Assembly (NCBI RefSeq): GCF_001423295.1
Contig: NZ_LMNG01000012.1
Location: 124,728 to 188,727 of the forward strand
Origin: Methylobacterium sp. Leaf112
GTDB lineage: Bacteria > Pseudomonadota > Alphaproteobacteria > Rhizobiales > Beijerinckiaceae
Length of the DNA stretch: 64,000 nucleotides
Direction: 5' to 3'
Shown piece after piece: positions 1 through 64,000 of this stretch. The translations under genes and the position numbers were made by a program. The notes under the pieces were generated by a model. It saw only the letters and a list, made by a program, of their open reading frames with translations. It made no database searches and was not told the DNA's origin. Numbering within the stretch: position 1 is the stretch's first letter; each line of letters opens with the position of its first letter.

Positions 1-1245
<1,245 letters not shown>

Positions 1246-1390
1246 TTATCCCCCGCGCAAGCCGGGCATGCACGGAATGTCGTCCGTTCGGGGGGCGTCG
1301 GTTCGGGTTTCCAGCCCGGATGGGCCGGTGCCGACCCGGCAGCGAAACGTCGGGCGGGCGTGGAAAGCGGCGGGTATCCGTCGACTGCGA

Positions 1391-1831
1391 TCAGCGCGAC
1401 TGCGGCGCCTCGGGGGCGACAGGCGCTGTCGGCGCGACCGGCGCAGGGGCGGCGCTCGGAGCCGGCGCGGCGGCGCCCGGAGCCGCCGGCGGCGTGCCGC
1501 CCTGCTGCTGCCGCAGGGTATCGAGGAGATTTCCGGCATTCGGCTGGCCGGCGGGCGTCGTGGTGCCGGCGCCGTCGAGGATCGAGCGTGGGGCGGCGCT
1601 GCGATGCGACAGCACGCCGAGGGTCATGCTCGTGGCAAAGAACAGCGCCGCCAGGATCGCCGTGGCCCGGGTCAGGGCATTGGCCTGTCCGCGCCCGGTC
1701 ATGAAGCCCGAGACGCCACCGCCGCTACTGCCGCCGCCGAGCCCGAGGCCGCCCTCCGAGCGCTGGAGCAGCACCACGGCGATGAGGCCGAGCACGACGA
1801 TGAGGTGGATCGAGATGAGGACGGTCTGCAT
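1391..1831 (-). CDS. secG: Preprotein translocase subunit SecG
   Basis: SecG is the small inner-membrane partner of the SecYEG channel that aids SecA-driven export. The 146-residue product has the expected two membrane segments (about 3-22 and 52-74) joined by a Gly/Ser-rich loop (LLQRSEGGLGLGGGSSGG is typical). After the second segment a long Ala/Pro-rich tail of about 70 residues follows, common in alphaproteobacterial SecG and probably unstructured. It lies between tpiA and pyrG on the same strand, the classical order. The start is ATG 1831. Confidence 0.95.
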   Translation of the reverse strand: MQTVLISIHLIVVLGLIAVVLLQRSEGGLGLGGGSSGGGVSGFMTGRGQANALTRATAILAALFFATSMTLGVLSHRSAAPRSILDGAGTTTPAGQPNAGNLLDTLRQQQGGTPPAAPGAAAPAPSAAPAPVAPTAPVAPEAPQSR

Positions 1832-1963
1832 CGGTTATCCAGGGGCGGCACCGCCGGGGGCGCACGCGGGAGGGATCGGGCGCGACGCACGCACCCCGCG
1901 CCGGCCGGTGATTTGAGCCGGCTGTTACACCAACCCGCGCCGGAACGCCAATGGGCCGCCGGG

Positions 1964-2728
1964 TCAGCGGGCGTAAGCGCCGACGATCCCCAGGAAGTCG
2001 TTCGCCACCAGGCTCGCACCGCCGACGAGTGCGCCGTCGACGTTCTCGACCGCCATGAGTTCGCGGGCGTTTCCGGGTTTGACCGAGCCACCGTATAGGA
2101 TGCGGACCTTCGCGGCCTCCGGGCCGATGAGCTGTCCGAGCATCTCGCGCAGGGACGCGTGCACCTCGGCGATGTCGGACGGCGTCGGGGTCAGGCCGGT
2201 GCCGATGGCCCAGACCGGCTCGTAGGCGATGACCGTGTCGGCGCCCGTAGCGCCCTTCGGCACGCCGATGGCGAGCTGCGCCCGCACGATGTCGAGGGTG
2301 CGGCCCTCCTCGCGCTCGTCCTGGGTCTCGCCGACGCAGATGATGCCGCACAGGCCGGCGCGGCGCGCGCCCAAAGCCTTGGCGTGGACGCCGTCGTCGG
2401 TCTCGTGGTGATAGGCCCGGCGCTCGGAATGGCCGACGATGACGTAGGAGGCGCCGAGATCGGCGAGCATTTCGGCCGAGATGCTGCCCGTGAAGGCGCC
2501 GCTCGCCTTGGCGTGGAGATTCTGGCCGCCGATGGCGATGGGCGAACCGTAGACCGCCGCGACGCAGGAGGAGATCAGGGTCGAGGGTGGACAGATCAGG
2601 ACGTCGACCTCGCAGAGCAGATCCGGACTCAGACCGTTGCGAACGGCCTCGACCACGGCGACGGAGCCGCGCAGGCCGTTCATCTTCCAGTTGCCCGCGA
2701 CCAGTGGCCTGCGCCCCGCCTTCGTCAT
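1964..2728 (-). CDS. tpiA: Triosephosphate isomerase
   Basis: This enzyme interconverts glyceraldehyde-3-phosphate and dihydroxyacetone phosphate in central carbon metabolism. The protein has the normal length of 254 residues. The catalytic residues are visible: Lys15 in GNWKMN, His100 in VGHSERR and Glu170 in [11 protein letters not shown], with the phosphate-binding [10 protein letters not shown] near the end. The gene runs divergently from the PpiD-like gene and is followed by secG and pyrG on the same strand; the 132-base gap to secG shows no clear terminator. Start ATG 2728. Confidence 0.97.
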
Positions 2729-2938
2729 GGAATCTCCGCTCCGCGTCTCGACCCGTCCAGCTTCGCGCCGGCCCTACCAGATCAGCCGGGCCAGGCGCAA
2801 ACCGGCGGAGCGCCGGAGCGGCGGTCTTTGCGCGGCGGTCTTTGCGATGGGGCGCGGATGGTCTATCGCGGGCGACCTTACAGAACGGGGCCGGTCTCGC
2901 CGCGCCCCGTTCCCGAAGACAAGAACCCGGACGCTTCG

Positions 2939-4843
2939 ATGCTGACGAACATGCGCAAGGCGAGCCAGCACTGGCTCGGTAAGATCATCCTCTCCGTGGT
3001 GTTCGTCTTCCTCATCGCCGGTGTGGCGATCTTCGGCGTCGAGGAGTTCTTCCGTGCCGGCTCCACCAGCACCGTCGCGACCGTGGGCAAGACGCCGATC
3101 TCGGCCGAGGCCGTGCGCACGGCCTACCAGAACCAGCTTCAGCGCTACCAGAGCCAGACCCGCCGCACCCTGACGCCGGATCAGGCCCGGGCGCTCGGCC
3201 TCGACCGTCAGGTGCTGGCCCAGCTGGTGAGCGAGGCCTCCCTCGATCAGCAGACGGCGTCCCTCGGCCTCAGCATCCCCGATGCCGCGGTCCTGCGCGC
3301 CATCCGCGAGGAGAAGAGTTTCCAGGGCGCAGACGGCAAGTTCGATCCGTCGCTGTTCTTCCAGACCCTGCAGCGTGCCGGCCTCAACGAGGCGACCTTC
3401 GTGCGCGAGCAGCGCTCCGTCGCCGCCCGTCTCCAGCTCGCCGAGGCCGTGGCCTCCGACCTTCACGTGCCGGCGGCCCTGCGCGAGGCCGTGCACCGCT
3501 ACACCACGGAGCGGCGCGCTGTGGCGCTGATGCTGCTGCCGCCCTCCCTCGTCGGCGAGATCCCGGCGCCCACGGACGACGCGATCAAGACCTTCTACGA
3601 GGAGAACAAGTTCGCGTTCCGGGCGCCCGAGACCCGCGCGGTGAACCTGCTGGTCCTCGATCCCCAGGCCATGGCGAAGCCCGAGGCGCTGAGCCCCGAG
3701 GACATCGCCAAGCGCTACGAGGCCGACCGGGCGAAGTACGGTACGCCCGAGCGCCGCACGATCCAGCAGATCGTGTTCCCCGACGAGGCGGCGGCGGAGG
3801 TGGCGCGCCGGAAGATCGAGGCCAACGTGGCGCCGTTCGAGGCCGTGGCCGCCGAGAGGGGCGCCGACGCCAAGAATCTGACGCTGGGCACCCTCACCAA
3901 GGCCGAGCTGTTCGACAAGCCCGTGGCCGACGCCGCGTTCGCGTTGCCCAAGGACGCCGTGAGCCAGCCCGTGAAGGGCCGGTTCGGCACGGTGTTGCTC
4001 CGGGTCACCGCCATCGAGCCCGAGACCCTGAAGCCGCTCGCCGACGTCCAGGCCGAGATAGCCAAGGCCATCGCGCTGGAGCGGGCGACGAGCGGGATCG
4101 AGACCGCCCACGACGCCATCGAGGATGCCCGCGCCAACACCAAGTCGCTCCCCGAGATCGCCAAGGATCGCGGTCTTCCCCTCGTGGCCGTGCCGGCCCT
4201 GAACGCGCAGGGCCTCGACGCGGAGGGCAATCCGGTGGCCGGCATCCCCGACCGCGAGACCACCGTGGCGGCCTTGTTCCGGTCAGAGATCGGTGGCGAC
4301 AACGAACCCCTGCGCACGAAGTCGGGCGGCTATGTCTGGTACGACGTGACCAATATCGATCGCGCCCACGACAAGCCCCTGGACAGCGTCCGCGACGAGG
4401 TCGTGGCCCGCTGGCGCGCCGCCGAGAGCGCGCGCCTCCTCGCGGCCAAAGCCAAGGAGCTGTCCGACCGCCTCGACAAGGGCGAGACCGTCGAGGCAGT
4501 GGCGCAGGCCGCCGGCCTCAACGTCGAGACCGTGTCCGACATCGCCCGCAACCAGCCCCAGGGCGACCTCACCGCCGACGTGGTGAACCGCATCTTCGCA
4601 ACCGCCGTCGGCAAGGCGGCCTCTGCGGAGGCCGGCGAGCGCCGGGCCCTGTTCAAGGTCACGGCCGCCACCATGCCGGCCTACGTCCCCGGCGCCCCGG
4701 CCGACGAGGCCATCGCCAAGCGCTTCCAGTCGACGCTCGCCGACGACGTGCTCGGCGAGTACATCGCCGAGGTGCAGAAATCGGTGGGCATCACCGTCAA
4801 CCAGACGGCCTTCCGCCGCGCCGTCGGCGGCGGTGAGTATTGA
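2939..4843 (+). CDS. PpiD/SurA-type peptidylprolyl isomerase, membrane-anchored
   Basis: This is a predicted periplasmic foldase anchored in the inner membrane, likely assisting folding of exported proteins. The 634-residue product has one N-terminal membrane segment (about 14-34), a SurA_N-like helical chaperone region (about 36-180), a parvulin-type rotamase domain (about 245-360, starting near RTIQQIVFPDE) and a second helical region to the C-terminus, as in PpiD. The reading frame stays open far upstream to 2159, but that part is antisense to tpiA. ATG 2939 places the cytoplasmic tail and membrane helix as expected. The stop overlaps or nearly touches trpE, and the gene starts a long plus-strand run into the tryptophan genes. 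Confidence 0.9.
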   Translation: MLTNMRKASQHWLGKIILSVVFVFLIAGVAIFGVEEFFRAGSTSTVATVGKTPISAEAVRTAYQNQLQRYQSQTRRTLTPDQARALGLDRQVLAQLVSEASLDQQTASLGLSIPDAAVLRAIREEKSFQGADGKFDPSLFFQTLQRAGLNEATFVREQRSVAARLQLAEAVASDLHVPAALREAVHRYTTERRAVALMLLPPSLVGEIPAPTDDAIKTFYEENKFAFRAPETRAVNLLVLDPQAMAKPEALSPEDIAKRYEADRAKYGTPERRTIQQIVFPDEAAAEVARRKIEANVAPFEAVAAERGADAKNLTLGTLTKAELFDKPVADAAFALPKDAVSQPVKGRFGTVLLRVTAIEPETLKPLADVQAEIAKAIALERATSGIETAHDAIEDARANTKSLPEIAKDRGLPLVAVPALNAQGLDAEGNPVAGIPDRETTVAALFRSEIGGDNEPLRTKSGGYVWYDVTNIDRAHDKPLDSVRDEVVARWRAAESARLLAAKAKELSDRLDKGETVEAVAQAAGLNVETVSDIARNQPQGDLTADVVNRIFATAVGKAASAEAGERRALFKVTAATMPAYVPGAPADEAIAKRFQSTLADDVLGEYIAEVQKSVGITVNQTAFRRAVGGGEY

Positions 4844-4850
4844 CCGGGCG

Positions 4851-6374
4851 ATGACACAGGCATTGGACGACGCGGCCTTCGTGCAGGCCTACGAGGCGGG
4901 ACGTCCGACCCTCCTCAACCTCACCCTGTTGGCCGACCTCGAAACCCCCGTCGCCGCGTTCCTGAAGCTGCGCGCCAGCCATTCGGGAGCGGCTTTCCTG
5001 CTCGAATCCGTCGAAGGCGGGGTCGTTCGCGGCCGCTACTCGATGATCGGGCTCGATCCCGACCTGGCTTGGCGCTGCCGCGACGGCCGACCGGAGATTG
5101 CCCGCGACCCCGGCCTGACCGACTTCGTACCGGACGCGGCGAGCCCGCTCGCGAGCTTGCGCGCCCTCATCGCCGAGAGCGCCATCGACCCCGACCCGGA
5201 CGCCGACGCCCTGCCCCCCATGGCGGCGGGGCTGTTCGGCTATCTCGGCTACGACATGGTCCGCGCCATGGAAAAGCTGGGCGAGCCGAACCCCGATCCG
5301 CTGGGCGTGCCCGACGCGATCCTGGTACGCCCCCGCGTCATGGTGGTGTTCGATTCCGTGCGCGATGTGATCACCGTGGTCGGCCCCGTGCGGCCGGAGC
5401 CCGGAATCCCCGCGCGCGCCGCCTACGAGGCCGCCCTCGCCCGCCTCGAGCGGGTGGCCGATGCCCTGGAAGGCCCGCTCCCCATCGAGGCGCGCAGCGA
5501 CCCGCGCGCCATGGCGGCCCCCGAGCCCGTCTCGAACACCACGCCGGACCAGTATCTCGGCATGGTGGCGCGGGCGAAGGAGTACATCGTCGCCGGCGAC
5601 GTGTTCCAGGTGGTGCTGTCGCAGCGCTTCGAGGCGCCCTTCACCCTGCCGGCCATCGCGCTCTACCGCTCCCTGCGGCGCACGAACCCGGCCCCGTTCC
5701 TGTGCTACCTCGACTTCGAGGCGTTCCAGGTGGTGTGCTCGTCGCCCGAGATCCTCGTGCGGGTGCGTGACGCGCGCGTCACCATCCGGCCCATCGCCGG
5801 CACCCGGCGGCGCGGCGCCACGCCGGCCGAGGACAAGGCCCTGGCGGCCGAGCTCCTCGCCGACCCGAAGGAGCGCTCCGAGCACCTCATGCTGCTCGAT
5901 CTCGGCCGCAACGACGTCGGCCGCGTCGCCAAGATCGGCTCGGTGACCGTCACCGGCTCGTTCTTCCTCGAATACTATAGCCAGGTGATGCACATCGTCT
6001 CCAACGTTGAGGGCGACCTCGATCCACGCCACGACACCCTCGACGCCCTGGCGGCGGGGTTTCCGGCCGGCACGGTCTCGGGCGCGCCCAAGGTGCGGGC
6101 CATGGAGATCATCGACGAGCTGGAGCGCGAGAAGCGCGGTCCCTACGGCGGGTGCATCGGCTATTTCGGCGCCCGCGGCGAGATGGACACCTGCATCGTA
6201 CTGCGCACGGCCATCGTGAAGGACGGCCGCATGCACGTGCAGGCCGGCGCCGGCATCGTCTACGATTCCGACCCGGCCTCCGAGCAGCAGGAATGCGTCA
6301 ACAAGGCCAAGGCCCTGTTCCGCGCGGCGGAGGACGCGGTGATGTATGCGAGCCAGGCGCGGCGGGGGCAGTAG
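4851..6374 (+). CDS. trpE: Anthranilate synthase component I
   Basis: TrpE converts chorismate to anthranilate with ammonia supplied by TrpG, the first committed step of tryptophan synthesis. From ATG 4851 the protein has 507 residues. The N-terminal part holds the LLES motif (residues 50-53) linked in the family to tryptophan feedback. The C-terminal chorismate-binding half shows GAPKVRAMEIIDELE, GPYGGCIGYFG and the closing GAGIVYDSDP. A GTG at 4833 in the same frame would overlap the end of the PpiD-like gene by 11 bases, so translational coupling is possible; I prefer the ATG eight bases after that stop. Start choice is uncertain by six codons. Confidence 0.95.
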   Translation: MTQALDDAAFVQAYEAGRPTLLNLTLLADLETPVAAFLKLRASHSGAAFLLESVEGGVVRGRYSMIGLDPDLAWRCRDGRPEIARDPGLTDFVPDAASPLASLRALIAESAIDPDPDADALPPMAAGLFGYLGYDMVRAMEKLGEPNPDPLGVPDAILVRPRVMVVFDSVRDVITVVGPVRPEPGIPARAAYEAALARLERVADALEGPLPIEARSDPRAMAAPEPVSNTTPDQYLGMVARAKEYIVAGDVFQVVLSQRFEAPFTLPAIALYRSLRRTNPAPFLCYLDFEAFQVVCSSPEILVRVRDARVTIRPIAGTRRRGATPAEDKALAAELLADPKERSEHLMLLDLGRNDVGRVAKIGSVTVTGSFFLEYYSQVMHIVSNVEGDLDPRHDTLDALAAGFPAGTVSGAPKVRAMEIIDELEREKRGPYGGCIGYFGARGEMDTCIVLRTAIVKDGRMHVQAGAGIVYDSDPASEQQECVNKAKALFRAAEDAVMYASQARRGQ

Positions 6375-6437
6375 GCCCCACGATTGACCGGACCGCCCTG
6401 CGCGGTCAAACCTCCGTGCATGGCCAGTGAGCGAACG

Positions 6438-7052
6438 ATGTCCAACGTCCTCGTCATCGACAATTACGACTCGTTCACGTGGAACCTCGTCCACCTGATC
6501 GGCCCCCTGTGCGGGTGCATCGAGGTCGTGCGCAACGATCAGGTCACCCTGGCGGAGATCCGCGAACGGGGCCCCGATGCCGTGGTGCTGTCGCCGGGCC
6601 CGTGCTCGCCCAACGAGGCCGGCATCTGCCTCGAGGTGGTCAAGGACCTCTCGGCCGAGATCCCGATCTTCGGCGTCTGCCTCGGGCTCCAGGCCATCGG
6701 GCAGGCCTTCGGCGGCGACGTGGTCCGGGCGCCGGCACCCATGCACGGCAAGGTCTCGTCCATCGAGCACCGGGCGTCCGGCATTTTCCGCGGGCTCAAC
6801 GGCCCGTTCGACGCGACGCGCTACCATTCCCTCGTGGTCGAGAGGACGAACTGCCCGGAGGCCCTGGCGGTGACGGCGGAAGCCGACGGACTGATCATGG
6901 GGCTGCAGCACACGCGCCTGCCGGTGCACGGGGTGCAGTTCCACCCCGAGAGCATCCTGTCGCATCACGGGTCGCAGATTCTGCGGAATTTCCTCGACAT
7001 CGCGGCGGCCTGGAACGCGGCACGTGACAAGGGCCGGCCCGGCGTGCATTGA
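6438..7052 (+). CDS. trpG: Anthranilate synthase component II (glutamine amidotransferase)
   Basis: TrpG hydrolyses glutamine and passes ammonia to TrpE. The 204-residue class I glutaminase has its triad visible: Cys81 in GVCLGLQ, His169 and Glu171 in VQFHPES; the N-terminal VLIDNYDSFTWN-type start is typical. The frame is open to 6384, but ATG 6438 begins exactly at the conserved N-terminus, so it is chosen. It may also serve as the PabA partner of aminodeoxychorismate synthase, since alphaproteobacteria often share the subunit. The 63-base gap after trpE contains a short inverted repeat (6384-6390 with 6403-6409). Confidence 0.95.
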   Translation: MSNVLVIDNYDSFTWNLVHLIGPLCGCIEVVRNDQVTLAEIRERGPDAVVLSPGPCSPNEAGICLEVVKDLSAEIPIFGVCLGLQAIGQAFGGDVVRAPAPMHGKVSSIEHRASGIFRGLNGPFDATRYHSLVVERTNCPEALAVTAEADGLIMGLQHTRLPVHGVQFHPESILSHHGSQILRNFLDIAAAWNAARDKGRPGVH

Positions 7053-7091
7053 GCGATCGGTCAGCACTGATTGATCTCATTCCAGACGGCC

Positions 7092-7119
7092 GGTGGATTC
7101 GTTCAGGTGGATTCGTTCA
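7092..7119 (+). repeat. 14-bp tandem duplication at the trpD start
   Basis: The unit GGTGGATTCGTTCA occurs twice without a gap (7092-7105 and 7106-7119). Each copy contains a GTG followed by GATTCG; only the second is in frame with trpD. The duplication therefore places a second, out-of-frame start-like codon 14 bases upstream and a GGTGGA ribosome-binding-like sequence at a good distance from the true GTG. Confidence 0.9.
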
Positions 7120-8120
7120 AGCCGCTCCTCGCGAAAGTCGCCGCCGGCACGAGCCTCGACCGCGCCGAGGCGAGGCGCGCCTTCGACGATCTCCTGTCCG
7201 GTGAGGTGACGCCGGTCCAGGCCAGCGCCTTCCTCATCGCCCTCAAGGTACGCGGCGAGACAGCGGACGAGATCGTCGGCGCCGTCGAGGCCATGCGCGC
7301 GCGGATGCTGCCCGTCGCCGCCGTTCCGGGCGCCGTCGACGTGGTCGGCACCGGTGGGGATCATTCGGGGAGTTACAACGTCTCCACCCTCGCGGCCATC
7401 GTCACGGCGGCCTGCGGCGTGCCGGTGGCCAAGCACGGCAATCGCGCCGCCACCTCGCGCTCGGGCGCCGCCGACGTGCTTGCGGCTTTGGGCGTCCGCA
7501 TCGGCCTCGATCCGGACGGCCTCGCCCGCTGCCTCGCCGAGGCCGGCCTGTGCTTCATGTTCGCCCAGACCCACCACGGCGCCATGCGTCACGTGGCGCC
7601 CGTGCGGGCCGAACTCCCCACCCGCACGATCTTCAACCTCCTCGGGCCGCTCGCCAACCCGGCCGGGGTCAAGTTCCAGCTCTTCGGCGTCTCGTCCCCC
7701 GCCTGGGCCGAGCCCCTGACCCGGGTGCTCTCCGAGCTCGGTAGCGAGCGGGTCTGGACCGTGCACGGCTCCGACGGCCTCGACGAGATCACCGTCACGG
7801 GCCCCACGGCCGTGGTCGCCCTGGACGGGGGCCACATCACCCACGCGACCCTCGACCCGCGCGAAGTCGGCTTGAGCCTCCACACCCTCGACGCCCTGCG
7901 CGGCGGCGACCCGGAGCACAACGCCGCCGCCCTGCACGGGGTGCTGGAAGGCGCCAGCAACGCCTACCGCGACATCGGCGTGATCAATGCCGGCGCCGCC
8001 CTGGTGGTGGCGGGTACCGCCGCGACCCTCCGCGAGGGCGTCGTGCGGGCGCAAGACGCCCTCGATTCCGGAGCGGCCCGCGCGACGCTGGCCGCCCTCG
8101 TCCACGTCTCGAACGCCTGA
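7107..8120 (+). CDS. trpD: Anthranilate phosphoribosyltransferase
   Basis: TrpD transfers the phosphoribosyl group of PRPP to anthranilate. Key motifs are [16 protein letters not shown] (PRPP-binding glycine loop), [17 protein letters not shown] and the NLLGPLANP segment. The frame extends back to a TTG at 7071, but I choose GTG 7107, giving 337 residues, the usual size. A 14-bp tandem duplication (7092-7119) covers this start: removing one copy would put the TTG out of frame and leave GTG intact, so the GTG is probably ancestral. The first repeat copy supplies a GGTGGA Shine-Dalgarno-like sequence about nine bases upstream. trpC follows after 11 bases. Confidence 0.93.
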
Positions 8121-8131
8121 AGGCGGCCCCC

Positions 8132-8983
8132 ATGTCCGATCCCGCGACGCCCGATCCCGCGACCGACGAGACGGCCTCCCCCGGGCGCCGCGACGTGCTC
8201 GCCCGCATCGAGGCCTACAAGCGCCGCGAGATCGCCGAGGCGAAGCTGCGGGTGCCGCAGACCAAGCTCGAGAAGCGCGTCGCCGGCATGGAGCCGACGC
8301 GCGGTTTCGCCGCCGCCATCGCGGCGCACATCGCGCAAGGGCGGCCGGCCCTCATCGCCGAGGTGAAGAAAGCCTCGCCGTCGAAGGGCCTGATCCGAGC
8401 CGATTTCGACCCCGCCGCCATCGCGAACGCCTACGAGACGGGCGGCGCCACCTGCCTCTCGGTGCTCACCGACACGCCTTCGTTCCAGGGCAAGCCGGAG
8501 TACCTCACCCAGGCGCGCGACGCCTGCGCCCTGCCGGTCCTGCGCAAGGACTTCCTGTTCGAGCCCTATCAGGTGTTCGAGGCGCGGGCCTGGGGTGCCG
8601 ACTGCATCCTCGCCATCATGGCGTGCCTCGACGACGACGAGGCGCAGGCCCTCGTTGAAACTGCGCACGATCTCGGCATGGACGTGCTGGTGGAGGTCCA
8701 CGACGACGCCGAACTCGCCCGCGCCATTCCGCTGGGCACGCGGCTCATCGGCATCAACAACCGCAACCTCAAGACCTTCGAGGTCTCGTTCGAGACGGCG
8801 ATCCGCCTCGGCCACGGCGTGCCGGAAGACCGCATCGCGGTGGCCGAGAGCGGCATCTCGAATCACGCCGACGTGGTGCGGCTCGGGGAGAACGGCCTGC
8901 GTACAATCCTCGTCGGCGAGAGCCTGATGCGGCAGGACAACGTGGCGGAAGCGACCCGGCACCTGCTGTTCGGGGACAAATGA
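8132..8983 (+). CDS. trpC: Indole-3-glycerol phosphate synthase
   Basis: TrpC closes the indole ring from carboxyphenylamino-deoxyribulose phosphate. The 283-residue TIM barrel contains [14 protein letters not shown] (residues 73-86, with catalytic Glu/Lys positions), the internal [10 protein letters not shown] strand, [10 protein letters not shown] and the phosphate-binding VAESGI near the end. It lies 11 bases after trpD and 10 before moaC, so it is almost certainly cotranscribed with both. It is a stand-alone TrpC, not fused to TrpF; no trpF, trpB or trpA is in the window, as expected for alphaproteobacteria, which keep those in a separate cluster. Confidence 0.96.
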
Positions 8984-8993
8984 GGACGGACCG

Positions 8994-9479
8994 TTGGCCG
9001 AACTGACCCATCTCGACGCGGCGGGCGCGGCCAACATGGTCGACGTTTCCGACAAGGCCTCCACCACCCGCACGGCGCGGGCCGTCGGCACCGTGGTGAT
9101 GCTGCCCGAGACCCTGGCACTCATCCGCGAGGGCGACGCCAAGAAGGGCGACGTCATCGGCACGGCGCGGCTCGCCGGCATCATGGCGTCCAAGCGCACC
9201 CACGAGCTCATCCCCCTGTGCCACCCGCTCCTGATCTCGAAGGTGCGGGTCGACTGCACCATCGACGAATCCCTGCCGGGCCTGCGGGTCGCCGCCGAGG
9301 TGAAGGTGCTGGGTCCCACCGGGGTCGAGATGGAGGCCCTTACCGCCGTCTCGGTGGCGTGCCTGACCATCTACGACATGGTGAAGGCCGCCGACCGGGG
9401 CATGCGGATCGAGGGTATCCGGCTGCTCGCCAAGGATGGCGGCCGCTCCGGCGCCTATCTGGCGGAGGATGCCGTTTGA
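8994..9479 (+). CDS. moaC: Cyclic pyranopterin monophosphate synthase MoaC
   Basis: MoaC, acting with MoaA, converts GTP-derived 3',8-cyclo-GTP to cyclic pyranopterin monophosphate for molybdenum cofactor. The 161-residue protein shows the family blocks [10 protein letters not shown] (residues 70-79), [13 protein letters not shown] with the downstream YDM, and KDGGRSG near the C-terminus. The start is TTG 8994, supported by a GAGGA sequence about seven bases upstream that overlaps the trpC stop. The linkage trpDC-moaC-moeA is widely conserved in alphaproteobacteria. Confidence 0.95.
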
Positions 9480-10705
9480 GCGGGCCGATCCCCGTCGCGG
9501 AAGCGCTCGCTCGCATCCTCGCCGGCATTCCCGGCCCCGTCCCGGCCGAGACCGTCGCCATCGCGGAAGCCGCCGGTCGGACCCTGGCGGAGGATGTGCG
9601 GGCCACCCGCACCCAGCCCCCTTTCCCCGCTTCCGCCATGGACGGCTACGCCGTGCGCGCCGACGACGTCGCCACCTGCCCGGCCACCCTGCGGGTGATC
9701 GGCACCAGCGCGGCCGGCCACGGCTTTGCAGGTTCGATCGGGCCGGGCGAGGCCGTTCGCATCTTCACCGGTGCCCCGGTGCCCGAGGGCGCCGACGCCA
9801 TCCTGATCCAGGAGAACGCCGAAGCCGGGGACGGCCGGGTCGTCGCCCGCGAGCCCGTGGCGGCCAGGCGCTTCGTGCGCCCGAGCGGCCTCGACTTTCA
9901 CGAAGGCGACGTGCTCTTGCGGGCCGGCGAGAGCCTGGATGCCCGCCGCACGGCCCTCGCGGCGGCAGCGGGCCATGGCCGGATCGGCGTTCGCCGGCGC
10001 CCCCGGGTCGCCATCCTGGCAACCGGCGACGAACTCGTGGCGCCGGGCGAGCCGGCGCGCTGGGACCAGATCGTCGCCTCCAACGCCCTCGCGGTGGCGG
10101 CGCTGGCCCGCGAGGCCGGGGCGGAGACCCTCGACCTCGGCATCGTCGGCGACACCCTCGAGGCCCTGGAAGCCGCACTCCTCCGGGCCGTCGCGGCAAA
10201 GGCCGACCTCCTCGTCACTCTCGGGGGCGCGTCGGTAGGCGACCACGACCTCGTGCAGTCGGCCCTCACCCGCCAGGGGCTGGAACTCGGGTTCTGGCGC
10301 GTGGCCCTGCGTCCCGGCAAGCCGCTGATGCACGGGCGCCTCGGTCCCACCACGGTGATCGGGCTACCCGGCAACCCGGTCTCGTCCATCGTCTGCGGCC
10401 TGCTGTTCGTGGTGCCGGCGATCCGGGCGTTGCTGGGTGACCCACAAGCCGGCGCCGACCGCAGCGAGCCGGCGATCCTCGGCCACGCCATGCCGGCCAA
10501 CGACGGGCGGCAAGACTACCTGCGCGCGCGCCTCGATACGGCGCCCGACCGCCTGCCGGTGGTCCACCCGGAGAACCGGCAGGATTCCTCGATGCTGTCC
10601 GTCCTCGGCCAGGCCGAAGCCTTGCTGATCCGGGCGCCCCACGCCCCGGCCGCCGAGAGCGGCGCGCCGTGTCGCATCCTGCGCCTCGATCGCCGCATCC
10701 TGTAG
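9476..10705 (+). CDS. moeA: Molybdopterin molybdenumtransferase MoeA
   Basis: MoeA inserts molybdate into adenylated molybdopterin. The chosen start, TTG 9476, overlaps the moaC stop by four bases (TTGA) and has GGAGGAT just upstream; it gives 409 residues, the family length, whereas the frame itself extends much further back inside moaC. Motifs: [12 protein letters not shown], the [11 protein letters not shown] segment, the MPT-binding domain with [19 protein letters not shown] and GLPGNPVS, then the C-terminal beta domain. Tight coupling to moaC supports joint expression for molybdenum enzymes such as formate dehydrogenases. Confidence 0.94.
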
Positions 10706-10792
10706 CGCCGTTCGGCCTCATGGCGACGCCTGGACGAAGCGGTCCGTTCGGTTCAGGATCGGAGCCGTCGCGCCCATCCGAGGTTTCGCCCT

Positions 10793-11134
10793 TTGCCGCA
10801 CTTCGAAGATTTCTACGCCGACAAGCTCCGTGGCGCCCTCGGCGTCACCGACGCCGAATCCGTGCTCGACCTGCGCGGCACCAACCGCCCGACGGCGGAA
10901 GCGTCCCTCGCCGACATGCTGGAGCGCAGCCGCTTCGGAAAGAGCAAGACGGTGGCCATCCGCCTCGATCCGCCGCCGGAGGGCGGAGGCGAGACCCTGT
11001 TCCAGCCCACCGGGCGCCTGCTCCTCGACGCCAAGCGCAAGGGGCTCGTCGAACGCCTCCAGACCCTGCCGGCCGGCGACGGTCTCGGCTTCTACGTGGC
11101 ACTCTCGGGCAAGGCCGCGCGTTCGGTGGAGTGA
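10793..11134 (+). CDS. Small hypothetical protein, weakly Smr-like
   Basis: Predicted 113-residue cytoplasmic protein without signal peptide or membrane segment. Residues 24-70 (LDLRG, then an amphipathic helix and TVAIRLDPP) resemble the beta-alpha-beta start of Smr domains (usual LDLHG), but the glycine-rich HGKG-type loop is not clear, so the assignment is weak. TTG 10793 is preceded by GAGG ten bases upstream. It lies 87 bases after moeA and 25 before the DUF1206 gene on the same strand. Function unknown. Confidence 0.7.
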   Translation: MPHFEDFYADKLRGALGVTDAESVLDLRGTNRPTAEASLADMLERSRFGKSKTVAIRLDPPPEGGGETLFQPTGRLLLDAKRKGLVERLQTLPAGDGLGFYVALSGKAARSVE

Positions 11135-11159
11135 TCGCAGCCCCACCCCCGGGATTTCC

Positions 11160-12005
11160 GTGAACCTCCTCGGCCGAAACGTCATCGAACGCCTCGCCCG
11201 GTTCGGCTACGGCGCGCGCGGCGTCGTCTACTGCATCGTCGGCGGTCTCGCGCTGCTGGCAGCCCTCGGACGTGGTGGCCGGGCCGACGACAGCGAGAGC
11301 GCGATCCGCTGGGTCCTCGCCGGTCCGTTCGGAAGCGTCCTCGTCGGGTTCATCGCCATCGGCCTCCTCGGCTTCGCCCTGTGGCGCTTCGTCGAGGGCC
11401 TGACCGACGCCGACCGTCGCGGCACCTCGCCGAAGGGTCTCGTCGTCCGCGCCGCCCATGTCGGCAGCGCGGTGATCTACACCGGTCTCGCCATCACCGC
11501 CGGCAGTCTCGCCCTCGGCCTCGGCCGCGCGCGGGGCGGCGACGGCATGCAGGACTGGACCGCCTGGCTCCTGTCGAAACCCTTCGGCCTCTGGCTCGTC
11601 GGGCTCATCGGCCTCGGGGTGATGGCGGGGGGCGTCGCCTTCCTCGTCAAGGCTGCCACCGGCAAGGTCACGGACCGCCTGAAGCTCGACGCCGGGCAGT
11701 GCCGCTGGGCCAAACCCGTGGGCCAGTTCGGCTACGCGGCCCGCGGCGTCGCCTTCCTCATCATCGGCGGGTTCTTCCTCGCGGCGGCGTGGTACCAAGC
11801 CTCCTCCGAGGTGAAGGGGCTGGCCGGGGCCTTCGCGGCCCTGCGGGCCCAGCCCTACGGCTGGGTGCTTCTCGCCATCGTGGCGGCCGGGCATTTCGCC
11901 TTCGGCGCCTTCGGCCTGATCCAGGCCCGTTTCCGCCACATCGACGCCCCCGATCTCGACGAGACCGACGACGCCGTGCTGAAGGCACTCCGCCCCGGCG
12001 GGTAA
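11160..12005 (+). CDS. DUF1206 family membrane protein
   Basis: The 281-residue product is a hydrophobic protein with about six membrane segments arranged as three similar pairs; each pair begins with a phrase like ARFGYGARGVVY, VRAAHVGSAVIY or GQFGYAARGVAF. That internal triplication is the hallmark of DUF1206 proteins, whose function is unknown. GTG 11160 is chosen because the first repeat begins right after it; the frame upstream is antisense-like filler. It is downstream of the Smr-like gene (25-base gap) and upstream of the CapD-type gene. Confidence 0.85.
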   Translation: MNLLGRNVIERLARFGYGARGVVYCIVGGLALLAALGRGGRADDSESAIRWVLAGPFGSVLVGFIAIGLLGFALWRFVEGLTDADRRGTSPKGLVVRAAHVGSAVIYTGLAITAGSLALGLGRARGGDGMQDWTAWLLSKPFGLWLVGLIGLGVMAGGVAFLVKAATGKVTDRLKLDAGQCRWAKPVGQFGYAARGVAFLIIGGFFLAAAWYQASSEVKGLAGAFAALRAQPYGWVLLAIVAAGHFAFGAFGLIQARFRHIDAPDLDETDDAVLKALRPGG

Positions 12006-12078
12006 GCCCGCCGCGTTGACAGGAACGGGCGCGGCGCCGATACCGCGCCTCGGCCGGAGCCCGTATGGGCCGGAGTTC

Positions 12079-14091
12079 ATGCAGCAGCGCACCTACAAGA
12101 ACGCGGTGATGGTGGTCCACGATTGCGTGGCGACCGCTCTGGCCGTGATCCTCACCTTCGTGTTCCGCTTCAACGGCGATCTCCTCGCCGAGCGCCTGCA
12201 CGCGCTTCCCCTGCTGCTGCCGCCCTTCGTGATGTTCGCGGGGCTCGTCTACGCGCGGTTCAAGCTCTACCGGACGAAGTGGCGCTTCGCCTCCCTGCCG
12301 GATCTCGCCGGGATCGTGCGGGCGGCGAGCGTACTCGCCCTGACCCTCCTCGTGCTCGACTACGTCCTCGTCTCCTCGACGATGTACGGGTTCTACTTCT
12401 TCGGCAAGATCGCCATAGGCCTGTACTGGGTCCTGCAGATCTTCCTCCTCGGCGGCCCGCGTCTCGCCTTCCGCTACCTGAAATATGCCCGCTCGCGGCA
12501 GAGCCACGCCCGCACCGCAACGACCCCGACCCTGCTGCTCGGGCGCGGCACCGACATCGAGATCCTGGTCCGGGCCATCGAATCCGGCTCGGTGCGGCGC
12601 CTCGCGCCCAAGGGCATCCTGTCGCCCCGCGCCGACGAGACCGGCCAGACCATGCGGGGCGTGCCCGTGCTGGGATCGTTCGCCGACCTCGAACGGGTGG
12701 TGGCCGATCTCGCCCGCGACGGCACCCCCGTGCGCCGCCTCGTCGCCGTGCCGAGCGCGCTCGCTCCGGAGGCCGCGCCCGACGACCTCATCGCCCGGGC
12801 CCGCCGCCTCGGCCTGCCCCTGTCGCGGGTGACGAGTCTTGGCGAGAACATGCGCGACGCCGGCCTCGCGCCCCTGGAGATCGAAGACCTGCTCCTGCGC
12901 CCCACCGTGGCCATCGACCGGCCGCGCCTGGATCGCCTGCTCACGGGCGCTCGGGTGATCGTGACCGGCGGCGGCGGCTCCATCGGCTCGGAGATCTGCG
13001 CCCGGGCCGTGGCGTTCGGCGCGGCCGCCGTGCTCGTAGTCGAGAGCTCGGAGCCGGCGCTCCACGGCATCCTGAGCCGGCCGGATATCGCCGGGGCGCA
13101 CGTCACCGGCGTGCTGGCCGACATCCGCGACCGCGACCGCCTCGACGCCGTTTTCGCCGCGTTCCGGCCGGACTACGTGTTCCACGCCGCCGCCCTGAAG
13201 CAGGTGCCCTACCTCGAGCGCGACTGGACCGAGGGCATCAAGACCAACGTGTTCGGCTCCATCAATGTCGCGGAGGCCACCCTGGCGGTGGGTGCCCGGG
13301 CCCTGGTGATGATCTCCACCGACAAGGCCATCGAGCCGGTGTCGCAGCTCGGCGCCACCAAGCGCTTCGCCGAGATGGTGGCGCAGGCCCACGACGCCGC
13401 GCAGAGCTGCGCGGCCGGAACGGTCCCGACGCGGCTCATCGCCGTGCGATTCGGCAACGTGCTGGGCTCCGTCGGCTCCGTGGTGCCGGTGTTCAAGGCG
13501 CAGATCGCCCGGGGCGGCCCCGTCACCGTCACCGACCCCGAGATGGTGCGCTACTTCATGACCGTGCGGGAAGCCGCCGACCTCGTCCTCACCGCCGCCT
13601 CCCATGCCGACCGGGAGGCACGGGTCGCCACCTGCGCCAACGGAATCGACCAGCGCGCGGCGGTCTACGTGCTCAAGATGGGCCAGCCCGTGCGGATCGG
13701 GGATCTCGCCGAGCGGATGATCCGGCTCGCCGGCTTCGAACCGGGCGTCGACATCGACATCGTCCATACGGGCTCGCGGCCCGGCGAGCGCCTGAACGAG
13801 ATCCTGTTCGCCCGTGAGGAGCCCCGAATCGCCCTCGACGGGATCGACGGCGTGATGGCTGCGCGGCCCGTCTTCGCCGACCGGACGGTCCTGGACGGCT
13901 GGGTCGTGCGCCTTCACGCGGCGGTGGCGGCCCAGGACCGGGCGGCGGCGGAAGCGGTGTTCGGCGAGGCGATCCCCGATTTCCGCAACCGTCCGGCGGC
14001 AGGCACCAGGACAATGGCGGAACCGCAGGGTCCGATCCCGGTTGATCCCTCGCGTAAATCGCGGGAACCAACGGTCGCGCTTCCGAATTGA
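12079..14091 (+). CDS. Membrane-bound nucleotide-sugar 4,6-dehydratase (CapD/WbpM type)
   Basis: Likely converts UDP-GlcNAc to the 4-keto-6-deoxy sugar at the inner membrane. The 670-residue size matches WbpM. Residues 1-125 carry about four membrane helices, followed by a CoA-binding-like Rossmann region, then the catalytic SDR domain with VTGGGGSIGSE (about 293-303) and LGATKR (424-429), where the family keeps the Lys but replaces the usual Tyr by another residue. ATG 12079 is preceded by GGAG and gives the expected cytoplasmic N-terminus. The neighbouring convergent genes encode a reductase and an initiating sugar transferase that would use this product; see findings. Confidence 0.9.
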   Translation: MQQRTYKNAVMVVHDCVATALAVILTFVFRFNGDLLAERLHALPLLLPPFVMFAGLVYARFKLYRTKWRFASLPDLAGIVRAASVLALTLLVLDYVLVSSTMYGFYFFGKIAIGLYWVLQIFLLGGPRLAFRYLKYARSRQSHARTATTPTLLLGRGTDIEILVRAIESGSVRRLAPKGILSPRADETGQTMRGVPVLGSFADLERVVADLARDGTPVRRLVAVPSALAPEAAPDDLIARARRLGLPLSRVTSLGENMRDAGLAPLEIEDLLLRPTVAIDRPRLDRLLTGARVIVTGGGGSIGSEICARAVAFGAAAVLVVESSEPALHGILSRPDIAGAHVTGVLADIRDRDRLDAVFAAFRPDYVFHAAALKQVPYLERDWTEGIKTNVFGSINVAEATLAVGARALVMISTDKAIEPVSQLGATKRFAEMVAQAHDAAQSCAAGTVPTRLIAVRFGNVLGSVGSVVPVFKAQIARGGPVTVTDPEMVRYFMTVREAADLVLTAASHADREARVATCANGIDQRAAVYVLKMGQPVRIGDLAERMIRLAGFEPGVDIDIVHTGSRPGERLNEILFAREEPRIALDGIDGVMAARPVFADRTVLDGWVVRLHAAVAAQDRAAAEAVFGEAIPDFRNRPAAGTRTMAEPQGPIPVDPSRKSREPTVALPN

Positions 14092-14166
14092 GGCGCTGAC
14101 CCGAACATCAGGGACCGGGCCGGCCGAACGACACCGGTGCCGGTCCGTCGATCCGAGGAGAAGATC

Positions 14167-14502
14167 TTGCAGCGTGTTTCGAAGCTTCTGGCAGGCAGCC
14201 TGTTCGCGACGGCCCTCGGCCTCGCCGGCGCGCCAGTCCTCGCGCAGGGCATCTCCATCGGACCCGGCGGCGTTCAGGTCGATCCCGGCTACCGCCGCGG
14301 CTACGACGACCGTGGCCCGCCGCGCAGCGAGCTGACCCGAGGCGAGGCGGCCCGAATTGCCCGTCGTGAAGGCCTCATCGATGTCGACGGTGTCGACCGG
14401 CGCGGCCCCCGGATGATCGTGCGCGGCTCGGATCGCCGCGGCGACGACATCTCCGTGGTGCTCGACAGCCGCTCGGGCGATGTCCTCGACGTCCGCCGCT
14501 GA
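14167..14502 (+). CDS. Small secreted protein, PepSY-like C-terminus
   Basis: Predicted 111-residue exported protein. TTG 14167 has a strong GAGGAG six bases upstream and opens a signal peptide (QRVSKLLAGSLF, then a hydrophobic core) with cleavage expected after VLAQ or VLA. The mature part starts with a Gly/Arg-rich stretch (GYRRGYDDRGPP), followed by a domain of about 50 residues with EAARIARREGLIDV and ISVVLDSRSGDVLDV, which resembles a short PepSY-like fold. A longer version from GTG 14137 would bury the signal. Function unknown; it is isolated between the CapD-type gene and a terminator. Confidence 0.8.
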   Translation: MQRVSKLLAGSLFATALGLAGAPVLAQGISIGPGGVQVDPGYRRGYDDRGPPRSELTRGEAARIARREGLIDVDGVDRRGPRMIVRGSDRRGDDISVVLDSRSGDVLDVRR

Positions 14503-14520
14503 GCCTTAGGGATCGAAGGG

Positions 14521-14555
14521 AAAAAAGGTCCGGCGTGCTGCGCCGGGCCTTTTTT
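14521..14555. terminator. Bidirectional rho-independent terminator
   Basis: AAAAAAGG, a GC-rich stem (CCGGCG paired with CGCCGG) and CCTTTTTT form a symmetric hairpin with A and T tracts on both sides. It sits between the convergent secreted-protein gene and the epimerase gene and can stop transcription from both. Confidence 0.9.
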
Positions 14556-15481
14556 CATGCGGTCTCGGCTCGGGCGAAAGCGGCAAGGCCGTCGCCCGTC
14601 GTGTGCGAAGGGGCCCACCCTAGCGCCGACAGGCCGTCGGCCCGGGCGACGAGCCCCGTCGAGAGGCGGGCATAGGCCTCCTCCCGTCCCGCCAGACGGC
14701 AGGCGACCCCGATGAGGCCGGGCGGCACCGCGACGAGCTTCGGCGCCCGGCCGAGGCCGTGCCGCAAGGCCGCGATCATCTCGGGCAGGGTCAGGGGATC
14801 GGGCTCGGCGACCACGAGGGCACGGCCGAGGGGGGCCGGTGCAGCGAGCGCCGTGGCCACCGCCGCCGCGAGATTGTCCACCGACACGAGGGAGCGCCGT
14901 GCCGTGAAGCCCCCGAACGGCAGCGGATAGGACGTGCGCGCGAGGCGCAGCAGCGCCGCCATGTTGCCCTTCACCCCGGGACCGTAGACGAGGACCGGCC
15001 GCAGGGCGACCCAATCGAGGCCGATCTCGGCCAGGGCCGCCTCGGCGTCGCGCTTCGAGCGTCCGTAGGCGTCCGTGGGTTCGGGCGCATCGGTCTCGCG
15101 GACGGGTCCGGCGGCGCTCGGTCCGGTCTGGGCGCGGATCGAGGACAGGAACACGAAACGGCGGATTCCGACCCGCGCCGCGCTTTCGGCGAGGCGCCGC
15201 GTGGCCTGCGTGTTGGAGGTTCGGTAATCGTCCTCGGGGGTGCCCGACATGGCGTGGGCGAGGCCCGCCGAGTGGACGACGGCATCGACGCCGGCCAGAG
15301 CCGCAGCCATGTTCATGGGTCGGCTGAGGTCGCCAACCACGGCGCCGCTCGCCCCATCCGGTACGGCGACGGGCCGGCGCAGGAGCACACGGACCCGGTA
15401 GCCCCGGGCCGAGAGGGCGTGGAGGAGATGCCGGCCGATGAAGCCGGTGGAGCCCGTCAATGCGATGAGCTGTCCGCCCAA
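14555..15481 (-). CDS. NAD-dependent epimerase/dehydratase (4-reductase type)
   Basis: Extended SDR enzyme of 308 residues acting on nucleotide sugars. The N-terminal cofactor loop GSTGFIG (residues 10-16) and catalytic Tyr139/Lys143 (YGRSK) are present. The best family match from context is the WbpV/WreQ-like reductase that makes UDP-QuiNAc from the 4-keto sugar. TTG 15481 is chosen: it is preceded by GGAGA and begins just before the Rossmann strand, while the longer frame to 15595 overlaps the sugar transferase gene. It lies 14 bases downstream of that gene on the same strand. Substrate is inferred, not seen. Confidence 0.85.
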   Translation of the reverse strand: MGGQLIALTGSTGFIGRHLLHALSARGYRVRVLLRRPVAVPDGASGAVVGDLSRPMNMAAALAGVDAVVHSAGLAHAMSGTPEDDYRTSNTQATRRLAESAARVGIRRFVFLSSIRAQTGPSAAGPVRETDAPEPTDAYGRSKRDAEAALAEIGLDWVALRPVLVYGPGVKGNMAALLRLARTSYPLPFGGFTARRSLVSVDNLAAAVATALAAPAPLGRALVVAEPDPLTLPEMIAALRHGLGRAPKLVAVPPGLIGVACRLAGREEAYARLSTGLVARADGLSALGWAPSHTTGDGLAAFARAETA

Positions 15482-15495
15482 GATCGTCTCCTGCC

Positions 15496-16500
15496 TTAAC
15501 CGGGCCTCCGGCGCCGCCCGAAGGCGTGCAGGAGGCTTGCCACCAGGGCGCCCCCCGCCCCCGAGGCCAGGACGGTGACGGGCCAGGACGGCCAAAGCAA
15601 GGTCGCGCTGGCTAGGGCCGCCAAAGCGAGGTTGAGGACGAACACACGGCCCACGACGGCGACCACCGGGAACCCGTTATCCGTGGCGCGCTGGTACCAG
15701 TGCGAGCGATGGGCCTGCCAGACCGGCTCCCGCCGCAGCAACCGGCGACCCAGGGTCAGGGTCGCGTCGGCGAGATAGTAGAGCGGCAGGAGGATCGCGG
15801 CGGCCAGCCCACCCTCCGCGGCGAGGCGGTAGAGCAGCCACGCCCCGAGGAGCCCGAGGGGCAGCGACCCGACATCGCCCAGGAAGAGCCGGGCCACGGG
15901 GCGGTTGAACGGCGCGAAGCCGAGCACCGCCCCGAGGAGCGCGGCGGCGACGAGCATGGGCAGGAACGGCAGCCCTCCGGACAGGCCGAGGAACACGAGG
16001 GCGCCCGTGAGGGGCACGAACTCGGCCACGCTCATCCAGTCGAGCCCATCCATGAAGTTGACGAGGTTCACGAACCAGAGTCCCGAGAGGATCGCGACGC
16101 CCCGTTCGACGGGCAGCGGCAAGCCCGGCATCAGGCGCCCACCCACCGCCAGCACCAGTCCGGCGACCACGAGGCCCTGTACGCCGAGGCGGAGGGAGGC
16201 CGGCAGGGGGCGGATGTCGTCGACGGCACCCAGGATCGCGAGCAGCAGGACGGCGTGGGCGAGGACGAGGGCCTCCAGGGCATCGAGTCCGGCACCGCGC
16301 AGGGCCAGCACCACGCCGACGGTGGCGAAGACTGCCAGCACGATGGCGATGCCGCCCCCCTGCGGCGTCGGCACCGTATGGCTGGACCGGGCATTGGACC
16401 GCGCCAGGGCATAGCGCCGGAGCAGCGGCTGCAGGGCAACGATGAGGGCCGCACTCAAGCCGGCGGCGAGCGGAACGGCGACGAGGGGCGCGAGGAGCAT
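15496..16500 (-). CDS. Polyprenyl-phosphate sugar-1-phosphate transferase (WecA/WbpL family)
   Basis: Integral membrane enzyme of 334 residues that starts polysaccharide assembly by moving a sugar-1-phosphate from UDP to undecaprenyl phosphate. About ten hydrophobic segments are visible. Family motifs: the magnesium-binding AVDDIRP (Asp94/Asp95), NFMDGLD (148-154), LFLGDVGS (206-212) and the cytoplasmic HRSHWYQR near residue 275. It precedes the reductase gene in a two-gene operon and converges with the CapD-type dehydratase, an arrangement pointing to QuiNAc or FucNAc as its sugar. Start ATG 16500. Confidence 0.92.
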   Translation of the reverse strand: MLLAPLVAVPLAAGLSAALIVALQPLLRRYALARSNARSSHTVPTPQGGGIAIVLAVFATVGVVLALRGAGLDALEALVLAHAVLLLAILGAVDDIRPLPASLRLGVQGLVVAGLVLAVGGRLMPGLPLPVERGVAILSGLWFVNLVNFMDGLDWMSVAEFVPLTGALVFLGLSGGLPFLPMLVAAALLGAVLGFAPFNRPVARLFLGDVGSLPLGLLGAWLLYRLAAEGGLAAAILLPLYYLADATLTLGRRLLRREPVWQAHRSHWYQRATDNGFPVVAVVGRVFVLNLALAALASATLLWPSWPVTVLASGAGGALVASLLHAFGRRRRPG

Positions 16501-16803
16501 GGGCGGTCCGTGGGGCGGCCGGGGGGGAGCCGTTCCGTTCTTTTCGGCCTGGGAGGATTAGTGATCCGACGATCTTCGGCCGCGTTCGCTCAGGTACAGG
16601 ACAGACCCGTAGCGGCGTGGGTCTCGGCCGGGTCCTCCCCTGCCAGACACAGGGCACTCGCATAGGGGCAGGGTGTCGTTCCGGGGCGTCGCAGGCGAAC
16701 CCGGGTCCGCTGGGGGACCCGGGATGGCAAAGCGTGGCGGGACTTCCAGTACCCCCGAACGCCCGAGGCGATCGACCTCAGACTTTCCAACGGCTCGGTA
16801 GCG
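16501..16803. other. Gene-free spacer downstream of ecm
   Basis: This stretch lies between the minus-strand genes ecm and the sugar transferase. It holds one strong hairpin (16700-16723) and probably the promoter of the transferase operon near its left end. I see no tRNA or convincing small ORF. Confidence 0.6.
16700..16723 (-). terminator. Strong hairpin downstream of ecm
   Basis: CCCGGGTCC and GGACCCGGG form a perfect 9-bp stem around a six-base loop about 80 bases after the ecm stop. There is no T tract, so it may protect the transcript end or act as a weak terminator. Confidence 0.55.
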
Positions 16804-18849
16804 TCAGAAGACCTTCTCGGCATCCTTGCGGGAATTCACCCCGTCAGCCTTGTCGGCGGCCTGCTTGTCCAGCGCCCGATTCACCACCTTGGCCAGCCCG
16901 ACCATGATGGTGTCGAGGATGTAGTCCTTCGGCGTGTAGACTGCCGTGACGCCCATATTCTTCAACACGAGTTCGTCGTCGGGCGAGATGATGCCGCCCA
17001 CCACCACGGGGATGTGGTCGAGGCCGGCTTCGCGCATCTTCGCCTTCACGTCGCGCACCAGGGGCACGTGCGAGCCGGACAGGATCGACAGGCCGACGAC
17101 GTGGGCGCCGGTCTCCTTGGCCTTGGCGACGATCTCGGCCGGGGTCTGGCGGATGCCGTCATAGGTCACGTCGAAGCCGACGTCGCGGGCGCGCAGGGCG
17201 ATCTGCTCGGCGCCGTTGGAATGGCCGTCGAGGCCAGGCTTGCCGACCACGAGCTTCGGCGTTTCGCCGAGGCGCTCGCCCAGATCCGCGATGAGGAGCT
17301 TGGCTTCCTCGGCCGCGCCCGACGACACCGTGTCGAGGCCGACACCCGTGGGTGCGCGGTACTCGCCGAACACCTCGCGCAGGCGCGTGCCCCACTCGCC
17401 GGTGGTGACCCCGGCCTTCGCGGCGGCGATGGACACCGGCATGATGTTGGCGCCGGAACGCGCGGCGGCTTCGAGATCGGCGAGGGCCTTTTCCACGGCC
17501 TTGCCGTCGCGTTGCGACCGCCACGCCCGGATGCGCTGCTCGGCCTCCATCTCCACGGTCTCCGAGACGGTGAAGATGGCCCCCTCCCCGGCGGTGAGGG
17601 GCGAGGGCTCCCCGGCCTGGAACTTGTTGACGCCGACCACGACCTGATCGCCGGCCTCGATGGCCGAGATGCGCTTGGCGTTGGATTCCACGAGCGCCCG
17701 CTTGAGGGCGCCGGTCTCGACGGCGGCCACGGCCCCGCCGATGCCACCGATCTCCTCCAGGGCCTTGCGGGTCTCGGCTTTGAGGGATTCGACCTTGGCG
17801 TCGATCACCGTCGAGCCGTCGAAGATGTCGTCGTATTCGAGGAGATCCGTCTCGAAGGCGAGGATCTGCTGCATGCGCATGGACCATTGCTGGTCCCAGG
17901 GGCGCGGCAGGCCGAGCGCCTCGTTCCAGGCGGGAAGCTGCACGGCGCGGGCGCGGGCGCGCTTCGACAGGGTGACGGCCAGCATCTCGATGAGGATGCG
18001 GTGGACGTTGTTCTCGGGCTGCTGCTCCGTCAGTCCGAGGCTATTCACCTGAACGCCGTAGCGGAAGATACGCTTCTTCGGGTCGGTGATGCCGTAGCGC
18101 TCCTGGGCGATCTCGTCCCAAAGCTCCGAGAACGCCCGCATCTTGCAGATCTCGGTGACGAACCGCATGCCGGCATTCACGAAGAACGAGATCCGGCTGA
18201 ACACGTCGGCGAAGCTCGCCTCGTCGAAATCGGGGTCGTCCCGCACGGTATCCAGCACCGCGATGGCGATGGCGAGGGCGTAGGACAGCTCCTGCACCGG
18301 CGTCGCCCCGGCCTCCTGCAGGTGGTAGGAGCACACGTTCATCGGGTTCCATTTCGGCACTTCCTTGGTCGTGAACAGGATCACGTCCTTGGTGAGCCGC
18401 AGGGAGGGGGCCGGCGGGAACACGTAGGTGCCGCGCGACAGGTATTCCTTGATGATGTCGTTCTGGGTCGTGCCCTGGAGGCCGCTGAGGGGCGCGCCCT
18501 GCTCCTCGGCCACGGCGAGGTAGAGCGACAACAGCCACGGCGCCGTGGCGTTGATGGTCATCGACGTGTTCATCTGCTGCAGCGGAATCTGGTCGAACAG
18601 GGTCCGCATGTCGCCGAGATGCGCGATCGAGACGCCGACCTTGCCGACCTCGCCGCGCGCCAGTTCGTGGTCGGGATCGTAGCCCGTCTGCGTCGGCAGA
18701 TCGAAGGCCACGGACAGGCCGGTCTGCCCCTTGGCGAGGTTGCCCCGGTAGAGCGCGTTCGATTCCTTGGCGTTGGAATGCCCGGCATAGGTCCGGATGA
18801 TCCAGGGCTTGTCGCGCTTGACCTCGGCGACGGTCGCGTTCGCGCTCAT
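16804..18849 (-). CDS. ecm: Ethylmalonyl-CoA mutase
   Basis: A B12-dependent mutase that converts (2R)-ethylmalonyl-CoA to methylsuccinyl-CoA in the ethylmalonyl-CoA pathway; called MeaA in Methylobacterium. The 681-residue protein has the acyl-CoA mutase barrel (residues about 20-500, with DLPTQTGYDPDH and GLQGTTQNDIIKEY) and the C-terminal cobalamin domain with the axial motif D541-G-H543-S-N-G, then LSILSGSH and VVVGG. Ecm is told from methylmalonyl-CoA mutase by its single-chain size and by the divergent ccr neighbour. The ecm/ccr intergenic region holds two dyads that may be shared control sites. Confidence 0.95.
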   Translation of the reverse strand: MSANATVAEVKRDKPWIIRTYAGHSNAKESNALYRGNLAKGQTGLSVAFDLPTQTGYDPDHELARGEVGKVGVSIAHLGDMRTLFDQIPLQQMNTSMTINATAPWLLSLYLAVAEEQGAPLSGLQGTTQNDIIKEYLSRGTYVFPPAPSLRLTKDVILFTTKEVPKWNPMNVCSYHLQEAGATPVQELSYALAIAIAVLDTVRDDPDFDEASFADVFSRISFFVNAGMRFVTEICKMRAFSELWDEIAQERYGITDPKKRIFRYGVQVNSLGLTEQQPENNVHRILIEMLAVTLSKRARARAVQLPAWNEALGLPRPWDQQWSMRMQQILAFETDLLEYDDIFDGSTVIDAKVESLKAETRKALEEIGGIGGAVAAVETGALKRALVESNAKRISAIEAGDQVVVGVNKFQAGEPSPLTAGEGAIFTVSETVEMEAEQRIRAWRSQRDGKAVEKALADLEAAARSGANIMPVSIAAAKAGVTTGEWGTRLREVFGEYRAPTGVGLDTVSSGAAEEAKLLIADLGERLGETPKLVVGKPGLDGHSNGAEQIALRARDVGFDVTYDGIRQTPAEIVAKAKETGAHVVGLSILSGSHVPLVRDVKAKMREAGLDHIPVVVGGIISPDDELVLKNMGVTAVYTPKDYILDTIMVGLAKVVNRALDKQAADKADGVNSRKDAEKVF

Positions 18850-19038
18850 TCCACTCGACTCCGTTGGATGCTGTGCCGCGCTTGACCGCGCGTGATGGCC
18901 GGCACCCTAACCAAGCGCAGCGCGCGCGTCATCTGGCCGAAGGTTCGGCAGGCGGGCCGCGACACGCGAAGGCTTGGAAAAATTCTAGATGCACGGCGAA
19001 AGCGAATTGAACGGGGCAACACCAAAGTCGGATGCCGC

Positions 19039-19054
19039 GATGCACTTAAGCATC
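19039..19054. promoter_or_regulatory. Dyad GATGC-N6-GCATC
   Basis: The two 5-bp arms are separated by ACTTAA, which is nearly self-complementary, so the centre is also symmetric. It is a possible binding site for a dimeric regulator of ecm or ccr. The link is inferred from position only. Confidence 0.4.
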
Positions 19055-19108
19055 TGAAATACCGACAGGATACGCCGCGGCATCGCTCAGCAACGTCGCG
19101 AAAAATAT

Positions 19109-19122
19109 TGTATACGAATACA
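19109..19122. promoter_or_regulatory. Dyad TGTAT-N4-ATACA
   Basis: A perfect 5-bp inverted repeat with a 4-base spacer follows an A-rich run (AAAAATAT) about 120 bases before ccr. It resembles sites for TetR or GntR family dimers. A TetR regulator, CcrR, controls ccr in M. extorquens through a palindrome; whether this is that site is not known. Confidence 0.45.
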
Positions 19123-19244
19123 GGCCGCCGCCCGGACAGCGAGTCGCCCACAAGCACCGGGCCTTCATGGCCTTTCTGGGGCCTTGGAGCGCTTCCGGTT
19201 CGCCGATATAGGGTCGCTCACAACAAGATAAGGGAGAGCCTGAG

Positions 19245-20525
19245 ATGGCCGCGAGCGCTGCGTCGAGCACGACTGAGATCAAGGACTTGTACGAGATGGG
19301 CGAGGTCCCGCCCCTCGGTCACGTGCCGGCGAAGATGTACGCCTGGGCGATCCGGCGCGAGCGGCACGGGCCGCCGGAACAGTCCCACCTGCTCGAAGTC
19401 CTCCCCGTCTGGGAGATCGGCGACGACGAAGTGCTCGTTTACGTCATGGCCGCCGGCGTCAACTACAACGGCGTCTGGGCCGGCCTCGGCGAGCCGATCT
19501 CGCCCTTCGACGTGCACAAGGGCGAGTACCACATCGCGGGCTCGGACGCGTCGGGCATCGTCTGGAAGGTCGGCGCCAAGGTGAAGCGCTGGAAGGTCGG
19601 AGACGAAGTCATCATCCACTGCAACCAGGACGACGGCGACGACGAGGAGTGCAACGGCGGCGATCCGATGTTCTCGCCGTCCCAGCGCATCTGGGGTTAC
19701 GAGACCGGGGACGGCTCCTTCGCCCAGTATTGCCGGGTGCAGTCGCGCCAGCTCATGGCCCGGCCGAAGCACCTCACCTGGGAAGAGGCGGCCTGCTACA
19801 CGCTGACCCTCGCCACCGCCTACCGCATGCTGTTCGGCCACGCCCCCCACACCGTGCGGCCGGGCCAGAACGTCCTGATCTGGGGCGCCTCGGGCGGTCT
19901 CGGCGTGTTCGGCGTCCAGCTCTGCGCGGCGTCGGGCGCCAACGCCATCGCGGTGATCTCCGACGAGTCGAAGCGCGACTACGTCATGGGGCTTGGCGCC
20001 AAGGGCGTGATCAACCGCAAGGAGTTCGATTGCTGGGGCCAGCTGCCGAAGGTGAACAGCCCTGAGTACAACACCTGGCTCAAGGAAGCCCGCAAGTTCG
20101 GCAAGGCGATCTGGGATATCACCGGCAAGGGCAACGACGTCGACATCGTGTTCGAGCACCCGGGCGAGTCGACCTTCCCGGTCTCGACCCTGGTGGCCAA
20201 GCGCGGCGGCATGATCGTGTTCTGCGCCGGCACCACCGGCTTCAACATCACCTTCGACGCCCGCTACGTCTGGATGCGTCAGAAGCGCATCCAGGGCTCG
20301 CACTTCGCCCACCTCAAGCAGGCCTCGGCCGCCAACCAGTTCGTCATGGATCAGCGCATCGATCCGTGCATGAGCGAGGTGTTCCCGTGGGAGAAGATCC
20401 CCCAGGCCCACACCAAGATGTGGAAGAACCAGCACCCACCCGGCAACATGGCCTGCCTCGTCAACGCCCCGCGCGCCGGCCTGCGCACGGTGGAAGACGT
20501 GATCGAGGCCGGCAAGAACAAGTAA
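19245..20525 (+). CDS. ccr: Crotonyl-CoA carboxylase/reductase
   Basis: Reductively carboxylates crotonyl-CoA to (2S)-ethylmalonyl-CoA with NADPH and CO2, the key step of the ethylmalonyl-CoA pathway. The 426-residue MDR enzyme has the long N-terminal arm of the family (LYEMGEVPPLGHVP), AGVNYNGVWAGLG with the CO2-pocket Asn, the NADPH loop GASGGLGVFG (214-223) and GSHFAHLKQASAANQF with His353/His356. It is divergent from ecm. In M. extorquens AM1 ccr is reported next to a catalase gene; here the catalase lies 13 kb away. A strong hairpin follows directly. Confidence 0.97.
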   Translation: MAASAASSTTEIKDLYEMGEVPPLGHVPAKMYAWAIRRERHGPPEQSHLLEVLPVWEIGDDEVLVYVMAAGVNYNGVWAGLGEPISPFDVHKGEYHIAGSDASGIVWKVGAKVKRWKVGDEVIIHCNQDDGDDEECNGGDPMFSPSQRIWGYETGDGSFAQYCRVQSRQLMARPKHLTWEEAACYTLTLATAYRMLFGHAPHTVRPGQNVLIWGASGGLGVFGVQLCAASGANAIAVISDESKRDYVMGLGAKGVINRKEFDCWGQLPKVNSPEYNTWLKEARKFGKAIWDITGKGNDVDIVFEHPGESTFPVSTLVAKRGGMIVFCAGTTGFNITFDARYVWMRQKRIQGSHFAHLKQASAANQFVMDQRIDPCMSEVFPWEKIPQAHTKMWKNQHPPGNMACLVNAPRAGLRTVEDVIEAGKNK

Positions 20526-20529
20526 GCTT

Positions 20530-20550
20530 GAGCCTCAGGGTCTGAGGCTC
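20530..20550 (+). terminator. Hairpin terminator after ccr
   Basis: GAGCCTCA, loop GGGTC and TGAGGCTC make a perfect 8-bp stem five bases after the ccr stop. It is followed by CTC rather than a long T tract, so strength is uncertain. Confidence 0.7.
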
Positions 20551-20588
20551 TCACGCTCGACCGCCCGAACGATCACCTTCCCTAACGA

Positions 20589-20756
20589 TCACCTGCCCTT
20601 TTCGGAGGGCAGGTGCTTCGCGTAATCCTCGCGTTCCTCTTTCTGCTTGATGAGGTCCGCATAGGCCTGCCGCATCTCCGGCGAGACGGAGACGGAGCGG
20701 GTCTTCTCCTTCTTGCGCTTGGGCGCCTTCTTGAATTGGTTGGCGGTCTCGGTCAT
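20589..20756 (-). CDS. Small Lys/Arg-rich hypothetical protein (55 residues)
   Basis: A short minus-strand ORF from ATG 20756 to TGA 20589 encodes 55 residues. It begins TETANQFKKAPKRKKEKTR, a strongly basic stretch, then a predicted helix (SPEMRQAYADLIKQKEERED) and a polar tail. It has no signal or membrane segment. The ATG is preceded by an A/G-rich leader. Its last codons lie in an inverted repeat (CACCTGCCC with GGGCAGGTG, 20590-20615). It converges with ccr. The composition suggests a nucleic-acid or ribosome contact, but this is a guess. Confidence 0.6.
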   Translation of the reverse strand: MTETANQFKKAPKRKKEKTRSVSVSPEMRQAYADLIKQKEEREDYAKHLPSEKGR

Positions 20757-20898
20757 CGGCTTGTTCCGGATGGGTCGCGTCGACGGAAGTATAGGCTAGC
20801 CCGGCGACGTTCGCGAGACGGGACGGACGGATGGTTCCGGTCGGCCCCGCGCGCTGGTAGAGACGGTCCGACACGTTTTCCGGACCGGACGAACCACA

Positions 20899-21501
20899 AT
20901 GGAAAAATTCACCACCCTCGAGGGCGTCGCGGCGCCCATGCGGATCATCAACGTCGACACCGACCGGATCATCCCCAAGCAGTATCTCAAGACCATCAAG
21001 CGCACGGGGCTCGGCAAGGGCCTGTTCTCGGAGATGCGCTACCGCGACGACGGCTCGGAGAACCCCGACTTCGTCCTCAACAAGCCGGCCTATCGCAACA
21101 CCAAGATCCTCGTGGTGGGCGACAATTTCGGCTGCGGCTCGTCGCGCGAGCACGCGCCCTGGGCGCTGACGGATTTCGGCATCCGCTGCGTGATCTCCAC
21201 GAGCTTCGCCGACATCTTCTTCAACAACTGCGCCAAGAACGGCATCCTGGCGATCACGGTCTCGGCCGAGGATCTGGAAAAGCTGTTCGAGGATGCCGAG
21301 CGCGGCGCCAACGCCACCCTGTCCGTCGATCTCGAGGCCCAGACCATCAAGGGGCCGGACGGCGGCACCCTGCATTTCGACATCGATCCGGGCCGCAAGG
21401 AGAGCCTCCTCAACGGCCTCGACGAGATCGGCCTGACCCTGAAGCGGGCCCCGGCCATCGACGCCTACGAGGCGAAGATCGCCGCGCGCGGCTGGGCCTG
21501 A
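20899..21501 (+). CDS. leuD: 3-isopropylmalate dehydratase small subunit
   Basis: LeuD pairs with LeuC to isomerise 2-isopropylmalate in leucine synthesis. The 200-residue swivel-domain protein begins [14 protein letters not shown], contains [11 protein letters not shown] and the substrate loop [13 protein letters not shown] (78-90), and ends at normal length. leuC is not adjacent: the upstream neighbour is the small basic protein on the other strand and the downstream one a lytic transglycosylase. A hairpin closes the transcript, so it is likely monocistronic. Confidence 0.96.
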
Positions 21502-21508
21502 GACCGGA

Positions 21509-21538
21509 CGTGCTCATGGTTCGTTTACCATGGGCACG
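21509..21538 (+). terminator. Hairpin after leuD
   Basis: CGTGCTCATGGT and ACCATGGGCACG pair over 12 bp with one mismatch around TCGTTT, seven bases after the leuD stop. There is no strong T tract. Confidence 0.6.
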
Positions 21539-21583
21539 CCTTAACGGTGGGCAGACCCGAACATCCGCTCCGGAGACCGCCCC

Positions 21584-22774
21584 ATGACGCCGCGCGCGAC
21601 GCTCACCGCCCTCCTCTGCCTCGCGGGTGCGACGGCAGCCCCCGAGGCCCGGGCCGACTTCCAGGATTGCCTCGCCGGGCTCCAGGCCCAGGCCGCCGCG
21701 CAGGGCATCTCGGCCCAGACCTTCCGCGCCGCGACGAATGGCATCGCCCACGACCCCAAGGTCCTCGAACTCGCCGGCGCCCAGCCCGAGTTCAAGACAC
21801 CGATCTGGGACTACATGGCGGCTCTCGTCGACGACGAGCGCGTCGACGACGGCAAGGCGGCCATGAAGCAGCACGCCCAGGCGCTCGCCAACGCGGAATC
21901 GCGCTACAGCGTCGACCGCTACACCATTGCGGCGGTCTGGGGCGTCGAATCGAACTTCGGCAAGAACCTCGGCAAGATGCCGCTGGTCCAGTCCTTCGCC
22001 ACCCTGATCTGCGCCAACCACCGCCGGAAGGACTTCTTCAAGGGCGAGCTGATGGCCACCCTCAAGATCATCGAGCGCGGCGACATCGATCCCTCCCGCC
22101 TCAACGGCTCCTGGGCCGGCGCCTTCGGCCAGACCCAGTTCATGCCCACCACCTACCAGCGGCTGGCGGTCGACGGCGACGGCGACGGGCGCCGCGACCT
22201 CGTCGATTCGGTCCCCGATGCCGTCGCCTCCACGGCGAACTTTTTGCGCGTGGCGAAATGGCAGAACGGCCAGCCCTGGGGCTACGAGGTGCGCCTGCCG
22301 CGCGGCTTCAATGCCAGCGGTGCCGGCCGCAAGAACCGCCACGCCGTCTCCCACTGGGCCGCCATGGGCGTGACCCGGATCGACGGGCGTCCGCTCTCCG
22401 GCGACGCGCCCATCGGCATCCTGATCCCCGCCGGGGTAAACGGCCCCGCCTTCGCCGTCACCAAGAACTTTGACGCCCTGTATTCCTACAACGCCGCCGA
22501 ATCCTACGGCCTCGCCATCGCGGTCCTGTCCGACCGCCTGCGGGGCCGGGCCGGCATCCAAGCCGAGTGGCCCACCGACGATCCGCCCCTGTCGCGCGCC
22601 GAGCGCCGCGACCTCCAGACCCGGCTCGCCGCCCGCGGCTACGACGTCGGCGAACCGGACGGCAAGGTCGGGTCCAAGACCCGCGACGCCATCAAGGAGA
22701 TCGAGCGCAGCCTCGGCATGCCGGCGACGGGTCGTCCGGGCGCGAAGGTGCTGGAGGCCCTGCGGCGGGGATGA
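21584..22774 (+). CDS. Lytic murein transglycosylase (MltB type) with peptidoglycan-binding domain
   Basis: Predicted periplasmic enzyme that cleaves peptidoglycan glycan strands with 1,6-anhydro ring formation. The 396-residue protein has a signal peptide (cleavage near PEARA, residues 20-24), an SLT_2 catalytic domain (about 25-310) with Glu122 in WGVESNFG, GSWAGAFGQTQFMPTTY and DGDGDGRRDL, and a C-terminal peptidoglycan-binding domain (about 325-394, LAARGYDVGEPDGKVG). No lipobox Cys follows the signal, so it is probably soluble. ATG 21584 lies 45 bases after the leuD hairpin. Confidence 0.93.
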   Translation: MTPRATLTALLCLAGATAAPEARADFQDCLAGLQAQAAAQGISAQTFRAATNGIAHDPKVLELAGAQPEFKTPIWDYMAALVDDERVDDGKAAMKQHAQALANAESRYSVDRYTIAAVWGVESNFGKNLGKMPLVQSFATLICANHRRKDFFKGELMATLKIIERGDIDPSRLNGSWAGAFGQTQFMPTTYQRLAVDGDGDGRRDLVDSVPDAVASTANFLRVAKWQNGQPWGYEVRLPRGFNASGAGRKNRHAVSHWAAMGVTRIDGRPLSGDAPIGILIPAGVNGPAFAVTKNFDALYSYNAAESYGLAIAVLSDRLRGRAGIQAEWPTDDPPLSRAERRDLQTRLAARGYDVGEPDGKVGSKTRDAIKEIERSLGMPATGRPGAKVLEALRRG

Positions 22775-22813
22775 GCGGGTGACGGTTTCCCATACCGTTC
22801 CTCCCACCGATCA

Positions 22814-22924
22814 CCTCATGCTGAGGTGCCGCGCCAGCGGCCTCGAAGGAGGGCTCCATTCCCAATGCGATCCTTGGAGCCCTCCTTCGAGGGTTCCGCT
22901 TCGCTCCACCACCTCAGGATGAGG
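22814..22924. repeat. Long imperfect inverted repeat (REP-like)
   Basis: Arm one (22814-22858) begins CCTCATGCTGAGGTG and ends CTCGAAGGAGGGCTCCA; arm two (22875-22924) begins TGGAGCCCTCCTTCGAGG and ends CACCTCAGGATGAGG. The ends pair almost perfectly and the middle imperfectly. The layout is that of dispersed intergenic palindromes common in Methylobacterium and related rhizobia. It lies between the convergent transglycosylase and rplS genes. Confidence 0.8.
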
Positions 22925-22950
22925 AAGCGGATCGGCACGATGGACAAACG

Positions 22951-22979
22951 AAAAAGGCCGGGCAATCGCCCGGCCTTTT
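22951..22979 (-). terminator. Rho-independent terminator of rplS
   Basis: AAAAAGGCCGGGC, loop AATC and GCCCGGCCTTTT form a perfect 8-bp GC stem flanked by A and T tracts. Read on the minus strand it ends in TTTTT just after rplS; it also faces the transglycosylase gene. Confidence 0.9.
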
Positions 22980-23003
22980 CCATGGATGGATATCCGAAAA
23001 AAC

Positions 23004-23462
23004 TTACTCCGCGGCGGCGGTCTTCGCGGCGGACTTGGCGGCCTTCTCGGCCTTGCGGGCGTCCTTGTTCGCCTTCGACGCGTCGGCCTTGGCGGCCTTC
23101 TCGGCGGGACGGTCGGCGCGCTCGACGATACGGGCGGACTTACCGCGACGGTCGCGCAGGTAGTACAGCTTGGCGCGACGCACCTTGCCGCGACGCACGA
23201 CGACGATGGAATCGATGAGCGGCGCGTAGAGCGGGAACACGCGCTCGACGCCCTCGCCGTAGGAGATCTTGCGGACGGTGAAGCTCTCGTTGAGGCTGCC
23301 GCCGGAGCGGGCGATCACCACGCCCTCGTAGGCCTGCACGCGGGTGCGCTCGCCTTCCTTCACCTTGACGTTCACGATGACCGTGTCGCCGGGCTGGAAG
23401 TCGGGGATGGTCTTGTTGAGCGAAGCGATCTGCTCCTGCTCGAGCTGCTGGATGATATTCAT
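23004..23462 (-). CDS. rplS: 50S ribosomal protein L19 with extended tail
   Basis: L19 sits at the interface of the ribosomal subunits. Residues 1-115 match the family ([74 protein letters not shown]). The protein continues for about 35 residues in an Ala/Lys-rich tail ([19 protein letters not shown] and onward), longer than the usual 115-120 residues. rplS normally follows trmD, but here trmD is about 30 kb away. It has its own terminator. Confidence 0.97.
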
Positions 23463-23770
23463 CGGTCACGTCCTGCCGGTGCGCGCCCGGGATCCCCGGA
23501 TGGGATCGTGGGCGTCAGGATTTCGGCATCCTGTTTTGAGTTGAGCCGGGCCTTACACGAGGCGTGTATTTTTGTCTACGCGGCGTCGATTGTTTCGGGC
23601 CGCGCGCTCTCCGAGAAGCACCGATCCTTCCCCAGGCGGCCATGGCTCCGAGTTCCCCCCGGGAGTTGAGAAAATCGCCCACGGGGTCCACATGGATATC
23701 CATGCCGGGCGATCCCGGCATGATTCCCGGCCGGCCTTGAACCGGCGCCGCGGACGAGGATTTCGTACCC
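23463..23770. other. Divergent spacer between rplS and the Nfu gene
   Basis: The 308-base region should hold the rplS promoter and the promoter of the Nfu gene. It contains overlapping palindromes at 23691-23722. No ORF looks coding. Confidence 0.6.
23691..23722. promoter_or_regulatory. Two overlapping palindromes upstream of the Nfu gene
   Basis: CATGGATATCCATG (23691-23704) is a perfect 14-bp palindrome, and it shares CATG with a second one, CATGCCGGG-CGAT-CCCGGCATG (23701-23722). They lie 49-80 bases before the start of the Nfu gene, where an operator or leader hairpin is plausible. Confidence 0.5.
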
Positions 23771-24337
23771 ATGTTCATCCAGACCGAAGCCACCCCGAAC
23801 CCCGCCACCCTGAAGTTCCTGCCCGGCCGCGTCGTTCTCGACACCGGCACCTTCGAGGCGCGCGACGCCGAGGCCGCCGCCCGTTCGCCCCTGGCGCAGC
23901 GCCTGTTCGACGTACCCGGCGTCGCCGGGGTCTATTTCGGCCACGACTTCATCTCCGTCACCAAGGCGGAGGACGAGAACCTGTGGCCGCAGGTGAAGCC
24001 CGCCATCCTCGGCGCGATCATGGAGCACTTCCAGTCCGGCGCCCCGGTGCTCGCCGAGGGCACCAGCTCCGAGGACGACGAGGCGGAGGAGTTCTTCGAT
24101 CCGGCCGACGCCGAAACCGTGGTCACCATCAAGGATCTCCTCGAGACCCGCGTGCGCCCGGCGGTCGCCGGCGACGGCGGCGACATCACCTTCCGAGGCT
24201 ACAAGGAAGGCGTCGTCTACCTCGAGATGAAGGGCGCCTGCTCGGGCTGCCCCTCCTCCACCGCCACCCTGCGGCACGGCGTACAGAACCTGTTCCGCCA
24301 CTTTCTGCCCGAGATCCGCGAAGTTCAGGCCATCTGA
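23771..24337 (+). CDS. Nfu-type iron-sulfur cluster carrier
   Basis: Delivers assembled Fe-S clusters to client enzymes. The 188-residue protein has the Nfu N-terminal domain (FIQTEATPNPATLKFLPGR, residues 2-20, to about 90), an acidic linker (SSEDDEAEEFFDPAD) and the NifU C-terminal domain (about 110-180) with the cluster-binding Cys157-x2-Cys160 in GACSGCPSS. This two-domain form is that of mitochondrial and alphaproteobacterial NFU1. It is followed by a terminator and then by tsaB, a neighbourhood conserved in rhizobia. Confidence 0.95.
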   Translation: MFIQTEATPNPATLKFLPGRVVLDTGTFEARDAEAAARSPLAQRLFDVPGVAGVYFGHDFISVTKAEDENLWPQVKPAILGAIMEHFQSGAPVLAEGTSSEDDEAEEFFDPADAETVVTIKDLLETRVRPAVAGDGGDITFRGYKEGVVYLEMKGACSGCPSSTATLRHGVQNLFRHFLPEIREVQAI

Positions 24338-24393
24338 GACCGACCGCGCCGACTTGCGGCGCAAAGCGGCAACACTGCACCGTGAATTCATCG

Positions 24394-24430
24394 AAAACGG
24401 CCGCCTCGCTCTCACGGGGCGGCCGTTTTT
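24394..24430 (+). terminator. Rho-independent terminator after the Nfu gene
   Basis: AAAACGGCCGCC and GGCGGCCGTTTTT pair around a ten-base loop and end in five T, about 57 bases after the stop. Confidence 0.9.
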
Positions 24431-24493
24431 GTCCTACCATCGAGCTCCCGGCGGGCGCGTGATCGGCTCACGCGGGGCCGGGGCACATCGGGA

Positions 24494-25177
24494 GTGACGT
24501 TGCGTATCCTGGCCATCGACACGGCGCTCGACGCCTGCTCCGTCTGCATCGCGACGGACGAATCCGACGATCTCCTCGCCCACGAGTCGATGATCCTCGG
24601 GCGCGGCCATGCCGAGGCCCTGCTGCCCATGGTGGAGCGCGTGGTCGCCCGCGTGGAGGGCGGCTTCGAGGCCCTCGACCGCGTCGCCGTCACCGTCGGC
24701 CCCGGCAGCTACACCGGCCTGCGCGTCGGCCTCTCGGCGGCCCGCGCCATCGGGCTCGCCACCGGCATTCCCGTGGTCGGCGTCACCACCCTGTCGGCGC
24801 TCCTCGCTCCGCTCCTCGCCCTCAACGGTGCAGGCCTCATCGTCGCCGCCATCGATGCCCGCCACGGCGCCGTTTACGTCCAGGCCATGAGCATGGGCGA
24901 CGGAATCGTCATCCCCCCGAGTCTTCTCCCCCTGGAGGAAGCCGCCGCCATGCTCGACGGCACCGTGACCCTCGTCGGCTCCGGCGCGCCGGCGCTGGCC
25001 GCCCTTCTCAAGGGGCGCGGCCTCGACGTACAGCTCGCCGGAACCGGCGCCGCCGACATCGCCTGGACCGCCTCCCTCGGCATGCTGGCCGACCCCGCCC
25101 AGGCACTCGCCCGCCCGCTCTACCTGCGCGGCCCCGAAGCGCAGCCCCAGGATCACGCGAGGCTCGCCCGCCGATGA
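24494..25177 (+). CDS. tsaB: tRNA threonylcarbamoyladenosine biosynthesis protein TsaB
   Basis: TsaB is the non-catalytic ASKHA-fold partner of TsaD in making t6A37 in tRNAs that read ANN codons. The 227-residue product starts TLRILAIDTALDACSV, shows GRGHAEALLPMVERV and the VGPGSYTGLRVGLSAARAI segment that defines the family, and PVVGVTTLSAL. GTG 24494 is preceded by GGGAGT. The ATGA overlap (24174-24177 in the 25 kb region, i.e. 25174-25177) couples it to rimI. It opens the tsaB-to-lnt run. Confidence 0.95.
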   Translation: MTLRILAIDTALDACSVCIATDESDDLLAHESMILGRGHAEALLPMVERVVARVEGGFEALDRVAVTVGPGSYTGLRVGLSAARAIGLATGIPVVGVTTLSALLAPLLALNGAGLIVAAIDARHGAVYVQAMSMGDGIVIPPSLLPLEEAAAMLDGTVTLVGSGAPALAALLKGRGLDVQLAGTGAADIAWTASLGMLADPAQALARPLYLRGPEAQPQDHARLARR

Positions 25178-25695
25178 CGCGACCCGTCACTCCGTTCTGG
25201 CCCTTCGAGATGTGGTCCGCGTGGTGGGACGCCTGGGGCGGTGCGCCCTACGTCGCCATCCTGCGCGATTCCGGTCAGGCCCGCGCCCTCGCTCGCCTCC
25301 ACGCCACCGCCTTCGCCCGCCCGTGGGACGCCCACGAGTTCGAGCGCATGCTGTGCGAGCGCTCCACCGAGGCCCACGCCCTGTGGAAGGGCGGCACCAT
25401 CCAGGGCTTCGTCCTTTCGCGCAAAGCCGCCGACGAGGCCGAGATCCTCACCGTCGTGCTGGCGCCGGGCGCGCGCGGCAACGGCTTGAGCCGCCGGCTC
25501 GTCGGCGACCATCTCGCCCATCTCGCCGTCAACGGCGTACGGCGGGTCCACCTCGAGGTCGACGAGGGCAATGCACCGGCCCTCAAGCTCTACGCCCGGC
25601 ACGGCTTCCGGCAGGTCGGCGCGCGTACGGGCTATTACCACCGCGCCGACGGCAGCCGCGCCACCGCCCTCACCATGACCTCCGAGCTGGCGTGA
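25174..25695 (+). CDS. rimI: GNAT N-acetyltransferase, RimI-like
   Basis: RimI acetylates the N-terminal Ala of ribosomal protein S18 in E. coli and may act on other proteins. The 173-residue GNAT fold begins after a Trp-rich leader (PFWPFEMWSAWWDAW); it holds ALARLHATAFARPWDAHEFERML, the acetyl-CoA loop APGARGNGLSRRL (about 92-104) and EVDEGNAPALKLYARHGF near the C-terminus, all typical of RimI. It overlaps tsaB by four bases. In many rhizobia a fur-family gene follows; here the acyltransferase comes directly. Confidence 0.9.
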   Translation: MTRPVTPFWPFEMWSAWWDAWGGAPYVAILRDSGQARALARLHATAFARPWDAHEFERMLCERSTEAHALWKGGTIQGFVLSRKAADEAEILTVVLAPGARGNGLSRRLVGDHLAHLAVNGVRRVHLEVDEGNAPALKLYARHGFRQVGARTGYYHRADGSRATALTMTSELA

Positions 25696-25711
25696 GTCCG
25701 GCGGCGGCCCG

Positions 25712-26593
25712 ATGACCCGCATCGGCACGCTCCTGCGCCTCGCGCTCTGCGCCCTCGCCTTCGGGCTGATGGTCGGTCCCCATCTGCTCAGCCTGCGCTA
25801 TGGGCGCGGGCGCCTCGCCGGAGACCTGCCGACGCGCTTCCACCGGGTCTTCCTGCGCCTGTTCGACGTGCGCGTGACCCAGAGCGGCACCCCGCCGGAC
25901 CCGGGCGAGGCGGCCCTGGTGCTCGCCAACCACATCTCCTGGCTCGACATACTGGTGCTCGGGTCCCTGCGCCCGCTCTCCTTCGTGGCGAAATCCGAGA
26001 TCGCCGGCTGGCCGGTCATCGGCACCCTGGCGCGCCTGCAGCGGACGGTGTTCATCGACCGGGCGCGCCGCGCCGCCACCGCCGACGTCAACGCCACCGT
26101 GGCCAACCGCCTGGCGTCGGGCGACCTCATCGTGCTGTTCGCGGAGGGCACCACGGGGGACGGCACCCGCCTGCTGCCGTTCCGCTCCTCCCTCGTGGGT
26201 GCGGCCCGCGCCGCGATCGACGGAACCGCCGGCGGCCCCGACCGCATCCGTCTCCAGCCCCTCGCCATCACCTATCCGCGCCGCAACGGTCTGCCGATGG
26301 TCCGGTCCGAGCGGCCGGGCGTGGCGTGGTACGGCGACATGGAGCTCGCCCCTCACCTCTCCGACTTCTTCGCGAACGGCCCCATCGACGTGCACGTGGT
26401 CTGGGGCGCCCCCATCGCGTTCGAGGCCGGCACCGACCGCAAGCGCGCGACGGCCCTGGCCGAGGCCTCCGTGCGCGAGGCCCTTCAGCGCGCGGTCACC
26501 GGTCGCCCGCCCAAGGGCGCGGTCTGGGGCGGCGCGCGCCTCCTGCCCGACGCCGCCCCCAAGGACACAGCCTCCGGCGTGCCCGCCCTCTGA
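25712..26593 (+). CDS. Lysophospholipid acyltransferase (PlsC family)
   Basis: Probably acylates 1-acylglycerol-3-phosphate, or ornithine-lipid precursors, at the inner membrane. The 293-residue protein has an N-terminal membrane helix (about 7-25), the catalytic block NHISWLD with His74 and Asp79, an FVAKSEIAGWPVIG block, and FAEGTTGDGTRLLPF, the third acyltransferase motif. The long C-terminal tail is poorly conserved. Position between rimI and miaB is the standard one; family members here are also annotated as OlsA-like, so the exact acceptor is open. Confidence 0.9.
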   Translation: MTRIGTLLRLALCALAFGLMVGPHLLSLRYGRGRLAGDLPTRFHRVFLRLFDVRVTQSGTPPDPGEAALVLANHISWLDILVLGSLRPLSFVAKSEIAGWPVIGTLARLQRTVFIDRARRAATADVNATVANRLASGDLIVLFAEGTTGDGTRLLPFRSSLVGAARAAIDGTAGGPDRIRLQPLAITYPRRNGLPMVRSERPGVAWYGDMELAPHLSDFFANGPIDVHVVWGAPIAFEAGTDRKRATALAEASVREALQRAVTGRPPKGAVWGGARLLPDAAPKDTASGVPAL

Positions 26594-26667
26594 TCCGGCT
26601 TCCGGGTCGCGACGTCGTGCCGGAACCGTGTTAAGGCCGTGGCGAACCACGGGTCGGGACCGGACTG

Positions 26668-28008
26668 TTGAAGAAAGCCTTCGTCAAATCCTACGGCTGC
26701 CAGATGAACGCCTACGATGCCACCCGGATGGCGGACGTGCTCGGCGCCGAGGGCTACACCGCCACCGACACGGTGGAGGAGGCGGATGTCGTCATCCTCA
26801 ACACCTGTCACATCCGTGAGAAGGCGGCCGACAAGGTCTATTCGGAACTCGGACGCCTGCGCGTCCTCAAGACCGAGCGCGCCGCCGCCGGACACGACAC
26901 CCGCATCGTGGTGGCGGGCTGCGTCGCCCAGGCCGAGGGGGCCGAGATCCTGTCCCGCGCGCCGAGCGTCGACGTGGTGGTCGGCCCGCAGAACTATCAC
27001 CGCCTGCCCGATCTCCTCGCCCGCTCGCGCACGAAGCGCGTGGTCGATACGGAATTCCCCGTCGAGGACAAGTTCGACCACCTGCCGGCGCGGCGCACCC
27101 TCGGGGTCACGGCCTTCCTCACGGTGCAGGAGGGCTGCGACAAGTTCTGCGCCTTCTGCGTGGTGCCCTACACCCGCGGCGCCGAGGTCTCGCGCTCCGT
27201 GGCGGCGATCCGGGCCGAGGCGGAGCGGTTGCTCCAGGGCGGCGCCCGCGAGATCACCCTTATCGGCCAGAACGTGAACGCCTATCACGGCGTCGGCCTC
27301 GACGGCGGGTCGGCCACCCTGCCCGACCTCATGCGCGAGATCGCGTCGCTGCCCGGCATCTTACGCCTGCGCTACACCACCAGCCACCCCAACGACATGA
27401 CGTCCGACCTCGTGGCGGCCCATGGCAGCCTGCCGGCCCTGATGCCGTTCCTGCACCTGCCGGTGCAGTCGGGCTCCGACCGGGTGCTGAAGGCCATGAA
27501 CCGCAAGCACACGGCCGCGAGCTACCGCGACCGCATCGCGGAGATGCGGGCGGTGCGGCCCGACATCGCCCTGTCGTCGGATTTCATCGTCGGCTTCCCC
27601 GGCGAGACCGAGGCGGAGTTCGAGGAGACCCTGCGGCTCGTCGCCGACATCGGCTTCGCCAGCGCCTACTCGTTCAAGTACAGCCCGCGCCCCGGAACGC
27701 CCGCGGCGGAGTGGGACGACATGGTGCCGGAGGACGTGAAGACCCGCCGTCTGCACGCCCTGCAGACCCTTCTCGATGCGCAGCGCCACGCCTTCAACGC
27801 CTCGTATGTCGGCGCCGTGGTCGAGGTTCTCGTGGAGAAGGCCGGGCGCCACCCCGGTCAGGTGGCGGGCAAGACGCCTCACCTCCTACCCGTTCAGTTC
27901 GACGCGCCCACATCCACCATCGGCACCCTCGTGCCCGTGCGGATCGTCAGGGCCGGCTCCAACAGCCTGTTCGGCGAGACCGTCGCCGATGCGGCGGTCG
28001 CGGCGTGA
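26668..28008 (+). CDS. miaB: tRNA-2-methylthio-N6-dimethylallyladenosine synthase MiaB
   Basis: Radical-SAM methylthiotransferase that turns i6A37 into ms2i6A37 in tRNA. The 446-residue protein shows the UPF0004 domain with Cys11, Cys47 and Cys85 that hold the auxiliary 4Fe-4S cluster, the radical SAM triad Cys157-x3-Cys161-x2-Cys164 in [28 protein letters not shown], and a C-terminal TRAM domain. TTG 26668 starts directly at [13 protein letters not shown], the standard N-terminus. It is followed by phoH after 45 bases. Confidence 0.96.
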
Positions 28009-28053
28009 GCGCGGCGGCCCCGTTCCGTGGCATCACCATCGAAGGACACCGGC

Positions 28054-29160
28054 GTGGCAGCATCTGACGGGATCGGACGGATCGGCCCCTTGCGCGGGCG
28101 CGGCCCGGCGGCGCGGGTGGGCGAGATCGTCGAATCCCTCGAGGCGTCCCTGACCTTCGACGACAACCGTCTCGCGAGCCTCGTCTTCGGCCAGTACGAC
28201 CAGAACGTCGCCCATCTCGAGCGGCGCCTCGGCGTCACCGCCACGGCTTTGGGCAACCACCTCGTCATCAAGGGCTCGCCCGAGGCGGCGGAACTTGCCC
28301 GCAAGGTGTTCGAGCGCCTCTATGCCCGCGTCCGGGCCAGCGGCACCGCCCTGACGCTCGGCGACGTCGACGGCGCGATCCAGGAGACGACGCAGCAGGG
28401 CACCCTGTTCCCGGCGGCCGAGGTCAGCGCCGAGCCCGACCGGCCGGTCTTCGACCAGATCGCCACCCGCCGGCGCGGCGCCGTGCGCGCCCGCAACACG
28501 GCGCAGGACGCCTACATCAAGCTGCTGCGCACCCGCGAACTCGTGTTCGCCGAGGGCCCGGCCGGCACCGGCAAGACCTGGCTGGCCGTCGGCCACGCCG
28601 TCTCGCTGCTGGAGCAGGGTCACGTGGAGCGCATCATCCTGTCCCGCCCGGCCGTCGAGGCCGGCGAGCGCCTCGGCTTCCTGCCCGGCGACATGCGCGA
28701 CAAGGTCGATCCGTACCTGCGCCCGATCTACGACGCGCTCTACGATTTCATGGAAGCCCGCCACGTCGACCGCGGCCTTCAGACCGGGATCATCGAAATC
28801 GCGCCGCTCGCCTTCATGCGCGGACGCACCCTCACCAATGCCGTGGTGCTCCTCGACGAGGCGCAGAACACCACCTCCATGCAGATGAAGATGTTCCTGA
28901 CGCGCCTCGGCGAGAACTCCCGAATGATCATCACGGGTGATCCGAGCCAGGTCGATCTGCCGCCGGGCCAGCGCTCGGGCCTCGTCGAGGCGGTGAAGAT
29001 CCTGGACGGCGTCGAGGGCATCGGTCGCGTCACCTTCCGCGACGTCGACGTGGTACGCCACGACCTCGTGCGCCGCATCGTCACCGCCTACGAATCGGCC
29101 GCCCACGGCGAGCACGAATCCGACCGCAACCCGAATCCGCGCCGCCGGCCCAATTCATGA
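28054..29160 (+). CDS. PhoH family ATPase (YbeZ-like)
   Basis: YbeZ-type ATPase with an N-terminal KH-like region and a P-loop domain, thought to act with YbeY in ribosomal RNA maturation. From GTG 28054 it has 368 residues. Walker A GPAGTGKTW and Walker B VVLLDEAQNT are present, along with RPAVEAGERLGFLPGD and ITGDPSQVDLP, which define the PhoH domain. The GTG has GAAGGA seven bases upstream; an in-frame GTG at 28027 is less likely. It overlaps ybeY by four bases, supporting a functional pair. Confidence 0.94.
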   Translation: MAASDGIGRIGPLRGRGPAARVGEIVESLEASLTFDDNRLASLVFGQYDQNVAHLERRLGVTATALGNHLVIKGSPEAAELARKVFERLYARVRASGTALTLGDVDGAIQETTQQGTLFPAAEVSAEPDRPVFDQIATRRRGAVRARNTAQDAYIKLLRTRELVFAEGPAGTGKTWLAVGHAVSLLEQGHVERIILSRPAVEAGERLGFLPGDMRDKVDPYLRPIYDALYDFMEARHVDRGLQTGIIEIAPLAFMRGRTLTNAVVLLDEAQNTTSMQMKMFLTRLGENSRMIITGDPSQVDLPPGQRSGLVEAVKILDGVEGIGRVTFRDVDVVRHDLVRRIVTAYESAAHGEHESDRNPNPRRRPNS

Positions 29161-29642
29161 TCGAGACCGAAATCGACGTCGCCGTCGAGGACGCACGCTG
29201 GAACGACGTGGTGCCGGACCTCGAAGCGTTCGTGATCCGCGCCGTGGAGGCCGGGCTCGCCATCGCACCGGATTCCCCCAAGGAAGCGGTGGAGGTCAGC
29301 GTCCTGCTCACCACCGACGCTGCGGTGCAGGCCCTGAACCGGACTTGGCGCGGACAGGACAAGCCCACCAACGTCCTGTCGTTTCCTGCGCCCCCGCAGC
29401 CCCCCCATGCGGGAATGGCGCGGCCGCTCGGCGATGTCGTTCTTGCGTATGACACGATGCTGCGCGAGAGTGCCGAGCAATCGAAGCCGCTCAGTCACCA
29501 CCTCGCGCACCTCCTTGTCCATGGCACCCTCCACCTCCTCGGTCAGGACCACGAGACGGGCGACGCGGACGCCGAGGCCATGGAGGCGCTCGAAATCGCG
29601 GCCCTCGCCACCCTCGGCATGCCCGATCCCTACGCCGATTGA
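29157..29642 (+). CDS. ybeY: Endoribonuclease YbeY
   Basis: Zinc-dependent RNase involved in 16S rRNA 3'-end maturation and ribosome quality control. The 161-residue protein has NRTWRGQDKPTNVLSFP and the metal site HGTLHLLGQDH with His122, His126 and His132. The stop of phoH and the ATG share ATGA. The three genes phoH, ybeY and the CorC-like gene form a compact block here as in most proteobacteria. Confidence 0.95.
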   Translation: MIETEIDVAVEDARWNDVVPDLEAFVIRAVEAGLAIAPDSPKEAVEVSVLLTTDAAVQALNRTWRGQDKPTNVLSFPAPPQPPHAGMARPLGDVVLAYDTMLRESAEQSKPLSHHLAHLLVHGTLHLLGQDHETGDADAEAMEALEIAALATLGMPDPYAD

Positions 29643-29678
29643 GCGGCAGCAACGCCCGTCATCCCAGATCAGAGAGAC

Positions 29679-30803
29679 ATGACGAACGATCGAAGTCGCG
29701 GCGCGGCCCAGGCCGCGCCCAGCGCGAACGACGGTGAGGCTCACCCCCGCGAGCCCTGGTACGACCGTCTGCTGCACGTCTTCCACCTCCGGCCGCGCGA
29801 TTCGTTGCGCGACGATATCGAGGACCGGCTGGCTGAGCCCGATTCGGGCGAGAACGCCTTCTCGCCCATCGAGCGCGCCATGCTCAAGAACGTGCTCGGC
29901 CTGCACAAGGTGCGGGTGGACGACGTGATGATCCCGCGCATCGACATCGTCGCCGTGTCCATGGACACGAGTCTGGGCGAATTGCTCAAGCTGTTCCGGA
30001 CGGCCGGGCATTCGCGCCTGCCCGTCTACGGCGAGACCCTCGACGACCCGAAGGGCATGGTCCACATCCGCGACTTCGTCGAGCATATCGCCGCCCGCGC
30101 GGAGGTCGGCCATCGGCGGCCGGGCGCGACCCCCGTCGAGTCCTCCCTCGCCGAGCCTTCGGACGAAACACCGGTCCCGCGGCCCCGCCGGGGTGCCCGC
30201 GCATTGCGCACTCTCAACCTCGCCAGCGTCGATCTTTCGGCGACCCTCGCCTCCACCCGGATCCAGCGTCCGGTCCTGTTCGTGCCGCCCTCCATGCCGG
30301 CCATCGACCTCCTCGTGCGGATGCAGGCGACCCGCACCCACATGGCGCTGGTCATCGACGAGTACGGCGGCACGGACGGCCTCATCTCCATCGAGGATCT
30401 CGTCGAGATGGTGGTGGGCGACATCGAGGACGAGCACGACGTCGCTGAAGGCCGCCTCGTGCAGCGCGTCGAGGGCGAAGGCGACGTCTTCGTGGCCGAC
30501 GCCCGTGCGGGCCTCGCCGAGGTGTCGGAGGCGAGCGGCGTCGACCTCGTCGCGGCGGTCGGCGAGATGGCGGAGGAGATCGACACCATCGGGGGCCTCA
30601 TCGTGACCCTCGCCGGACGCGTGCCCTCGCGCGGCGAACTCATCGCCGGCCCGGGCGACCTCGAATTCGAGGTGCTCGACGCGGATCCACGGCGGGTGAA
30701 GCGCCTGCGTCTCAAGCGCAGCGATGCGCAGATCGCGTCGGTGGTGCCGCTGGCGCTGCCGCCGCCCGCACCCAATCCGAGCCTCGAAGCCCCCGCATCG
30801 TGA
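29679..30803 (+). CDS. CorC/HlyC-type CBS domain protein
   Basis: Cytosolic CBS-pair protein related to CorC and TlyC, linked to magnesium/cobalt efflux. The 374-residue product lacks the DUF21 membrane domain. It has an N-terminal region (ENAFSPIERAMLKNVLGL), two CBS motifs (VDDVMIPRIDIVAV near residue 80, and PSMPAIDLLVRMQ with LVIDEYGGTDGLISIEDLVE near 200-245) and the C-terminal CorC_HlyC domain (about 270-350). A 50-residue insertion between the CBS motifs (GATPVESSLAEPSDET) is low in complexity. lnt follows after 16 bases. Confidence 0.9.
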   Translation: MTNDRSRGAAQAAPSANDGEAHPREPWYDRLLHVFHLRPRDSLRDDIEDRLAEPDSGENAFSPIERAMLKNVLGLHKVRVDDVMIPRIDIVAVSMDTSLGELLKLFRTAGHSRLPVYGETLDDPKGMVHIRDFVEHIAARAEVGHRRPGATPVESSLAEPSDETPVPRPRRGARALRTLNLASVDLSATLASTRIQRPVLFVPPSMPAIDLLVRMQATRTHMALVIDEYGGTDGLISIEDLVEMVVGDIEDEHDVAEGRLVQRVEGEGDVFVADARAGLAEVSEASGVDLVAAVGEMAEEIDTIGGLIVTLAGRVPSRGELIAGPGDLEFEVLDADPRRVKRLRLKRSDAQIASVVPLALPPPAPNPSLEAPAS

Positions 30804-30819
30804 CGGCGACGGTCGTTCG

Positions 30820-32484
30820 ATGACTGTTGGCCGCGCCGACGCCATGCCGGCGCCCGGCCCCCTCGCCCTCCTCGCCCAATGGGTGATGCTGAGCGCGGGG
30901 TGGCGCCGGCTGCTCGTCGCCTATTGCGCCGGGGCGTTCGGGGCCCTGGCGATGCCGCCCTTCGGCGCCCTTCCGGCCCTCGCCGTCGCTCTGTCGGTGG
31001 CCGTCTGGCTCCTCGACGGCGCTCCCACGGGCCGCCGCGCCTGGCATACCCTGCGGACCGCCGGCCTCATCGGCTGGGCCTGGGGGTTCGGCTATCTCAC
31101 GGCCGGCCTGTGGTGGCTTGGCTCGGCCTTCCTGGTGGAAGCGGAGGAATTCGCCTGGGCCCTGCCCCTCGGAGTGATCGGCCTGCCGGCGGTGCTGGGC
31201 GTGTTCTACGGGTTCGGGTTCGCCCTGGCCCGCCTCGTCTGGTCGCCGGGCGCGGGGCGCGTCCTCGCCCTCGCCTTCGGGCTCGCCGCCTGCGAGTGGC
31301 TGCGCGGCCACCTGTTCACGGGTTTCCCGTGGAACACCCTCGGGATGGCGCTCGGCCAGAACCTCTGGCTGATGCAGAGTGCGGCCGGAATCGGCCTCTA
31401 CGGCCTCACCCTCCTGGCGGTCCTGATCGCCGCCGCTCCCGCGACCCTCGCGACGGGCGCGTCCCCGTCCGCCCGTTTGGTGCCGACCGTTCTGGCGGGC
31501 ATCGTACTCGGGTCCATGGCGCTCCTCGGCGCGGCGCGCCTGCCGGCAGGGCCCGACGCCACCGTGGCGGGCATCCGGCTGCGCCTCGTCCAGCCGAACC
31601 TGAACCAGGACGCCAAGTTCCGCCCCGAGAACCGCGAAGACATCCTCGACCGCTACATCGAGCTCAGCGACCGTGCCGCCGCCCCGGACCGGTCGGGCCT
31701 GTCCGACGTCACCCACGTGATCTGGCCGGAATCGGCGTTTCCGTTCCTGATCCAGCGCGACCCGGCAGCCCTGGCCCGCATCGCCGCCGCCCTGCCGCCG
31801 GGCAAGCAGCTGATCACGGGCGCGGCCCGGGCCGACACGCCGCTCCCGGGCGAGCGCCCGCACTTCTTCAACGCGATCCTCACCCTCGCGGCCGGGCCGA
31901 AACTCGGTGAAGTCTACGACAAGGTTCACCTCGTCCCCTTCGGCGAGTATCTGCCGGGTCCCCTCGACGCATTCCTGCGGGCCCTGCACATCCGTCAGTT
32001 CGTGTCGATTCCCGGCGGGTTCACCGCCGGTGACCGAGCCCGTCAGCGCATCCTGTCGGTACCGGGATTACCGCCCATCGCCGCCACCATCTGCTACGAG
32101 GCGATCTTCCCCGGCGCCATCGTGCCGGAAGCGGGTCCGAGCGGGCCGCCGCCGGTGCCGGGCCTGATCCTCAACCTCACCAACGATGCCTGGTTCGGCG
32201 ACACGCCCGGCCCGCGCCAGCACTTCGCCCAGGCGCGCCTGCGCGCCGTCGAGGAAGGCCTACCCCTGGTGCGCGACGCCAACACCGGCATCTCGGCCGT
32301 GGTCGACGCCCATGGCCGGATCGTCGCGAGCCTGCCCGTCGGGGTCGAGGGCGTCCTCGACGCCGATCTCCCCGTGCGGCTCGCCGATCGTACCCCCTAC
32401 GCCCGCTTCGGCGACGCTCCCTTCGCGATTCTGCTCGGCCTCACCCTCATCCTGGCGCTCACGGCGCGACGGCGGTCGGCGTGA
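30820..32484 (+). CDS. lnt: Apolipoprotein N-acyltransferase
   Basis: Adds the third acyl chain to the N-terminal Cys of lipoproteins, the last maturation step in the inner membrane. From ATG 30820 it has 554 residues: about six to seven membrane helices in the first 220 residues, a periplasmic nitrilase domain (about 235-510) with the triad Glu304 (WPESAF), Lys368 (YDKVHLVPFGEYLP) and Cys425 (ICYEAIFPG), and a last hydrophobic helix. A second ATG at 30844 is possible. The first enzyme of the pathway, lgt, is at 47.0 kb. Confidence 0.95.
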   Translation: MTVGRADAMPAPGPLALLAQWVMLSAGWRRLLVAYCAGAFGALAMPPFGALPALAVALSVAVWLLDGAPTGRRAWHTLRTAGLIGWAWGFGYLTAGLWWLGSAFLVEAEEFAWALPLGVIGLPAVLGVFYGFGFALARLVWSPGAGRVLALAFGLAACEWLRGHLFTGFPWNTLGMALGQNLWLMQSAAGIGLYGLTLLAVLIAAAPATLATGASPSARLVPTVLAGIVLGSMALLGAARLPAGPDATVAGIRLRLVQPNLNQDAKFRPENREDILDRYIELSDRAAAPDRSGLSDVTHVIWPESAFPFLIQRDPAALARIAAALPPGKQLITGAARADTPLPGERPHFFNAILTLAAGPKLGEVYDKVHLVPFGEYLPGPLDAFLRALHIRQFVSIPGGFTAGDRARQRILSVPGLPPIAATICYEAIFPGAIVPEAGPSGPPPVPGLILNLTNDAWFGDTPGPRQHFAQARLRAVEEGLPLVRDANTGISAVVDAHGRIVASLPVGVEGVLDADLPVRLADRTPYARFGDAPFAILLGLTLILALTARRRSA

Positions 32485-33668
32485 GCCGGCCGGTGTCGGC
32501 GGCGCGTCCCCTCCTCCTCGGCGCCGGCATCCTGCTCGTCGCGTTCAACATGCGCCCGGCCCTGACCACCGTCGGGCCGCTCATCGAGACGATCCAGGCG
32601 GCGACCGGGCTCGGGACCCGGGGTGCGGCCCTCCTCAACACCCTGCCGGTGCTGTGCATCGGCCTCGCCTGCGTGCTGGGCCCCCTCGTGATCCGCCGAC
32701 TCGGCGCCGATCGCGGCGTCCTGCTCGCCGTCGCCATCGTCACCCTCGGTTCGGGGCTCCGGGGCTTTGGCGGATTGGGACCGCTCTTTGCCGGCGCCTG
32801 CCTCGCCGCCCTCGGGATCGGCCTGTCGGGCGTCCTGCTACCGGGGCTCGTGAAGCGCGAGTTCCCAACCCAGGTCGGCCGCGTCACCGGGCTCTACACC
32901 ATGGTCCTGTGTCTCGGGGCCGCCGCCGGGGCGGGCTTCAGCGTGCCCCTGACGCAGGCCGCCGGAAACTGGTCCACGGCCCTCGGCCTCTGGAGCGTCC
33001 CGGCCCTGGTCGCCACCCTGGCGTGGCTCCCCTTCGCCCGCGCGCCCGACCCGGCCGAACGCGCCGTGCGGCGGCGCCCCCTGTGGCGGGACCGGCTCGC
33101 CTGGCAGGTGACCGGGTTCATGGGCCTGCAATCGTCGCTCGCCTACATCATGTTCGGCTGGCTGCCGGTGGTGCTGCACGACCGAGGCCTCAGCGCCATG
33201 GAGGCCGGCTACGTCGCGTCCCTCATGAGCATCGGGCAGGCGCCCTTCGCCCTCGTCGTGCCGTCCCTCGCCGCGCGGGCAAAGGACCAGCGCCTGTTCG
33301 CCATGGTGTTGCTGGGCCTCGCCGTGGTGACCATCCTGGGCCTGGTCTTCGGGCCCCTCGGTCTCGCTCTGCCGTTCGGTATGCTGCTGGGCGGCGCCCT
33401 CGGTGGCCTGTTCGGCCTCGGCCTCACCCTCATCGTCCTGCGTGCCCGCGACACGGCCGGCGCGGCGGATCTCGCCGCCATGTCCCAGAGCGTCGGCTAC
33501 ACCTTGGCGTCCCTCGGCCCCCTCGGCTTCGGCCTCGCCCACGACCTCACCGGCGGCTGGGGCGCCTCCGTCACCCTGTTCTGTCTCATCGCCGGGGGCG
33601 CACTGATCTGCAGCTTCTGGGCCGGGCAGAACCGGACCGTCGGCGTGCCGGACCCGCGCGGCGCCTGA
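32481..33668 (+). CDS. MFS transporter, CynX/NimT family
   Basis: Predicted 12-helix major facilitator of 395 residues in the inner membrane. The N-terminal FNMRPALTTVGPLIETIQAATGL and VKREFPTQVGRVTGLYT are characteristic of the CynX/NimT group (cyanate or 2-nitroimidazole transporters), whose real substrates are mostly unknown. The GTG start overlaps the lnt stop (GTGA), so it is cotranscribed with lnt; in rhizobia this position usually holds an HTH regulator and metK. The last codons (PRGA-stop) are duplicated 57 bases downstream, see the repeat entry. Confidence 0.88.
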   Translation: MSRPVSAARPLLLGAGILLVAFNMRPALTTVGPLIETIQAATGLGTRGAALLNTLPVLCIGLACVLGPLVIRRLGADRGVLLAVAIVTLGSGLRGFGGLGPLFAGACLAALGIGLSGVLLPGLVKREFPTQVGRVTGLYTMVLCLGAAAGAGFSVPLTQAAGNWSTALGLWSVPALVATLAWLPFARAPDPAERAVRRRPLWRDRLAWQVTGFMGLQSSLAYIMFGWLPVVLHDRGLSAMEAGYVASLMSIGQAPFALVVPSLAARAKDQRLFAMVLLGLAVVTILGLVFGPLGLALPFGMLLGGALGGLFGLGLTLIVLRARDTAGAADLAAMSQSVGYTLASLGPLGFGLAHDLTGGWGASVTLFCLIAGGALICSFWAGQNRTVGVPDPRGA

Positions 33669-33726
33669 GACTGACTCCGGATGATCCATTCGGAGACAGT
33701 CTCAGACAGCCCGCGCGGCGCTTGAG
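33653..33726. repeat. Palindrome flanked by a 17-bp direct repeat
   Basis: CCCGCGCGGCGCCTGAG (33653-33669), the 3' end of the MFS gene, recurs as CCCGCGCGGCGCTTGAG (33710-33726). Between them lies a hairpin (33665-33705) with arms CTGAGACTG-A-CTCCG and CGGAG-A-CAGTCTCAG. The outer copy encodes the same final residues and stop in its own frame. This looks like a palindrome insertion that duplicated its target. Confidence 0.8.
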
Positions 33727-33822
33727 CGAAGCCCAAATCCGCATCGCGAAGCGATCAACCGGTATGAGACGGCGCCCCCTGCGGCGGGACAGCCGCCGAC
33801 GATCCCTCGGTCCAACGAAAAA

Positions 33823-33850
33823 CCCCGCACGGCCGGGGGGCCGTGCGGGG
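33823..33850 (-). terminator. Rho-independent terminator of the catalase gene
   Basis: CCCCGCACGGCC, loop GGGG and GGCCGTGCGGGG make a perfect 12-bp stem; on the minus strand it is followed by TTTTTCG. It lies 38 bases after the catalase stop. Confidence 0.92.
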
Positions 33851-33888
33851 CTGGGGTTCCGGTGACGCCGGTCTACGGCGCCTGAGGC

Positions 33889-35478
33889 TTACTCGGCGGC
33901 GACGCGGTGGGCTTGGCTGCCGTCCGTATAGGTCTCGGCCTGGAGGCGCTTGCCCGGAGCCGCGCGGCCCGGAAGCGGCGGCAGGGCCAGGGCCTTCGCC
34001 AGATCGATGCCCGCCCCCTCGGCGACGCGGCGGCCGTAATCCGCATCCGCGTGAGAGAAGTGCCAGACCATCCGCAGCTGGATCGCCTCGGGGCACTGCT
34101 TCATGTCGCCGACGAGGTTGGCGATGAGGTCGTCGCGCTCCCAATCCTGGAACGAACGGTAGCGCACGCCGGCCTGCGTGTAGTCGTCCTCGGTGCGCGA
34201 GGTCTGGAAGCGGCCGAGCTGGCCCTCCACCGGCTGGTGGTAGTCCTTGGCGGGCTTGGGCGCTTCGGCGAGGCCCTCACCGATGGTCGAGGGCTCGTAG
34301 TTGATGTGGCGGTTCTGGCCATGGCCGTCGACCCCATAGGTCATCTGGCCGTCGCGCTGGTTCGAATAGACCTTCACGCCGGGCTGCGGCGCGTTGATCG
34401 GCAGCTGGAGGTAGTTGGCGCCGACGCGGTAACGCTGCGTGTCCGAGTAGGACAGCGTCCGGCCCTGGAGCATCTTGTCGTCCGAGAAATCGATACCGTC
34501 GACGAGCACGCCCGTGCCGAAGGCCGACTGCTCGACTTCCGCGAAGAAGTTGTCGGGCACGCGGTCGAGCACCATGCGGCCCACCGGCAGCAGCGGGAAG
34601 TCTTCCACCGGCCACAGCTTGGTGTCGTCCAGGGGATCGAACGACAGGTGGTCGTTCGGGCCGTCGGGCATGATCTGCACGCAGAATTCCCACTCGGGGA
34701 AGTTGCCCTTGGAAATGTTGTCGTAGAGGTCGCGGGTGGCGTGGCCGACATCCTTGGCCTGGATCTCGGAGGCTTGGGCCGAAGTCAGGTTGCGGATGCC
34801 CTGCTTGGGCTCCCAATGGAACTTGCACAGCACCGCTTCGCCCTGGTCGTTGACGAGCTTGTAGGTGTTGACGCCCGAGCCTTCCATCTCCCGATAGTTG
34901 GCCGGGATGCCCCATGGCGACTTCAGGTGGGTGACCATGTGGATGGCTTCGGGGTGCTGGGCCACGAAGTCGAAGAAGCGCCACGCCTCCTGGCGGTTCG
35001 TCACCGGGTCCGGCTTGAACGCGTGGATCATGTCGGGGAACTTGATCGCGTCGCGGATGAAGAAGACCTTGAGGTTGTTGCCGACGAGATCCCAATTGCC
35101 GTCGACGGTCTTGAACTTCACCGCGAAGCCGCGCGGGTCGCGCTCGGTCTCAGGCGACTCCTTGGCGCCCGCGACGGTGGAGAAGCGCACGAACATCGGC
35201 GTCTTCACGCCGGTCTCGTTGAGCACGCGGGCGCGGGTGTACTTGGAGGCCGGCTCGTTGCCGATCTTGCCGTAAGCCTCGAAGTAGCCGTGGGCGCCCG
35301 CACCGCGAGCGTGCACCACGCGCTCCGGAATGCGCTCGCGGTCGAAATGCGTGATCTTCTCGATGAACTGGTAGTTCTCGAGGGTCGCAGGACCGCGCTC
35401 GCCCACCGTGCGGGTGCTCTGGTTGTCGCGAACCGGGTGGCCCTGACGGGTGGTCAGAATCGGGCGCTGATCGCTCAT
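33889..35478 (-). CDS. katA: Monofunctional heme catalase
   Basis: Breaks down hydrogen peroxide. The protein has 529 residues from ATG 35478, which is preceded by GGAGAGCACC. Motifs: [20 protein letters not shown] with the distal His56, [21 protein letters not shown], the distal Asn near 128 in [10 protein letters not shown], and the heme-ligand signature [12 protein letters not shown] with the proximal Tyr. It is a small-subunit clade enzyme by length. It is divergent from oxyR with 161 bases between, so peroxide induction by OxyR is expected. In-frame upstream codons to 35610 lie in the promoter region and are rejected. Confidence 0.96.
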
Positions 35479-35626
35479 GCGGTGCTCTCTCCAAATGGTT
35501 GAATCGGACCGGGGGATGGGTTCGGAGCACCGTGGCTCGTGAACGCCATCGACCCTGGAATTGTTCTGAGACCAGCTTATGGACCCCCGTGGATCGTTTG
35601 GCCAATGCATCGTGGCAAACGTTCTG

Positions 35627-35641
35627 ATAGACGCAGCCTAT
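35627..35641. promoter_or_regulatory. OxyR-type half-operator over the oxyR start
   Basis: ATAG-ACGCAGC-CTAT matches the OxyR element ATAG-N7-CTAT exactly, and the final AT is the first two bases of the oxyR ATG. OxyR tetramers bind two such elements in tandem; the upstream partner would lie near 35605-35619, where the match is poor. Position suggests autorepression of oxyR and activation of katA. Confidence 0.7.
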
Positions 35642-36614
35642 GAACCTGTCTGGATTGTCCCTGCGCGACCTCGAGTATGTCGTGGCCGTCGCCGAGGAGA
35701 CGCATTTCGGTCGCGCCGCCGAGCGCTGCAACGTCAGCCAGCCGACCCTGAGCGTGCAGGTGCGCAAGCTCGAGGAATCCCTGGGCCTCGTCCTGTTCGA
35801 ACGCGGCAACCGCCGGGTGATGCTCACCCCCGCCGGCCAAGGCATCGTCCGGCAGGCCCGCACGGTGCTGGCCGAGGCGCAGCGCCTGCTGGTGCTGGCG
35901 AGCGAGGGACGCGGCGCGCCGCTCACCGGCCGCCTCGTGCTCGCGGCCATCCAGACGCTCGGCCCCTACCTTTTTCCCCTTGTCCTGCGCAGCCTGCGCC
36001 AGGAATTCCCGCTGCTGGCCCTGGCGCTGAGCGAAGCGCGCACGGCGGAAATTCTGGAAGGGTTGCGCGACGGGCGCATCGACGCCGCCCTGCTGTCCCT
36101 GCCGGTGCCGTCGTCAGGGCTGACGATCTCGCCGCTGTTCATCGAGCCGTTCCTGCTCGCCTGCCCGGCCGAGCATCCCCTGGCCCGCGGCGGCGCCCTG
36201 CGGGCCCGCGACATCGCCGGGCCGGACCTTCTTCTCCTCGATGAAGGCAATTGCCTGCGCGACCAGACCGTGGCGGCCTGCGGCGCCGGCAGTGCGGCCG
36301 GCCGCCACGCCACGAGTCTGGAGACCCTGCGCTCCATGGTGGCGGCGGGGGCCGGCTACACCCTGCTGCCGGCCCTCGCCGTGCCGGCGGCGCCCGATCC
36401 GAGCGGCCTTACCGTGACGCGGGGCTTCGACGTCGATGGTCCCGGCCGTACCGTCGCTCTCGCCTGGCGTGCCAGCGATCCGCGCGGCGCCGGCCTCGCG
36501 CACCTTGCCGCCTTCTTCCGCGCGCACGCACCGGCCGGTACCACCGCCTGCCGCGACGACGGGGCTTCGGCACCCGCATCGGCCCGTCGTGACAGCGTCT
36601 CCGATCCGGTGTAG
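35640..36614 (+). CDS. oxyR: Hydrogen peroxide-sensing LysR regulator OxyR
   Basis: A LysR regulator of 324 residues that turns on peroxide defence when its two cysteines form a disulfide. The N-terminal winged helix (LRDLEYVVAVAEETHFGRAAERC) is normal. The redox pair is Cys205 and Cys214 in EGNCLRDQTVAACG, with the same nine-residue spacing as Cys199/Cys208 of E. coli OxyR, which separates it from other LysR proteins. It is divergent from the catalase gene. The C-terminal 20 residues (ASAPASARRDSVS) are a variable tail. Confidence 0.94.
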   Translation: MNLSGLSLRDLEYVVAVAEETHFGRAAERCNVSQPTLSVQVRKLEESLGLVLFERGNRRVMLTPAGQGIVRQARTVLAEAQRLLVLASEGRGAPLTGRLVLAAIQTLGPYLFPLVLRSLRQEFPLLALALSEARTAEILEGLRDGRIDAALLSLPVPSSGLTISPLFIEPFLLACPAEHPLARGGALRARDIAGPDLLLLDEGNCLRDQTVAACGAGSAAGRHATSLETLRSMVAAGAGYTLLPALAVPAAPDPSGLTVTRGFDVDGPGRTVALAWRASDPRGAGLAHLAAFFRAHAPAGTTACRDDGASAPASARRDSVSDPV

Positions 36615-36671
36615 CGCGCCAGATCTCCCCTACGGCCCTCCCTCCCCCGCTCTCGCCTCCCGGCTCCCGCT

Positions 36672-37727
36672 GTGCAGTTCTTCCGGTCCCTCGGCCTCTG
36701 GGTGGCGCTCGTCGCGTCCTCGGGCGCCCTCGCGTACGGCCTGACGCTGGGGCATTTTCCCGCCGCCCTCCTGCTCGGGCCGATGCTGGCCGCCATCGCG
36801 TTCGGCGTCGGCGGCGCCGGGCTCGGCGTTCCGAAGCCCGGCTTCCTCGCCGCACAGGCGATGATCGGTTGCCTCGTAGCAAAAGCCGTCACCGCCGAGA
36901 TCGTCGCCACCATCACGGAAGACGGGTGGATCATCCTCGCCGTGGTCCTCGTCACCGTGGTGGCGGGCGCCGTCGTCGGCTGGACCCTGACGCGCCTGCA
37001 CATCCTGCCCGGCACCACCGCCGCCTGGGGCTCCTCCCCAGGGGGAGCCGCCGCCATGGTGGCGATGTCGGAGGAGTACGGCGCTGATCCGCGCCTCGTC
37101 GCCTTCATGCAATATGTCCGGGTCGTCGTGGTGGTGCTGTCGGCCTCCGCGGTCGCACGCCTCCTCACCGATGTCGCAGCGCCGGCCGCACCGGCCGCCG
37201 GCACGACACCGCCGCTGACCGTCCTGGTGACCCTGACGGTGGCGGCCGTGGGCTTTGCCCTCGCACACCTCCTGCGCCTGCCGGCCGCCGCCCTGATCGG
37301 ACCGATGCTCCTCGGATCCGCGCTCCACGCCGCCGGACTCGTCGGCATGGCGCTGCCGATCCCGCTCCTCGACCTCGCCTACGCGACCATCGGCTGGTAC
37401 GTCGGCCTGCGCTTCCGCCGGGAGACCTTGCGTGAGACGGTGACGGCCCTGCCCGGAATCCTCATCGCCACCGTCGCGGTCATCGCGCTCTGCGCCGTCT
37501 GGGCCTACGGCCTCACCCAAATCCTGCCCATCGACTTCCTGACCGCCTACCTCGCCACGAGTCCCGGCGGCCTCGATTCGGTGGCGATCATCGCGGTGGG
37601 CTCGAAGGCGGACGTGTCGTTCGTGCTCGCGGTGCAGACCCTGCGGCTTTTCGTGGTGCTGATCACCGGACCGCTGCTCGCCAAGTGGATCGCCAAGGGT
37701 GCTCCGGCGGGCGCTCCAAAGGCCTGA
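36672..37727 (+). CDS. AbrB family membrane protein (putative transporter)
   Basis: Predicted inner-membrane protein of 351 residues with about ten hydrophobic segments arranged as two similar halves; LPAAALIGPMLLGSALHAAG in the second half mirrors FPAALLLGPMLAAIAFGVGG in the first, the duplicated AbrB domain. Such proteins are often called ammonia monooxygenase regulators, a name without solid support. GTG 36672 starts just before the first helix. dgkA follows after two bases, so the two are cotranscribed. Confidence 0.85.
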   Translation: MQFFRSLGLWVALVASSGALAYGLTLGHFPAALLLGPMLAAIAFGVGGAGLGVPKPGFLAAQAMIGCLVAKAVTAEIVATITEDGWIILAVVLVTVVAGAVVGWTLTRLHILPGTTAAWGSSPGGAAAMVAMSEEYGADPRLVAFMQYVRVVVVVLSASAVARLLTDVAAPAAPAAGTTPPLTVLVTLTVAAVGFALAHLLRLPAAALIGPMLLGSALHAAGLVGMALPIPLLDLAYATIGWYVGLRFRRETLRETVTALPGILIATVAVIALCAVWAYGLTQILPIDFLTAYLATSPGGLDSVAIIAVGSKADVSFVLAVQTLRLFVVLITGPLLAKWIAKGAPAGAPKA

Positions 37728-37729
37728 CC

Positions 37730-38077
37730 ATGCGCGCGCTGCTCGTCGCCTTCCTCAATTCCTGGCGCGGCCTCGCCCACGGCGCCCGCACTGAGCGGGC
37801 GGTGCGCCTCGAACTCGCCCTGCTGCTCCTGGGTTTGCCACTGGCGTTCCTCGTCGGCGCCGGCCTCTGGGTCCGCGTCGCTCTCGTGGCGAGCCTCCTG
37901 CTCATGCTGGCGGCGGAGTTCCTCAACACCGCCATCGAAAAGCTCTGCGACCATCTCCACCCCGGCCATCACCCCAAGATCGGCATCGTCAAGGATCTGG
38001 CCTCCGCCGGGGCTTTCCTGGCCCAGGCCGTCGCGGCCCTCGTCTGGCTCGCCGCCCTGTTCGAGCGGGTCAGCTGA
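37730..38077 (+). CDS. dgkA: Diacylglycerol kinase (prokaryotic DgkA type)
   Basis: Small membrane kinase that recycles diacylglycerol to phosphatidate. The 115-residue protein has three hydrophobic helices and the family signature AAEFLNTAIEKLCDHLHPGHH with the catalytic Glu, followed by KIGIVKDLASAGAFLAQ. ATG 37730 gives MRALLVAFLNSWRGL, with the amphipathic N-terminus seen in DgkA. The reading frame open to 37685 overlaps the AbrB gene and is rejected. Confidence 0.94.
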   Translation: MRALLVAFLNSWRGLAHGARTERAVRLELALLLLGLPLAFLVGAGLWVRVALVASLLLMLAAEFLNTAIEKLCDHLHPGHHPKIGIVKDLASAGAFLAQAVAALVWLAALFERVS

Positions 38078-38205
38078 GCCGACGCGCAGCCGTAAGCCGC
38101 ACGGTGGCCGGGGTCCGATCGGCGAAGCGGCCTCGCGTCTTTCGTGCGCCGGACCTATGTGCGGGTAACCGAACCGTCGCCCACCCGAATCGGACACCCG
38201 ACTCC

Positions 38206-39726
38206 TTGACCGACTACATCCGAAAGATCCTCACCGCCCGCGTCTACGACGTCGCCGTCGAGAGCCCCCTCGACCCGATGCCGCGCATGTCCGCGCGCCT
38301 CGGGCGCCCGGTCCTCCTCAAGCGCGAGGACCTGCAGCCGGTGTTCTCGTTCAAGCTGCGCGGGGCCTACAACAAGATGTCGGGCCTCTCGGCCGAGGTG
38401 CTGGCGCGCGGCGTCGTCTGCGCGTCCGCCGGCAACCACGCGCAGGGTGTGGCGCTCGCCGCCGCGCGGCTGAACGTGCGGGCCGTCATCGTGATGCCGC
38501 GCACCACGCCGGCCATCAAGGTCGATGCCTGCCGGGCGCGCGGCGCCGAAGTGATCCTGTTCGGCGACGCCTTCGACGAAGCCCTCGGCCACGCCCGTGA
38601 ACTGGAGGTGGCGCAAGGCCTGACCTTCCTGCACCCGTTCGACGATCCCGACGTGATCGCCGGCCAGGGCACCATCGGCATGGAGATCCTGACCCAGCAT
38701 TCCGGGCCCATCGAGGCGATCTTCGTCCCCATCGGGGGCGGTGGATTGGCCGCCGGAATCGCCACCTTCGTGAAATACCTGCGGCCCGAGACCAAGGTGA
38801 TCGGCGTCGAGCCGGACGACGCCGCCTGCATGGCGGCGGCGCTCGCGGCGAACGAACGCGTGATGCTGCCCACCGTCGGCCTATTCGCCGACGGCGTCGC
38901 CGTGCGCCAGGCCGGCGAGGAAACGTTCCGCCTCTGCCGCGAACACCTCGACGGCGTCATCACCGTCGACACCGATGCCATGTGCGCGGCGGTGAAGGAC
39001 ATCTTCGACGACACCCGTGCGATCTCCGAGCCGTCGGGCGCGCTCGCACTGGCCGGGGCCAAGGCCTACGCGGCGCGCGAGGGTGCCGGAACCGGCACCC
39101 TGGTGGCGATCTCAAGCGGTGCCAATCTCAACTTCGACCGCCTGCGCCACATCGCCGAGCGCGCCGAGATCGGCGAACAGCGCGAAGTCTTGCTCGGCGT
39201 GACGATTCCCGAGCGGCAGGGCGCTTACCGCGCCTTCATCGGAACCCTCGGTCCGCGCGCCATCACGGAGTTCAATTATCGCTATGCGCGCGGCAGCGAG
39301 GCGCAGATCTTCGTCGGCATCAACTTGCCTGGCGGCGCGGTCGAGAAGCGCGCGCTCATCGCGGAGCTCTCGGCGGCCGGCTACCGAGCCCTCGATATGA
39401 GCGACAACGAGATGGCCAAGGTCCATATCCGCTACATGGTCGGCGGCCGGGCGACCGGACTTTCCGACGAGCGGCTTTATCGCTTCCAGTTCCCCGAGCG
39501 CCCGGGCGCCCTGATGAAGTTTCTCGACGGTCTCGGCGAGGGCTTCGCCATCACCCTGTTCCACTACCGCAACCACGGTGCCGATTACGGCCGAGTACTC
39601 GCCGGGATCGATGTGCCGCCGACCGAACGGGCTCGCTTCGACGCGGCCATCGCGGCCCTAGGCTATCCATGCATCGACGAGACCGATAACCCCGCCTACC
39701 GGATGTTCCTCGACGACCACACATGA
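38206..39726 (+). CDS. ilvA: Threonine deaminase, biosynthetic
   Basis: PLP enzyme that makes 2-oxobutanoate from threonine for isoleucine. Protein of 506 residues from TTG 38206 (TDYIRKILTARVYDVAVESPL). The PLP Lys50 is in SFKLRGAYNKM; ASAGNHAQGVA and PIGGGGLAAGIATF follow. The C-terminal 170 residues contain two Thr_dehydrat_C regulatory repeats (near AYRAFIGTLGPRAITEF and PGALMKFLDGLGEGF), so allosteric control by isoleucine is expected. The start is uncertain: the frame is open to GTG 38104 and no strong ribosome-binding site precedes the TTG. Confidence 0.93.
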   Translation: MTDYIRKILTARVYDVAVESPLDPMPRMSARLGRPVLLKREDLQPVFSFKLRGAYNKMSGLSAEVLARGVVCASAGNHAQGVALAAARLNVRAVIVMPRTTPAIKVDACRARGAEVILFGDAFDEALGHARELEVAQGLTFLHPFDDPDVIAGQGTIGMEILTQHSGPIEAIFVPIGGGGLAAGIATFVKYLRPETKVIGVEPDDAACMAAALAANERVMLPTVGLFADGVAVRQAGEETFRLCREHLDGVITVDTDAMCAAVKDIFDDTRAISEPSGALALAGAKAYAAREGAGTGTLVAISSGANLNFDRLRHIAERAEIGEQREVLLGVTIPERQGAYRAFIGTLGPRAITEFNYRYARGSEAQIFVGINLPGGAVEKRALIAELSAAGYRALDMSDNEMAKVHIRYMVGGRATGLSDERLYRFQFPERPGALMKFLDGLGEGFAITLFHYRNHGADYGRVLAGIDVPPTERARFDAAIAALGYPCIDETDNPAYRMFLDDHT

Positions 39727-39972
39727 GCGGGTAGATGCCTCGTCCGGTTGCGGAGACGTTCAGGCTATCGAGCCATCGGGGTACGGTCCCACGTCGGACA
39801 CCGACGAAATTCTATCGCAGATCAGTAGTGGGAAGCATTTTATCTCGCAGGGCAGATGTGATCGAGTTATGATTCGAACTCAATAGATTTTAGCTGCCGG
39901 CATAGGACGGGGATAAGTCTTCCTTAGAAATTGCCCGGTAAACCGAGGCGTTCTCGCCCCGGTGCCCCCCGA

Positions 39973-42180
39973 ATGTCCGCCTATTCCAGCCTCAAGATCC
40001 GCCTGCCGGCCATCACGGTCGGGCTCGCCCTCGTCAGCGCCACGGCGATGGGCGGGCTGAGCTGGTACTTCGCTCGCTCCGGCCTCATGGAAGGGGCGCA
40101 GGACCGGCTCCAGCTCGCCGCGACGGCGCGCAAGATCGGGATCGAACTCGTCGCCGAGCGCGCGGCCGGCGATCTCGCCACCACGGCGGCCAATCCGCAG
40201 GTCGGCGGCAACTTCACGGATCTCGTCGAGGCCCTCGATCCGGCGAAGGCCGAGTTCGCCGCCGTCGTGCAGGCCTACACGTCCCCGACCAAGCTCGAGG
40301 ATCGCCTGAATGCCGAAGCGGCGGGCACGATGTACGCGCGCCGGCACGCCAAGGTGCAGGAGGTGGCGCGCAAGCTCATCGAGCGGCGCGGCTACGCCGA
40401 CCTGATCTTCGTCTCGGAGGACGGGCGCATCGTCTACACCACCACGAAGGGTGCCGACTTCGCCCATGCCCTGTCCGAAGCCGACCTCGCCAAGACCGGG
40501 CTCGCCCGCCTGATCGAACGCCTGAAGGGCGCGGATGCGACGGCGACGCTCTACGAGGATTTCGCCGCCTATCCGGCCGAAGCCGGACCGTCGGCGTTTC
40601 TCGGGCAATCCATCACGCGCCGGGCCAACGTCGCCATGGGCACGGGCCAGGCGGCGACCCGCATGGGCTTTGTGGTGATGCGCGTCACGCCTGCCCTGTT
40701 CGACCGGACCCTGTCCGACCGCGGCGGTCTCGGCGACACCGGAGAGGTCGTGGCGGTCGGCACCGACGGTCGCCTGCGCAGCAACCCGCCCCTGGGTATC
40801 GCCCAAGCGGGCGCCGGATCGGCCGGCAAGGTCTCGGCTGGCAAGATATCGGCTGGCAAGATATCGGCTGGAATGGAAGCGGCCGGTCTCGGCCTGAGCC
40901 CAGCGCTCCTCAACACCGACCGTCCCTTCACCTATGCCACCGCCGATGGTGACCGGATGGCGGCAACGGCACGGGTTTCGGTGATGGGCGCCCCCTGGAC
41001 CCTGGTCGCGGCGCAATCCGACACCGAGATCCTCGGCGCCGTCGGCACCCTCACCCGCGCCCTCGCGCTGACCGCCCTCGGCGTCCTGGTGCTCACCGCC
41101 CTCCTCGGTCTCCTGTTCGCCCGGGGCATCGTCCGTCCCCTCGGCGCCCTCACCCGTGCCCTCGACGCCCTCGCCCGCCGCGAAACCCTGGCCGACGTGC
41201 CGGGCAGCGGACGCGCCGACGAGATCGGCGGCATCGCCCGGGCCGTCGTCACCATCCGCGACATCTCCCTGGAGGACGCCGCCCGCCAGCTCGAGACCAC
41301 CGCCGCCGCGCGGATGCGGGAGGAGACCGATCGCCGCGCGCTGCTCGCCGAGCTCGCCGACGGCTTCGAGCGCTCCGTGGGACGGATCGTCGAGACGGTG
41401 TCGCAGGCGGCTTCCGGCCTCAATGCCGCGTCGGACAGCATGATCACCGCCGTGGCCGGAACCGCGCAGCGCTCCGTCACCGTCGCGGCGACCGCCAACG
41501 AGACGGCCGGGAACGTCAACGCCGTCGCGACGGCGGCGGAGGAGCTCGGTGCGACCGTCGGCGAGATCGGCCGCCAGGTCGAGCAGGCCGCCGACATGTC
41601 GCGCAAGGCCGTGGACGAGGCGGGCCGCACCGCCGACACCATGCGCCGGCTCTCGACGGCCGCCGCGCGCATCGGCGACGTCGTCGGGATGGTCTCCCAG
41701 ATCGCCGGGCAGACCAACCTGCTGGCCCTGAACGCCACCATCGAGGCGGCACGCGCCGGCGAGGCCGGCCGCGGCTTCGCCGTGGTCGCCGCGGAGGTCA
41801 AGAATCTGGCGGAGCAGACCGCGCGCGCCACCACGGAGATCGGCCAGCAGGTGGAGGCGATCCAGGCTGCCACCGGGGAGGCCGCCGGCGCGATCCAGGG
41901 CATCGTCGGACGCATCGAGGGGATGAGCCAGGTCACGGGCAGCATCGCGGCGGCCGTCGAGGAACAGGGCGTGACCACCCAGGAGATCGTCCGCAACATG
42001 GGGCAGGCCTCGGCCGGCACGGGGGCGATGACGCAGGACATCGCCGCGGTGGCGACCTCCGCCGAGGAAGCGGGCGCCTCCGCCGCACAGGTCCAGCGCG
42101 CCTCCGCCGATCTATCGCGCCAGTCAGAGAGCCTGCGGGCCGAAGTGGACGGATTCCTCGCCACCGTCAGGGCCGCCTGA
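39973..42180 (+). CDS. Methyl-accepting chemotaxis protein
   Basis: Transmembrane chemoreceptor of 735 residues. It has a first membrane helix (about 12-30), a periplasmic sensor region of about 330 residues, a second helix (about 360-380, [21 protein letters not shown]), a HAMP domain (about 383-435), and a signalling domain with the hairpin tip around [21 protein letters not shown]. The sensor holds a threefold five-residue repeat (285-299). No C-terminal CheR pentapeptide is seen. It stands alone, 246 bases after ilvA; ligand unknown. Confidence 0.93.
40825..40869 (+). repeat. Three tandem 15-bp units inside the chemoreceptor gene
   Basis: GGCAAGGTCTCGGCT is followed by two identical GGCAAGATATCGGCT units, encoding [15 protein letters not shown] (residues 285-299); a diverged fourth unit follows. 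The in-frame array lies near the membrane-proximal end of the sensor domain. Confidence 0.9.
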
Positions 42181-42207
42181 GCGCCCGGACCGGCTTACGA
42201 CGCGGAG

Positions 42208-42235
42208 AAGCGCCCGGGGTTCGCCCCGGGCGCTT
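42208..42235. terminator. Bidirectional hairpin with UUCG loop
   Basis: AAGCGCCCGGGG, loop TTCG and CCCCGGGCGCTT form a perfect 12-bp stem with an especially stable tetraloop, between the chemoreceptor and the convergent GMC gene. Confidence 0.88.
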
Positions 42236-42241
42236 CCGCTT

Positions 42242-43810
42242 TCAGCCCAGACGTTCCTCAAGGTGCGCCGCCACCCGGAGCGCGTTCGCCACGATGGTGA
42301 GGGTCGGGTTCACCGCGCCGATGGACGGAAAGAAGCTCGCATCGGTGACGTAGAGATTGTCGACCTCGTGCGCCCGGCAATCGAGGTTCAGCACCGAGGT
42401 TTGGGGATCGGTGCCGAAGCGCAGGGTCCCGGCCTGATGGGCGGTGCCGCTCAGGGGAATGTTCTTGCCGAGGTAGAGCGAGCGCTCGAACAGGTAGGTG
42501 TAGGCACCGGCCGGTTGGAGCAGGCCCTCCAGGGTGTCGCGCAGGCGGTCGTGGGCTTCGCGGTTGGTCTCCGTCACGTCGAGGATCACCCGACCGTCCG
42601 CTCCGAGGCTCACCCGGTTGTCGGGGTGCGGCAGGTCCTCGCTCTGGAGCCAGAAGTCCATGGAATGGCGCGCCACCATGGCGAAGGGCGCCTCGGGCAG
42701 GAAGCCCGTCCATTTCGGGAATTCCTCGCCGCGGATCTGATCGGGATGCGTCTTGGCGCACATCTGGATCAGACCCATCGGATACTCCCAGGCCTTCGAT
42801 TCGAAGTAGTAGTCCGACACCGCCAGCGTTTTCTGGAAGACCGTGTCGTTGGGCTCCTTCGACAGCGCCATCAGCACCGACATGTTGTGGCGCATGTAGT
42901 TGCGCCCGACCTGATCCGATCCGTTGGCGAGACCGTTCGGATGCGCGTCGGAATGCGAGCGCAGGAGCAGCAGGGCCGACGAAAGGGCTCCGCACGCCAC
43001 CACGACGATGTCGGCGCTGTAGCGCTCCTCTTCGCCGCTTCGGGTGACGTGGACGGAGGTCACCCGGCGGCCCGACGCATCGGTTTCGAGACGCGACACG
43101 TAGGCGTTGGTGAGGAGGGTGACGTTCGGGTACGCGGCCAGCGTCGGATCGACGGTCATCACCTGAGCGTCGGCCTTGCCGTTGAGAAGGCAGGGGAACC
43201 CGTCGAAGGCGTCGCAGCGGATGCAGGTGCTCGTCGGGGTCGGCCGGCCGTTCCGCTCGTCGAGCTTGATGCCCAGCGGTAGGTGGAATGGGTGCAGGCC
43301 GTGCCGGGCCCAGTCGTCCGAAAGCCGCTGGATGCGCGGCTCGTGGGAGACGGCGGGGTGATCGTAGGGTGCGCTCGCCCAGGGCTCCCCCGGGTCCTCG
43401 CCCCGATTGCCATGGACGGCGAACAGGCGCTCGGCCCGGGTGTAGTACGGCTCGAACACGTCGTAGCCGAGCGGCCAGGCCGGTGAGACACCATCGACGT
43501 GGCGCACGGCCTCGAAATCGCGCTCGCGCATCCTGAGGAGGGCTGCGCCGTACACCTTCGAGTTGCCGCCCACGTAGTAGTGCAGTGCCGGACTGAAGGC
43601 CCGCCCATCGCCGCCGTACCACGTTTCCTTGGCCTGATAGGCACCGTCCACGAACACGGTCTTGGCGCTCCAGTTCGCCTGCGAGCGAGGCAGGTAGTCG
43701 CCGCGCTCGAGGAGGAGGATGCGTTTTCCCGTCGGCGCCAGGGCCGCCGTGAGGGAGCCGCCGCCGGGACCACTGCCGATGACGATGACGTCGTAACGAT
43801 CCTGGGACAT
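42242..43810 (-). CDS. GMC-type FAD oxidoreductase
   Basis: Flavoenzyme of the glucose-methanol-choline superfamily, 522 residues, probably oxidising an alcohol or a cyclic hemiacetal. The FAD loop VIVIGSGPGGGS (residues 8-19) starts the protein without a signal peptide, so it is cytoplasmic. A CIRCDAFDGFPC segment with three Cys lies near residue 215. The active-site pair is His458 (GTAHQAGTLRFG) and Asn501 (AVNPTLTI). It is divergent (242 bases) from the DoxX-cupin-lactonase-VOC operon, and a lactone product would suit the SMP-30 enzyme there. Substrate unknown. ATG 43810 is chosen over the frame to 43990. Confidence 0.88.
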   Translation of the reverse strand: MSQDRYDVIVIGSGPGGGSLTAALAPTGKRILLLERGDYLPRSQANWSAKTVFVDGAYQAKETWYGGDGRAFSPALHYYVGGNSKVYGAALLRMRERDFEAVRHVDGVSPAWPLGYDVFEPYYTRAERLFAVHGNRGEDPGEPWASAPYDHPAVSHEPRIQRLSDDWARHGLHPFHLPLGIKLDERNGRPTPTSTCIRCDAFDGFPCLLNGKADAQVMTVDPTLAAYPNVTLLTNAYVSRLETDASGRRVTSVHVTRSGEEERYSADIVVVACGALSSALLLLRSHSDAHPNGLANGSDQVGRNYMRHNMSVLMALSKEPNDTVFQKTLAVSDYYFESKAWEYPMGLIQMCAKTHPDQIRGEEFPKWTGFLPEAPFAMVARHSMDFWLQSEDLPHPDNRVSLGADGRVILDVTETNREAHDRLRDTLEGLLQPAGAYTYLFERSLYLGKNIPLSGTAHQAGTLRFGTDPQTSVLNLDCRAHEVDNLYVTDASFFPSIGAVNPTLTIVANALRVAAHLEERLG

Positions 43811-44052
43811 GGGTCGATCCTGGGCTGGGCAGCCGTGCCGAACGATCCGCCGGACGTTCGAGACGGCCAACGTGAACCCGTCCGCCCCGTTCCGCGCTGC
43901 GGTGCACACAATGACGCGCGTGGGCGCAACCGTACGGACGGAGTGGCGTTGGAAGCGGGTGGGACACGCTCGTGCCCTGCAACACCGCACGAGGCTCCGA
44001 TGATCGCTGCGTTCGCTGTGAACCCTGCGTCCGACGCAGCGGATACCGGCCG

Positions 44053-44535
44053 ATGACCTGGCTCGATCTCGTGGCGGTGCCGCTGCTCGCCAAGATCTGC
44101 CTCGTCTGCATGTTTCCCCTGAGCGCTTACGACAAGGTGGTTCACTGGGACGAGGCGTTGGCCCAGGCCGCCTCCGGCCCCCTGCCGTTTCCGGCGCTGC
44201 TCCTCATGCTTGGCATCCTCGTCGAGACGATGACGCCGGTGATGATCGTGATCGGCTGGTACGACCGGGCCGGCGCCTTTCTACTCGCCGGCTTCTGCGG
44301 CGTGACGGCCGTGCTGTTCCACCGCTTCTGGGAGTTCCCCGGCTTCTGGTCGCGGGACGGCGAAGGGCGCGCCCATTTCTGGGACTTCTTCAAGAATTTC
44401 GGCCTCGTCGGCGGTCTGCTGCTCGTGGTGATCGGCGGCGGCTACGCCCCGGCCTCGCAGGTCGCGCACCATCCCCTCTCGAGCGGCCCGCAAGCGGCGG
44501 AGATCCAAATGCCGGCCGCACCAGCCCGACCCTGA
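44053..44535 (+). CDS. DoxX family membrane protein
   Basis: Small inner-membrane protein of 160 residues with about four helices (near 5-25, 40-65, 70-90 and 115-135). The loop RFWEFPGFWSRDGEGRAHF with the following WDFFKNFGLVGG is typical of the DoxX group. Members of the wider DoxD family work with quinones, which suggests electron transfer for the nearby flavoenzyme, but this is inference. ATG 44053 is the first codon of the first helix. The cupin gene follows after 15 bases. Confidence 0.83.
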   Translation: MTWLDLVAVPLLAKICLVCMFPLSAYDKVVHWDEALAQAASGPLPFPALLLMLGILVETMTPVMIVIGWYDRAGAFLLAGFCGVTAVLFHRFWEFPGFWSRDGEGRAHFWDFFKNFGLVGGLLLVVIGGGYAPASQVAHHPLSSGPQAAEIQMPAAPARP

Positions 44536-44550
44536 GACAGGAAACCCGCC

Positions 44551-44997
44551 ATGACCGGAACGACGCCGACCATGCCCTATTGGCACGTCTTCACCGATCC
44601 GGAGGGGATCAGCCGCCAGGAGCGGTTCACCCTCTCGAACTTCCGGTTCCAGGGTGTCGGCCCGGATGTGGCGCCGCAATGGAACGACAAGCAGGACCCG
44701 ACCAAGGCGGGCGTCACCTTCACGGTGCTCCCCGTCGGCTGGGTCGGCGAATGGCACGAGAACCCGAAGCCCCAGTGGATCGCCGTCCTGACGGGGCGCT
44801 GGTTCGTCGAGACCATGGACGGGCACCGGGTCGAGATGGGGCCGGGCGACCTCATGTTCGGCGAAGATCAGAACACCGTGGCGCATGACGGCCGCAAGGG
44901 ACATCTCTCCGGCACCGTGGGCGACGAACCCTGCACCATGATGGTGGTCGGCCTCGACGTGTCCCCCACGGTGAACCAGCCCGGCCGCTTCACCTGA
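44551..44997 (+). CDS. Cupin domain protein
   Basis: Single-domain beta-barrel protein of 148 residues. The two cupin motifs are visible: WVGEWHENPKPQWIAVLTGRW (metal-binding His/Glu region near 67-85) and GPGDLMFGEDQNTVAH (about 98-113). No signal peptide. It lies 10 bases before the SMP-30 gene, well inside the operon. Cupins of this form act as isomerases, dioxygenases or simple binding proteins; I cannot choose one. Confidence 0.82.
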   Translation: MTGTTPTMPYWHVFTDPEGISRQERFTLSNFRFQGVGPDVAPQWNDKQDPTKAGVTFTVLPVGWVGEWHENPKPQWIAVLTGRWFVETMDGHRVEMGPGDLMFGEDQNTVAHDGRKGHLSGTVGDEPCTMMVVGLDVSPTVNQPGRFT

Positions 44998-45007
44998 GGG
45001 GGTCGCC

Positions 45008-45910
45008 ATGGACGGCTTCGAGATCCACGACCCGCGCTTTCGCGCCTTCGTGCTGCCGAACGCTCCGTTGGAGACCCTCGCGGAAGGGTTTCGCTGGTGC
45101 GAGGGCCCGGTCTGGTTCGGCGACCGGGACGAACTCCTGTTCAGTGACCTGCCCAACGACCGGGTGATGCGCTGGAGCGAGCACGGCGGCCTCAGCGTCT
45201 TCCGCGCGCCGAGCGGCTTCGAGAACGGGCATGCCCGCGACCGCGAGGGGCGGCTGCTGTCGTGCTCGCACCGCGGGCGCTGCATCACCCGGACCGAACT
45301 CGACGGCACCGTCACGATGCTGGCCGACCGGTACGAGGGACGGCGCCTGAATTCGCCCAACGACATCGTCTGCCGGTCCGACGGGACGATCTGGTTCACC
45401 GATCCGCCCTACGGCATCCAGACGGATTACGAGGGCGGCAAGCAGGTCTCCGAACTGCCGGCACGGGTCTACCGCCTCGACCCGACAACGGGCGACCTCA
45501 CCATCGTGGCCGACGATTTCGAAGGGCCGAACGGCCTGTGCTTCTCGCCCGACGAGACCCGGCTGTACATCGCCGAAAGCGGCCTGCAATTCGCCGATGC
45601 GCCGACGCGGCACCTGCGGGTGTTCGTGGTCGGCGCAGGCGGCAGCCTCTCCGGCGGGCGGGTGTTCCATACGGTCGAGCCCGGCTTCGCCGATGGGTTC
45701 CGTTGCGATACGGACGGGAACCTATGGTCGAGCGCCGGCGACGGGGTCCACTGCATCGACCCGTCCGGTGCGCTGCTCGGCAAGATCCTGACGCCCGGCC
45801 CCGTCGCCAATCTCGCCTTCGGCGGTCGCGAACGGTCGCGCCTGTTCCTCTGCGCCGGCCAGCGCCTCCAAGCGATCTACCTCAACCAGCGCGGAGCGCG
45901 CCTGCTGTGA
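45008..45910 (+). CDS. SMP-30/gluconolactonase family protein
   Basis: Six-bladed beta-propeller hydrolase of 300 residues, likely opening a sugar or similar lactone. The metal ligands typical of the family are present: Glu32 in RWCEGPVW, Asn118 in LNSPNDIV, Asn175 in GPNGLCFS and Asp229 in FADGFRCD. There is no signal peptide. Its GTGA overlap with the VOC gene shows close coupling. With the divergent GMC oxidoreductase it would form an oxidise-then-hydrolyse pair. Confidence 0.88.
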   Translation: MDGFEIHDPRFRAFVLPNAPLETLAEGFRWCEGPVWFGDRDELLFSDLPNDRVMRWSEHGGLSVFRAPSGFENGHARDREGRLLSCSHRGRCITRTELDGTVTMLADRYEGRRLNSPNDIVCRSDGTIWFTDPPYGIQTDYEGGKQVSELPARVYRLDPTTGDLTIVADDFEGPNGLCFSPDETRLYIAESGLQFADAPTRHLRVFVVGAGGSLSGGRVFHTVEPGFADGFRCDTDGNLWSSAGDGVHCIDPSGALLGKILTPGPVANLAFGGRERSRLFLCAGQRLQAIYLNQRGARLL

Positions 45911-46821
45911 GGCCCCGCGTCACCCGTCTCCTCGGCCTCAGTCGCACGGTGGCGGATCTCGCCCGAACGGAGGCGTTCTACCGCGACGGGCTCGATTTCC
46001 GCCGCCTCGGCCCCGTCGAACGTATCCCGAGCGCCGTACTGGATGCGCTCGGCCTTCCCGAGGCCAGCGGGGGGCGGTTGCGTATGGGGCTTGGGGACCA
46101 GAGCATCGAGTTCCTGGCCTTCGATACGCCCGGTCAGCGCTACCCCATCGGTGCCCTGGCCAACGATCCGTGGTTCCAGCACGCCGCCATCGTGGTCGCG
46201 GACATGAACCGCGCCGTCGCGCGCCTCGACGCCTTCGCACCCGTGCCGATCTCGCGCGGCGGTCCGCAGCGCCTGCCGCCCACCTCCGGAGGCGTCACAG
46301 CCTGGAAGTTTCGCGATCCCGACGGACATCCCCTGGAGCTCCTGGCCTTTCCGGAGGGTGCGGGCGCCCGGCGTTGGGTCGAAGCCCCCGGCCTGTTTCG
46401 CGGCATCGATCATTCCGCCATCACGGTCGCGGACGCGGAATCCGCCATCGCATTCTTCCGCGACGCCCTCGGGCTGCACCTCGACGGACGGAGCCGTAAC
46501 AGCGGGCACGAGCAGGCCGCCCTCGACGGCTTGGACGAGCCCGTGGTCGACGTGATCGCGCTCCGGCCCGACGCGGAGGCGGTGCCGCACGTCGAACTCC
46601 TGCATTACCGCGCGCCCGTTCCCACCGCCGCCCGCCGGCCCTTCACGGCCCGCGACCGGTTCACCTCCCGGCTCCGCTTCGGCCTCCGCGACCTGCCGGC
46701 CCTTCGCGACCGGCTCGCGCGCGACTGGCCGCACGTTCCGCTTCACGCCGCACGCGACGGCAGCGTGATCGGTCTCGCGGGGCCCGACGCCCACGGAATC
46801 CTGCTCATCGCGGAGGGCTGA
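45907..46821 (+). CDS. Two-domain VOC (glyoxalase/dioxygenase fold) protein
   Basis: Protein of 304 residues with two vicinal oxygen chelate modules: residues about 5-155 (LGLSRTVADLARTEAFYRDG, then AWKFRDPDGHPLELLAF) and 165-300 (IDHSAITVADAESAIAFFRDALG). The layout resembles extradiol dioxygenase-like or lyase VOC enzymes. Putative metal ligands are His and Glu of the second and fourth strands. GTG 45907 overlaps the SMP-30 stop by four bases. A hairpin at 46840-46857 probably ends the operon. Confidence 0.85.
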   Translation: MRPRVTRLLGLSRTVADLARTEAFYRDGLDFRRLGPVERIPSAVLDALGLPEASGGRLRMGLGDQSIEFLAFDTPGQRYPIGALANDPWFQHAAIVVADMNRAVARLDAFAPVPISRGGPQRLPPTSGGVTAWKFRDPDGHPLELLAFPEGAGARRWVEAPGLFRGIDHSAITVADAESAIAFFRDALGLHLDGRSRNSGHEQAALDGLDEPVVDVIALRPDAEAVPHVELLHYRAPVPTAARRPFTARDRFTSRLRFGLRDLPALRDRLARDWPHVPLHAARDGSVIGLAGPDAHGILLIAEG

Positions 46822-46839
46822 GGCTGCCCCACATCACAT

Positions 46840-46857
46840 GAGCCCCGTGCAGGGCTC
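46840..46857 (+). terminator. Hairpin after the VOC gene
   Basis: GAGCCC-CGTGCA-GGGCTC, a 6-bp stem 18 bases after the stop, without a T tract. A weak candidate for the operon end. Confidence 0.45.
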
Positions 46858-46999
46858 GGCCTTGACGCGCCCGGCCCCACGCGTCCAATGCCCGGCTTCG
46901 GAGTCCCTCGCGGAACTCCTCGGGGCTACCCGCCCCAATCCGGGCCCGTGAGGGGCCGCGGGAGGTCCGCGAGAGCCGCTCAGATCGGGACGCCCGCCG

Positions 47000-47878
47000 A
47001 TGCCACCGCTCCTCGCCCTGCCGTTTCCCGCCATCGATCCGGTGGCGGTGGCCATCGGGCCGCTCACCATCAAGTGGTACGCGCTATCCTACATCGCGGG
47101 CCTGCTTGGCGGCTGGTTCTACGCCCGCCGGCTCGTGGCCATCGACCGGCTCTGGGGGGCCGGCAAGCGGCCGAGCCTCGACGACATCGACGATCTCATC
47201 GTCTGGGTGGCGCTCGGCGTCGTACTCGGCGGGCGCATCGGCTACGTGCTGTTCTACAACCTGCCCCTCTACCTGAACGACCCCCTGGAGATCCTCGCCA
47301 TCCGCAACGGCGGCATGTCGTTCCATGGCGGGTTCCTCGGGGCGGTGCTGGCCATGGGTCTGTTCGCGCGCTCGCGGAATCTTGCGCCCTTCAACCTGTT
47401 CGATCTCGCCGCCGTCACCGTCCCCATCGGGCTGTTCTTCGGCCGCATCGCGAATTTCGTGAACGGCGAGCTGTGGGGCCGTATCGCCCCGGACTTCGAT
47501 TATGCCGTGGTGTTTCCCTCCGGCGGCCTTCTGCCCCGCCACCCGAGTCAGCTCTACGAGGCGGCCACGGAAGGCGCCCTGCTGTTCGGGGTGATGGCTG
47601 TGGCGGTACGGGTGTTCGGCTTCCGCAGGCCGGGGCTTCTCAGCGGGATCTTCGTCCTCGGCTACGCCCTCGCCCGGACGTTCTGCGAGTTCTTCCGCGA
47701 GCCCGACCGGCAGCTCGGCTACCTCTTCGGCACCGAGGGCTGGCGCACCGGCGGAATCACCATGGGGATGCTGCTCTGCGTGCCCATGGCGCTGGTCGGC
47801 ATCGCCACCATTCTGCTCGCCGCCCGTGGCGTGACCGCACCGCGGGAATCCGTTTCCAAGCGGCCCGATCCGACGTGA
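47000..47878 (+). CDS. lgt: Prolipoprotein diacylglyceryl transferase
   Basis: Inner-membrane enzyme that puts diacylglycerol on the lipobox Cys, the first step of lipoprotein maturation. The 292-residue protein has seven hydrophobic segments, GGMSFHGGFLGA (residues 104-115), the signature GRIANFVNGELWGR (148-161) with essential Arg149, and the periplasmic RHPSQLYEA motif. ATG 47000. The stop overlaps the following methyltransferase gene by four bases (GTGA). Together with lnt at 30.8 kb, two of three lipoprotein enzymes are in this window. Confidence 0.96.
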   Translation: MPPLLALPFPAIDPVAVAIGPLTIKWYALSYIAGLLGGWFYARRLVAIDRLWGAGKRPSLDDIDDLIVWVALGVVLGGRIGYVLFYNLPLYLNDPLEILAIRNGGMSFHGGFLGAVLAMGLFARSRNLAPFNLFDLAAVTVPIGLFFGRIANFVNGELWGRIAPDFDYAVVFPSGGLLPRHPSQLYEAATEGALLFGVMAVAVRVFGFRRPGLLSGIFVLGYALARTFCEFFREPDRQLGYLFGTEGWRTGGITMGMLLCVPMALVGIATILLAARGVTAPRESVSKRPDPT

Positions 47879-48957
47879 CGACGCCGCTCTTCGCAATTCT
47901 GCGCGACGAGATCCTCGCCACGGGGCCGATGCCGCTGGCGCGCTACATGGACGTCTGCCTCAGCCATCCGGTCCATGGCTATTATCGCACGCGCGATCCC
48001 CTCGGCGCGGCCGGGGATTTCACCACCGCGCCGGAAATCTCGCAGATGTTCGGCGAACTCGTCGGCATCTGGATCGCCGCCACCTGGGGTGCCCTCGGCG
48101 CGCCCGCCGACCTCGCACTGGTGGAACTCGGCCCCGGGCGCGGCACCCTGATGCAGGACGCGCTCCGGGCCCTCGCCCGCGCCGCCCCGGATCTTCGCCC
48201 CCACCTCCACCTCGTCGAGACGAGTCCGGTGTTGCGGGCGGCGCAGGCCGAACGTCTCGCCGCCGTCCGGCCGACCTGGCACGAGACGGTGGAGACCGTG
48301 CCGCCGGGGCCCGCCCTGGTGGTGGCCAACGAATTCTTCGACGCCCTGCCGGTGCGCCAGTTCCAGCGTACGGAGCGTGGCTGGTTCGAGCGCTGCATCG
48401 GCCTGACACCCGAGGGGGAGCGCCTCGCCTTCGGGCTCGGCGCGGAGCCCGATCCGCGCATCGTGCATCAAGCCCCTGTCGGCGTGATCCTCACCCTGCC
48501 GGGCGCCGCCCTCGACACCGTCCGCATCCTCGCCCGGCGCCTCGTGCGCGACCGGGGCGCCCTGCTGTCCATTGATTACGGTCATACGCAGCCGGCCTTC
48601 GGCGATTCGCTCCAGGCGGTGGCGCAGCACCGCTTCGTCGATCCCCTGGCGGCACCGGGGGAAGCCGACCTCACCACTCACGTGGATTTCTCCGCCCTGG
48701 CTCGGGCCGCCTCGGCCGAAGGCGCCCGGGTGCACGGACCGGTCGACCAGCGTGATTTCCTCCAGGCCCTTGGCCTCGGCGCGCGTGCCGAGCGCCTGGG
48801 AGCCGGCGCAACGCCGCAGCAGGCGGTTCGGATCGCCGCAGCCGTCTCGCGCCTCACCGATCCGGCCCGGCGCGGCATGGGCAGCCTGTTCAAGGCGATG
48901 GCGGTCTCCGATCCCGCCTTGGCCGCCCTGCCCGGACTTCCGACGCCCGACCGTTGA
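47875..48957 (+). CDS. SAM methyltransferase, NDUFAF7/MidA family
   Basis: Bacterial relative of mitochondrial NDUFAF7, which symmetrically dimethylates an Arg of complex I subunit NDUFS2. The 360-residue protein shows YMDVCLSHPVHGYYRTRDPLG, GDFTTAPEISQMFGEL, the SAM loop LVELGPGRGTLMQD and NEFFDALPVRQF, all diagnostic. GTG 47875 overlaps the lgt stop. The lgt-midA pairing is common in alphaproteobacteria. In the bacterium the substrate is inferred to be NuoD. Confidence 0.92.
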   Translation: MTTPLFAILRDEILATGPMPLARYMDVCLSHPVHGYYRTRDPLGAAGDFTTAPEISQMFGELVGIWIAATWGALGAPADLALVELGPGRGTLMQDALRALARAAPDLRPHLHLVETSPVLRAAQAERLAAVRPTWHETVETVPPGPALVVANEFFDALPVRQFQRTERGWFERCIGLTPEGERLAFGLGAEPDPRIVHQAPVGVILTLPGAALDTVRILARRLVRDRGALLSIDYGHTQPAFGDSLQAVAQHRFVDPLAAPGEADLTTHVDFSALARAASAEGARVHGPVDQRDFLQALGLGARAERLGAGATPQQAVRIAAAVSRLTDPARRGMGSLFKAMAVSDPALAALPGLPTPDR

Positions 48958-49103
48958 CGCCCGCGTCCGAGGCCGCGGCTTCGCGAACCCTGCGTTTCCG
49001 GCAGCCGCCCGCCACCGTCGGATGTGATCAAGCCCCGCCTTGCAGGGACGGTAACCCGCGCTTCACCGATCCGTACGGCCGGGCTGGGAGGGAGATCGCA
49101 CGA

Positions 49104-49123
49104 CGCCCGGGTGGCCCCGGGCG
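49104..49123. terminator. Hairpin between convergent genes
   Basis: CGCCCGGG-TGGC-CCCGGGCG, an 8-bp perfect stem 23 bases after the serA stop on the minus strand. It lacks a T tract. Confidence 0.5.
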
Positions 49124-49145
49124 CCGCGCGTCCACCGAGCCCGTT

Positions 49146-50738
49146 TCAGAAACTCACGGCGCGAACCCGGCGCACCTGCGGGATCGCGTCGATCTGCTTC
49201 AGCACCGCATCCGACACCGGCGCATCCACGGCGCACAGGCAGATGGCGCTGCCACCTTCCTCCTCGCGGCCAAGGTTGAACGTCGCCACGTTGACGTTCG
49301 CTTCGCCCAGGATGCTGCCCAGCCGCCCGATGAAGCCCGGCTTGTCGTGATTGCGCACGTAGAGCATGTGGCGCGCGAAGGCCGCGTCGATGGCGATGGA
49401 GCGGATCTCGATCACCCGGGGCTTGCCGTCGTGGAACACGGTCCCGGCCGCGTCGCGCGGCATGTCCTCGGCGTCGACAGTGATGCGGATCACCGATTCG
49501 AAATCCGTGACCGCGCCCTCGCGCTTGATCTCGTCGACGACGATCCCCCGCTCCCGGGCGAGCGCCGGGGCCGACACCATGTTGATGTCCTGCAGGAACG
49601 GCCGCAGCACACCCGTGATGGCGGCGGAGGTCAGCGCACGGGTGTTCATGGAGGCCACCGCCCCCTCGTAGATGATGCGGATGCCCTTGATCGGCGCCTC
49701 CGTGAGCTGCCCGAGGAACGAGCCGAGCTTTTCGGCGAGGGCCACGAACGGCTTCAGGCGCGGCGCCTCGTCGGCGGAGATGGAGGGGAAGTTGATGGCG
49801 TTGGTGATGGCGCCCTGGAGCAGGTAGTCGGACATCTGCTCGGCCACCTGCAGGGCGACGTTCTCCTGGGCCTCGTTGGTGGAGGCGCCGAGATGCGGCG
49901 TGCAGATGACGTTCGGATGCCCGAACAGCGGGTTCTGCTTGGCGGGTTCGGTGACGAACACGTCGAGGGCCGCGCCGGCGACATGACCGGAATCGAGGGC
50001 GGCCCGCAGGGCGACCTCGTCGACGAGGCCGCCGCGTGCGCAGTTGACGATCCGCACGCCGCGCTTGGTCTTGGCGATGGCCTCGGCCGACAGGATGTTG
50101 CGGGTCTTGTCCGTCATCGGCACGTGCAGGGTGATGATGTCGGCCCGGGCCAGCAGGGCGTCGAGCTCGACTTTCTCGACGCCGAGCTCCACGGCACGCT
50201 CCGGCGACAGGTAGGGATCGTACGCCACCACCTTGAGCTTGAGGCCGATGGCCCGGTCGGCCACGATGGCCCCGATGTTGCCGCAGCCGATGATGCCCAG
50301 GGTCTTGGCCGTCAGCTCCACGCCCATGAAGCGGTTCTTCTCCCACTTGCCGGCCTGGGTCGAGGCGTCGGCCTGGGGCAGCTGGCGGGCCAGGGCGAAC
50401 ATCAGCGCGATGGCGTGCTCGGCCGTCGTGATGGAATTGCCGAAGGGCGTGTTCATCACGATGATGCCGCGGGCGGTCGCCGCCGCCACGTCGACATTGT
50501 CGACGCCGATGCCGGCCCGGCCGATCACCTTGAGGCGACCCGCCTCGGCGATGACCTTGCTGGTGACCTTGGAGGCCGAGCGGATGGCGAGCCCGTCGTA
50601 ATGGCCGATGATCGCCGTGAAGGCGTCCTTGTCCTTGCCGAGGTCGGGAATGAAGTCGACGTCGATGCCGCGGTCGCGAAAGATCTGCACGGCCGCATCG
50701 GAGAGAGCGTCGGAAATGAGCACCTTGGGAGCAGCCAT
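49146..50738 (-). CDS. serA: D-3-phosphoglycerate dehydrogenase
   Basis: First enzyme of phosphorylated serine synthesis. The 530-residue long form has the substrate domain, the NAD domain with IGCGNIG (150-156), NCARGGLVDE, and the catalytic His in TPHLGASTNEAQENVA, then an intervening domain and a C-terminal ACT domain (VNVATFNLGREEEGG) for serine feedback. serC lies upstream on the same strand, with 296 bases including a palindromic repeat between them, so they are either separately driven or linked through it. Confidence 0.97.
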   Translation of the reverse strand: MAAPKVLISDALSDAAVQIFRDRGIDVDFIPDLGKDKDAFTAIIGHYDGLAIRSASKVTSKVIAEAGRLKVIGRAGIGVDNVDVAAATARGIIVMNTPFGNSITTAEHAIALMFALARQLPQADASTQAGKWEKNRFMGVELTAKTLGIIGCGNIGAIVADRAIGLKLKVVAYDPYLSPERAVELGVEKVELDALLARADIITLHVPMTDKTRNILSAEAIAKTKRGVRIVNCARGGLVDEVALRAALDSGHVAGAALDVFVTEPAKQNPLFGHPNVICTPHLGASTNEAQENVALQVAEQMSDYLLQGAITNAINFPSISADEAPRLKPFVALAEKLGSFLGQLTEAPIKGIRIIYEGAVASMNTRALTSAAITGVLRPFLQDINMVSAPALARERGIVVDEIKREGAVTDFESVIRITVDAEDMPRDAAGTVFHDGKPRVIEIRSIAIDAAFARHMLYVRNHDKPGFIGRLGSILGEANVNVATFNLGREEEGGSAICLCAVDAPVSDAVLKQIDAIPQVRRVRAVSF

Positions 50739-51034
50739 GATGGCCTCCGGGTTCTAGGAAAAGGGATTTTGGGGTTTGGCGCAGGGCACCTCGCCCCTTT
50801 CCTGCGGATGACCGTTTTCACACGGATCGCGGGCAGCGCGGGCCCCCACACATTCCAGGAGAGGGACAGGGTGAGGTGTGTGACCTTTTCGGATGGTTCG
50901 CACACCTCACCCCAACCCTCTCCTTCCAGGAGAGGGGGCCGGCCGCGCCTTTCATGAACCCCTTCGGGCCTTCAGAACGGCGACGGTGCGGGTGTACGAA
51001 TCCGGCATCCTCCCCCGCAGAGGGGGGGGCGGCC
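50739..51034. other. Spacer between serC and serA with inverted repeat
   Basis: This 296-base stretch between two genes of one pathway holds a long inverted repeat (50857-50924). The serA promoter probably lies in the part nearest 50739, where AAAAGGGATTTTGGGG-like sequence is less GC-rich. No small gene seen. Confidence 0.55.
50857..50924. repeat. Imperfect inverted repeat (REP-like)
   Basis: Arm AGGAGAGGG-ACA-GGGTGAGGTGTG (50857-50880) pairs with CACACCTCACCCCAACCCTCTCCT (50901-50924) over about 24 bp with few mismatches; the loop is about 20 bases. A third partial copy, CCAGGAGAGGG, follows at once (50926-50936). Confidence 0.8.
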
Positions 51035-52201
51035 CTACGCGGCCTGCGCGAGCTTCGCCTTCTCGGCGGCGAACGCCCAGTCGAGCCACGGCATCAGCGC
51101 TTCGAGGTCCGAGGCCTCCACCGTGCCACCGCACCAGATGCGCAGGCCCGCCGGGGCATCGCGATAGGCGCCGATGTCGTAGGCGATGCCCTCGCGGTCG
51201 AGGGTGTCGGCGATCCCCTTGGCCACGGCCTCGACGGCCTTTTCACCCTTCGCCAGCACGTCCGGATCGGTGATCACGAGGCACACGCCGGTGTTGGTGT
51301 AGGTGGCGGCATCGGCGGCGAGATGGCCGATCCATGGGGTGCGGGCGACCCAGTCGTGGACCACCTTCGCGTTGGCGTCGGCACGGGCGAAGAGCGCCTC
51401 GAGGCCGCCGATGCTCTTGGCCCAGTTCAGCGTGTCGAGGTAATCCTCCACTGCCAGCATCGAGGGCGTGTTGATGGTGTCGCCCTTGAAGATGCCCTCG
51501 ATGAGCTTGCCGTCCTTGGCCATGCGGAAGACCTTCGGCACGGGCCAGGCCGGCGTATTGCCCTCGATGCGCGCGACGGCACGGGGCGAGAGCACGATCA
51601 TGCCGTGCGCGGCCTCGCCGCCCATGACTTTCTGCCAGGAGAAGGTCACGACATCGAGCTTGTCCCAGGCGAGCGGCATGGCGAAGGCGGCCGAGGTGGC
51701 GTCGCAGATGGTGACGCCCTCGCGGTCGGCCGCGATCCAGTCGCCGTCGGGCACGCGGACGCCGGCGGCGGTGCCGTTCCAGGTGAAGATCACGTCGTTG
51801 TGCCGGGTATCGACGGCGGACAGATCCGGCAGGATGCCGTAATCCCCCACATGGACCTTCGGAGAAATCTTGAGTTCCTTGAGGGCGTCCGTGACCCATT
51901 CGAGGCCGAACGCCTCCCAGGCCACGACCTCGACGGTGCGCGTCCCCAGCATCGACCACATGGCCATCTCGACGGCACCGGTGTCGGAAGCCGGAACGAT
52001 GCCGATGCGGTAATCGGCCGGCACCTGCAGCACGGTGCGGGTGAGGTCGATGGCTTCCTTGAGCTTGGCCTTGCCGATCACCGAGCGGTGGGAGCGCCCG
52101 AGGGCGGCGCCTTCGAGGGCCTGGAGGCTCCAGCCGGGGCGCTTGGTGCAGGGACCGGACGAGAAATTCGGCACGCGGGGGCGCGTGGTGGGTCGGCTCA
52201 T
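51035..52201 (-). CDS. serC: Phosphoserine aminotransferase
   Basis: PLP enzyme that converts phosphohydroxypyruvate to phosphoserine. The 388-residue form begins [18 protein letters not shown], the start of the alphaproteobacterial/archaeal subgroup. PLP Lys191 is in [31 protein letters not shown] binds cofactor. ATG 52201 is chosen because AAGGA sits eight bases upstream; the frame also allows ATG 52210. Upstream of serA on the same strand. Confidence 0.95.
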
Positions 52202-52374
52202 GGTGGTCATCCTTACAGATGAAAGCTCCTCGTTGGGGAGGAGTGGCCCGCCCGGAGCAGTGAACCGCGCGCGGCGTCGGGGCAAGTTTCTTTTTATGAA
52301 ACTCAGTTGGCTTTCGATAAAAGCCGTTTGAGGCAGCCTACAGACGGCTTATTCGCCCCACCATGACTTGTGTC

Positions 52375-53142
52375 TCACCGCTCGGACGGGTCGAGCAGGT
52401 CCGGCCGGCGTTCGCGGGTGAGGCGGAGGGCCTCCTCGCCGCGCCAGCGCGCGATGGCACCGTGATTGCCGCCGGTGAGCACGTCCGGGATGGTTCGCCC
52501 CTCCCAGTCCCGGGGCCGGGTGTAGTGCGGGTATTCGAGGCGCCCGCCCTCGAAGCTCTCCTCGACGCCCGAGGCTAGCTTGCCCATGACGCCGGGGAGC
52601 AGGCGCACGCAGGCATCGAGCAGGGTCAGGGCTGCGATTTCGCCGCCGGACAGGATGTAGTCGCCGATGGAGACCTCCTCCAGGCCGCGTCCGGCGATGA
52701 CCCGCTCGTCGACGCCCTCGAACCGGCCGCAGACGACGACGACGCCCGGCCCCGCGCTCAGGGCGCGCACGCGGGCTTGGGTCAGGGGTTTTCCGCGCGG
52801 GCTCATGAGCAGGCGCGGGCGCGGATCGTCCCCCGGGGCCGCCGCGTCGAGGGCCGCCGCCAGCACGTCGCAGCGCAGCACCATGCCGGCCCCGCCCCCG
52901 GCGGGGGTGTCGTCCACGGCGCGGTGGCGGCCGAGGCCGTGCTCGCGAATCTGGCGAGCCTCCAGGGTCCAGGTGCCCCGCGCCAGGGCTTCGCCCGAGA
53001 GGGAATGGCCCAGCGGCCCGGGAAACATCTCGGGGTAGAGGGTGAGGAGGGTGGCGCGCCAGGCCGTGCGGTCTTGAGCCGTGCTGTCTTGGTCTGCGGG
53101 GTCCTGAGTCGTGCTGTCTTGAGCAGTGCGGTCTTGAGTCAT
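52375..53142 (-). CDS. trmD: tRNA (guanine-37-N1)-methyltransferase
   Basis: TrmD adds the m1G37 methyl group that prevents frameshifting. The 255-residue protein contains the knotted SAM site ([20 protein letters not shown]), the [16 protein letters not shown] segment, and [19 protein letters not shown]. The normal start would be close to [15 protein letters not shown]; here the preceding 26 residues are five copies of a xQDxx pentapeptide (53065-53139). ATG 53142 is the only start that is not inside the array. It is cut off from rimM/rpsP by two unrelated plus-strand genes, and rplS is not adjacent. Confidence 0.93.
53065..53139 (-). repeat. Five tandem 15-bp units encoding the TrmD N-terminus
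   Basis: Residues 2-26 of TrmD read [25 protein letters not shown]. At DNA level the units share a CAAGAC/CAGGAC core every 15 bases with point differences, so the array is in frame and variable in unit sequence. Confidence 0.9.
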
Positions 53143-53224
53143 GATGCTCCATGACGCGGGCTGGGGCGGCGGGTCAACGCACGACGGGCGGGCACCTTTG
53201 CCGGCCGGGGCCGGTTGTCCCGGC

Positions 53225-53971
53225 ATGATGCGCTTCGCTCCGCTTGCCGCCGCTCTCCTCGGCCTCCTTCCCGTGCCGGCGCACGCCGCCGAGCCCCTCG
53301 GGCCGCCGGGTCTCCCGGCCGCCGCCTTCCCGAAACCCGACCGGCCGGTGGCGGAGATCATCGCGCCGCTCTGGGCCCAGGAAGGGCAGCGCGACCGGGT
53401 CGACGAGGTCGGGCAGGTCGCGCGCCTCATGGGGATCGGGCCGGGCCAGACCGTGGCCGATATCGGTGCGGGCAGCGGCTACTACACCGTGCGGCTTGCG
53501 ACGCGGGTCGGCCCGCAGGGCCGCGTGCTCGCCGAGGACGTGACCCCGGATTACCTCGCGGGCCTCGAACGCCGCGTGGCGACGCTCCCCAACGTCACGG
53601 TGGTGCGGGGCGAGGCGCACGACCCCCGTCTGCCCCCGGTCTCCGTCGATGCCGCGGTTCTCGTTCACATGTACCACGAGATCACCCAGCCCTTCGGCCT
53701 GCTGCACAATCTGGCGGCGGCGATGAAGCCCGGCGGCCGGGTCGGCATCGTCGACGCCGACGCGATTCCCTCCCGCCACGGCACGCCGCCGGCCCTGCTG
53801 CGCTGCGAACTCGCCGCCGCGGGCTACCGGGAGACCGGCTTGCAGGTTCTCGACGGGGGCGTCGGCTACCTGGCGATCTTCGCGGCCCCCGCCGCCGCGG
53901 ACCGGCCGGAGCCCGCCGCGATCCGGCCCTGCCGGGACACGGCGACCCGCACCGCCCCGACGCCGCGCTGA
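53225..53971 (+). CDS. Exported class I SAM methyltransferase-like protein
   Basis: Protein of 248 residues with a methyltransferase fold and a clear signal peptide: [21 protein letters not shown], cleavage expected after Ala21. The SAM loop [11 protein letters not shown] (77-87) and the following [14 protein letters not shown] and [10 protein letters not shown] strands are intact, so it could bind SAM, although SAM is not known to be in the periplasm. Predicted methyltransferases with signal peptides exist as a family of unknown role. It interrupts the trmD-rimM neighbourhood. ATG 53228 is an equal start. Confidence 0.82.
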
Positions 53972-54040
53972 GGGCGGTTCACCCTTCGGTAGCGGGCTTG
54001 GCGCTACGGTCCCGACGAACTTTTCGACGGGAGGCGCGGC

Positions 54041-54829
54041 GTGATCCTCGGCCTGTGGCTCGACTTTCCGGTCTGGCTGATCTTCACCAGCCTGGGCGGT
54101 GTCTTCGCGGGAGCCACCGGGCTCCTCGTGCTCCTGACCAACTCGCGCCGGACCCGGCCAATCCTGTTGCGCCTCGGCACCGGCATGGTGCCGGCCTATT
54201 TCACCGCGATCTCGGTGCTGCTCGCCCTGCTCACGGGTACCGTCGCCAACGATGCGTGGGAGCGCCAGCGTCAGGCGGGGCGGGTGGTGCAGAACGAGCG
54301 CTCGAACCTCCTGGCAGCCCACGATCTCAGCCTCGCCACGGTGTCGGACATGAGCGAGATCCGCGCCGCCCTCGTGACCTACGCCAACGCCCTGATCCTG
54401 GACGAATGGCCGAAGATGACGGACGGGCTGTCGTCGCCCGTGGCGGGGGCCGCCCTGGGTCGCCTGATGGCGGTGTCGGCCGACCCCAAGCACGAGGCGG
54501 CGGGCCGGGCCGCCCATGCCCTCCTGCTCGACGCCGTGATGAACCTGCGTACGGCCCGGGGTGAACGCCTCGCGCTCAGCGACGCCCAGGGGGATCAATC
54601 GAAATGGCTGACCCTGATGGTTCTGGCCGGGCTGACCCTCGTCGCCATCGGCCTCGTCCACCTCGAACGCCCCGTGGCGCAGGCGACGACGCTCATCATG
54701 TTCTCCATCGCCATGGTTACGACTTTGGGGGTCGTCGCCCTACACGAGCGCCCGTTCGACGGCCCCATGGCGCGGGGCTCGGCGCCCATCGAGCGGGCGC
54801 GGGCGGTGATGATCGAGGGGCGGGGTTAG
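54041..54829 (+). CDS. Bestrophin-like (DUF4239) membrane protein
   Basis: Membrane protein of 262 residues: two helices near the N-terminus (about 8-32 and 47-68), a cytoplasmic or periplasmic helical region (70-180, beginning ANDAWERQRQAGRVVQNERSNL) and two more helices (about 187-207 and 212-232). The order and the NERSNLLAAHDL phrase fit the DUF4239 bestrophin-like family, whose function is unknown. GTG 54041. It follows the exported methyltransferase by 69 bases on the same strand. Confidence 0.75.
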   Translation: MILGLWLDFPVWLIFTSLGGVFAGATGLLVLLTNSRRTRPILLRLGTGMVPAYFTAISVLLALLTGTVANDAWERQRQAGRVVQNERSNLLAAHDLSLATVSDMSEIRAALVTYANALILDEWPKMTDGLSSPVAGAALGRLMAVSADPKHEAAGRAAHALLLDAVMNLRTARGERLALSDAQGDQSKWLTLMVLAGLTLVAIGLVHLERPVAQATTLIMFSIAMVTTLGVVALHERPFDGPMARGSAPIERARAVMIEGRG

Positions 54830-54913
54830 GGCGGGCGCCTCAGGGCTGGTGTGCCCGTCGCGATGTTGTTCGCGCTGTCCTGCCCTTCATCGAAGGACCA
54901 GGAACAGAGTGGC

Positions 54914-54988
54914 ATGACAGGAAGCGAGATCGCCCGGATTCATGCGATCGAGGATCGCCGCTGTGCGGGAGCGCCGTTCCGGCCCTAG
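54914..54988 (+). pseudogene. Possible remnant of a SnoaL/NTF2-like gene
   Basis: A 24-codon frame from ATG 54914 reads TGSEIARIHAIEDRRCAGAPF and then stops. The core EIARIHAIEDRRCA resembles the first helix of SnoaL/NTF2-like proteins, but nothing downstream continues it. It may be a 5' fragment left after a deletion, or chance. It overlaps the rimM stop by four bases on the opposite strand. Confidence 0.3.
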
Positions 54989-55671
54989 ACGGGCTCCTCC
55001 GGCGGGCGCGGCCCGGCCGGAGCGAACAGGTCGTCGGGGGGATCGATCACGACCCGGCCGCCGGCGATGTCGAGTTCCGGCACGAAGGCCTTGGTGAAGG
55101 GCAGCAGCGCCGTCGCGCCGCCGAGCGCCGGCTTGATCTCCAGGAGATCGCCGCCGCCGTAATTCGGCACGTCCGCGACGGTGCCGAGGCGGGTGCCGGC
55201 GGTATCGACCACGTCGAGGCCCACGAGGTCGGCGGTGAAGAACTCGTCCGCGTCCGCCACGGTGCCGAGACGCTCGCGGGGGAGGTAAAGGGCGAGGCGG
55301 TTGAGGCTTTCCGCCCCCGTGCGGTCGGTCACACCCTTGACCCGCACCACGAGGAGGTCGGGCGCGGCACCGCCGGCCTGGCGCACGTCGGTGAGTTCGA
55401 TGCGGCGGCCGTCGGCGCCGAGGAGCGGGCCGTAGGACGCGATGGCCTGCGGGTCGCCGGTGTAGGATTTCAGGCGGATCTCGCCGTTGAGCCCATGCGC
55501 CCGGCCGAACTCGCCCATCTGGACGAGGCTCGGATCGGTGGCGGGCAGGGGCGCATCGGCATCGGGCCTCAGTCGGTGGGCCGAAGTCGGTACGCTCTCG
55601 CCGATGCGTCCGGGACGCGCGCGGCGTCCGCCGTCCCCGTGGGGCGTGTGACCGGGGGGACGGCGGGCCAT
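54985..55671 (-). CDS. rimM: 16S rRNA processing protein RimM
   Basis: RimM binds S19 and assists maturation of the 30S head. The two-domain protein is recognised from [20 protein letters not shown] (about 50-69), [14 protein letters not shown] and the PRC-like C-terminal half ([35 protein letters not shown]). With ATG 55671 it has 228 residues; the first 48 are Arg/Pro-rich and unlike the family, which normally starts near the MGEFG segment. No alternative ATG, GTG or TTG lies in between, so the extension may be real or the start may lie at Met52. rpsP is 10 bases upstream. Confidence 0.92.
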
Positions 55672-55681
55672 CGCTGGCGCC

Positions 55682-56044
55682 TCAGGCCGCGGCGTCTTCG
55701 GCCGGGGCAGCGGCCTTCTCGGCGCGCTTGGCGGCGCGCTCCTTGGCCTTCTCGCCCGGCTCGGCCTTCTGCGGGTTGTTGCGCACGGGGCGCTTGGCGA
55801 GGCCGGCGGCGTCGAGGAAGCGCAGGACGCGGTCGGTGGGCTGGGCGCCCTTGGCGAGCCAGGCCTGGATCTTGTCGGACTCCAGCACGATGCGGGCCGG
55901 ATCGTCCTTGGCCTTCATGGGATCGTACACGCCGACCTTCTCGATGAAGCGGCCGTCGCGGGGCGCGCGGGCGTCGGCGACGACGATGCGGTAGTACGGG
56001 CGCTTCTTGGCGCCGCCACGGGTGAGACGGATCTTGAGGGACAT
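55682..56044 (-). CDS. rpsP: 30S ribosomal protein S16 with extended tail
   Basis: S16 is an early-assembly protein of the 30S subunit. Residues 1-85 match the family ([52 protein letters not shown]). A tail of about 35 residues ([20 protein letters not shown]) is Ala/Lys-rich, similar in composition to that of L19 in this window. It follows chorismate mutase by five bases and precedes rimM by ten. Confidence 0.97.
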
Positions 56045-56049
56045 GGTGT

Positions 56050-56385
56050 CTACTTTCTCTCTTCGATTGCGTTGTGATTGGCCGCAATCGTCTGGTGGTG
56101 CCGGATGACTTCCTTGACCACGAAGGTCAGGAAGGTCTCGGCGAAATCGGGATCGAGCTTGGCGTCGATCGCGAGTTTGCGCAGGCGGGCGATCTGCATC
56201 GACTCCCGCCCGGGATCGGAAGCGGGCAGGCCCTTGCGGGCCTTCAGTTCGCCGACCCGCTGGGTGCAGCGGAACCGCTCGGCGAGCAGGTAGATCAGGG
56301 CGGCATCGAAATTGTCGATGCTCTCGCGCAGGCGCACGAGTTCGGGGTCGATCCCCTGCGCCGCCATGGTCTCGGGGCCGCTCAT
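56050..56385 (-). CDS. Chorismate mutase, AroQ type
   Basis: Stand-alone helical chorismate mutase of 111 residues, converting chorismate to prephenate for Phe and Tyr. Recognised by [23 protein letters not shown] (two groups) with the catalytic Arg and Lys ([12 protein letters not shown]), and [10 protein letters not shown]. It overlaps ffh by four bases (ATGA) and lies five bases before rpsP; the order ffh-chorismate mutase-rpsP-rimM is common in rhizobia. It competes with trpE (4.9 kb) for chorismate. Confidence 0.93.
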
Positions 56386-57938
56386 CTCTTTTTCCCCGGC
56401 AGAAAGCCGCCGAGGCCGGGCAGGCCCTTGCCGCCGAGCCCCGGAAGGCCCGGCATCTTGCCCCCACCGCCGAGGCCCGGGGGCATCGGGGGCAGCTTGC
56501 CGCCGAACTGCTTCTGCATGTCGGCGATCATCTCGGGCGTCGGCTCCGGCATGCCCGGAGGCAGGCCCGGCATCCCGCCGCCGCCCATTCCGCCACCCAT
56601 GCCGAACATGGAGCCGAGGGCCTGGCCGATGCCGCGCTTGCCCGAACCCATGGCCTTCATCATGTCGGCCATGGTCCGGTGCATCTTGAGGAGCTTGTTC
56701 AGCTCCTCGACCTTCGTCCCCGAACCCGCCGCGATGCGCTTCTTGCGGGAGTTCTTGAGGAGGTCGGGATTCTTGCGCTCCTGCGCGGTCATCGACGAGA
56801 TGATGGCCCGCTGGCGGGCGAACATCTTCTCGTCGAGGTTGGCGTTCTCGACCTGCTTCTTGATCTGACCCATGCCCGGAAGCATGCCCATCAGGCCGCC
56901 GATGCCGCCCATCTTCTCCATCTGGGCGAGCTGCATCGACAGGTCGTCGAGGTCGAACTTGCCCTTGCGCATTTTCTCCGCGGTGCGGAGCGCCTGCTCG
57001 TGGTCGATGGTCTCGGCCGCCTTCTCCACGAGGGAGACGATGTCGCCCATGCCGAGGATGCGGTTGGCGACGCGGGAGGGGTGGAACTCCTCGAGCGCAT
57101 CGACCTTCTCGCCGGTGCCCACGAGCTTGATCGGCTTGCCGGTGACGGCGCGCATGGACAGCGCCGCGCCGCCGCGCGAATCGCCGTCCATGCGGGTGAG
57201 CACGATGCCGGTGACGCCGAGGCGCTGGTCGAAGGCCCGCGCGGTGACGACCGCGTCCTGGCCGGTCAGGGCGTCGGCCACCAGCAGGACTTCGTGCGGG
57301 TTGGTGGCGGCCTTGACCTCGGCCGCCTCCTGCATCAGCGCCTCGTCGAGGGTGGTGCGGCCGGCGGTGTCGAGCATCACCACGTCGAAGCCGCCGAGGC
57401 GGGCCGCGTCCATGGCGCGCCGGGCGATCTGCACGGCCGACTGGCCGGCGACGATGGGCAGGCTCTCGACCTCGACCTGACGCGCCAGGATCGCCAGCTG
57501 CTCCATGGCGGCCGGGCGCCGGGTGTCGAGGGACGCGAGCAGCACCTTGCGCTTGTCGCGCGAGGCCAGCCGGCGGGCGATCTTGGCCGTCGTGGTGGTC
57601 TTGCCCGAGCCCTGGAGGCCGACCATCAGGATGGCGACGGGGGCGGGCGCGTTGAGGTCGATGAGCCCGACATCCGAGCCCAGCATCGCCGTCAGCTCGT
57701 CGTTGACGATCTTGACGACCATCTGGCCGGGGGTGACCGATTTGACGACGACGGCACCGACAGCCTTCTCGCGCACCTTCTCGGTGAAGTCGCGCACCAC
57801 TTCGAGGGCGACGTCGGCCTCGAGCAGGGCGCGCCGGACCTCCCGCAGGGCGGCCGTGACGTCGGCCTCCGTGAGGGCGCCGCGGCGCGTCAGCCCCGAG
57901 AGAATGCCGGACAGGCGATCGGACAGGCCTTCGAACAT
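56382..57938 (-). CDS. ffh: Signal recognition particle protein Ffh
   Basis: SRP GTPase that targets membrane proteins to FtsY and SecYEG. The 518-residue protein has the N-domain helices, the G domain with [13 protein letters not shown] (107-119), [19 protein letters not shown] and [13 protein letters not shown], and a Met-rich M domain for RNA and signal-peptide binding. The last 70 residues are a Gly/Met/Pro-rich tail ([17 protein letters not shown]). It heads the operon with chorismate mutase, rpsP and rimM. Confidence 0.97.
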
Positions 57939-58009
57939 GCGTCAGGCTCCCTGGACCAGGATCGTCACGGCGAATCCCGTTCCGTCACGTCTCGTCACGC
58001 CGTCGCGCA

Positions 58010-58243
58010 TCACTGGTTGACGCCTGCGCTCGCCGCCCGGCGTGCCTGGAGGGCGTTCTCGAAGCTGCGCACCGCACGGGCGAACTTGTCCCGGCATTCG
58101 GGATTGCAGAAGCCCACGACGGCGCCGTTGTAGAGGGTCAATGCATCGGCCGAAATCGGCTTGCCCGACCAGGGGCAGACGTCGTTGACCGCGTCCGCGA
58201 GGCGCAGCGGTGTGTTCGACGTGTCGGGCGTGGCGTTGGGCAT
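58010..58243 (-). CDS. Small four-Cys protein (YHS/TRASH-like)
   Basis: Protein of 77 residues with CPWSGKPISADAL (Cys23) and VGFCNPECRDKFARA (Cys46, Cys50), a short treble-clef-like layout resembling YHS or TRASH metal-binding domains; two further ligands are not clear. Similar proteins are sometimes misnamed glutathione S-transferase. No signal peptide. It runs on the same strand as ffh, upstream by 71 bases. Role unknown, metal binding inferred. Confidence 0.75.
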   Translation of the reverse strand: MPNATPDTSNTPLRLADAVNDVCPWSGKPISADALTLYNGAVVGFCNPECRDKFARAVRSFENALQARRAASAGVNQ

Positions 58244-58620
58244 GCGGCTTTCGAACGAACGAGGGATCGACGCCCTCTACCCCAACGCGAATCTCGCCCG
58301 AGGGCGCATCGCGCTGTCGGGCGTTGACCTCCGGCCTCATGGGGCCGGTCGGCGTTCGTGCTGACGATCGGATCGTCGGAATCGATTGGGCTCGGTTAGG
58401 ACGCCGACACCCGCGAGTCAAGTTTCTCAAACGGTGAAGCGGGTTCCGACCGTGAACGGATCGGCTTCCTACGGTCCGCAGAATGCATGCCCCCTCCCCC
58501 GAAGCCCCGGCGAACATGGTACGTGCGCCGGCATCGCGCTCGCACAGGCTGGCCTCGCCGAGGCGTTCTGACGTAAAGGCTCGGCCTCCCGCCCGGCCCC
58601 TCACCTCTCGGACGCGCGCC
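58244..58620. other. Gene-free spacer upstream of mtnA
   Basis: The 377-base region should hold the divergent promoters of the four-Cys gene and mtnA. A frame open from 58483 into mtnA has a non-conserved Arg/Pro-rich composition and is rejected as coding. I saw no riboswitch-like SAM element, tRNA or repeat. Confidence 0.55.
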
Positions 58621-59718
58621 ATGAAGATCGACGGCCAGCCCTACCGCACCATCTTCCCCGATGCCGACGGCGCCGCCGTGCAGGTGATCGACCAGACCCG
58701 ACTGCCCTTCGCGTTCGAACTGAAGCGTCTCGCCTCCATGCACGAGGCCGGCACCGCCATCCGCACCATGGTGGTGCGCGGCGCGCCCCTCATCGGCGTG
58801 GCGGCGGCCTACGGCCTGGCGCTCGGCCTCGCCGAGGATTCGTCCGATGCCGGCATCGAGCGGGCGGTGGAGTTCCTCGCCGACACGCGCCCCACGGCCA
58901 TCAACCTGCGCTGGGCGCTCGACCGGGTCGCGGCCAAGCTGCGCACGGTGCCGGAGACCGAGCGTGCCGCCTTCGCGTTCGCCGAGGCCGGGCGCATCGC
59001 CGAGGAGGATGTGGAGAGCTGCCACGCCATCGGGGTGCACGGCGCCAAGATCCTGGCCGATCTCCACGCCAGGACCGGCCGCACCGTCAACGTCCTGACC
59101 CATTGCAACGCCGGCTGGCTCGCCACCGTCGATTGGGGCACGGCGCTCGCCCCCATCTACGTCGCGCACGATGCCGGCGTGCCGGTCCACGTGTTCGTGG
59201 ACGAGACCCGGCCGCGCAACCAGGGCGCGGCGCTCACGGCCTTCGAGCTCAACGCCCACGGCGTGCCCCACACGGTCATCGCCGACAATGCCGGCGGCCA
59301 CCTCATGCAGCACGGCCGCATCGATCTCTGCATCGTCGGCTCCGACCGCACCACGGCCTCGGGCGATGTCTGCAACAAGATCGGCACCTACCTGAAGTCC
59401 CTGGCGGCCTCGGACAACGGCATCCCGTTCTACGCCGCCCTGCCGTTCTCGACCATCGACTGGACCCTCGACGACGGCGTGGCCCAGATCCCCATCGAGG
59501 AGCGCGACGGCCGCGAGGTCTCGCACCTCACCGGCCGCCTCCCCGACGGCGCCTTCGCGACCATCGAGGTGGTGTCCCCCGGCAGCCCCGTGGCCAACCC
59601 CGCCTTCGACGTCACCCCGGCCCGCCTGGTGACGGGCATCATCACCGAGCGCGGCGTGGCGCGCGCGAGCGCGGACGGGTTGCTGTCGCTGTATCCGGAG
59701 CGGCGGGCGGCGGCGTAG
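58621..59718 (+). CDS. mtnA: S-methyl-5-thioribose-1-phosphate isomerase
   Basis: Methionine salvage enzyme that isomerises methylthioribose-1-phosphate to the ribulose form. The 365-residue eIF2B-like protein has Cys162 (LTHCNAG) and Asp242 ([19 protein letters not shown]), equal to the catalytic Cys160 and Asp240 of B. subtilis MtnA. ATG 58621 starts [12 protein letters not shown], the usual N-terminus. No other mtn gene is nearby. It ends six bases before the convergent toxin gene. Confidence 0.95.
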
Positions 59719-59724
59719 ACGCCC

Positions 59725-60078
59725 TCAACTCTCGTCTTCGGCCTGATTTCTGGGCGTCAGACCAAGAAAAACGACGAGCGCACGATCGAGCCGAACGCTG
59801 TCCACGGCGTCGAGCGTCCCGCGACGCCGTCCAAGCTTCGATTTCGGAACGGTCGTGATTTTGTCGACCATCAGACGGGATACAGCGCGCAGGCCGTTGC
59901 TGGGATTCGGCATCACGGCGAGACGGATAAGGGGCACATCTGTCGGGTCGGTCGTGAACGCACAGATCGTGATGGAGTCGGTCGCGTCGAACCGATCCTC
60001 TTGAAGGATGACGACGGGTCGGGGTTTTCCAGCATAGTCCTTTCCGCCCGAGACGGTCCAGATCTCGCCGCGTTTCAC
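59725..60078 (-). CDS. PemK/MazF family toxin
   Basis: Predicted mRNA-cleaving toxin of 117 residues. KRGEIWTVSGGKDYAGKPRPVVILQ is the typical N-terminal strand pair, with the conserved Arg of the active site; MVDKITTVPKSKLG is the usual second block. GTG 60078 overlaps the antitoxin stop by four bases (GTGA on the minus strand). The longer frame to 60357 overlaps the antitoxin and is rejected. It converges with mtnA. Confidence 0.88.
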   Translation of the reverse strand: MKRGEIWTVSGGKDYAGKPRPVVILQEDRFDATDSITICAFTTDPTDVPLIRLAVMPNPSNGLRAVSRLMVDKITTVPKSKLGRRRGTLDAVDSVRLDRALVVFLGLTPRNQAEDES

Positions 60079-60299
60079 GCATCGTCCCAGCGCGAGACCG
60101 AATCGATGAAATCCTGGTCGTCGGCTGCCTCCGCACTCGATGCAACGGCCGCGGCCTGCCGATGGGCTTCCGCTTCGAAGGCGGCCGCACGCGGATCGGG
60201 GACCCAGATCCGCACCGGCCGCAACCCCTGACGGCGGAGCCGATCGTGACGCTCCCGGATCGTCTCCGTGGTGCGTTCGGTCTTCGAAGCAACACTCAC
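60075..60299 (-). CDS. Antitoxin, MazE-like (DUF3018)
   Basis: Small protein of 74 residues that should neutralise the adjacent PemK-type toxin and repress the pair. RERHDRLRRQGLRPVRIWVPDPRA (in two parts) is characteristic of DUF3018 MazE-like antitoxins; the C-terminus is acidic (SSAEAADDQDFIDSVSR). GTG 60299 has GGAG about eight bases upstream. A longer frame to 60386 has no family support. Confidence 0.85.
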   Translation of the reverse strand: MSVASKTERTTETIRERHDRLRRQGLRPVRIWVPDPRAAAFEAEAHRQAAAVASSAEAADDQDFIDSVSRWDDA

Positions 60300-60402
60300 G
60301 TTCCATCTCCCCTGAAGACATCGAGTGTGCGCCGCCTCGACGTGAATGCCAAGGCACACGATTGGTCGGAGAGACACACGACGCAACAGGCCGCCTCCGC
60401 GC

Positions 60403-61398
60403 TCAGTGAACGGGCGCCCACTGCCAGAACACCGACCCGGTGAACTCGAACACCTTGGTGCCGTGCTGGTTCACCGCCGTGTTGTGGTGGGTCGCGAGGC
60501 CCCAGCCGGGGCGGGAGGCCGATCGGCGCTTGGCCGTGAGGGCGCAGGCATACCGCAGGGTGTCGCCGGCATAGACCGGGGCGAGCCAGCGCATGTCGCG
60601 GAATCCCGGCGAGGGTCCGAGCTGCGGCACCGGGCCCGACCGGGCGGAGAGCGCCATGTCGCGGGCGCGGGTGATGTGGAGGCGCTTCATCCAGACGGCG
60701 GCCGTGTGCCAGCCGGATGCGCAGAGCGCGCCGAAATGGGTCTCCCGAGCCGCGGCCGGATCGAGGTGGAAGGCCTGCGGATCGTAGGCCTTCGCATAGG
60801 CCACAATTGCTTCGGGCGTGAAGAGGTGATGCCCGAGGTCGCGGGCGACCCCGATGGGGGCATCCGCGAGGAAATCGAGCTGCACCGCGTCGGTCCCCTC
60901 CGCGGGTGCGCTCGGCTCGATGGGATTGACCACACGCGGCGGCAGCGGCGTGGCCCCCCGGCGGGCGAACATCACCGTGAAGGCCTGGGTCATCACCGCC
61001 TCGTCGCGGCCGTTGCGCAGGGTCAGGTCGAACCGCACGAAGCCGCGGTCGGGCTTGGTGTTCGAGGCCCGGCAACTGTCGACCTTCACGGAGATGCCGA
61101 GGGTATCCCCTGGCAGCACCGGCCGCAGCCAGCGCAGCTGCAGGACACCGGGCGAGCCCATGGAGGTCGCGCCCCGGAAGACGTGCTTCTGCAGGAGCCG
61201 CATGCCGAAGCCGGCGCTCTGCCAGCCCGAGCCGATGAGCTGCCCGACGAAAGTCGCCTCGGCCGCCGTCTCGTCGAGGTGGAACGGCTGCGGATCGAAC
61301 TCGCGCGCGAAGGCGACGAGCTCCTCGCGGGTCACGGTGATCGGCCCGCCCTCGATGACGGCGCCGGGGGTGAAATCCTCGAAAGCGATACCGGTCAT
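60403..61398 (-). CDS. Tandem MaoC-like dehydratase
   Basis: Protein of 331 residues with two hot-dog domains. The first (about 8-150) has the hydratase signature FAREFDPQPFHLDETAA with Asp and His; the second (about 170-325) repeats it as YAKAYDPQAFHLDPAAA. Both catalytic pairs are intact. MaoC proteins hydrate enoyl-CoA thioesters, but the substrate is unknown. It is not an evident mesaconyl-CoA hydratase. It follows ychF by eight bases on the same strand; many Methylobacterium have this order. ATG 61398. Confidence 0.87.
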   Translation of the reverse strand: MTGIAFEDFTPGAVIEGGPITVTREELVAFAREFDPQPFHLDETAAEATFVGQLIGSGWQSAGFGMRLLQKHVFRGATSMGSPGVLQLRWLRPVLPGDTLGISVKVDSCRASNTKPDRGFVRFDLTLRNGRDEAVMTQAFTVMFARRGATPLPPRVVNPIEPSAPAEGTDAVQLDFLADAPIGVARDLGHHLFTPEAIVAYAKAYDPQAFHLDPAAARETHFGALCASGWHTAAVWMKRLHITRARDMALSARSGPVPQLGPSPGFRDMRWLAPVYAGDTLRYACALTAKRRSASRPGWGLATHHNTAVNQHGTKVFEFTGSVFWQWAPVH

Positions 61399-61406
61399 GC
61401 GCCCGC

Positions 61407-62504
61407 TCAGTTGGCGAAGCGGAAGTGCAGCACGTCGCCGTCCTGAACCACGTACTCCTTGCCCTCGAGACGAAACTTGCCGGCCTCCTTGGCGCCGCTC
61501 TCGCCCTTGAGGGCGACGTAGTCGGCGAACGCGATGGTCTCGGAACGGATGAAGCCCTTCTCGAAGTCCGTGTGAATCACGCCCGCCGCCGCCGGCGCCC
61601 GCGTGCCCTTCTCGATGGTCCAGGCGCGGGCCTCCTTCGGGCCGACCGTGAAGTAGGTGATGAGGCCGAGAAGCTCGTAGCCGGCGCGGATGACGCGGTT
61701 GAGGCCGGGCTCGGCCAGACCCACCGCCTCGAGAAAGTCGCCCTGATCGGCGACCGGCATCACCGCGATCTCGCTCTCGATCTTGGCCGAGACCACGACC
61801 GCCTTGGCGCCCTCGGCCTTGGCCTGCGCCAGCACCGCGTCGGAATAGGCGTTGCCCTTGTCGGCGTCGCCCTCGTCGACGTTGCAGACATAGAGGACGG
61901 GCTTGGCCGTCATCAGCCCGAGGGTCTGGAACAGGGCCTCCTCCTCGGGCTTGCGGGGAACGAGGCGCGCCGGCTTGCCCTCGCGCAGGAGCGGCAGGGC
62001 GCGGTTCACGAGGTCGAGGGCCTCCTTGGCTTCCTTGTCGGCGCCCTTGGCCTTCTTCTCCAGGGCGAACAGGCGCTTCTCCAGGCTGTCGAGGTCGGCG
62101 AGCATCAGTTCGGTCTCGATGGTCTCGATGTCGGCCTTCGGATCGACCTTGCCCTCCACATGGGTCACGTCGCCGTCGGTGAAGCACCGCACCACGTGGG
62201 CGATGGCATCGACTTCGCGAATGTTGGCGAGGAACTGGTTGCCGAGGCCCTCGCCCTTCGAGGCGCCGCGCACGAGGCCGGCGATGTCCACGAAGGTGAG
62301 CCGCGTCGGGATGATCTCCTTCGAGGCGGCGATCTTCGCCAGATCGTCGAGGCGCGGATCCGGCACCGCCACCTCGCCGACATTCGGCTCGATGGTGCAG
62401 AACGGATAGTTCGCCGCCTGCGCCGCCGCCGTCTGCGTCAGCGCGTTGAACAGGGTCGACTTGCCGACGTTCGGCAGGCCGACGATACCGCACTTGAAGC
62501 CCAT
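61407..62504 (-). CDS. ychF: Ribosome-associated ATPase YchF (OLA1 family)
   Basis: Obg-related P-loop protein that prefers ATP. The 365-residue protein has GLPNVGKS (9-16), [20 protein letters not shown] (switch region) and a C-terminal TGS domain (about 280-365, [14 protein letters not shown]). The usual neighbour pth lies upstream on the same strand, but here a VapBC-like module separates them. ychF and the MaoC gene are closely spaced. Confidence 0.96.
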
Positions 62505-62508
62505 GATG

Positions 62509-62964
62509 TCAGTTCCGTTGAAACACGTCGTTTGGCGACGCTTGAAAGGGATCGATGAGGGTCAGCCCCTCGAAAACCGTGCCGTGTCCCATATCCTCGG
62601 TGAGGAAGAACCGGCAGCCGGCCAGCGAAGCACCTGCCACGAGCAGGCAGTCGAACCATTGATATCCAAGCCGGTTTCGGACGGACCATGCCAATTCCAC
62701 GTCCTCCTCCGAGATCGGACGATCGCCCCAGCTTCGCAGGGCCGCGATGTCCGAGCGAATGTCGTCCGCTGAGCGATGGCTCTCCTTCTTCAGGAGCCAC
62801 CGAGTCAGTTCGTTGAGAACCTGAAGATTGGTGCGCGCCCGCCCGCTCGCTCCGACCGTTCCAAGCCAGGAGCGAGCCCGCTCGCGCTTCGTCGCATTGC
62901 GGTCGTCTCGTGCGTAGATGAGAACGTTCGTATCGATGAAAACGAGATCAGTCGTAGAGATCAT
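62509..62964 (-). CDS. PIN domain toxin, VapC-like
   Basis: Predicted RNase toxin of 151 residues. PIN acidic residues are visible: Asp11 in VFIDTNVLIYARD, a central Glu in LQVLNELTRWL, and Asp residues in RLGYQWFDCLLVAGA and FLTEDMGHG. ATG 62964 overlaps the antitoxin gene by 17 bases. It lies four bases before ychF on the same strand, so it was inserted tightly between pth and ychF. Confidence 0.86.
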   Translation of the reverse strand: MISTTDLVFIDTNVLIYARDDRNATKRERARSWLGTVGASGRARTNLQVLNELTRWLLKKESHRSADDIRSDIAALRSWGDRPISEEDVELAWSVRNRLGYQWFDCLLVAGASLAGCRFFLTEDMGHGTVFEGLTLIDPFQASPNDVFQRN

Positions 62965-63175
62965 CGCGTGAAGGAGCCTTCCCGTTCTCATCGGTGAGGG
63001 GGAGAAGGGGCCCGGCCAGGAATTGCTCGAGCGCTTCGAGCTGATTGAGCGGACGTCCAACTCGGACTTCGACCGTCTCGGCGATGAATTTCGACAAGCT
63101 CTTACCGTCCCGCGCCGCCGCCACACGAGCGCGTTGCAGAACCGCGTCGTCCATTGTCACCGTGACATTCTTCAT
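62948..63175 (-). CDS. Antitoxin of the VapBC-like pair
   Basis: Predicted 75-residue antitoxin. The N-terminus KNVTVTMDDAVLQRARVAAARDGKSLSKFI fits a ribbon-helix-helix DNA-binding fold (strand then two helices), and the C-terminus is toxin-binding and acidic (TDENGKAPSRDDLYD). ATG 63175. It overlaps the toxin gene by 17 bases. Autorepression of the pair is expected; I saw no clear operator in 63176-63237. Confidence 0.83.
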   Translation of the reverse strand: MKNVTVTMDDAVLQRARVAAARDGKSLSKFIAETVEVRVGRPLNQLEALEQFLAGPLLPLTDENGKAPSRDDLYD

Positions 63176-63237
63176 CGCCCGCTCCCCAGTTCCGCACCCG
63201 ATATCGTGTCCCCGTGTTTTCGTGTCAATTCGCAGCC

Positions 63238-63864
63238 TCAAGCGGGCTTGCCCGAACTCGCCCGTTCGCCGACGCCCTTGACGTCGTCCCAGCCGCGCCC
63301 CGCCATGGCGAGGTGAACCTTGTTCTGGAAGCTCGCATCCTCGCCCGCCGCCAGCAGGGCGATGTGGTCGGCGATGGCCCGGTTGAGATCGTCGAGCCAG
63401 GGCCCCTCGTCCTTGGCGAAATCGTTGAGCACGTAGGCGTGGACCAGGGCCTTGTCGCCCGGATGCCCGATGCCGAGGCGGACCCGGTGATAGTCGTTGC
63501 CGCATTGGGCCGTGATCGAGCGCAGGCCGTTATGCCCGGCATTGCCGCCGCCGAGCTTCACCCGGACCTTGGCCGGGGCGAGGTCGAGTTCATCGTGCAG
63601 CACGATCACGCTGCCGAGGGGGATCTTGAAGAAGCGCTGCACCTCGGCGACGGACCGGCCCGAGTCGTTCATGAAGGTCTGCGGCTTGAGCAGGACCGCG
63701 CGCTCGGTTCCCAGGACCGCCTCGGCGATCTCACCCTGGAACTTCTTCCGCCACGGACCGGCCCGGTGCACCCGCGCGATCTCGTCGAGGGCGAGGAAGC
63801 CGATGTTGTGGCGGTTGCGGGCGTAGCGGGCGCCCGGATTTCCGAGGCCGACGATCAGGCGCAT
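63238..63864 (-). CDS. pth: Peptidyl-tRNA hydrolase
   Basis: Releases peptides from prematurely dropped peptidyl-tRNA. The 208-residue protein has [18 protein letters not shown] with Asn9 and the catalytic His19, [38 protein letters not shown] (in two parts) and [11 protein letters not shown] 63864; the longer frame to 63972 runs through a hairpin and is rejected. In related genomes rplY (L25) precedes pth; it would lie beyond the right edge. Confidence 0.96.
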
Positions 63865-63946
63865 GGCGCGACGTTTCCTGCCGAACGAGGGAGAACCGGA
63901 CCAGCGAGGGAGTCTGGGAACAGGTGAAAAGGGTCTGTAAACAGGA

Positions 63947-63972
63947 ATGCCCCGACCTCGCGGCCGGGGCAT
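63947..63972 (-). terminator. Hairpin upstream of pth
   Basis: ATGCCCCG and CGGGGCAT pair over 8 bp around a ten-base loop; on the minus strand TTCCTGTTT follows. It probably ends the transcript of the gene just beyond the right edge (rplY by synteny). Confidence 0.65.
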
Positions 63973-64000
63973 CCTCAGGGACGTGAAACCGGGGGGAGCC

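Follow-up and report, generated by a model that had tools for sequence, protein, structure and literature searches.

Organization of the locus

The locus comprises five genes located in a 64-kb window, i.e., the whole stretch of DNA that was analysed. A gene coding for a GMC flavoprotein of 522 aa, counted from its ATG, occupies positions 42242..43810 of the minus strand. It is oriented divergently to an operon on the plus strand, from which it is separated by 242 bases. The operon encodes a DoxX-family membrane protein (44053..44535, 160 aa), a single-domain cupin (44551..44997, 148 aa), an SMP-30/gluconolactonase-family protein (45008..45910, 300 aa) and a two-domain VOC protein (45907..46821, 304 aa, GTG start). 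The gaps between DoxX and cupin and between cupin and SMP-30 are 15 and 10 bases long, respectively, and the SMP-30 and VOC genes overlap by 4 bases. All five ORFs were found and the spacing given in the initial annotation was exact. The Pfam domains assigned to the five proteins (GMC_oxred_N/C, DoxX, Cupin_2, SGL and Glyoxalase) all scored above the curated cut-offs, with 43.3 bits against 23.6 for DoxX and 159.4 bits against 26.3 for SGL. Among the NCBIfam matches listed, none of the five proteins attained the cut-off of an equivalog family.

Conservation of the five-gene set

The 80 closest relatives of the GMC protein kept by one genome scan came from alpha-, beta- and gammaproteobacteria and one Acidobacteria bin. 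All five genes were located within 4.5 kb of the GMC gene in 43 of the 80 loci, in several gene orders, and a DoxX match was present in the fetched flanks of 65 relatives. The set was incomplete near a contig end at 14 loci, and at 23 loci at least one member was missing despite room on both sides. Such neighbour counts are rough, since flanking genes were called by a simple in-house codon-score caller which misses or clips some of them, including the cupin and VOC genes of the window itself. Conservation of the gene set in other genomes had been chosen beforehand as the point on which the idea could fail, and the set was found to be kept at those 43 loci. Chance adjacency was rejected because of this recurrence, and the five genes are a real module that is widely shared among bacteria.

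The distribution of the module members was also followed in genome samples. GMC matches (E ≤ 1e-60) were detected in 18 of 99 sampled genomes of the family, cupin matches (E ≤ 1e-15) in 12 and VOC matches (E ≤ 1e-25) in 10, the own genome being included in each count. Two of the four sampled genomes of the genus had no GMC match at E ≤ 1e-60. A match at E ≤ 1e-150 occurred in just 2 of 142 genomes of a class-wide sample (own included), indicating that the module is sparse. Among 25 plasmid matches listed for the GMC clade, 20 were annotated as 'GMC family oxidoreductase'. No open-access paper describing the five-gene set was found, as judged by titles and the beginnings of abstracts, and to this extent the earlier view that no named pathway has this set was borne out.

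Promoter elements in the divergent region

A sigma-EcfG-type element, GGAAC-N16-CGTT, was identified on the minus strand (43869..43893). It points towards the GMC gene, whose ATG follows 58 bases downstream, and was the only exact match in the window. One exact match per window corresponds to chance expectation (58 of 100 shuffles had one); only the place and conservation of the element count in its favour. The exact element preceded GMC in 16 of the 25 regions from the Methylobacterium group, namely the window and 15 of 24 named loci, and was missing from the other nine. One locus that has it, L072 of a Methylorubrum extorquens bin, contains both DoxX and GMC. By chance a mean of 0.04 was expected in the 25 regions, with 1 as the largest value in 300 first-order resamplings. 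Outside the Methylobacterium group it was present in 1 of 56 regions, where only 300 bases before GMC were scanned and GMC is often placed inside an operon. The conserved EcfG-type element before GMC is a new observation. As a positive control, phyR and nepR of the own genome were found to be preceded by the same element. Among loci from outside the Methylobacterium group, exact elements also precede DoxX in L134 and L116 and the SDR gene in L124.

A candidate EcfG-like element, GCAAC-N16-CGTT, was located on the plus strand (43926..43950); it is directed towards the DoxX operon, whose DoxX gene follows after 102 bases. It is one base off the M. extorquens EcfG consensus, GAAC-N16,17-C/GGTT (PMC4814048), and the evidence for it is weaker than for the GMC side, although GCAAC variants appear in a Sphingomonas promoter list (PMC6599016). 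The pattern G[GC]AAC-N16/17-CGTT was present on the DoxX side in 17 of 25 regions, but some of these matches are the reverse reading of the GMC-side element, which is nearly a palindrome. An element not overlapping the GMC-side one was found in 15 of 25 regions, its aligned place not always being the same. In a term search, the main texts of both regulon papers (PMC4814048 and PMC6599016) gave no mention of GMC, and that of PMC6599016 none of DoxX or gluconolactonase; no report naming the gene set as a target of this stress response was found.

We infer from the promoter element that the module in Methylobacterium would be under PhyR-NepR-sigmaEcfG control. The statement that the block contains no regulator was correct in that none is encoded there, but it has to be amended for the general-stress-response-type promoter element in the divergent region. 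Such control is lineage-specific and thus stress is not the universal role of the module.

Properties of the encoded proteins

The alignments of the module members used parts of the usable rows (36/81, 32/35, 28/57, 22/63 and 20/58), and the residue counts quoted below come from fuller alignments. The catalytic His458 and Asn501 of the GMC protein, described initially as intact, were kept in 81 of 81 aligned proteins. The protein also contains a Cys196-x2-Cys199-x7-Cys207 motif, the three cysteines of which were kept in 81, 79 and 79 of 81 sequences and lie in a loop modelled with pLDDT < 50. No signal peptide was seen by eye. The closest proteins in a PDB search were FAD-glucose dehydrogenase (6a2u, E 5.9e-33) and fructose dehydrogenase. 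The model matched the FAD-glucose dehydrogenase (FAD-GDH) alpha subunit and the large subunit of fructose dehydrogenase with TM 0.73-0.78, the next fold group being choline oxidase (TM about 0.65). By sequence as well as by modelled fold, GMC lies closer to sugar dehydrogenases linked to quinone or cytochrome than it does to oxidases, and a choline or alcohol oxidase identity was rejected as both matches were lower. A role in anti-phage defence was rejected as well, the GMC protein alone matching 0 PADLOC families at E ≤ 1e-10.

For the SMP-30 protein, the nearest structures were 3e5z and 3dr2, matched over almost the full length with E about 1e-57. Residues E32, N118, N175 and D229, which we take to be the metal ligands, were kept in 56, 54, 57 and 57 of 57 sequences, in agreement with the initial reading of a lactonase with all ligands in place. 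For the cupin, the PDB search gave no more than a weak hit (E 0.033). Its relatives share an invariant WHENP-x-PQW block and His118, which suggests a metal site. The DoxX protein is a candidate membrane/quinone partner.

The VOC protein was modelled with confidence (pLDDT 95.8) as four beta-alpha-beta3 modules. In alignments of part of the relatives, its mean column identity was 39%, well below the 79% of GMC. The best fold match was maize tandem glyoxalase I, with the B. subtilis putative dioxygenase 3oaj at rank 10 and the 2,6-dichloro-p-hydroquinone 1,2-dioxygenase 4huz at rank 12, both slightly lower (TM 0.60-0.63). Glyoxalase I has the metal ligand pattern H(Q)/E/H/E, whereas dioxygenases of the MhqO/PcpA type have a His/His/Glu site formed by the first and last modules. 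Residues His92, Glu144, His169 and Glu230 were present in 48 of 48 aligned sequences, and modules 1a and 2b contained no invariant His or Glu except for the nearly invariant His296 in the last module. The protein thus appears to be a glyoxalase-I-like tandem fold with a putative metal site. The cleavage of the product originally ascribed to it is disfavoured, as far as a ring is concerned, because the invariant residues form the glyoxalase-I-like His/Glu/His/Glu set, and on these residues an extradiol-type enzyme was rejected as the first choice.

Neighbouring genes and the sugar link

The fetched flanks of the 80 loci contained genes for a glucose-1-dehydrogenase-like SDR (23), GH15 (20), a second SDR (17), CyoB-like (14) and CyoA-like (12) oxidase subunits and GH39 (6), each family name resting on one representative. 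The GH15 neighbour has a trehalase-like N-terminal domain, its representative having no PDB relative at E ≤ 1e-10, and Glycoamylase-type neighbours also occur. The SDR, GH15, GH39 and CyoAB-like neighbours suggest respiratory sugar oxidation. None of ten representatives (the SDRs, GH15, GH39, glycoamylase, CyoA, CyoB, a TPP enzyme, Gluconate_2-dh3 and a triheme cytochrome) matched any part of the window at E 1e-3, and the sugar argument therefore rests on the relatives. No support was found for the lignin-derived substrates that had been suggested for testing; the neighbours in relatives indicate sugars.

Proposed pathway and alternatives

Oxidation of a sugar to a lactone, with the electrons entering the respiratory chain, is the probable function of the module. 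The fuller reading, a stress-inducible, quinone-linked respiratory sugar dehydrogenase-lactonase module, is the most likely one, and we assign it an even chance. In Methylobacterium, PhyR-NepR-sigmaEcfG would induce the module under stress. Judging from homology and neighbours, the cytoplasmic GMC protein would oxidise a sugar to a lactone or keto-sugar. Aldoses and their glycosides would be the likeliest substrates, oxidised either at the hemiacetal carbon or at one of the ring hydroxyls. Electrons would leave FAD, perhaps via the conserved three-Cys site, for the membrane, where DoxX may replace the small subunit and cytochrome of glucose and fructose dehydrogenases and feed quinone; the CyoB-like oxidase in the fetched flanks of 14 of 80 relatives would be consistent with such a route. 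The lactone would be opened by the SMP-30 protein. To go by conserved residues only, the next step might be an isomerisation, epimerisation or detoxification of the opened product by the cupin and by the VOC protein with its glyoxalase-I-like residues. Of the pathway as first sketched, the module and the lactone logic were supported; the identity of the substrate and the parts played by DoxX, the cupin and VOC stay predictions.

In Bacillus, the CatDE and MhqNOP sets pair DoxX with a VOC protein against reactive catechols or quinones. By analogy, DoxX and VOC could remove such compounds here, with GMC and the lactonase handling related aromatic alcohols or lactones. The co-occurrence of DoxX and VOC genes, the stress-type promoter element and the presence of 3oaj and 4huz (TM 0.60-0.63) among the VOC fold matches would fit this function. 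However, the invariant VOC residues agree with a site of the glyoxalase I type, no invariant metal-type residue is present in modules 1a and 2b, i.e., the outer ones where dioxygenase ligands would be expected (His296 being nearly invariant), and the neighbours examined belong to families of glycosidases, sugar dehydrogenases and oxidase subunits. We regard quinone or aromatic stress as an unlikely explanation. Similarly improbable is a modification rather than catabolism of sugar, in which glycosides, storage glucans or osmolytes would have their sugar oxidised and rearranged during desiccation or starvation, for cell protection and not growth. The EcfG element before GMC and the neighbours of relatives, i.e., GH15 with its trehalase-like N-terminal domain, GH39 and Glycoamylase-type proteins, are in line with it; however, no such glycosidase genes lie in the 64-kb window and the GH15 representative lacks a PDB relative at the above threshold.

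The same sugar dehydrogenation could also deliver electrons to a c-type cytochrome rather than through DoxX. A stand-alone triheme cytochrome with three CxxCH motifs, encoded on C7 and unlinked to the GMC locus, best matches the FAD-GDH beta subunit (8hdd_B, E 2e-90), and an exact EcfG element (C7:80607-80632) is located upstream of its called gene start (80689). However, GMC has neither an export signal (by eye) nor an adjacent small subunit, and the only Gluconate_2-dh3 match of the genome is on C11 beside another GMC, which is the likelier partner. The small-subunit family PF12318 gave no match in the genome, but the control of this search gave none either. Moreover, it is DoxX and not a cytochrome that is found near GMC in relatives (flank match in 65 of 80), and we attach only a small probability to the cytochrome route.

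A distinctly more tentative proposal takes the locus for a respiratory GMC sugar dehydrogenase whose architecture is new. Such an enzyme would be cytoplasmic, with its own three-Cys electron-transfer site and a dedicated DoxX leading directly to quinone in place of the exported small-subunit/triheme-cytochrome set. Together with the lactonase, cupin and tandem glyoxalase coupled to it, it would make up a single transferable module, which Methylobacterium would have brought under the general stress response. Should this hold, a defined redox partner would be known for DoxX proteins, and the widespread clade annotated 'GMC family oxidoreductase' could be assigned to a pathway. To our knowledge, leaf-dwelling methylotrophs are not usually regarded as sugar users; the alphaproteobacterial general stress response would then be tied to respiratory sugar oxidation in them, and the part of the stress regulon in energy supply on leaves would become directly testable.

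Comparison with known systems

With regard to the PhyR-NepR-sigmaEcfG stress response of Methylobacterium, the GMC-side element fits the published consensus, and phyR and nepR are present in the genome. The SMP-30 protein has its putative metal ligands in common with the SMP-30/gluconolactonase family (3e5z, 3dr2). Tandem glyoxalase I (maize, 6bnx/5d7z) and GLOD4 have a four-module fold like that of the VOC model (TM 0.54-0.71) and share the conserved His/Glu/His/Glu residues, but the identity is 15-17% and the first and last modules of the VOC protein are poorly conserved.

FAD-GDH of Burkholderia cepacia (alpha-beta-gamma) and fructose dehydrogenase of Gluconobacter share with GMC the fold, an overall sequence relation and the His/Asn pair, their large subunits being 22-24% identical to it in structural alignment. 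The Cys loop of GMC sits where GDH has its Cys-rich segment, although with x2/x7 spacing as opposed to the CC-x4-C-x3-C of structure 6a2u, the large subunits of these complexes having a 3Fe-4S site with its own Cys spacing. No gene for a small (gamma) subunit lies beside GMC, the other four genes belonging to different Pfam families, and none for a triheme cytochrome c; neither the Gluconate_2-dh3 representative nor the C7 cytochrome had a relative within the window (E 1e-3). Where the known dehydrogenases have a small subunit and a cytochrome, the GMC locus has an adjoining DoxX gene instead.

Organization of the five-gene block

A GMC flavoenzyme gene divergent from four co-directional genes had been proposed in the initial annotation, and all five genes were found, the gaps of 15 and 10 bases and the overlap of 4 bases being exact. 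Each product gave a Pfam match over the curated cut-off: GMC (42242–43810, minus strand) and, on the plus strand, DoxX (44053–44535), cupin (44551–44997), SMP-30 (45008–45910) and VOC (45907–46821). No NCBIfam equivalog over the cut-off was present for the five proteins among the matches listed. The divergent GMC and DoxX genes are separated by 242 bases, and the block is flanked by a gene for a methyl-accepting-type protein upstream and lgt downstream (assigned by eye from translations). At 16804–20525 of the window, ethylmalonyl-CoA mutase- and crotonyl-CoA carboxylase/reductase-like genes were recognized by eye, which fit a Methylobacterium.

Conservation of the module

A GMC scan with one genome per species gave 267 relatives, the best 80 of which were kept: 24 loci from Methylobacterium, Methylorubrum or a Methylobacteriaceae bin (L063–L086) and 56 from Acetobacteraceae, Paraburkholderia, Caballeronia, Ramlibacter, Dyella, Mesorhizobium, Caulobacter, Novosphingobium, an Acidobacteria bin and others. 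In the fetched flanks of these best 80 of 267 loci, tblastn matches were obtained for GMC (80), DoxX (65), cupin (61), SMP-30 (60) and VOC (52). The complete set lay within 4.5 kb of GMC in 43 of 80 loci, 8 of them from the Methylobacterium group and 35 from other taxa. Of the incomplete sets, 14 were located near a contig end and 23 lacked members despite room. The gene order was divergent in Methylobacterium, co-directional (GMC-DoxX-cupin-SMP30-VOC) in many loci and permuted in others. The five genes form a real module.

In a sample of 99 genomes of the family, GMC was detected at E ≤ 1e-60 in 18, and 12 genomes beyond the strain's own encoded it with at least 60% identity. Five of these 12 hold all five genes (L045–L049); in one of the five, SMP-30 is less similar (41%) and encoded on the opposite strand. 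Elsewhere, SMP-30 had no match within the stretch taken (G027), GMC-SMP30-VOC occurred with the cupin at another place and no DoxX match (G013, G054), the set was split between two places as cupin-GMC and DoxX-SMP30-VOC (G035; L054 and L055), GMC and a VOC fragment ended a contig (G092), or GMC occurred without other members (G023, G033). Among 72,556 plasmid records, 52 carried GMC at E ≤ 1e-100; 20 of the 25 plasmid matches listed are annotated as GMC family oxidoreductase, and some Nostoc-type cyanobacterial and Streptomyces plasmid matches among those listed showed 49–57% GMC identity. At loci L073, L074, L075, L078, L086, L092 and L130, the surroundings of GMC, which occurs alone or with module members, include a TPP enzyme, a Gluconate_2-dh3 protein and a second GMC; this grouping is a different, recurrent oxidation cluster.

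The genes called at the 80 loci were clustered into families, each named from a single representative. These included an SDR most like glucose-1-dehydrogenase (23 loci; best PDB match 1gee, E 3.1e-70), GH15 with a trehalase-like N-terminus (20), a second SDR (17), CyoB-like (14) and CyoA-like (12) proteins, two further oxidase-type families named by eye (10 and 9) and an NDH-2-like cluster (2). GH39 was found in six loci (L094, L103, L105, L109, L115 and L128), four of which (L103, L105, L109 and L115) also had a Glycoamylase-domain cluster, a hint at a substrate glycan. These neighbors point to sugars and respiration. Ten neighbor-family representatives searched against the window gave no matches.

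Proteins of the module

The top PDB sequence matches of GMC were FAD-glucose dehydrogenase (6a2u, E 5.9e-33) and the fructose dehydrogenase large subunit. In a fold search with its model (pLDDT 74.5, pTM 0.83), FAD-glucose and fructose dehydrogenases also came first (TM 0.73–0.78), with choline and pyranose oxidases lower. The catalytic pair His458/Asn501, noted earlier as intact, is present in 81 of 81 aligned GMC proteins; Cys196, Cys199 and Cys207 are kept in 81, 79 and 79 of them. The loop with these cysteines aligned to the Cys-rich segment of glucose dehydrogenase, which carries a 3Fe-4S cluster. Because the Cys spacing differs from that of glucose dehydrogenase and the loop was modelled at pLDDT < 50, an Fe-S cluster in GMC is only a suggestion from the alignment. 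A distant second GMC (about 27% identity) is encoded on contig C11 of the same genome (L181:4783–6330), adjoined by the genome's only Gluconate_2-dh3 match (L179:1501–1908).

The closest structures to SMP-30 were 3e5z and 3dr2 (E about 1e-57), and its putative metal ligands E32, N118, N175 and D229 are kept in 56, 54, 57 and 57 of 57 proteins. The VOC model (pLDDT 95.8) has four beta-alpha-beta3 modules, the first and last being variable in the alignment; maize tandem glyoxalase I and GLOD4 were the closest folds, with dioxygenase-type structures slightly lower. Its H92, E144, H169 and E230 (48/48) have the order and rough spacing of the E. coli glyoxalase I ligands. The cupin, with no close structure in the PDB, retains H69, E70, N71, Q75 and H118 (59/59). 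In DoxX, D27, K28, W93 and K114 are invariant (63/63).

EcfG-type promoter element

Alignment of the divergent regions revealed a conserved sigma-EcfG-type element, GGAAC-N16-CGTT, facing GMC. The copy at 43869–43893 (minus strand) is the sole exact GGAAC-N16/17-CGTT of the 64-kb window. Chance alone would give about one exact match in a window of this size (mean 0.93; at least one in 58 of 100 shuffles), and therefore about 0.0035 in the 242-base divergent region. Of 25 Methylobacterium-group regions, including the window, 16 carried the exact element (mean of 0.04 and maximum of 1 in 300 first-order resamplings), and the same 16 matched GAAC-N16,17-C/GGTT (resampling mean 0.32, maximum 3), the consensus described for M. 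extorquens AM1 (PMC4814048). Three of the nine regions without it (L073–L075) carry GGAAC-N16-TGTT. In the other loci, the consensus occurred within 300 bases before GMC in 1 of 56. EcfG is described as confined to Alphaproteobacteria (PMC3892343); since many of the 56 element-poor loci are also alphaproteobacterial, the element upstream of GMC is a Methylobacterium-lineage feature. On the DoxX side, GCAAC-N16-CGTT (43926–43950, plus strand) is one base off the consensus, and 15 of 25 regions have a variant of this kind that does not overlap the GMC-side element.

NepR gave six matches in the same genome, four over the cut-off. As a positive control, one exact element precedes each of the divergent nepR and phyR genes, the latter with Pfam PhyR domains; the surrounding 2.3 kb (L180, C30:151492–153751) hold six exact elements. 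Genome-wide, the pattern occurred 75 times versus 38 for the reversed control. Inspection of 30 of the 75 sites placed 2 inside called genes; the others lay outside, 19 of them with a gene start no more than 150 bases away and 9 with none at that distance. The module may be expressed under stress. An exact element also lies 87 bases before the called start of a gene for a glucose/sorbosone dehydrogenase-domain protein (PF07995; L185:2156–3286, C1:38155–39285), possibly a further sugar-oxidation gene of the stress regulon.

Proposed pathway and known systems

The module substrate would be a sugar, oxidized via a lactone intermediate, with the cupin and VOC proteins presumably acting in the same pathway. 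Electrons may pass to quinone via DoxX. A competing acceptor is a triheme cytochrome c encoded stand-alone on contig C7 (L184:2690–4273; C7:80689–82272), the best PDB match of which is the FAD-GDH beta subunit (8hdd_B, E 2e-90) and whose called start is preceded at 56 bases by an exact EcfG element.

Searches of an open-access library gave no paper describing the five-gene set. An adjacent small subunit and an adjacent cytochrome are two of the features that define glucose/fructose dehydrogenase complexes; because both are absent from the locus, the module is not classed as such a complex. In its working, it would resemble a glucose/fructose dehydrogenase plus a gluconolactonase.
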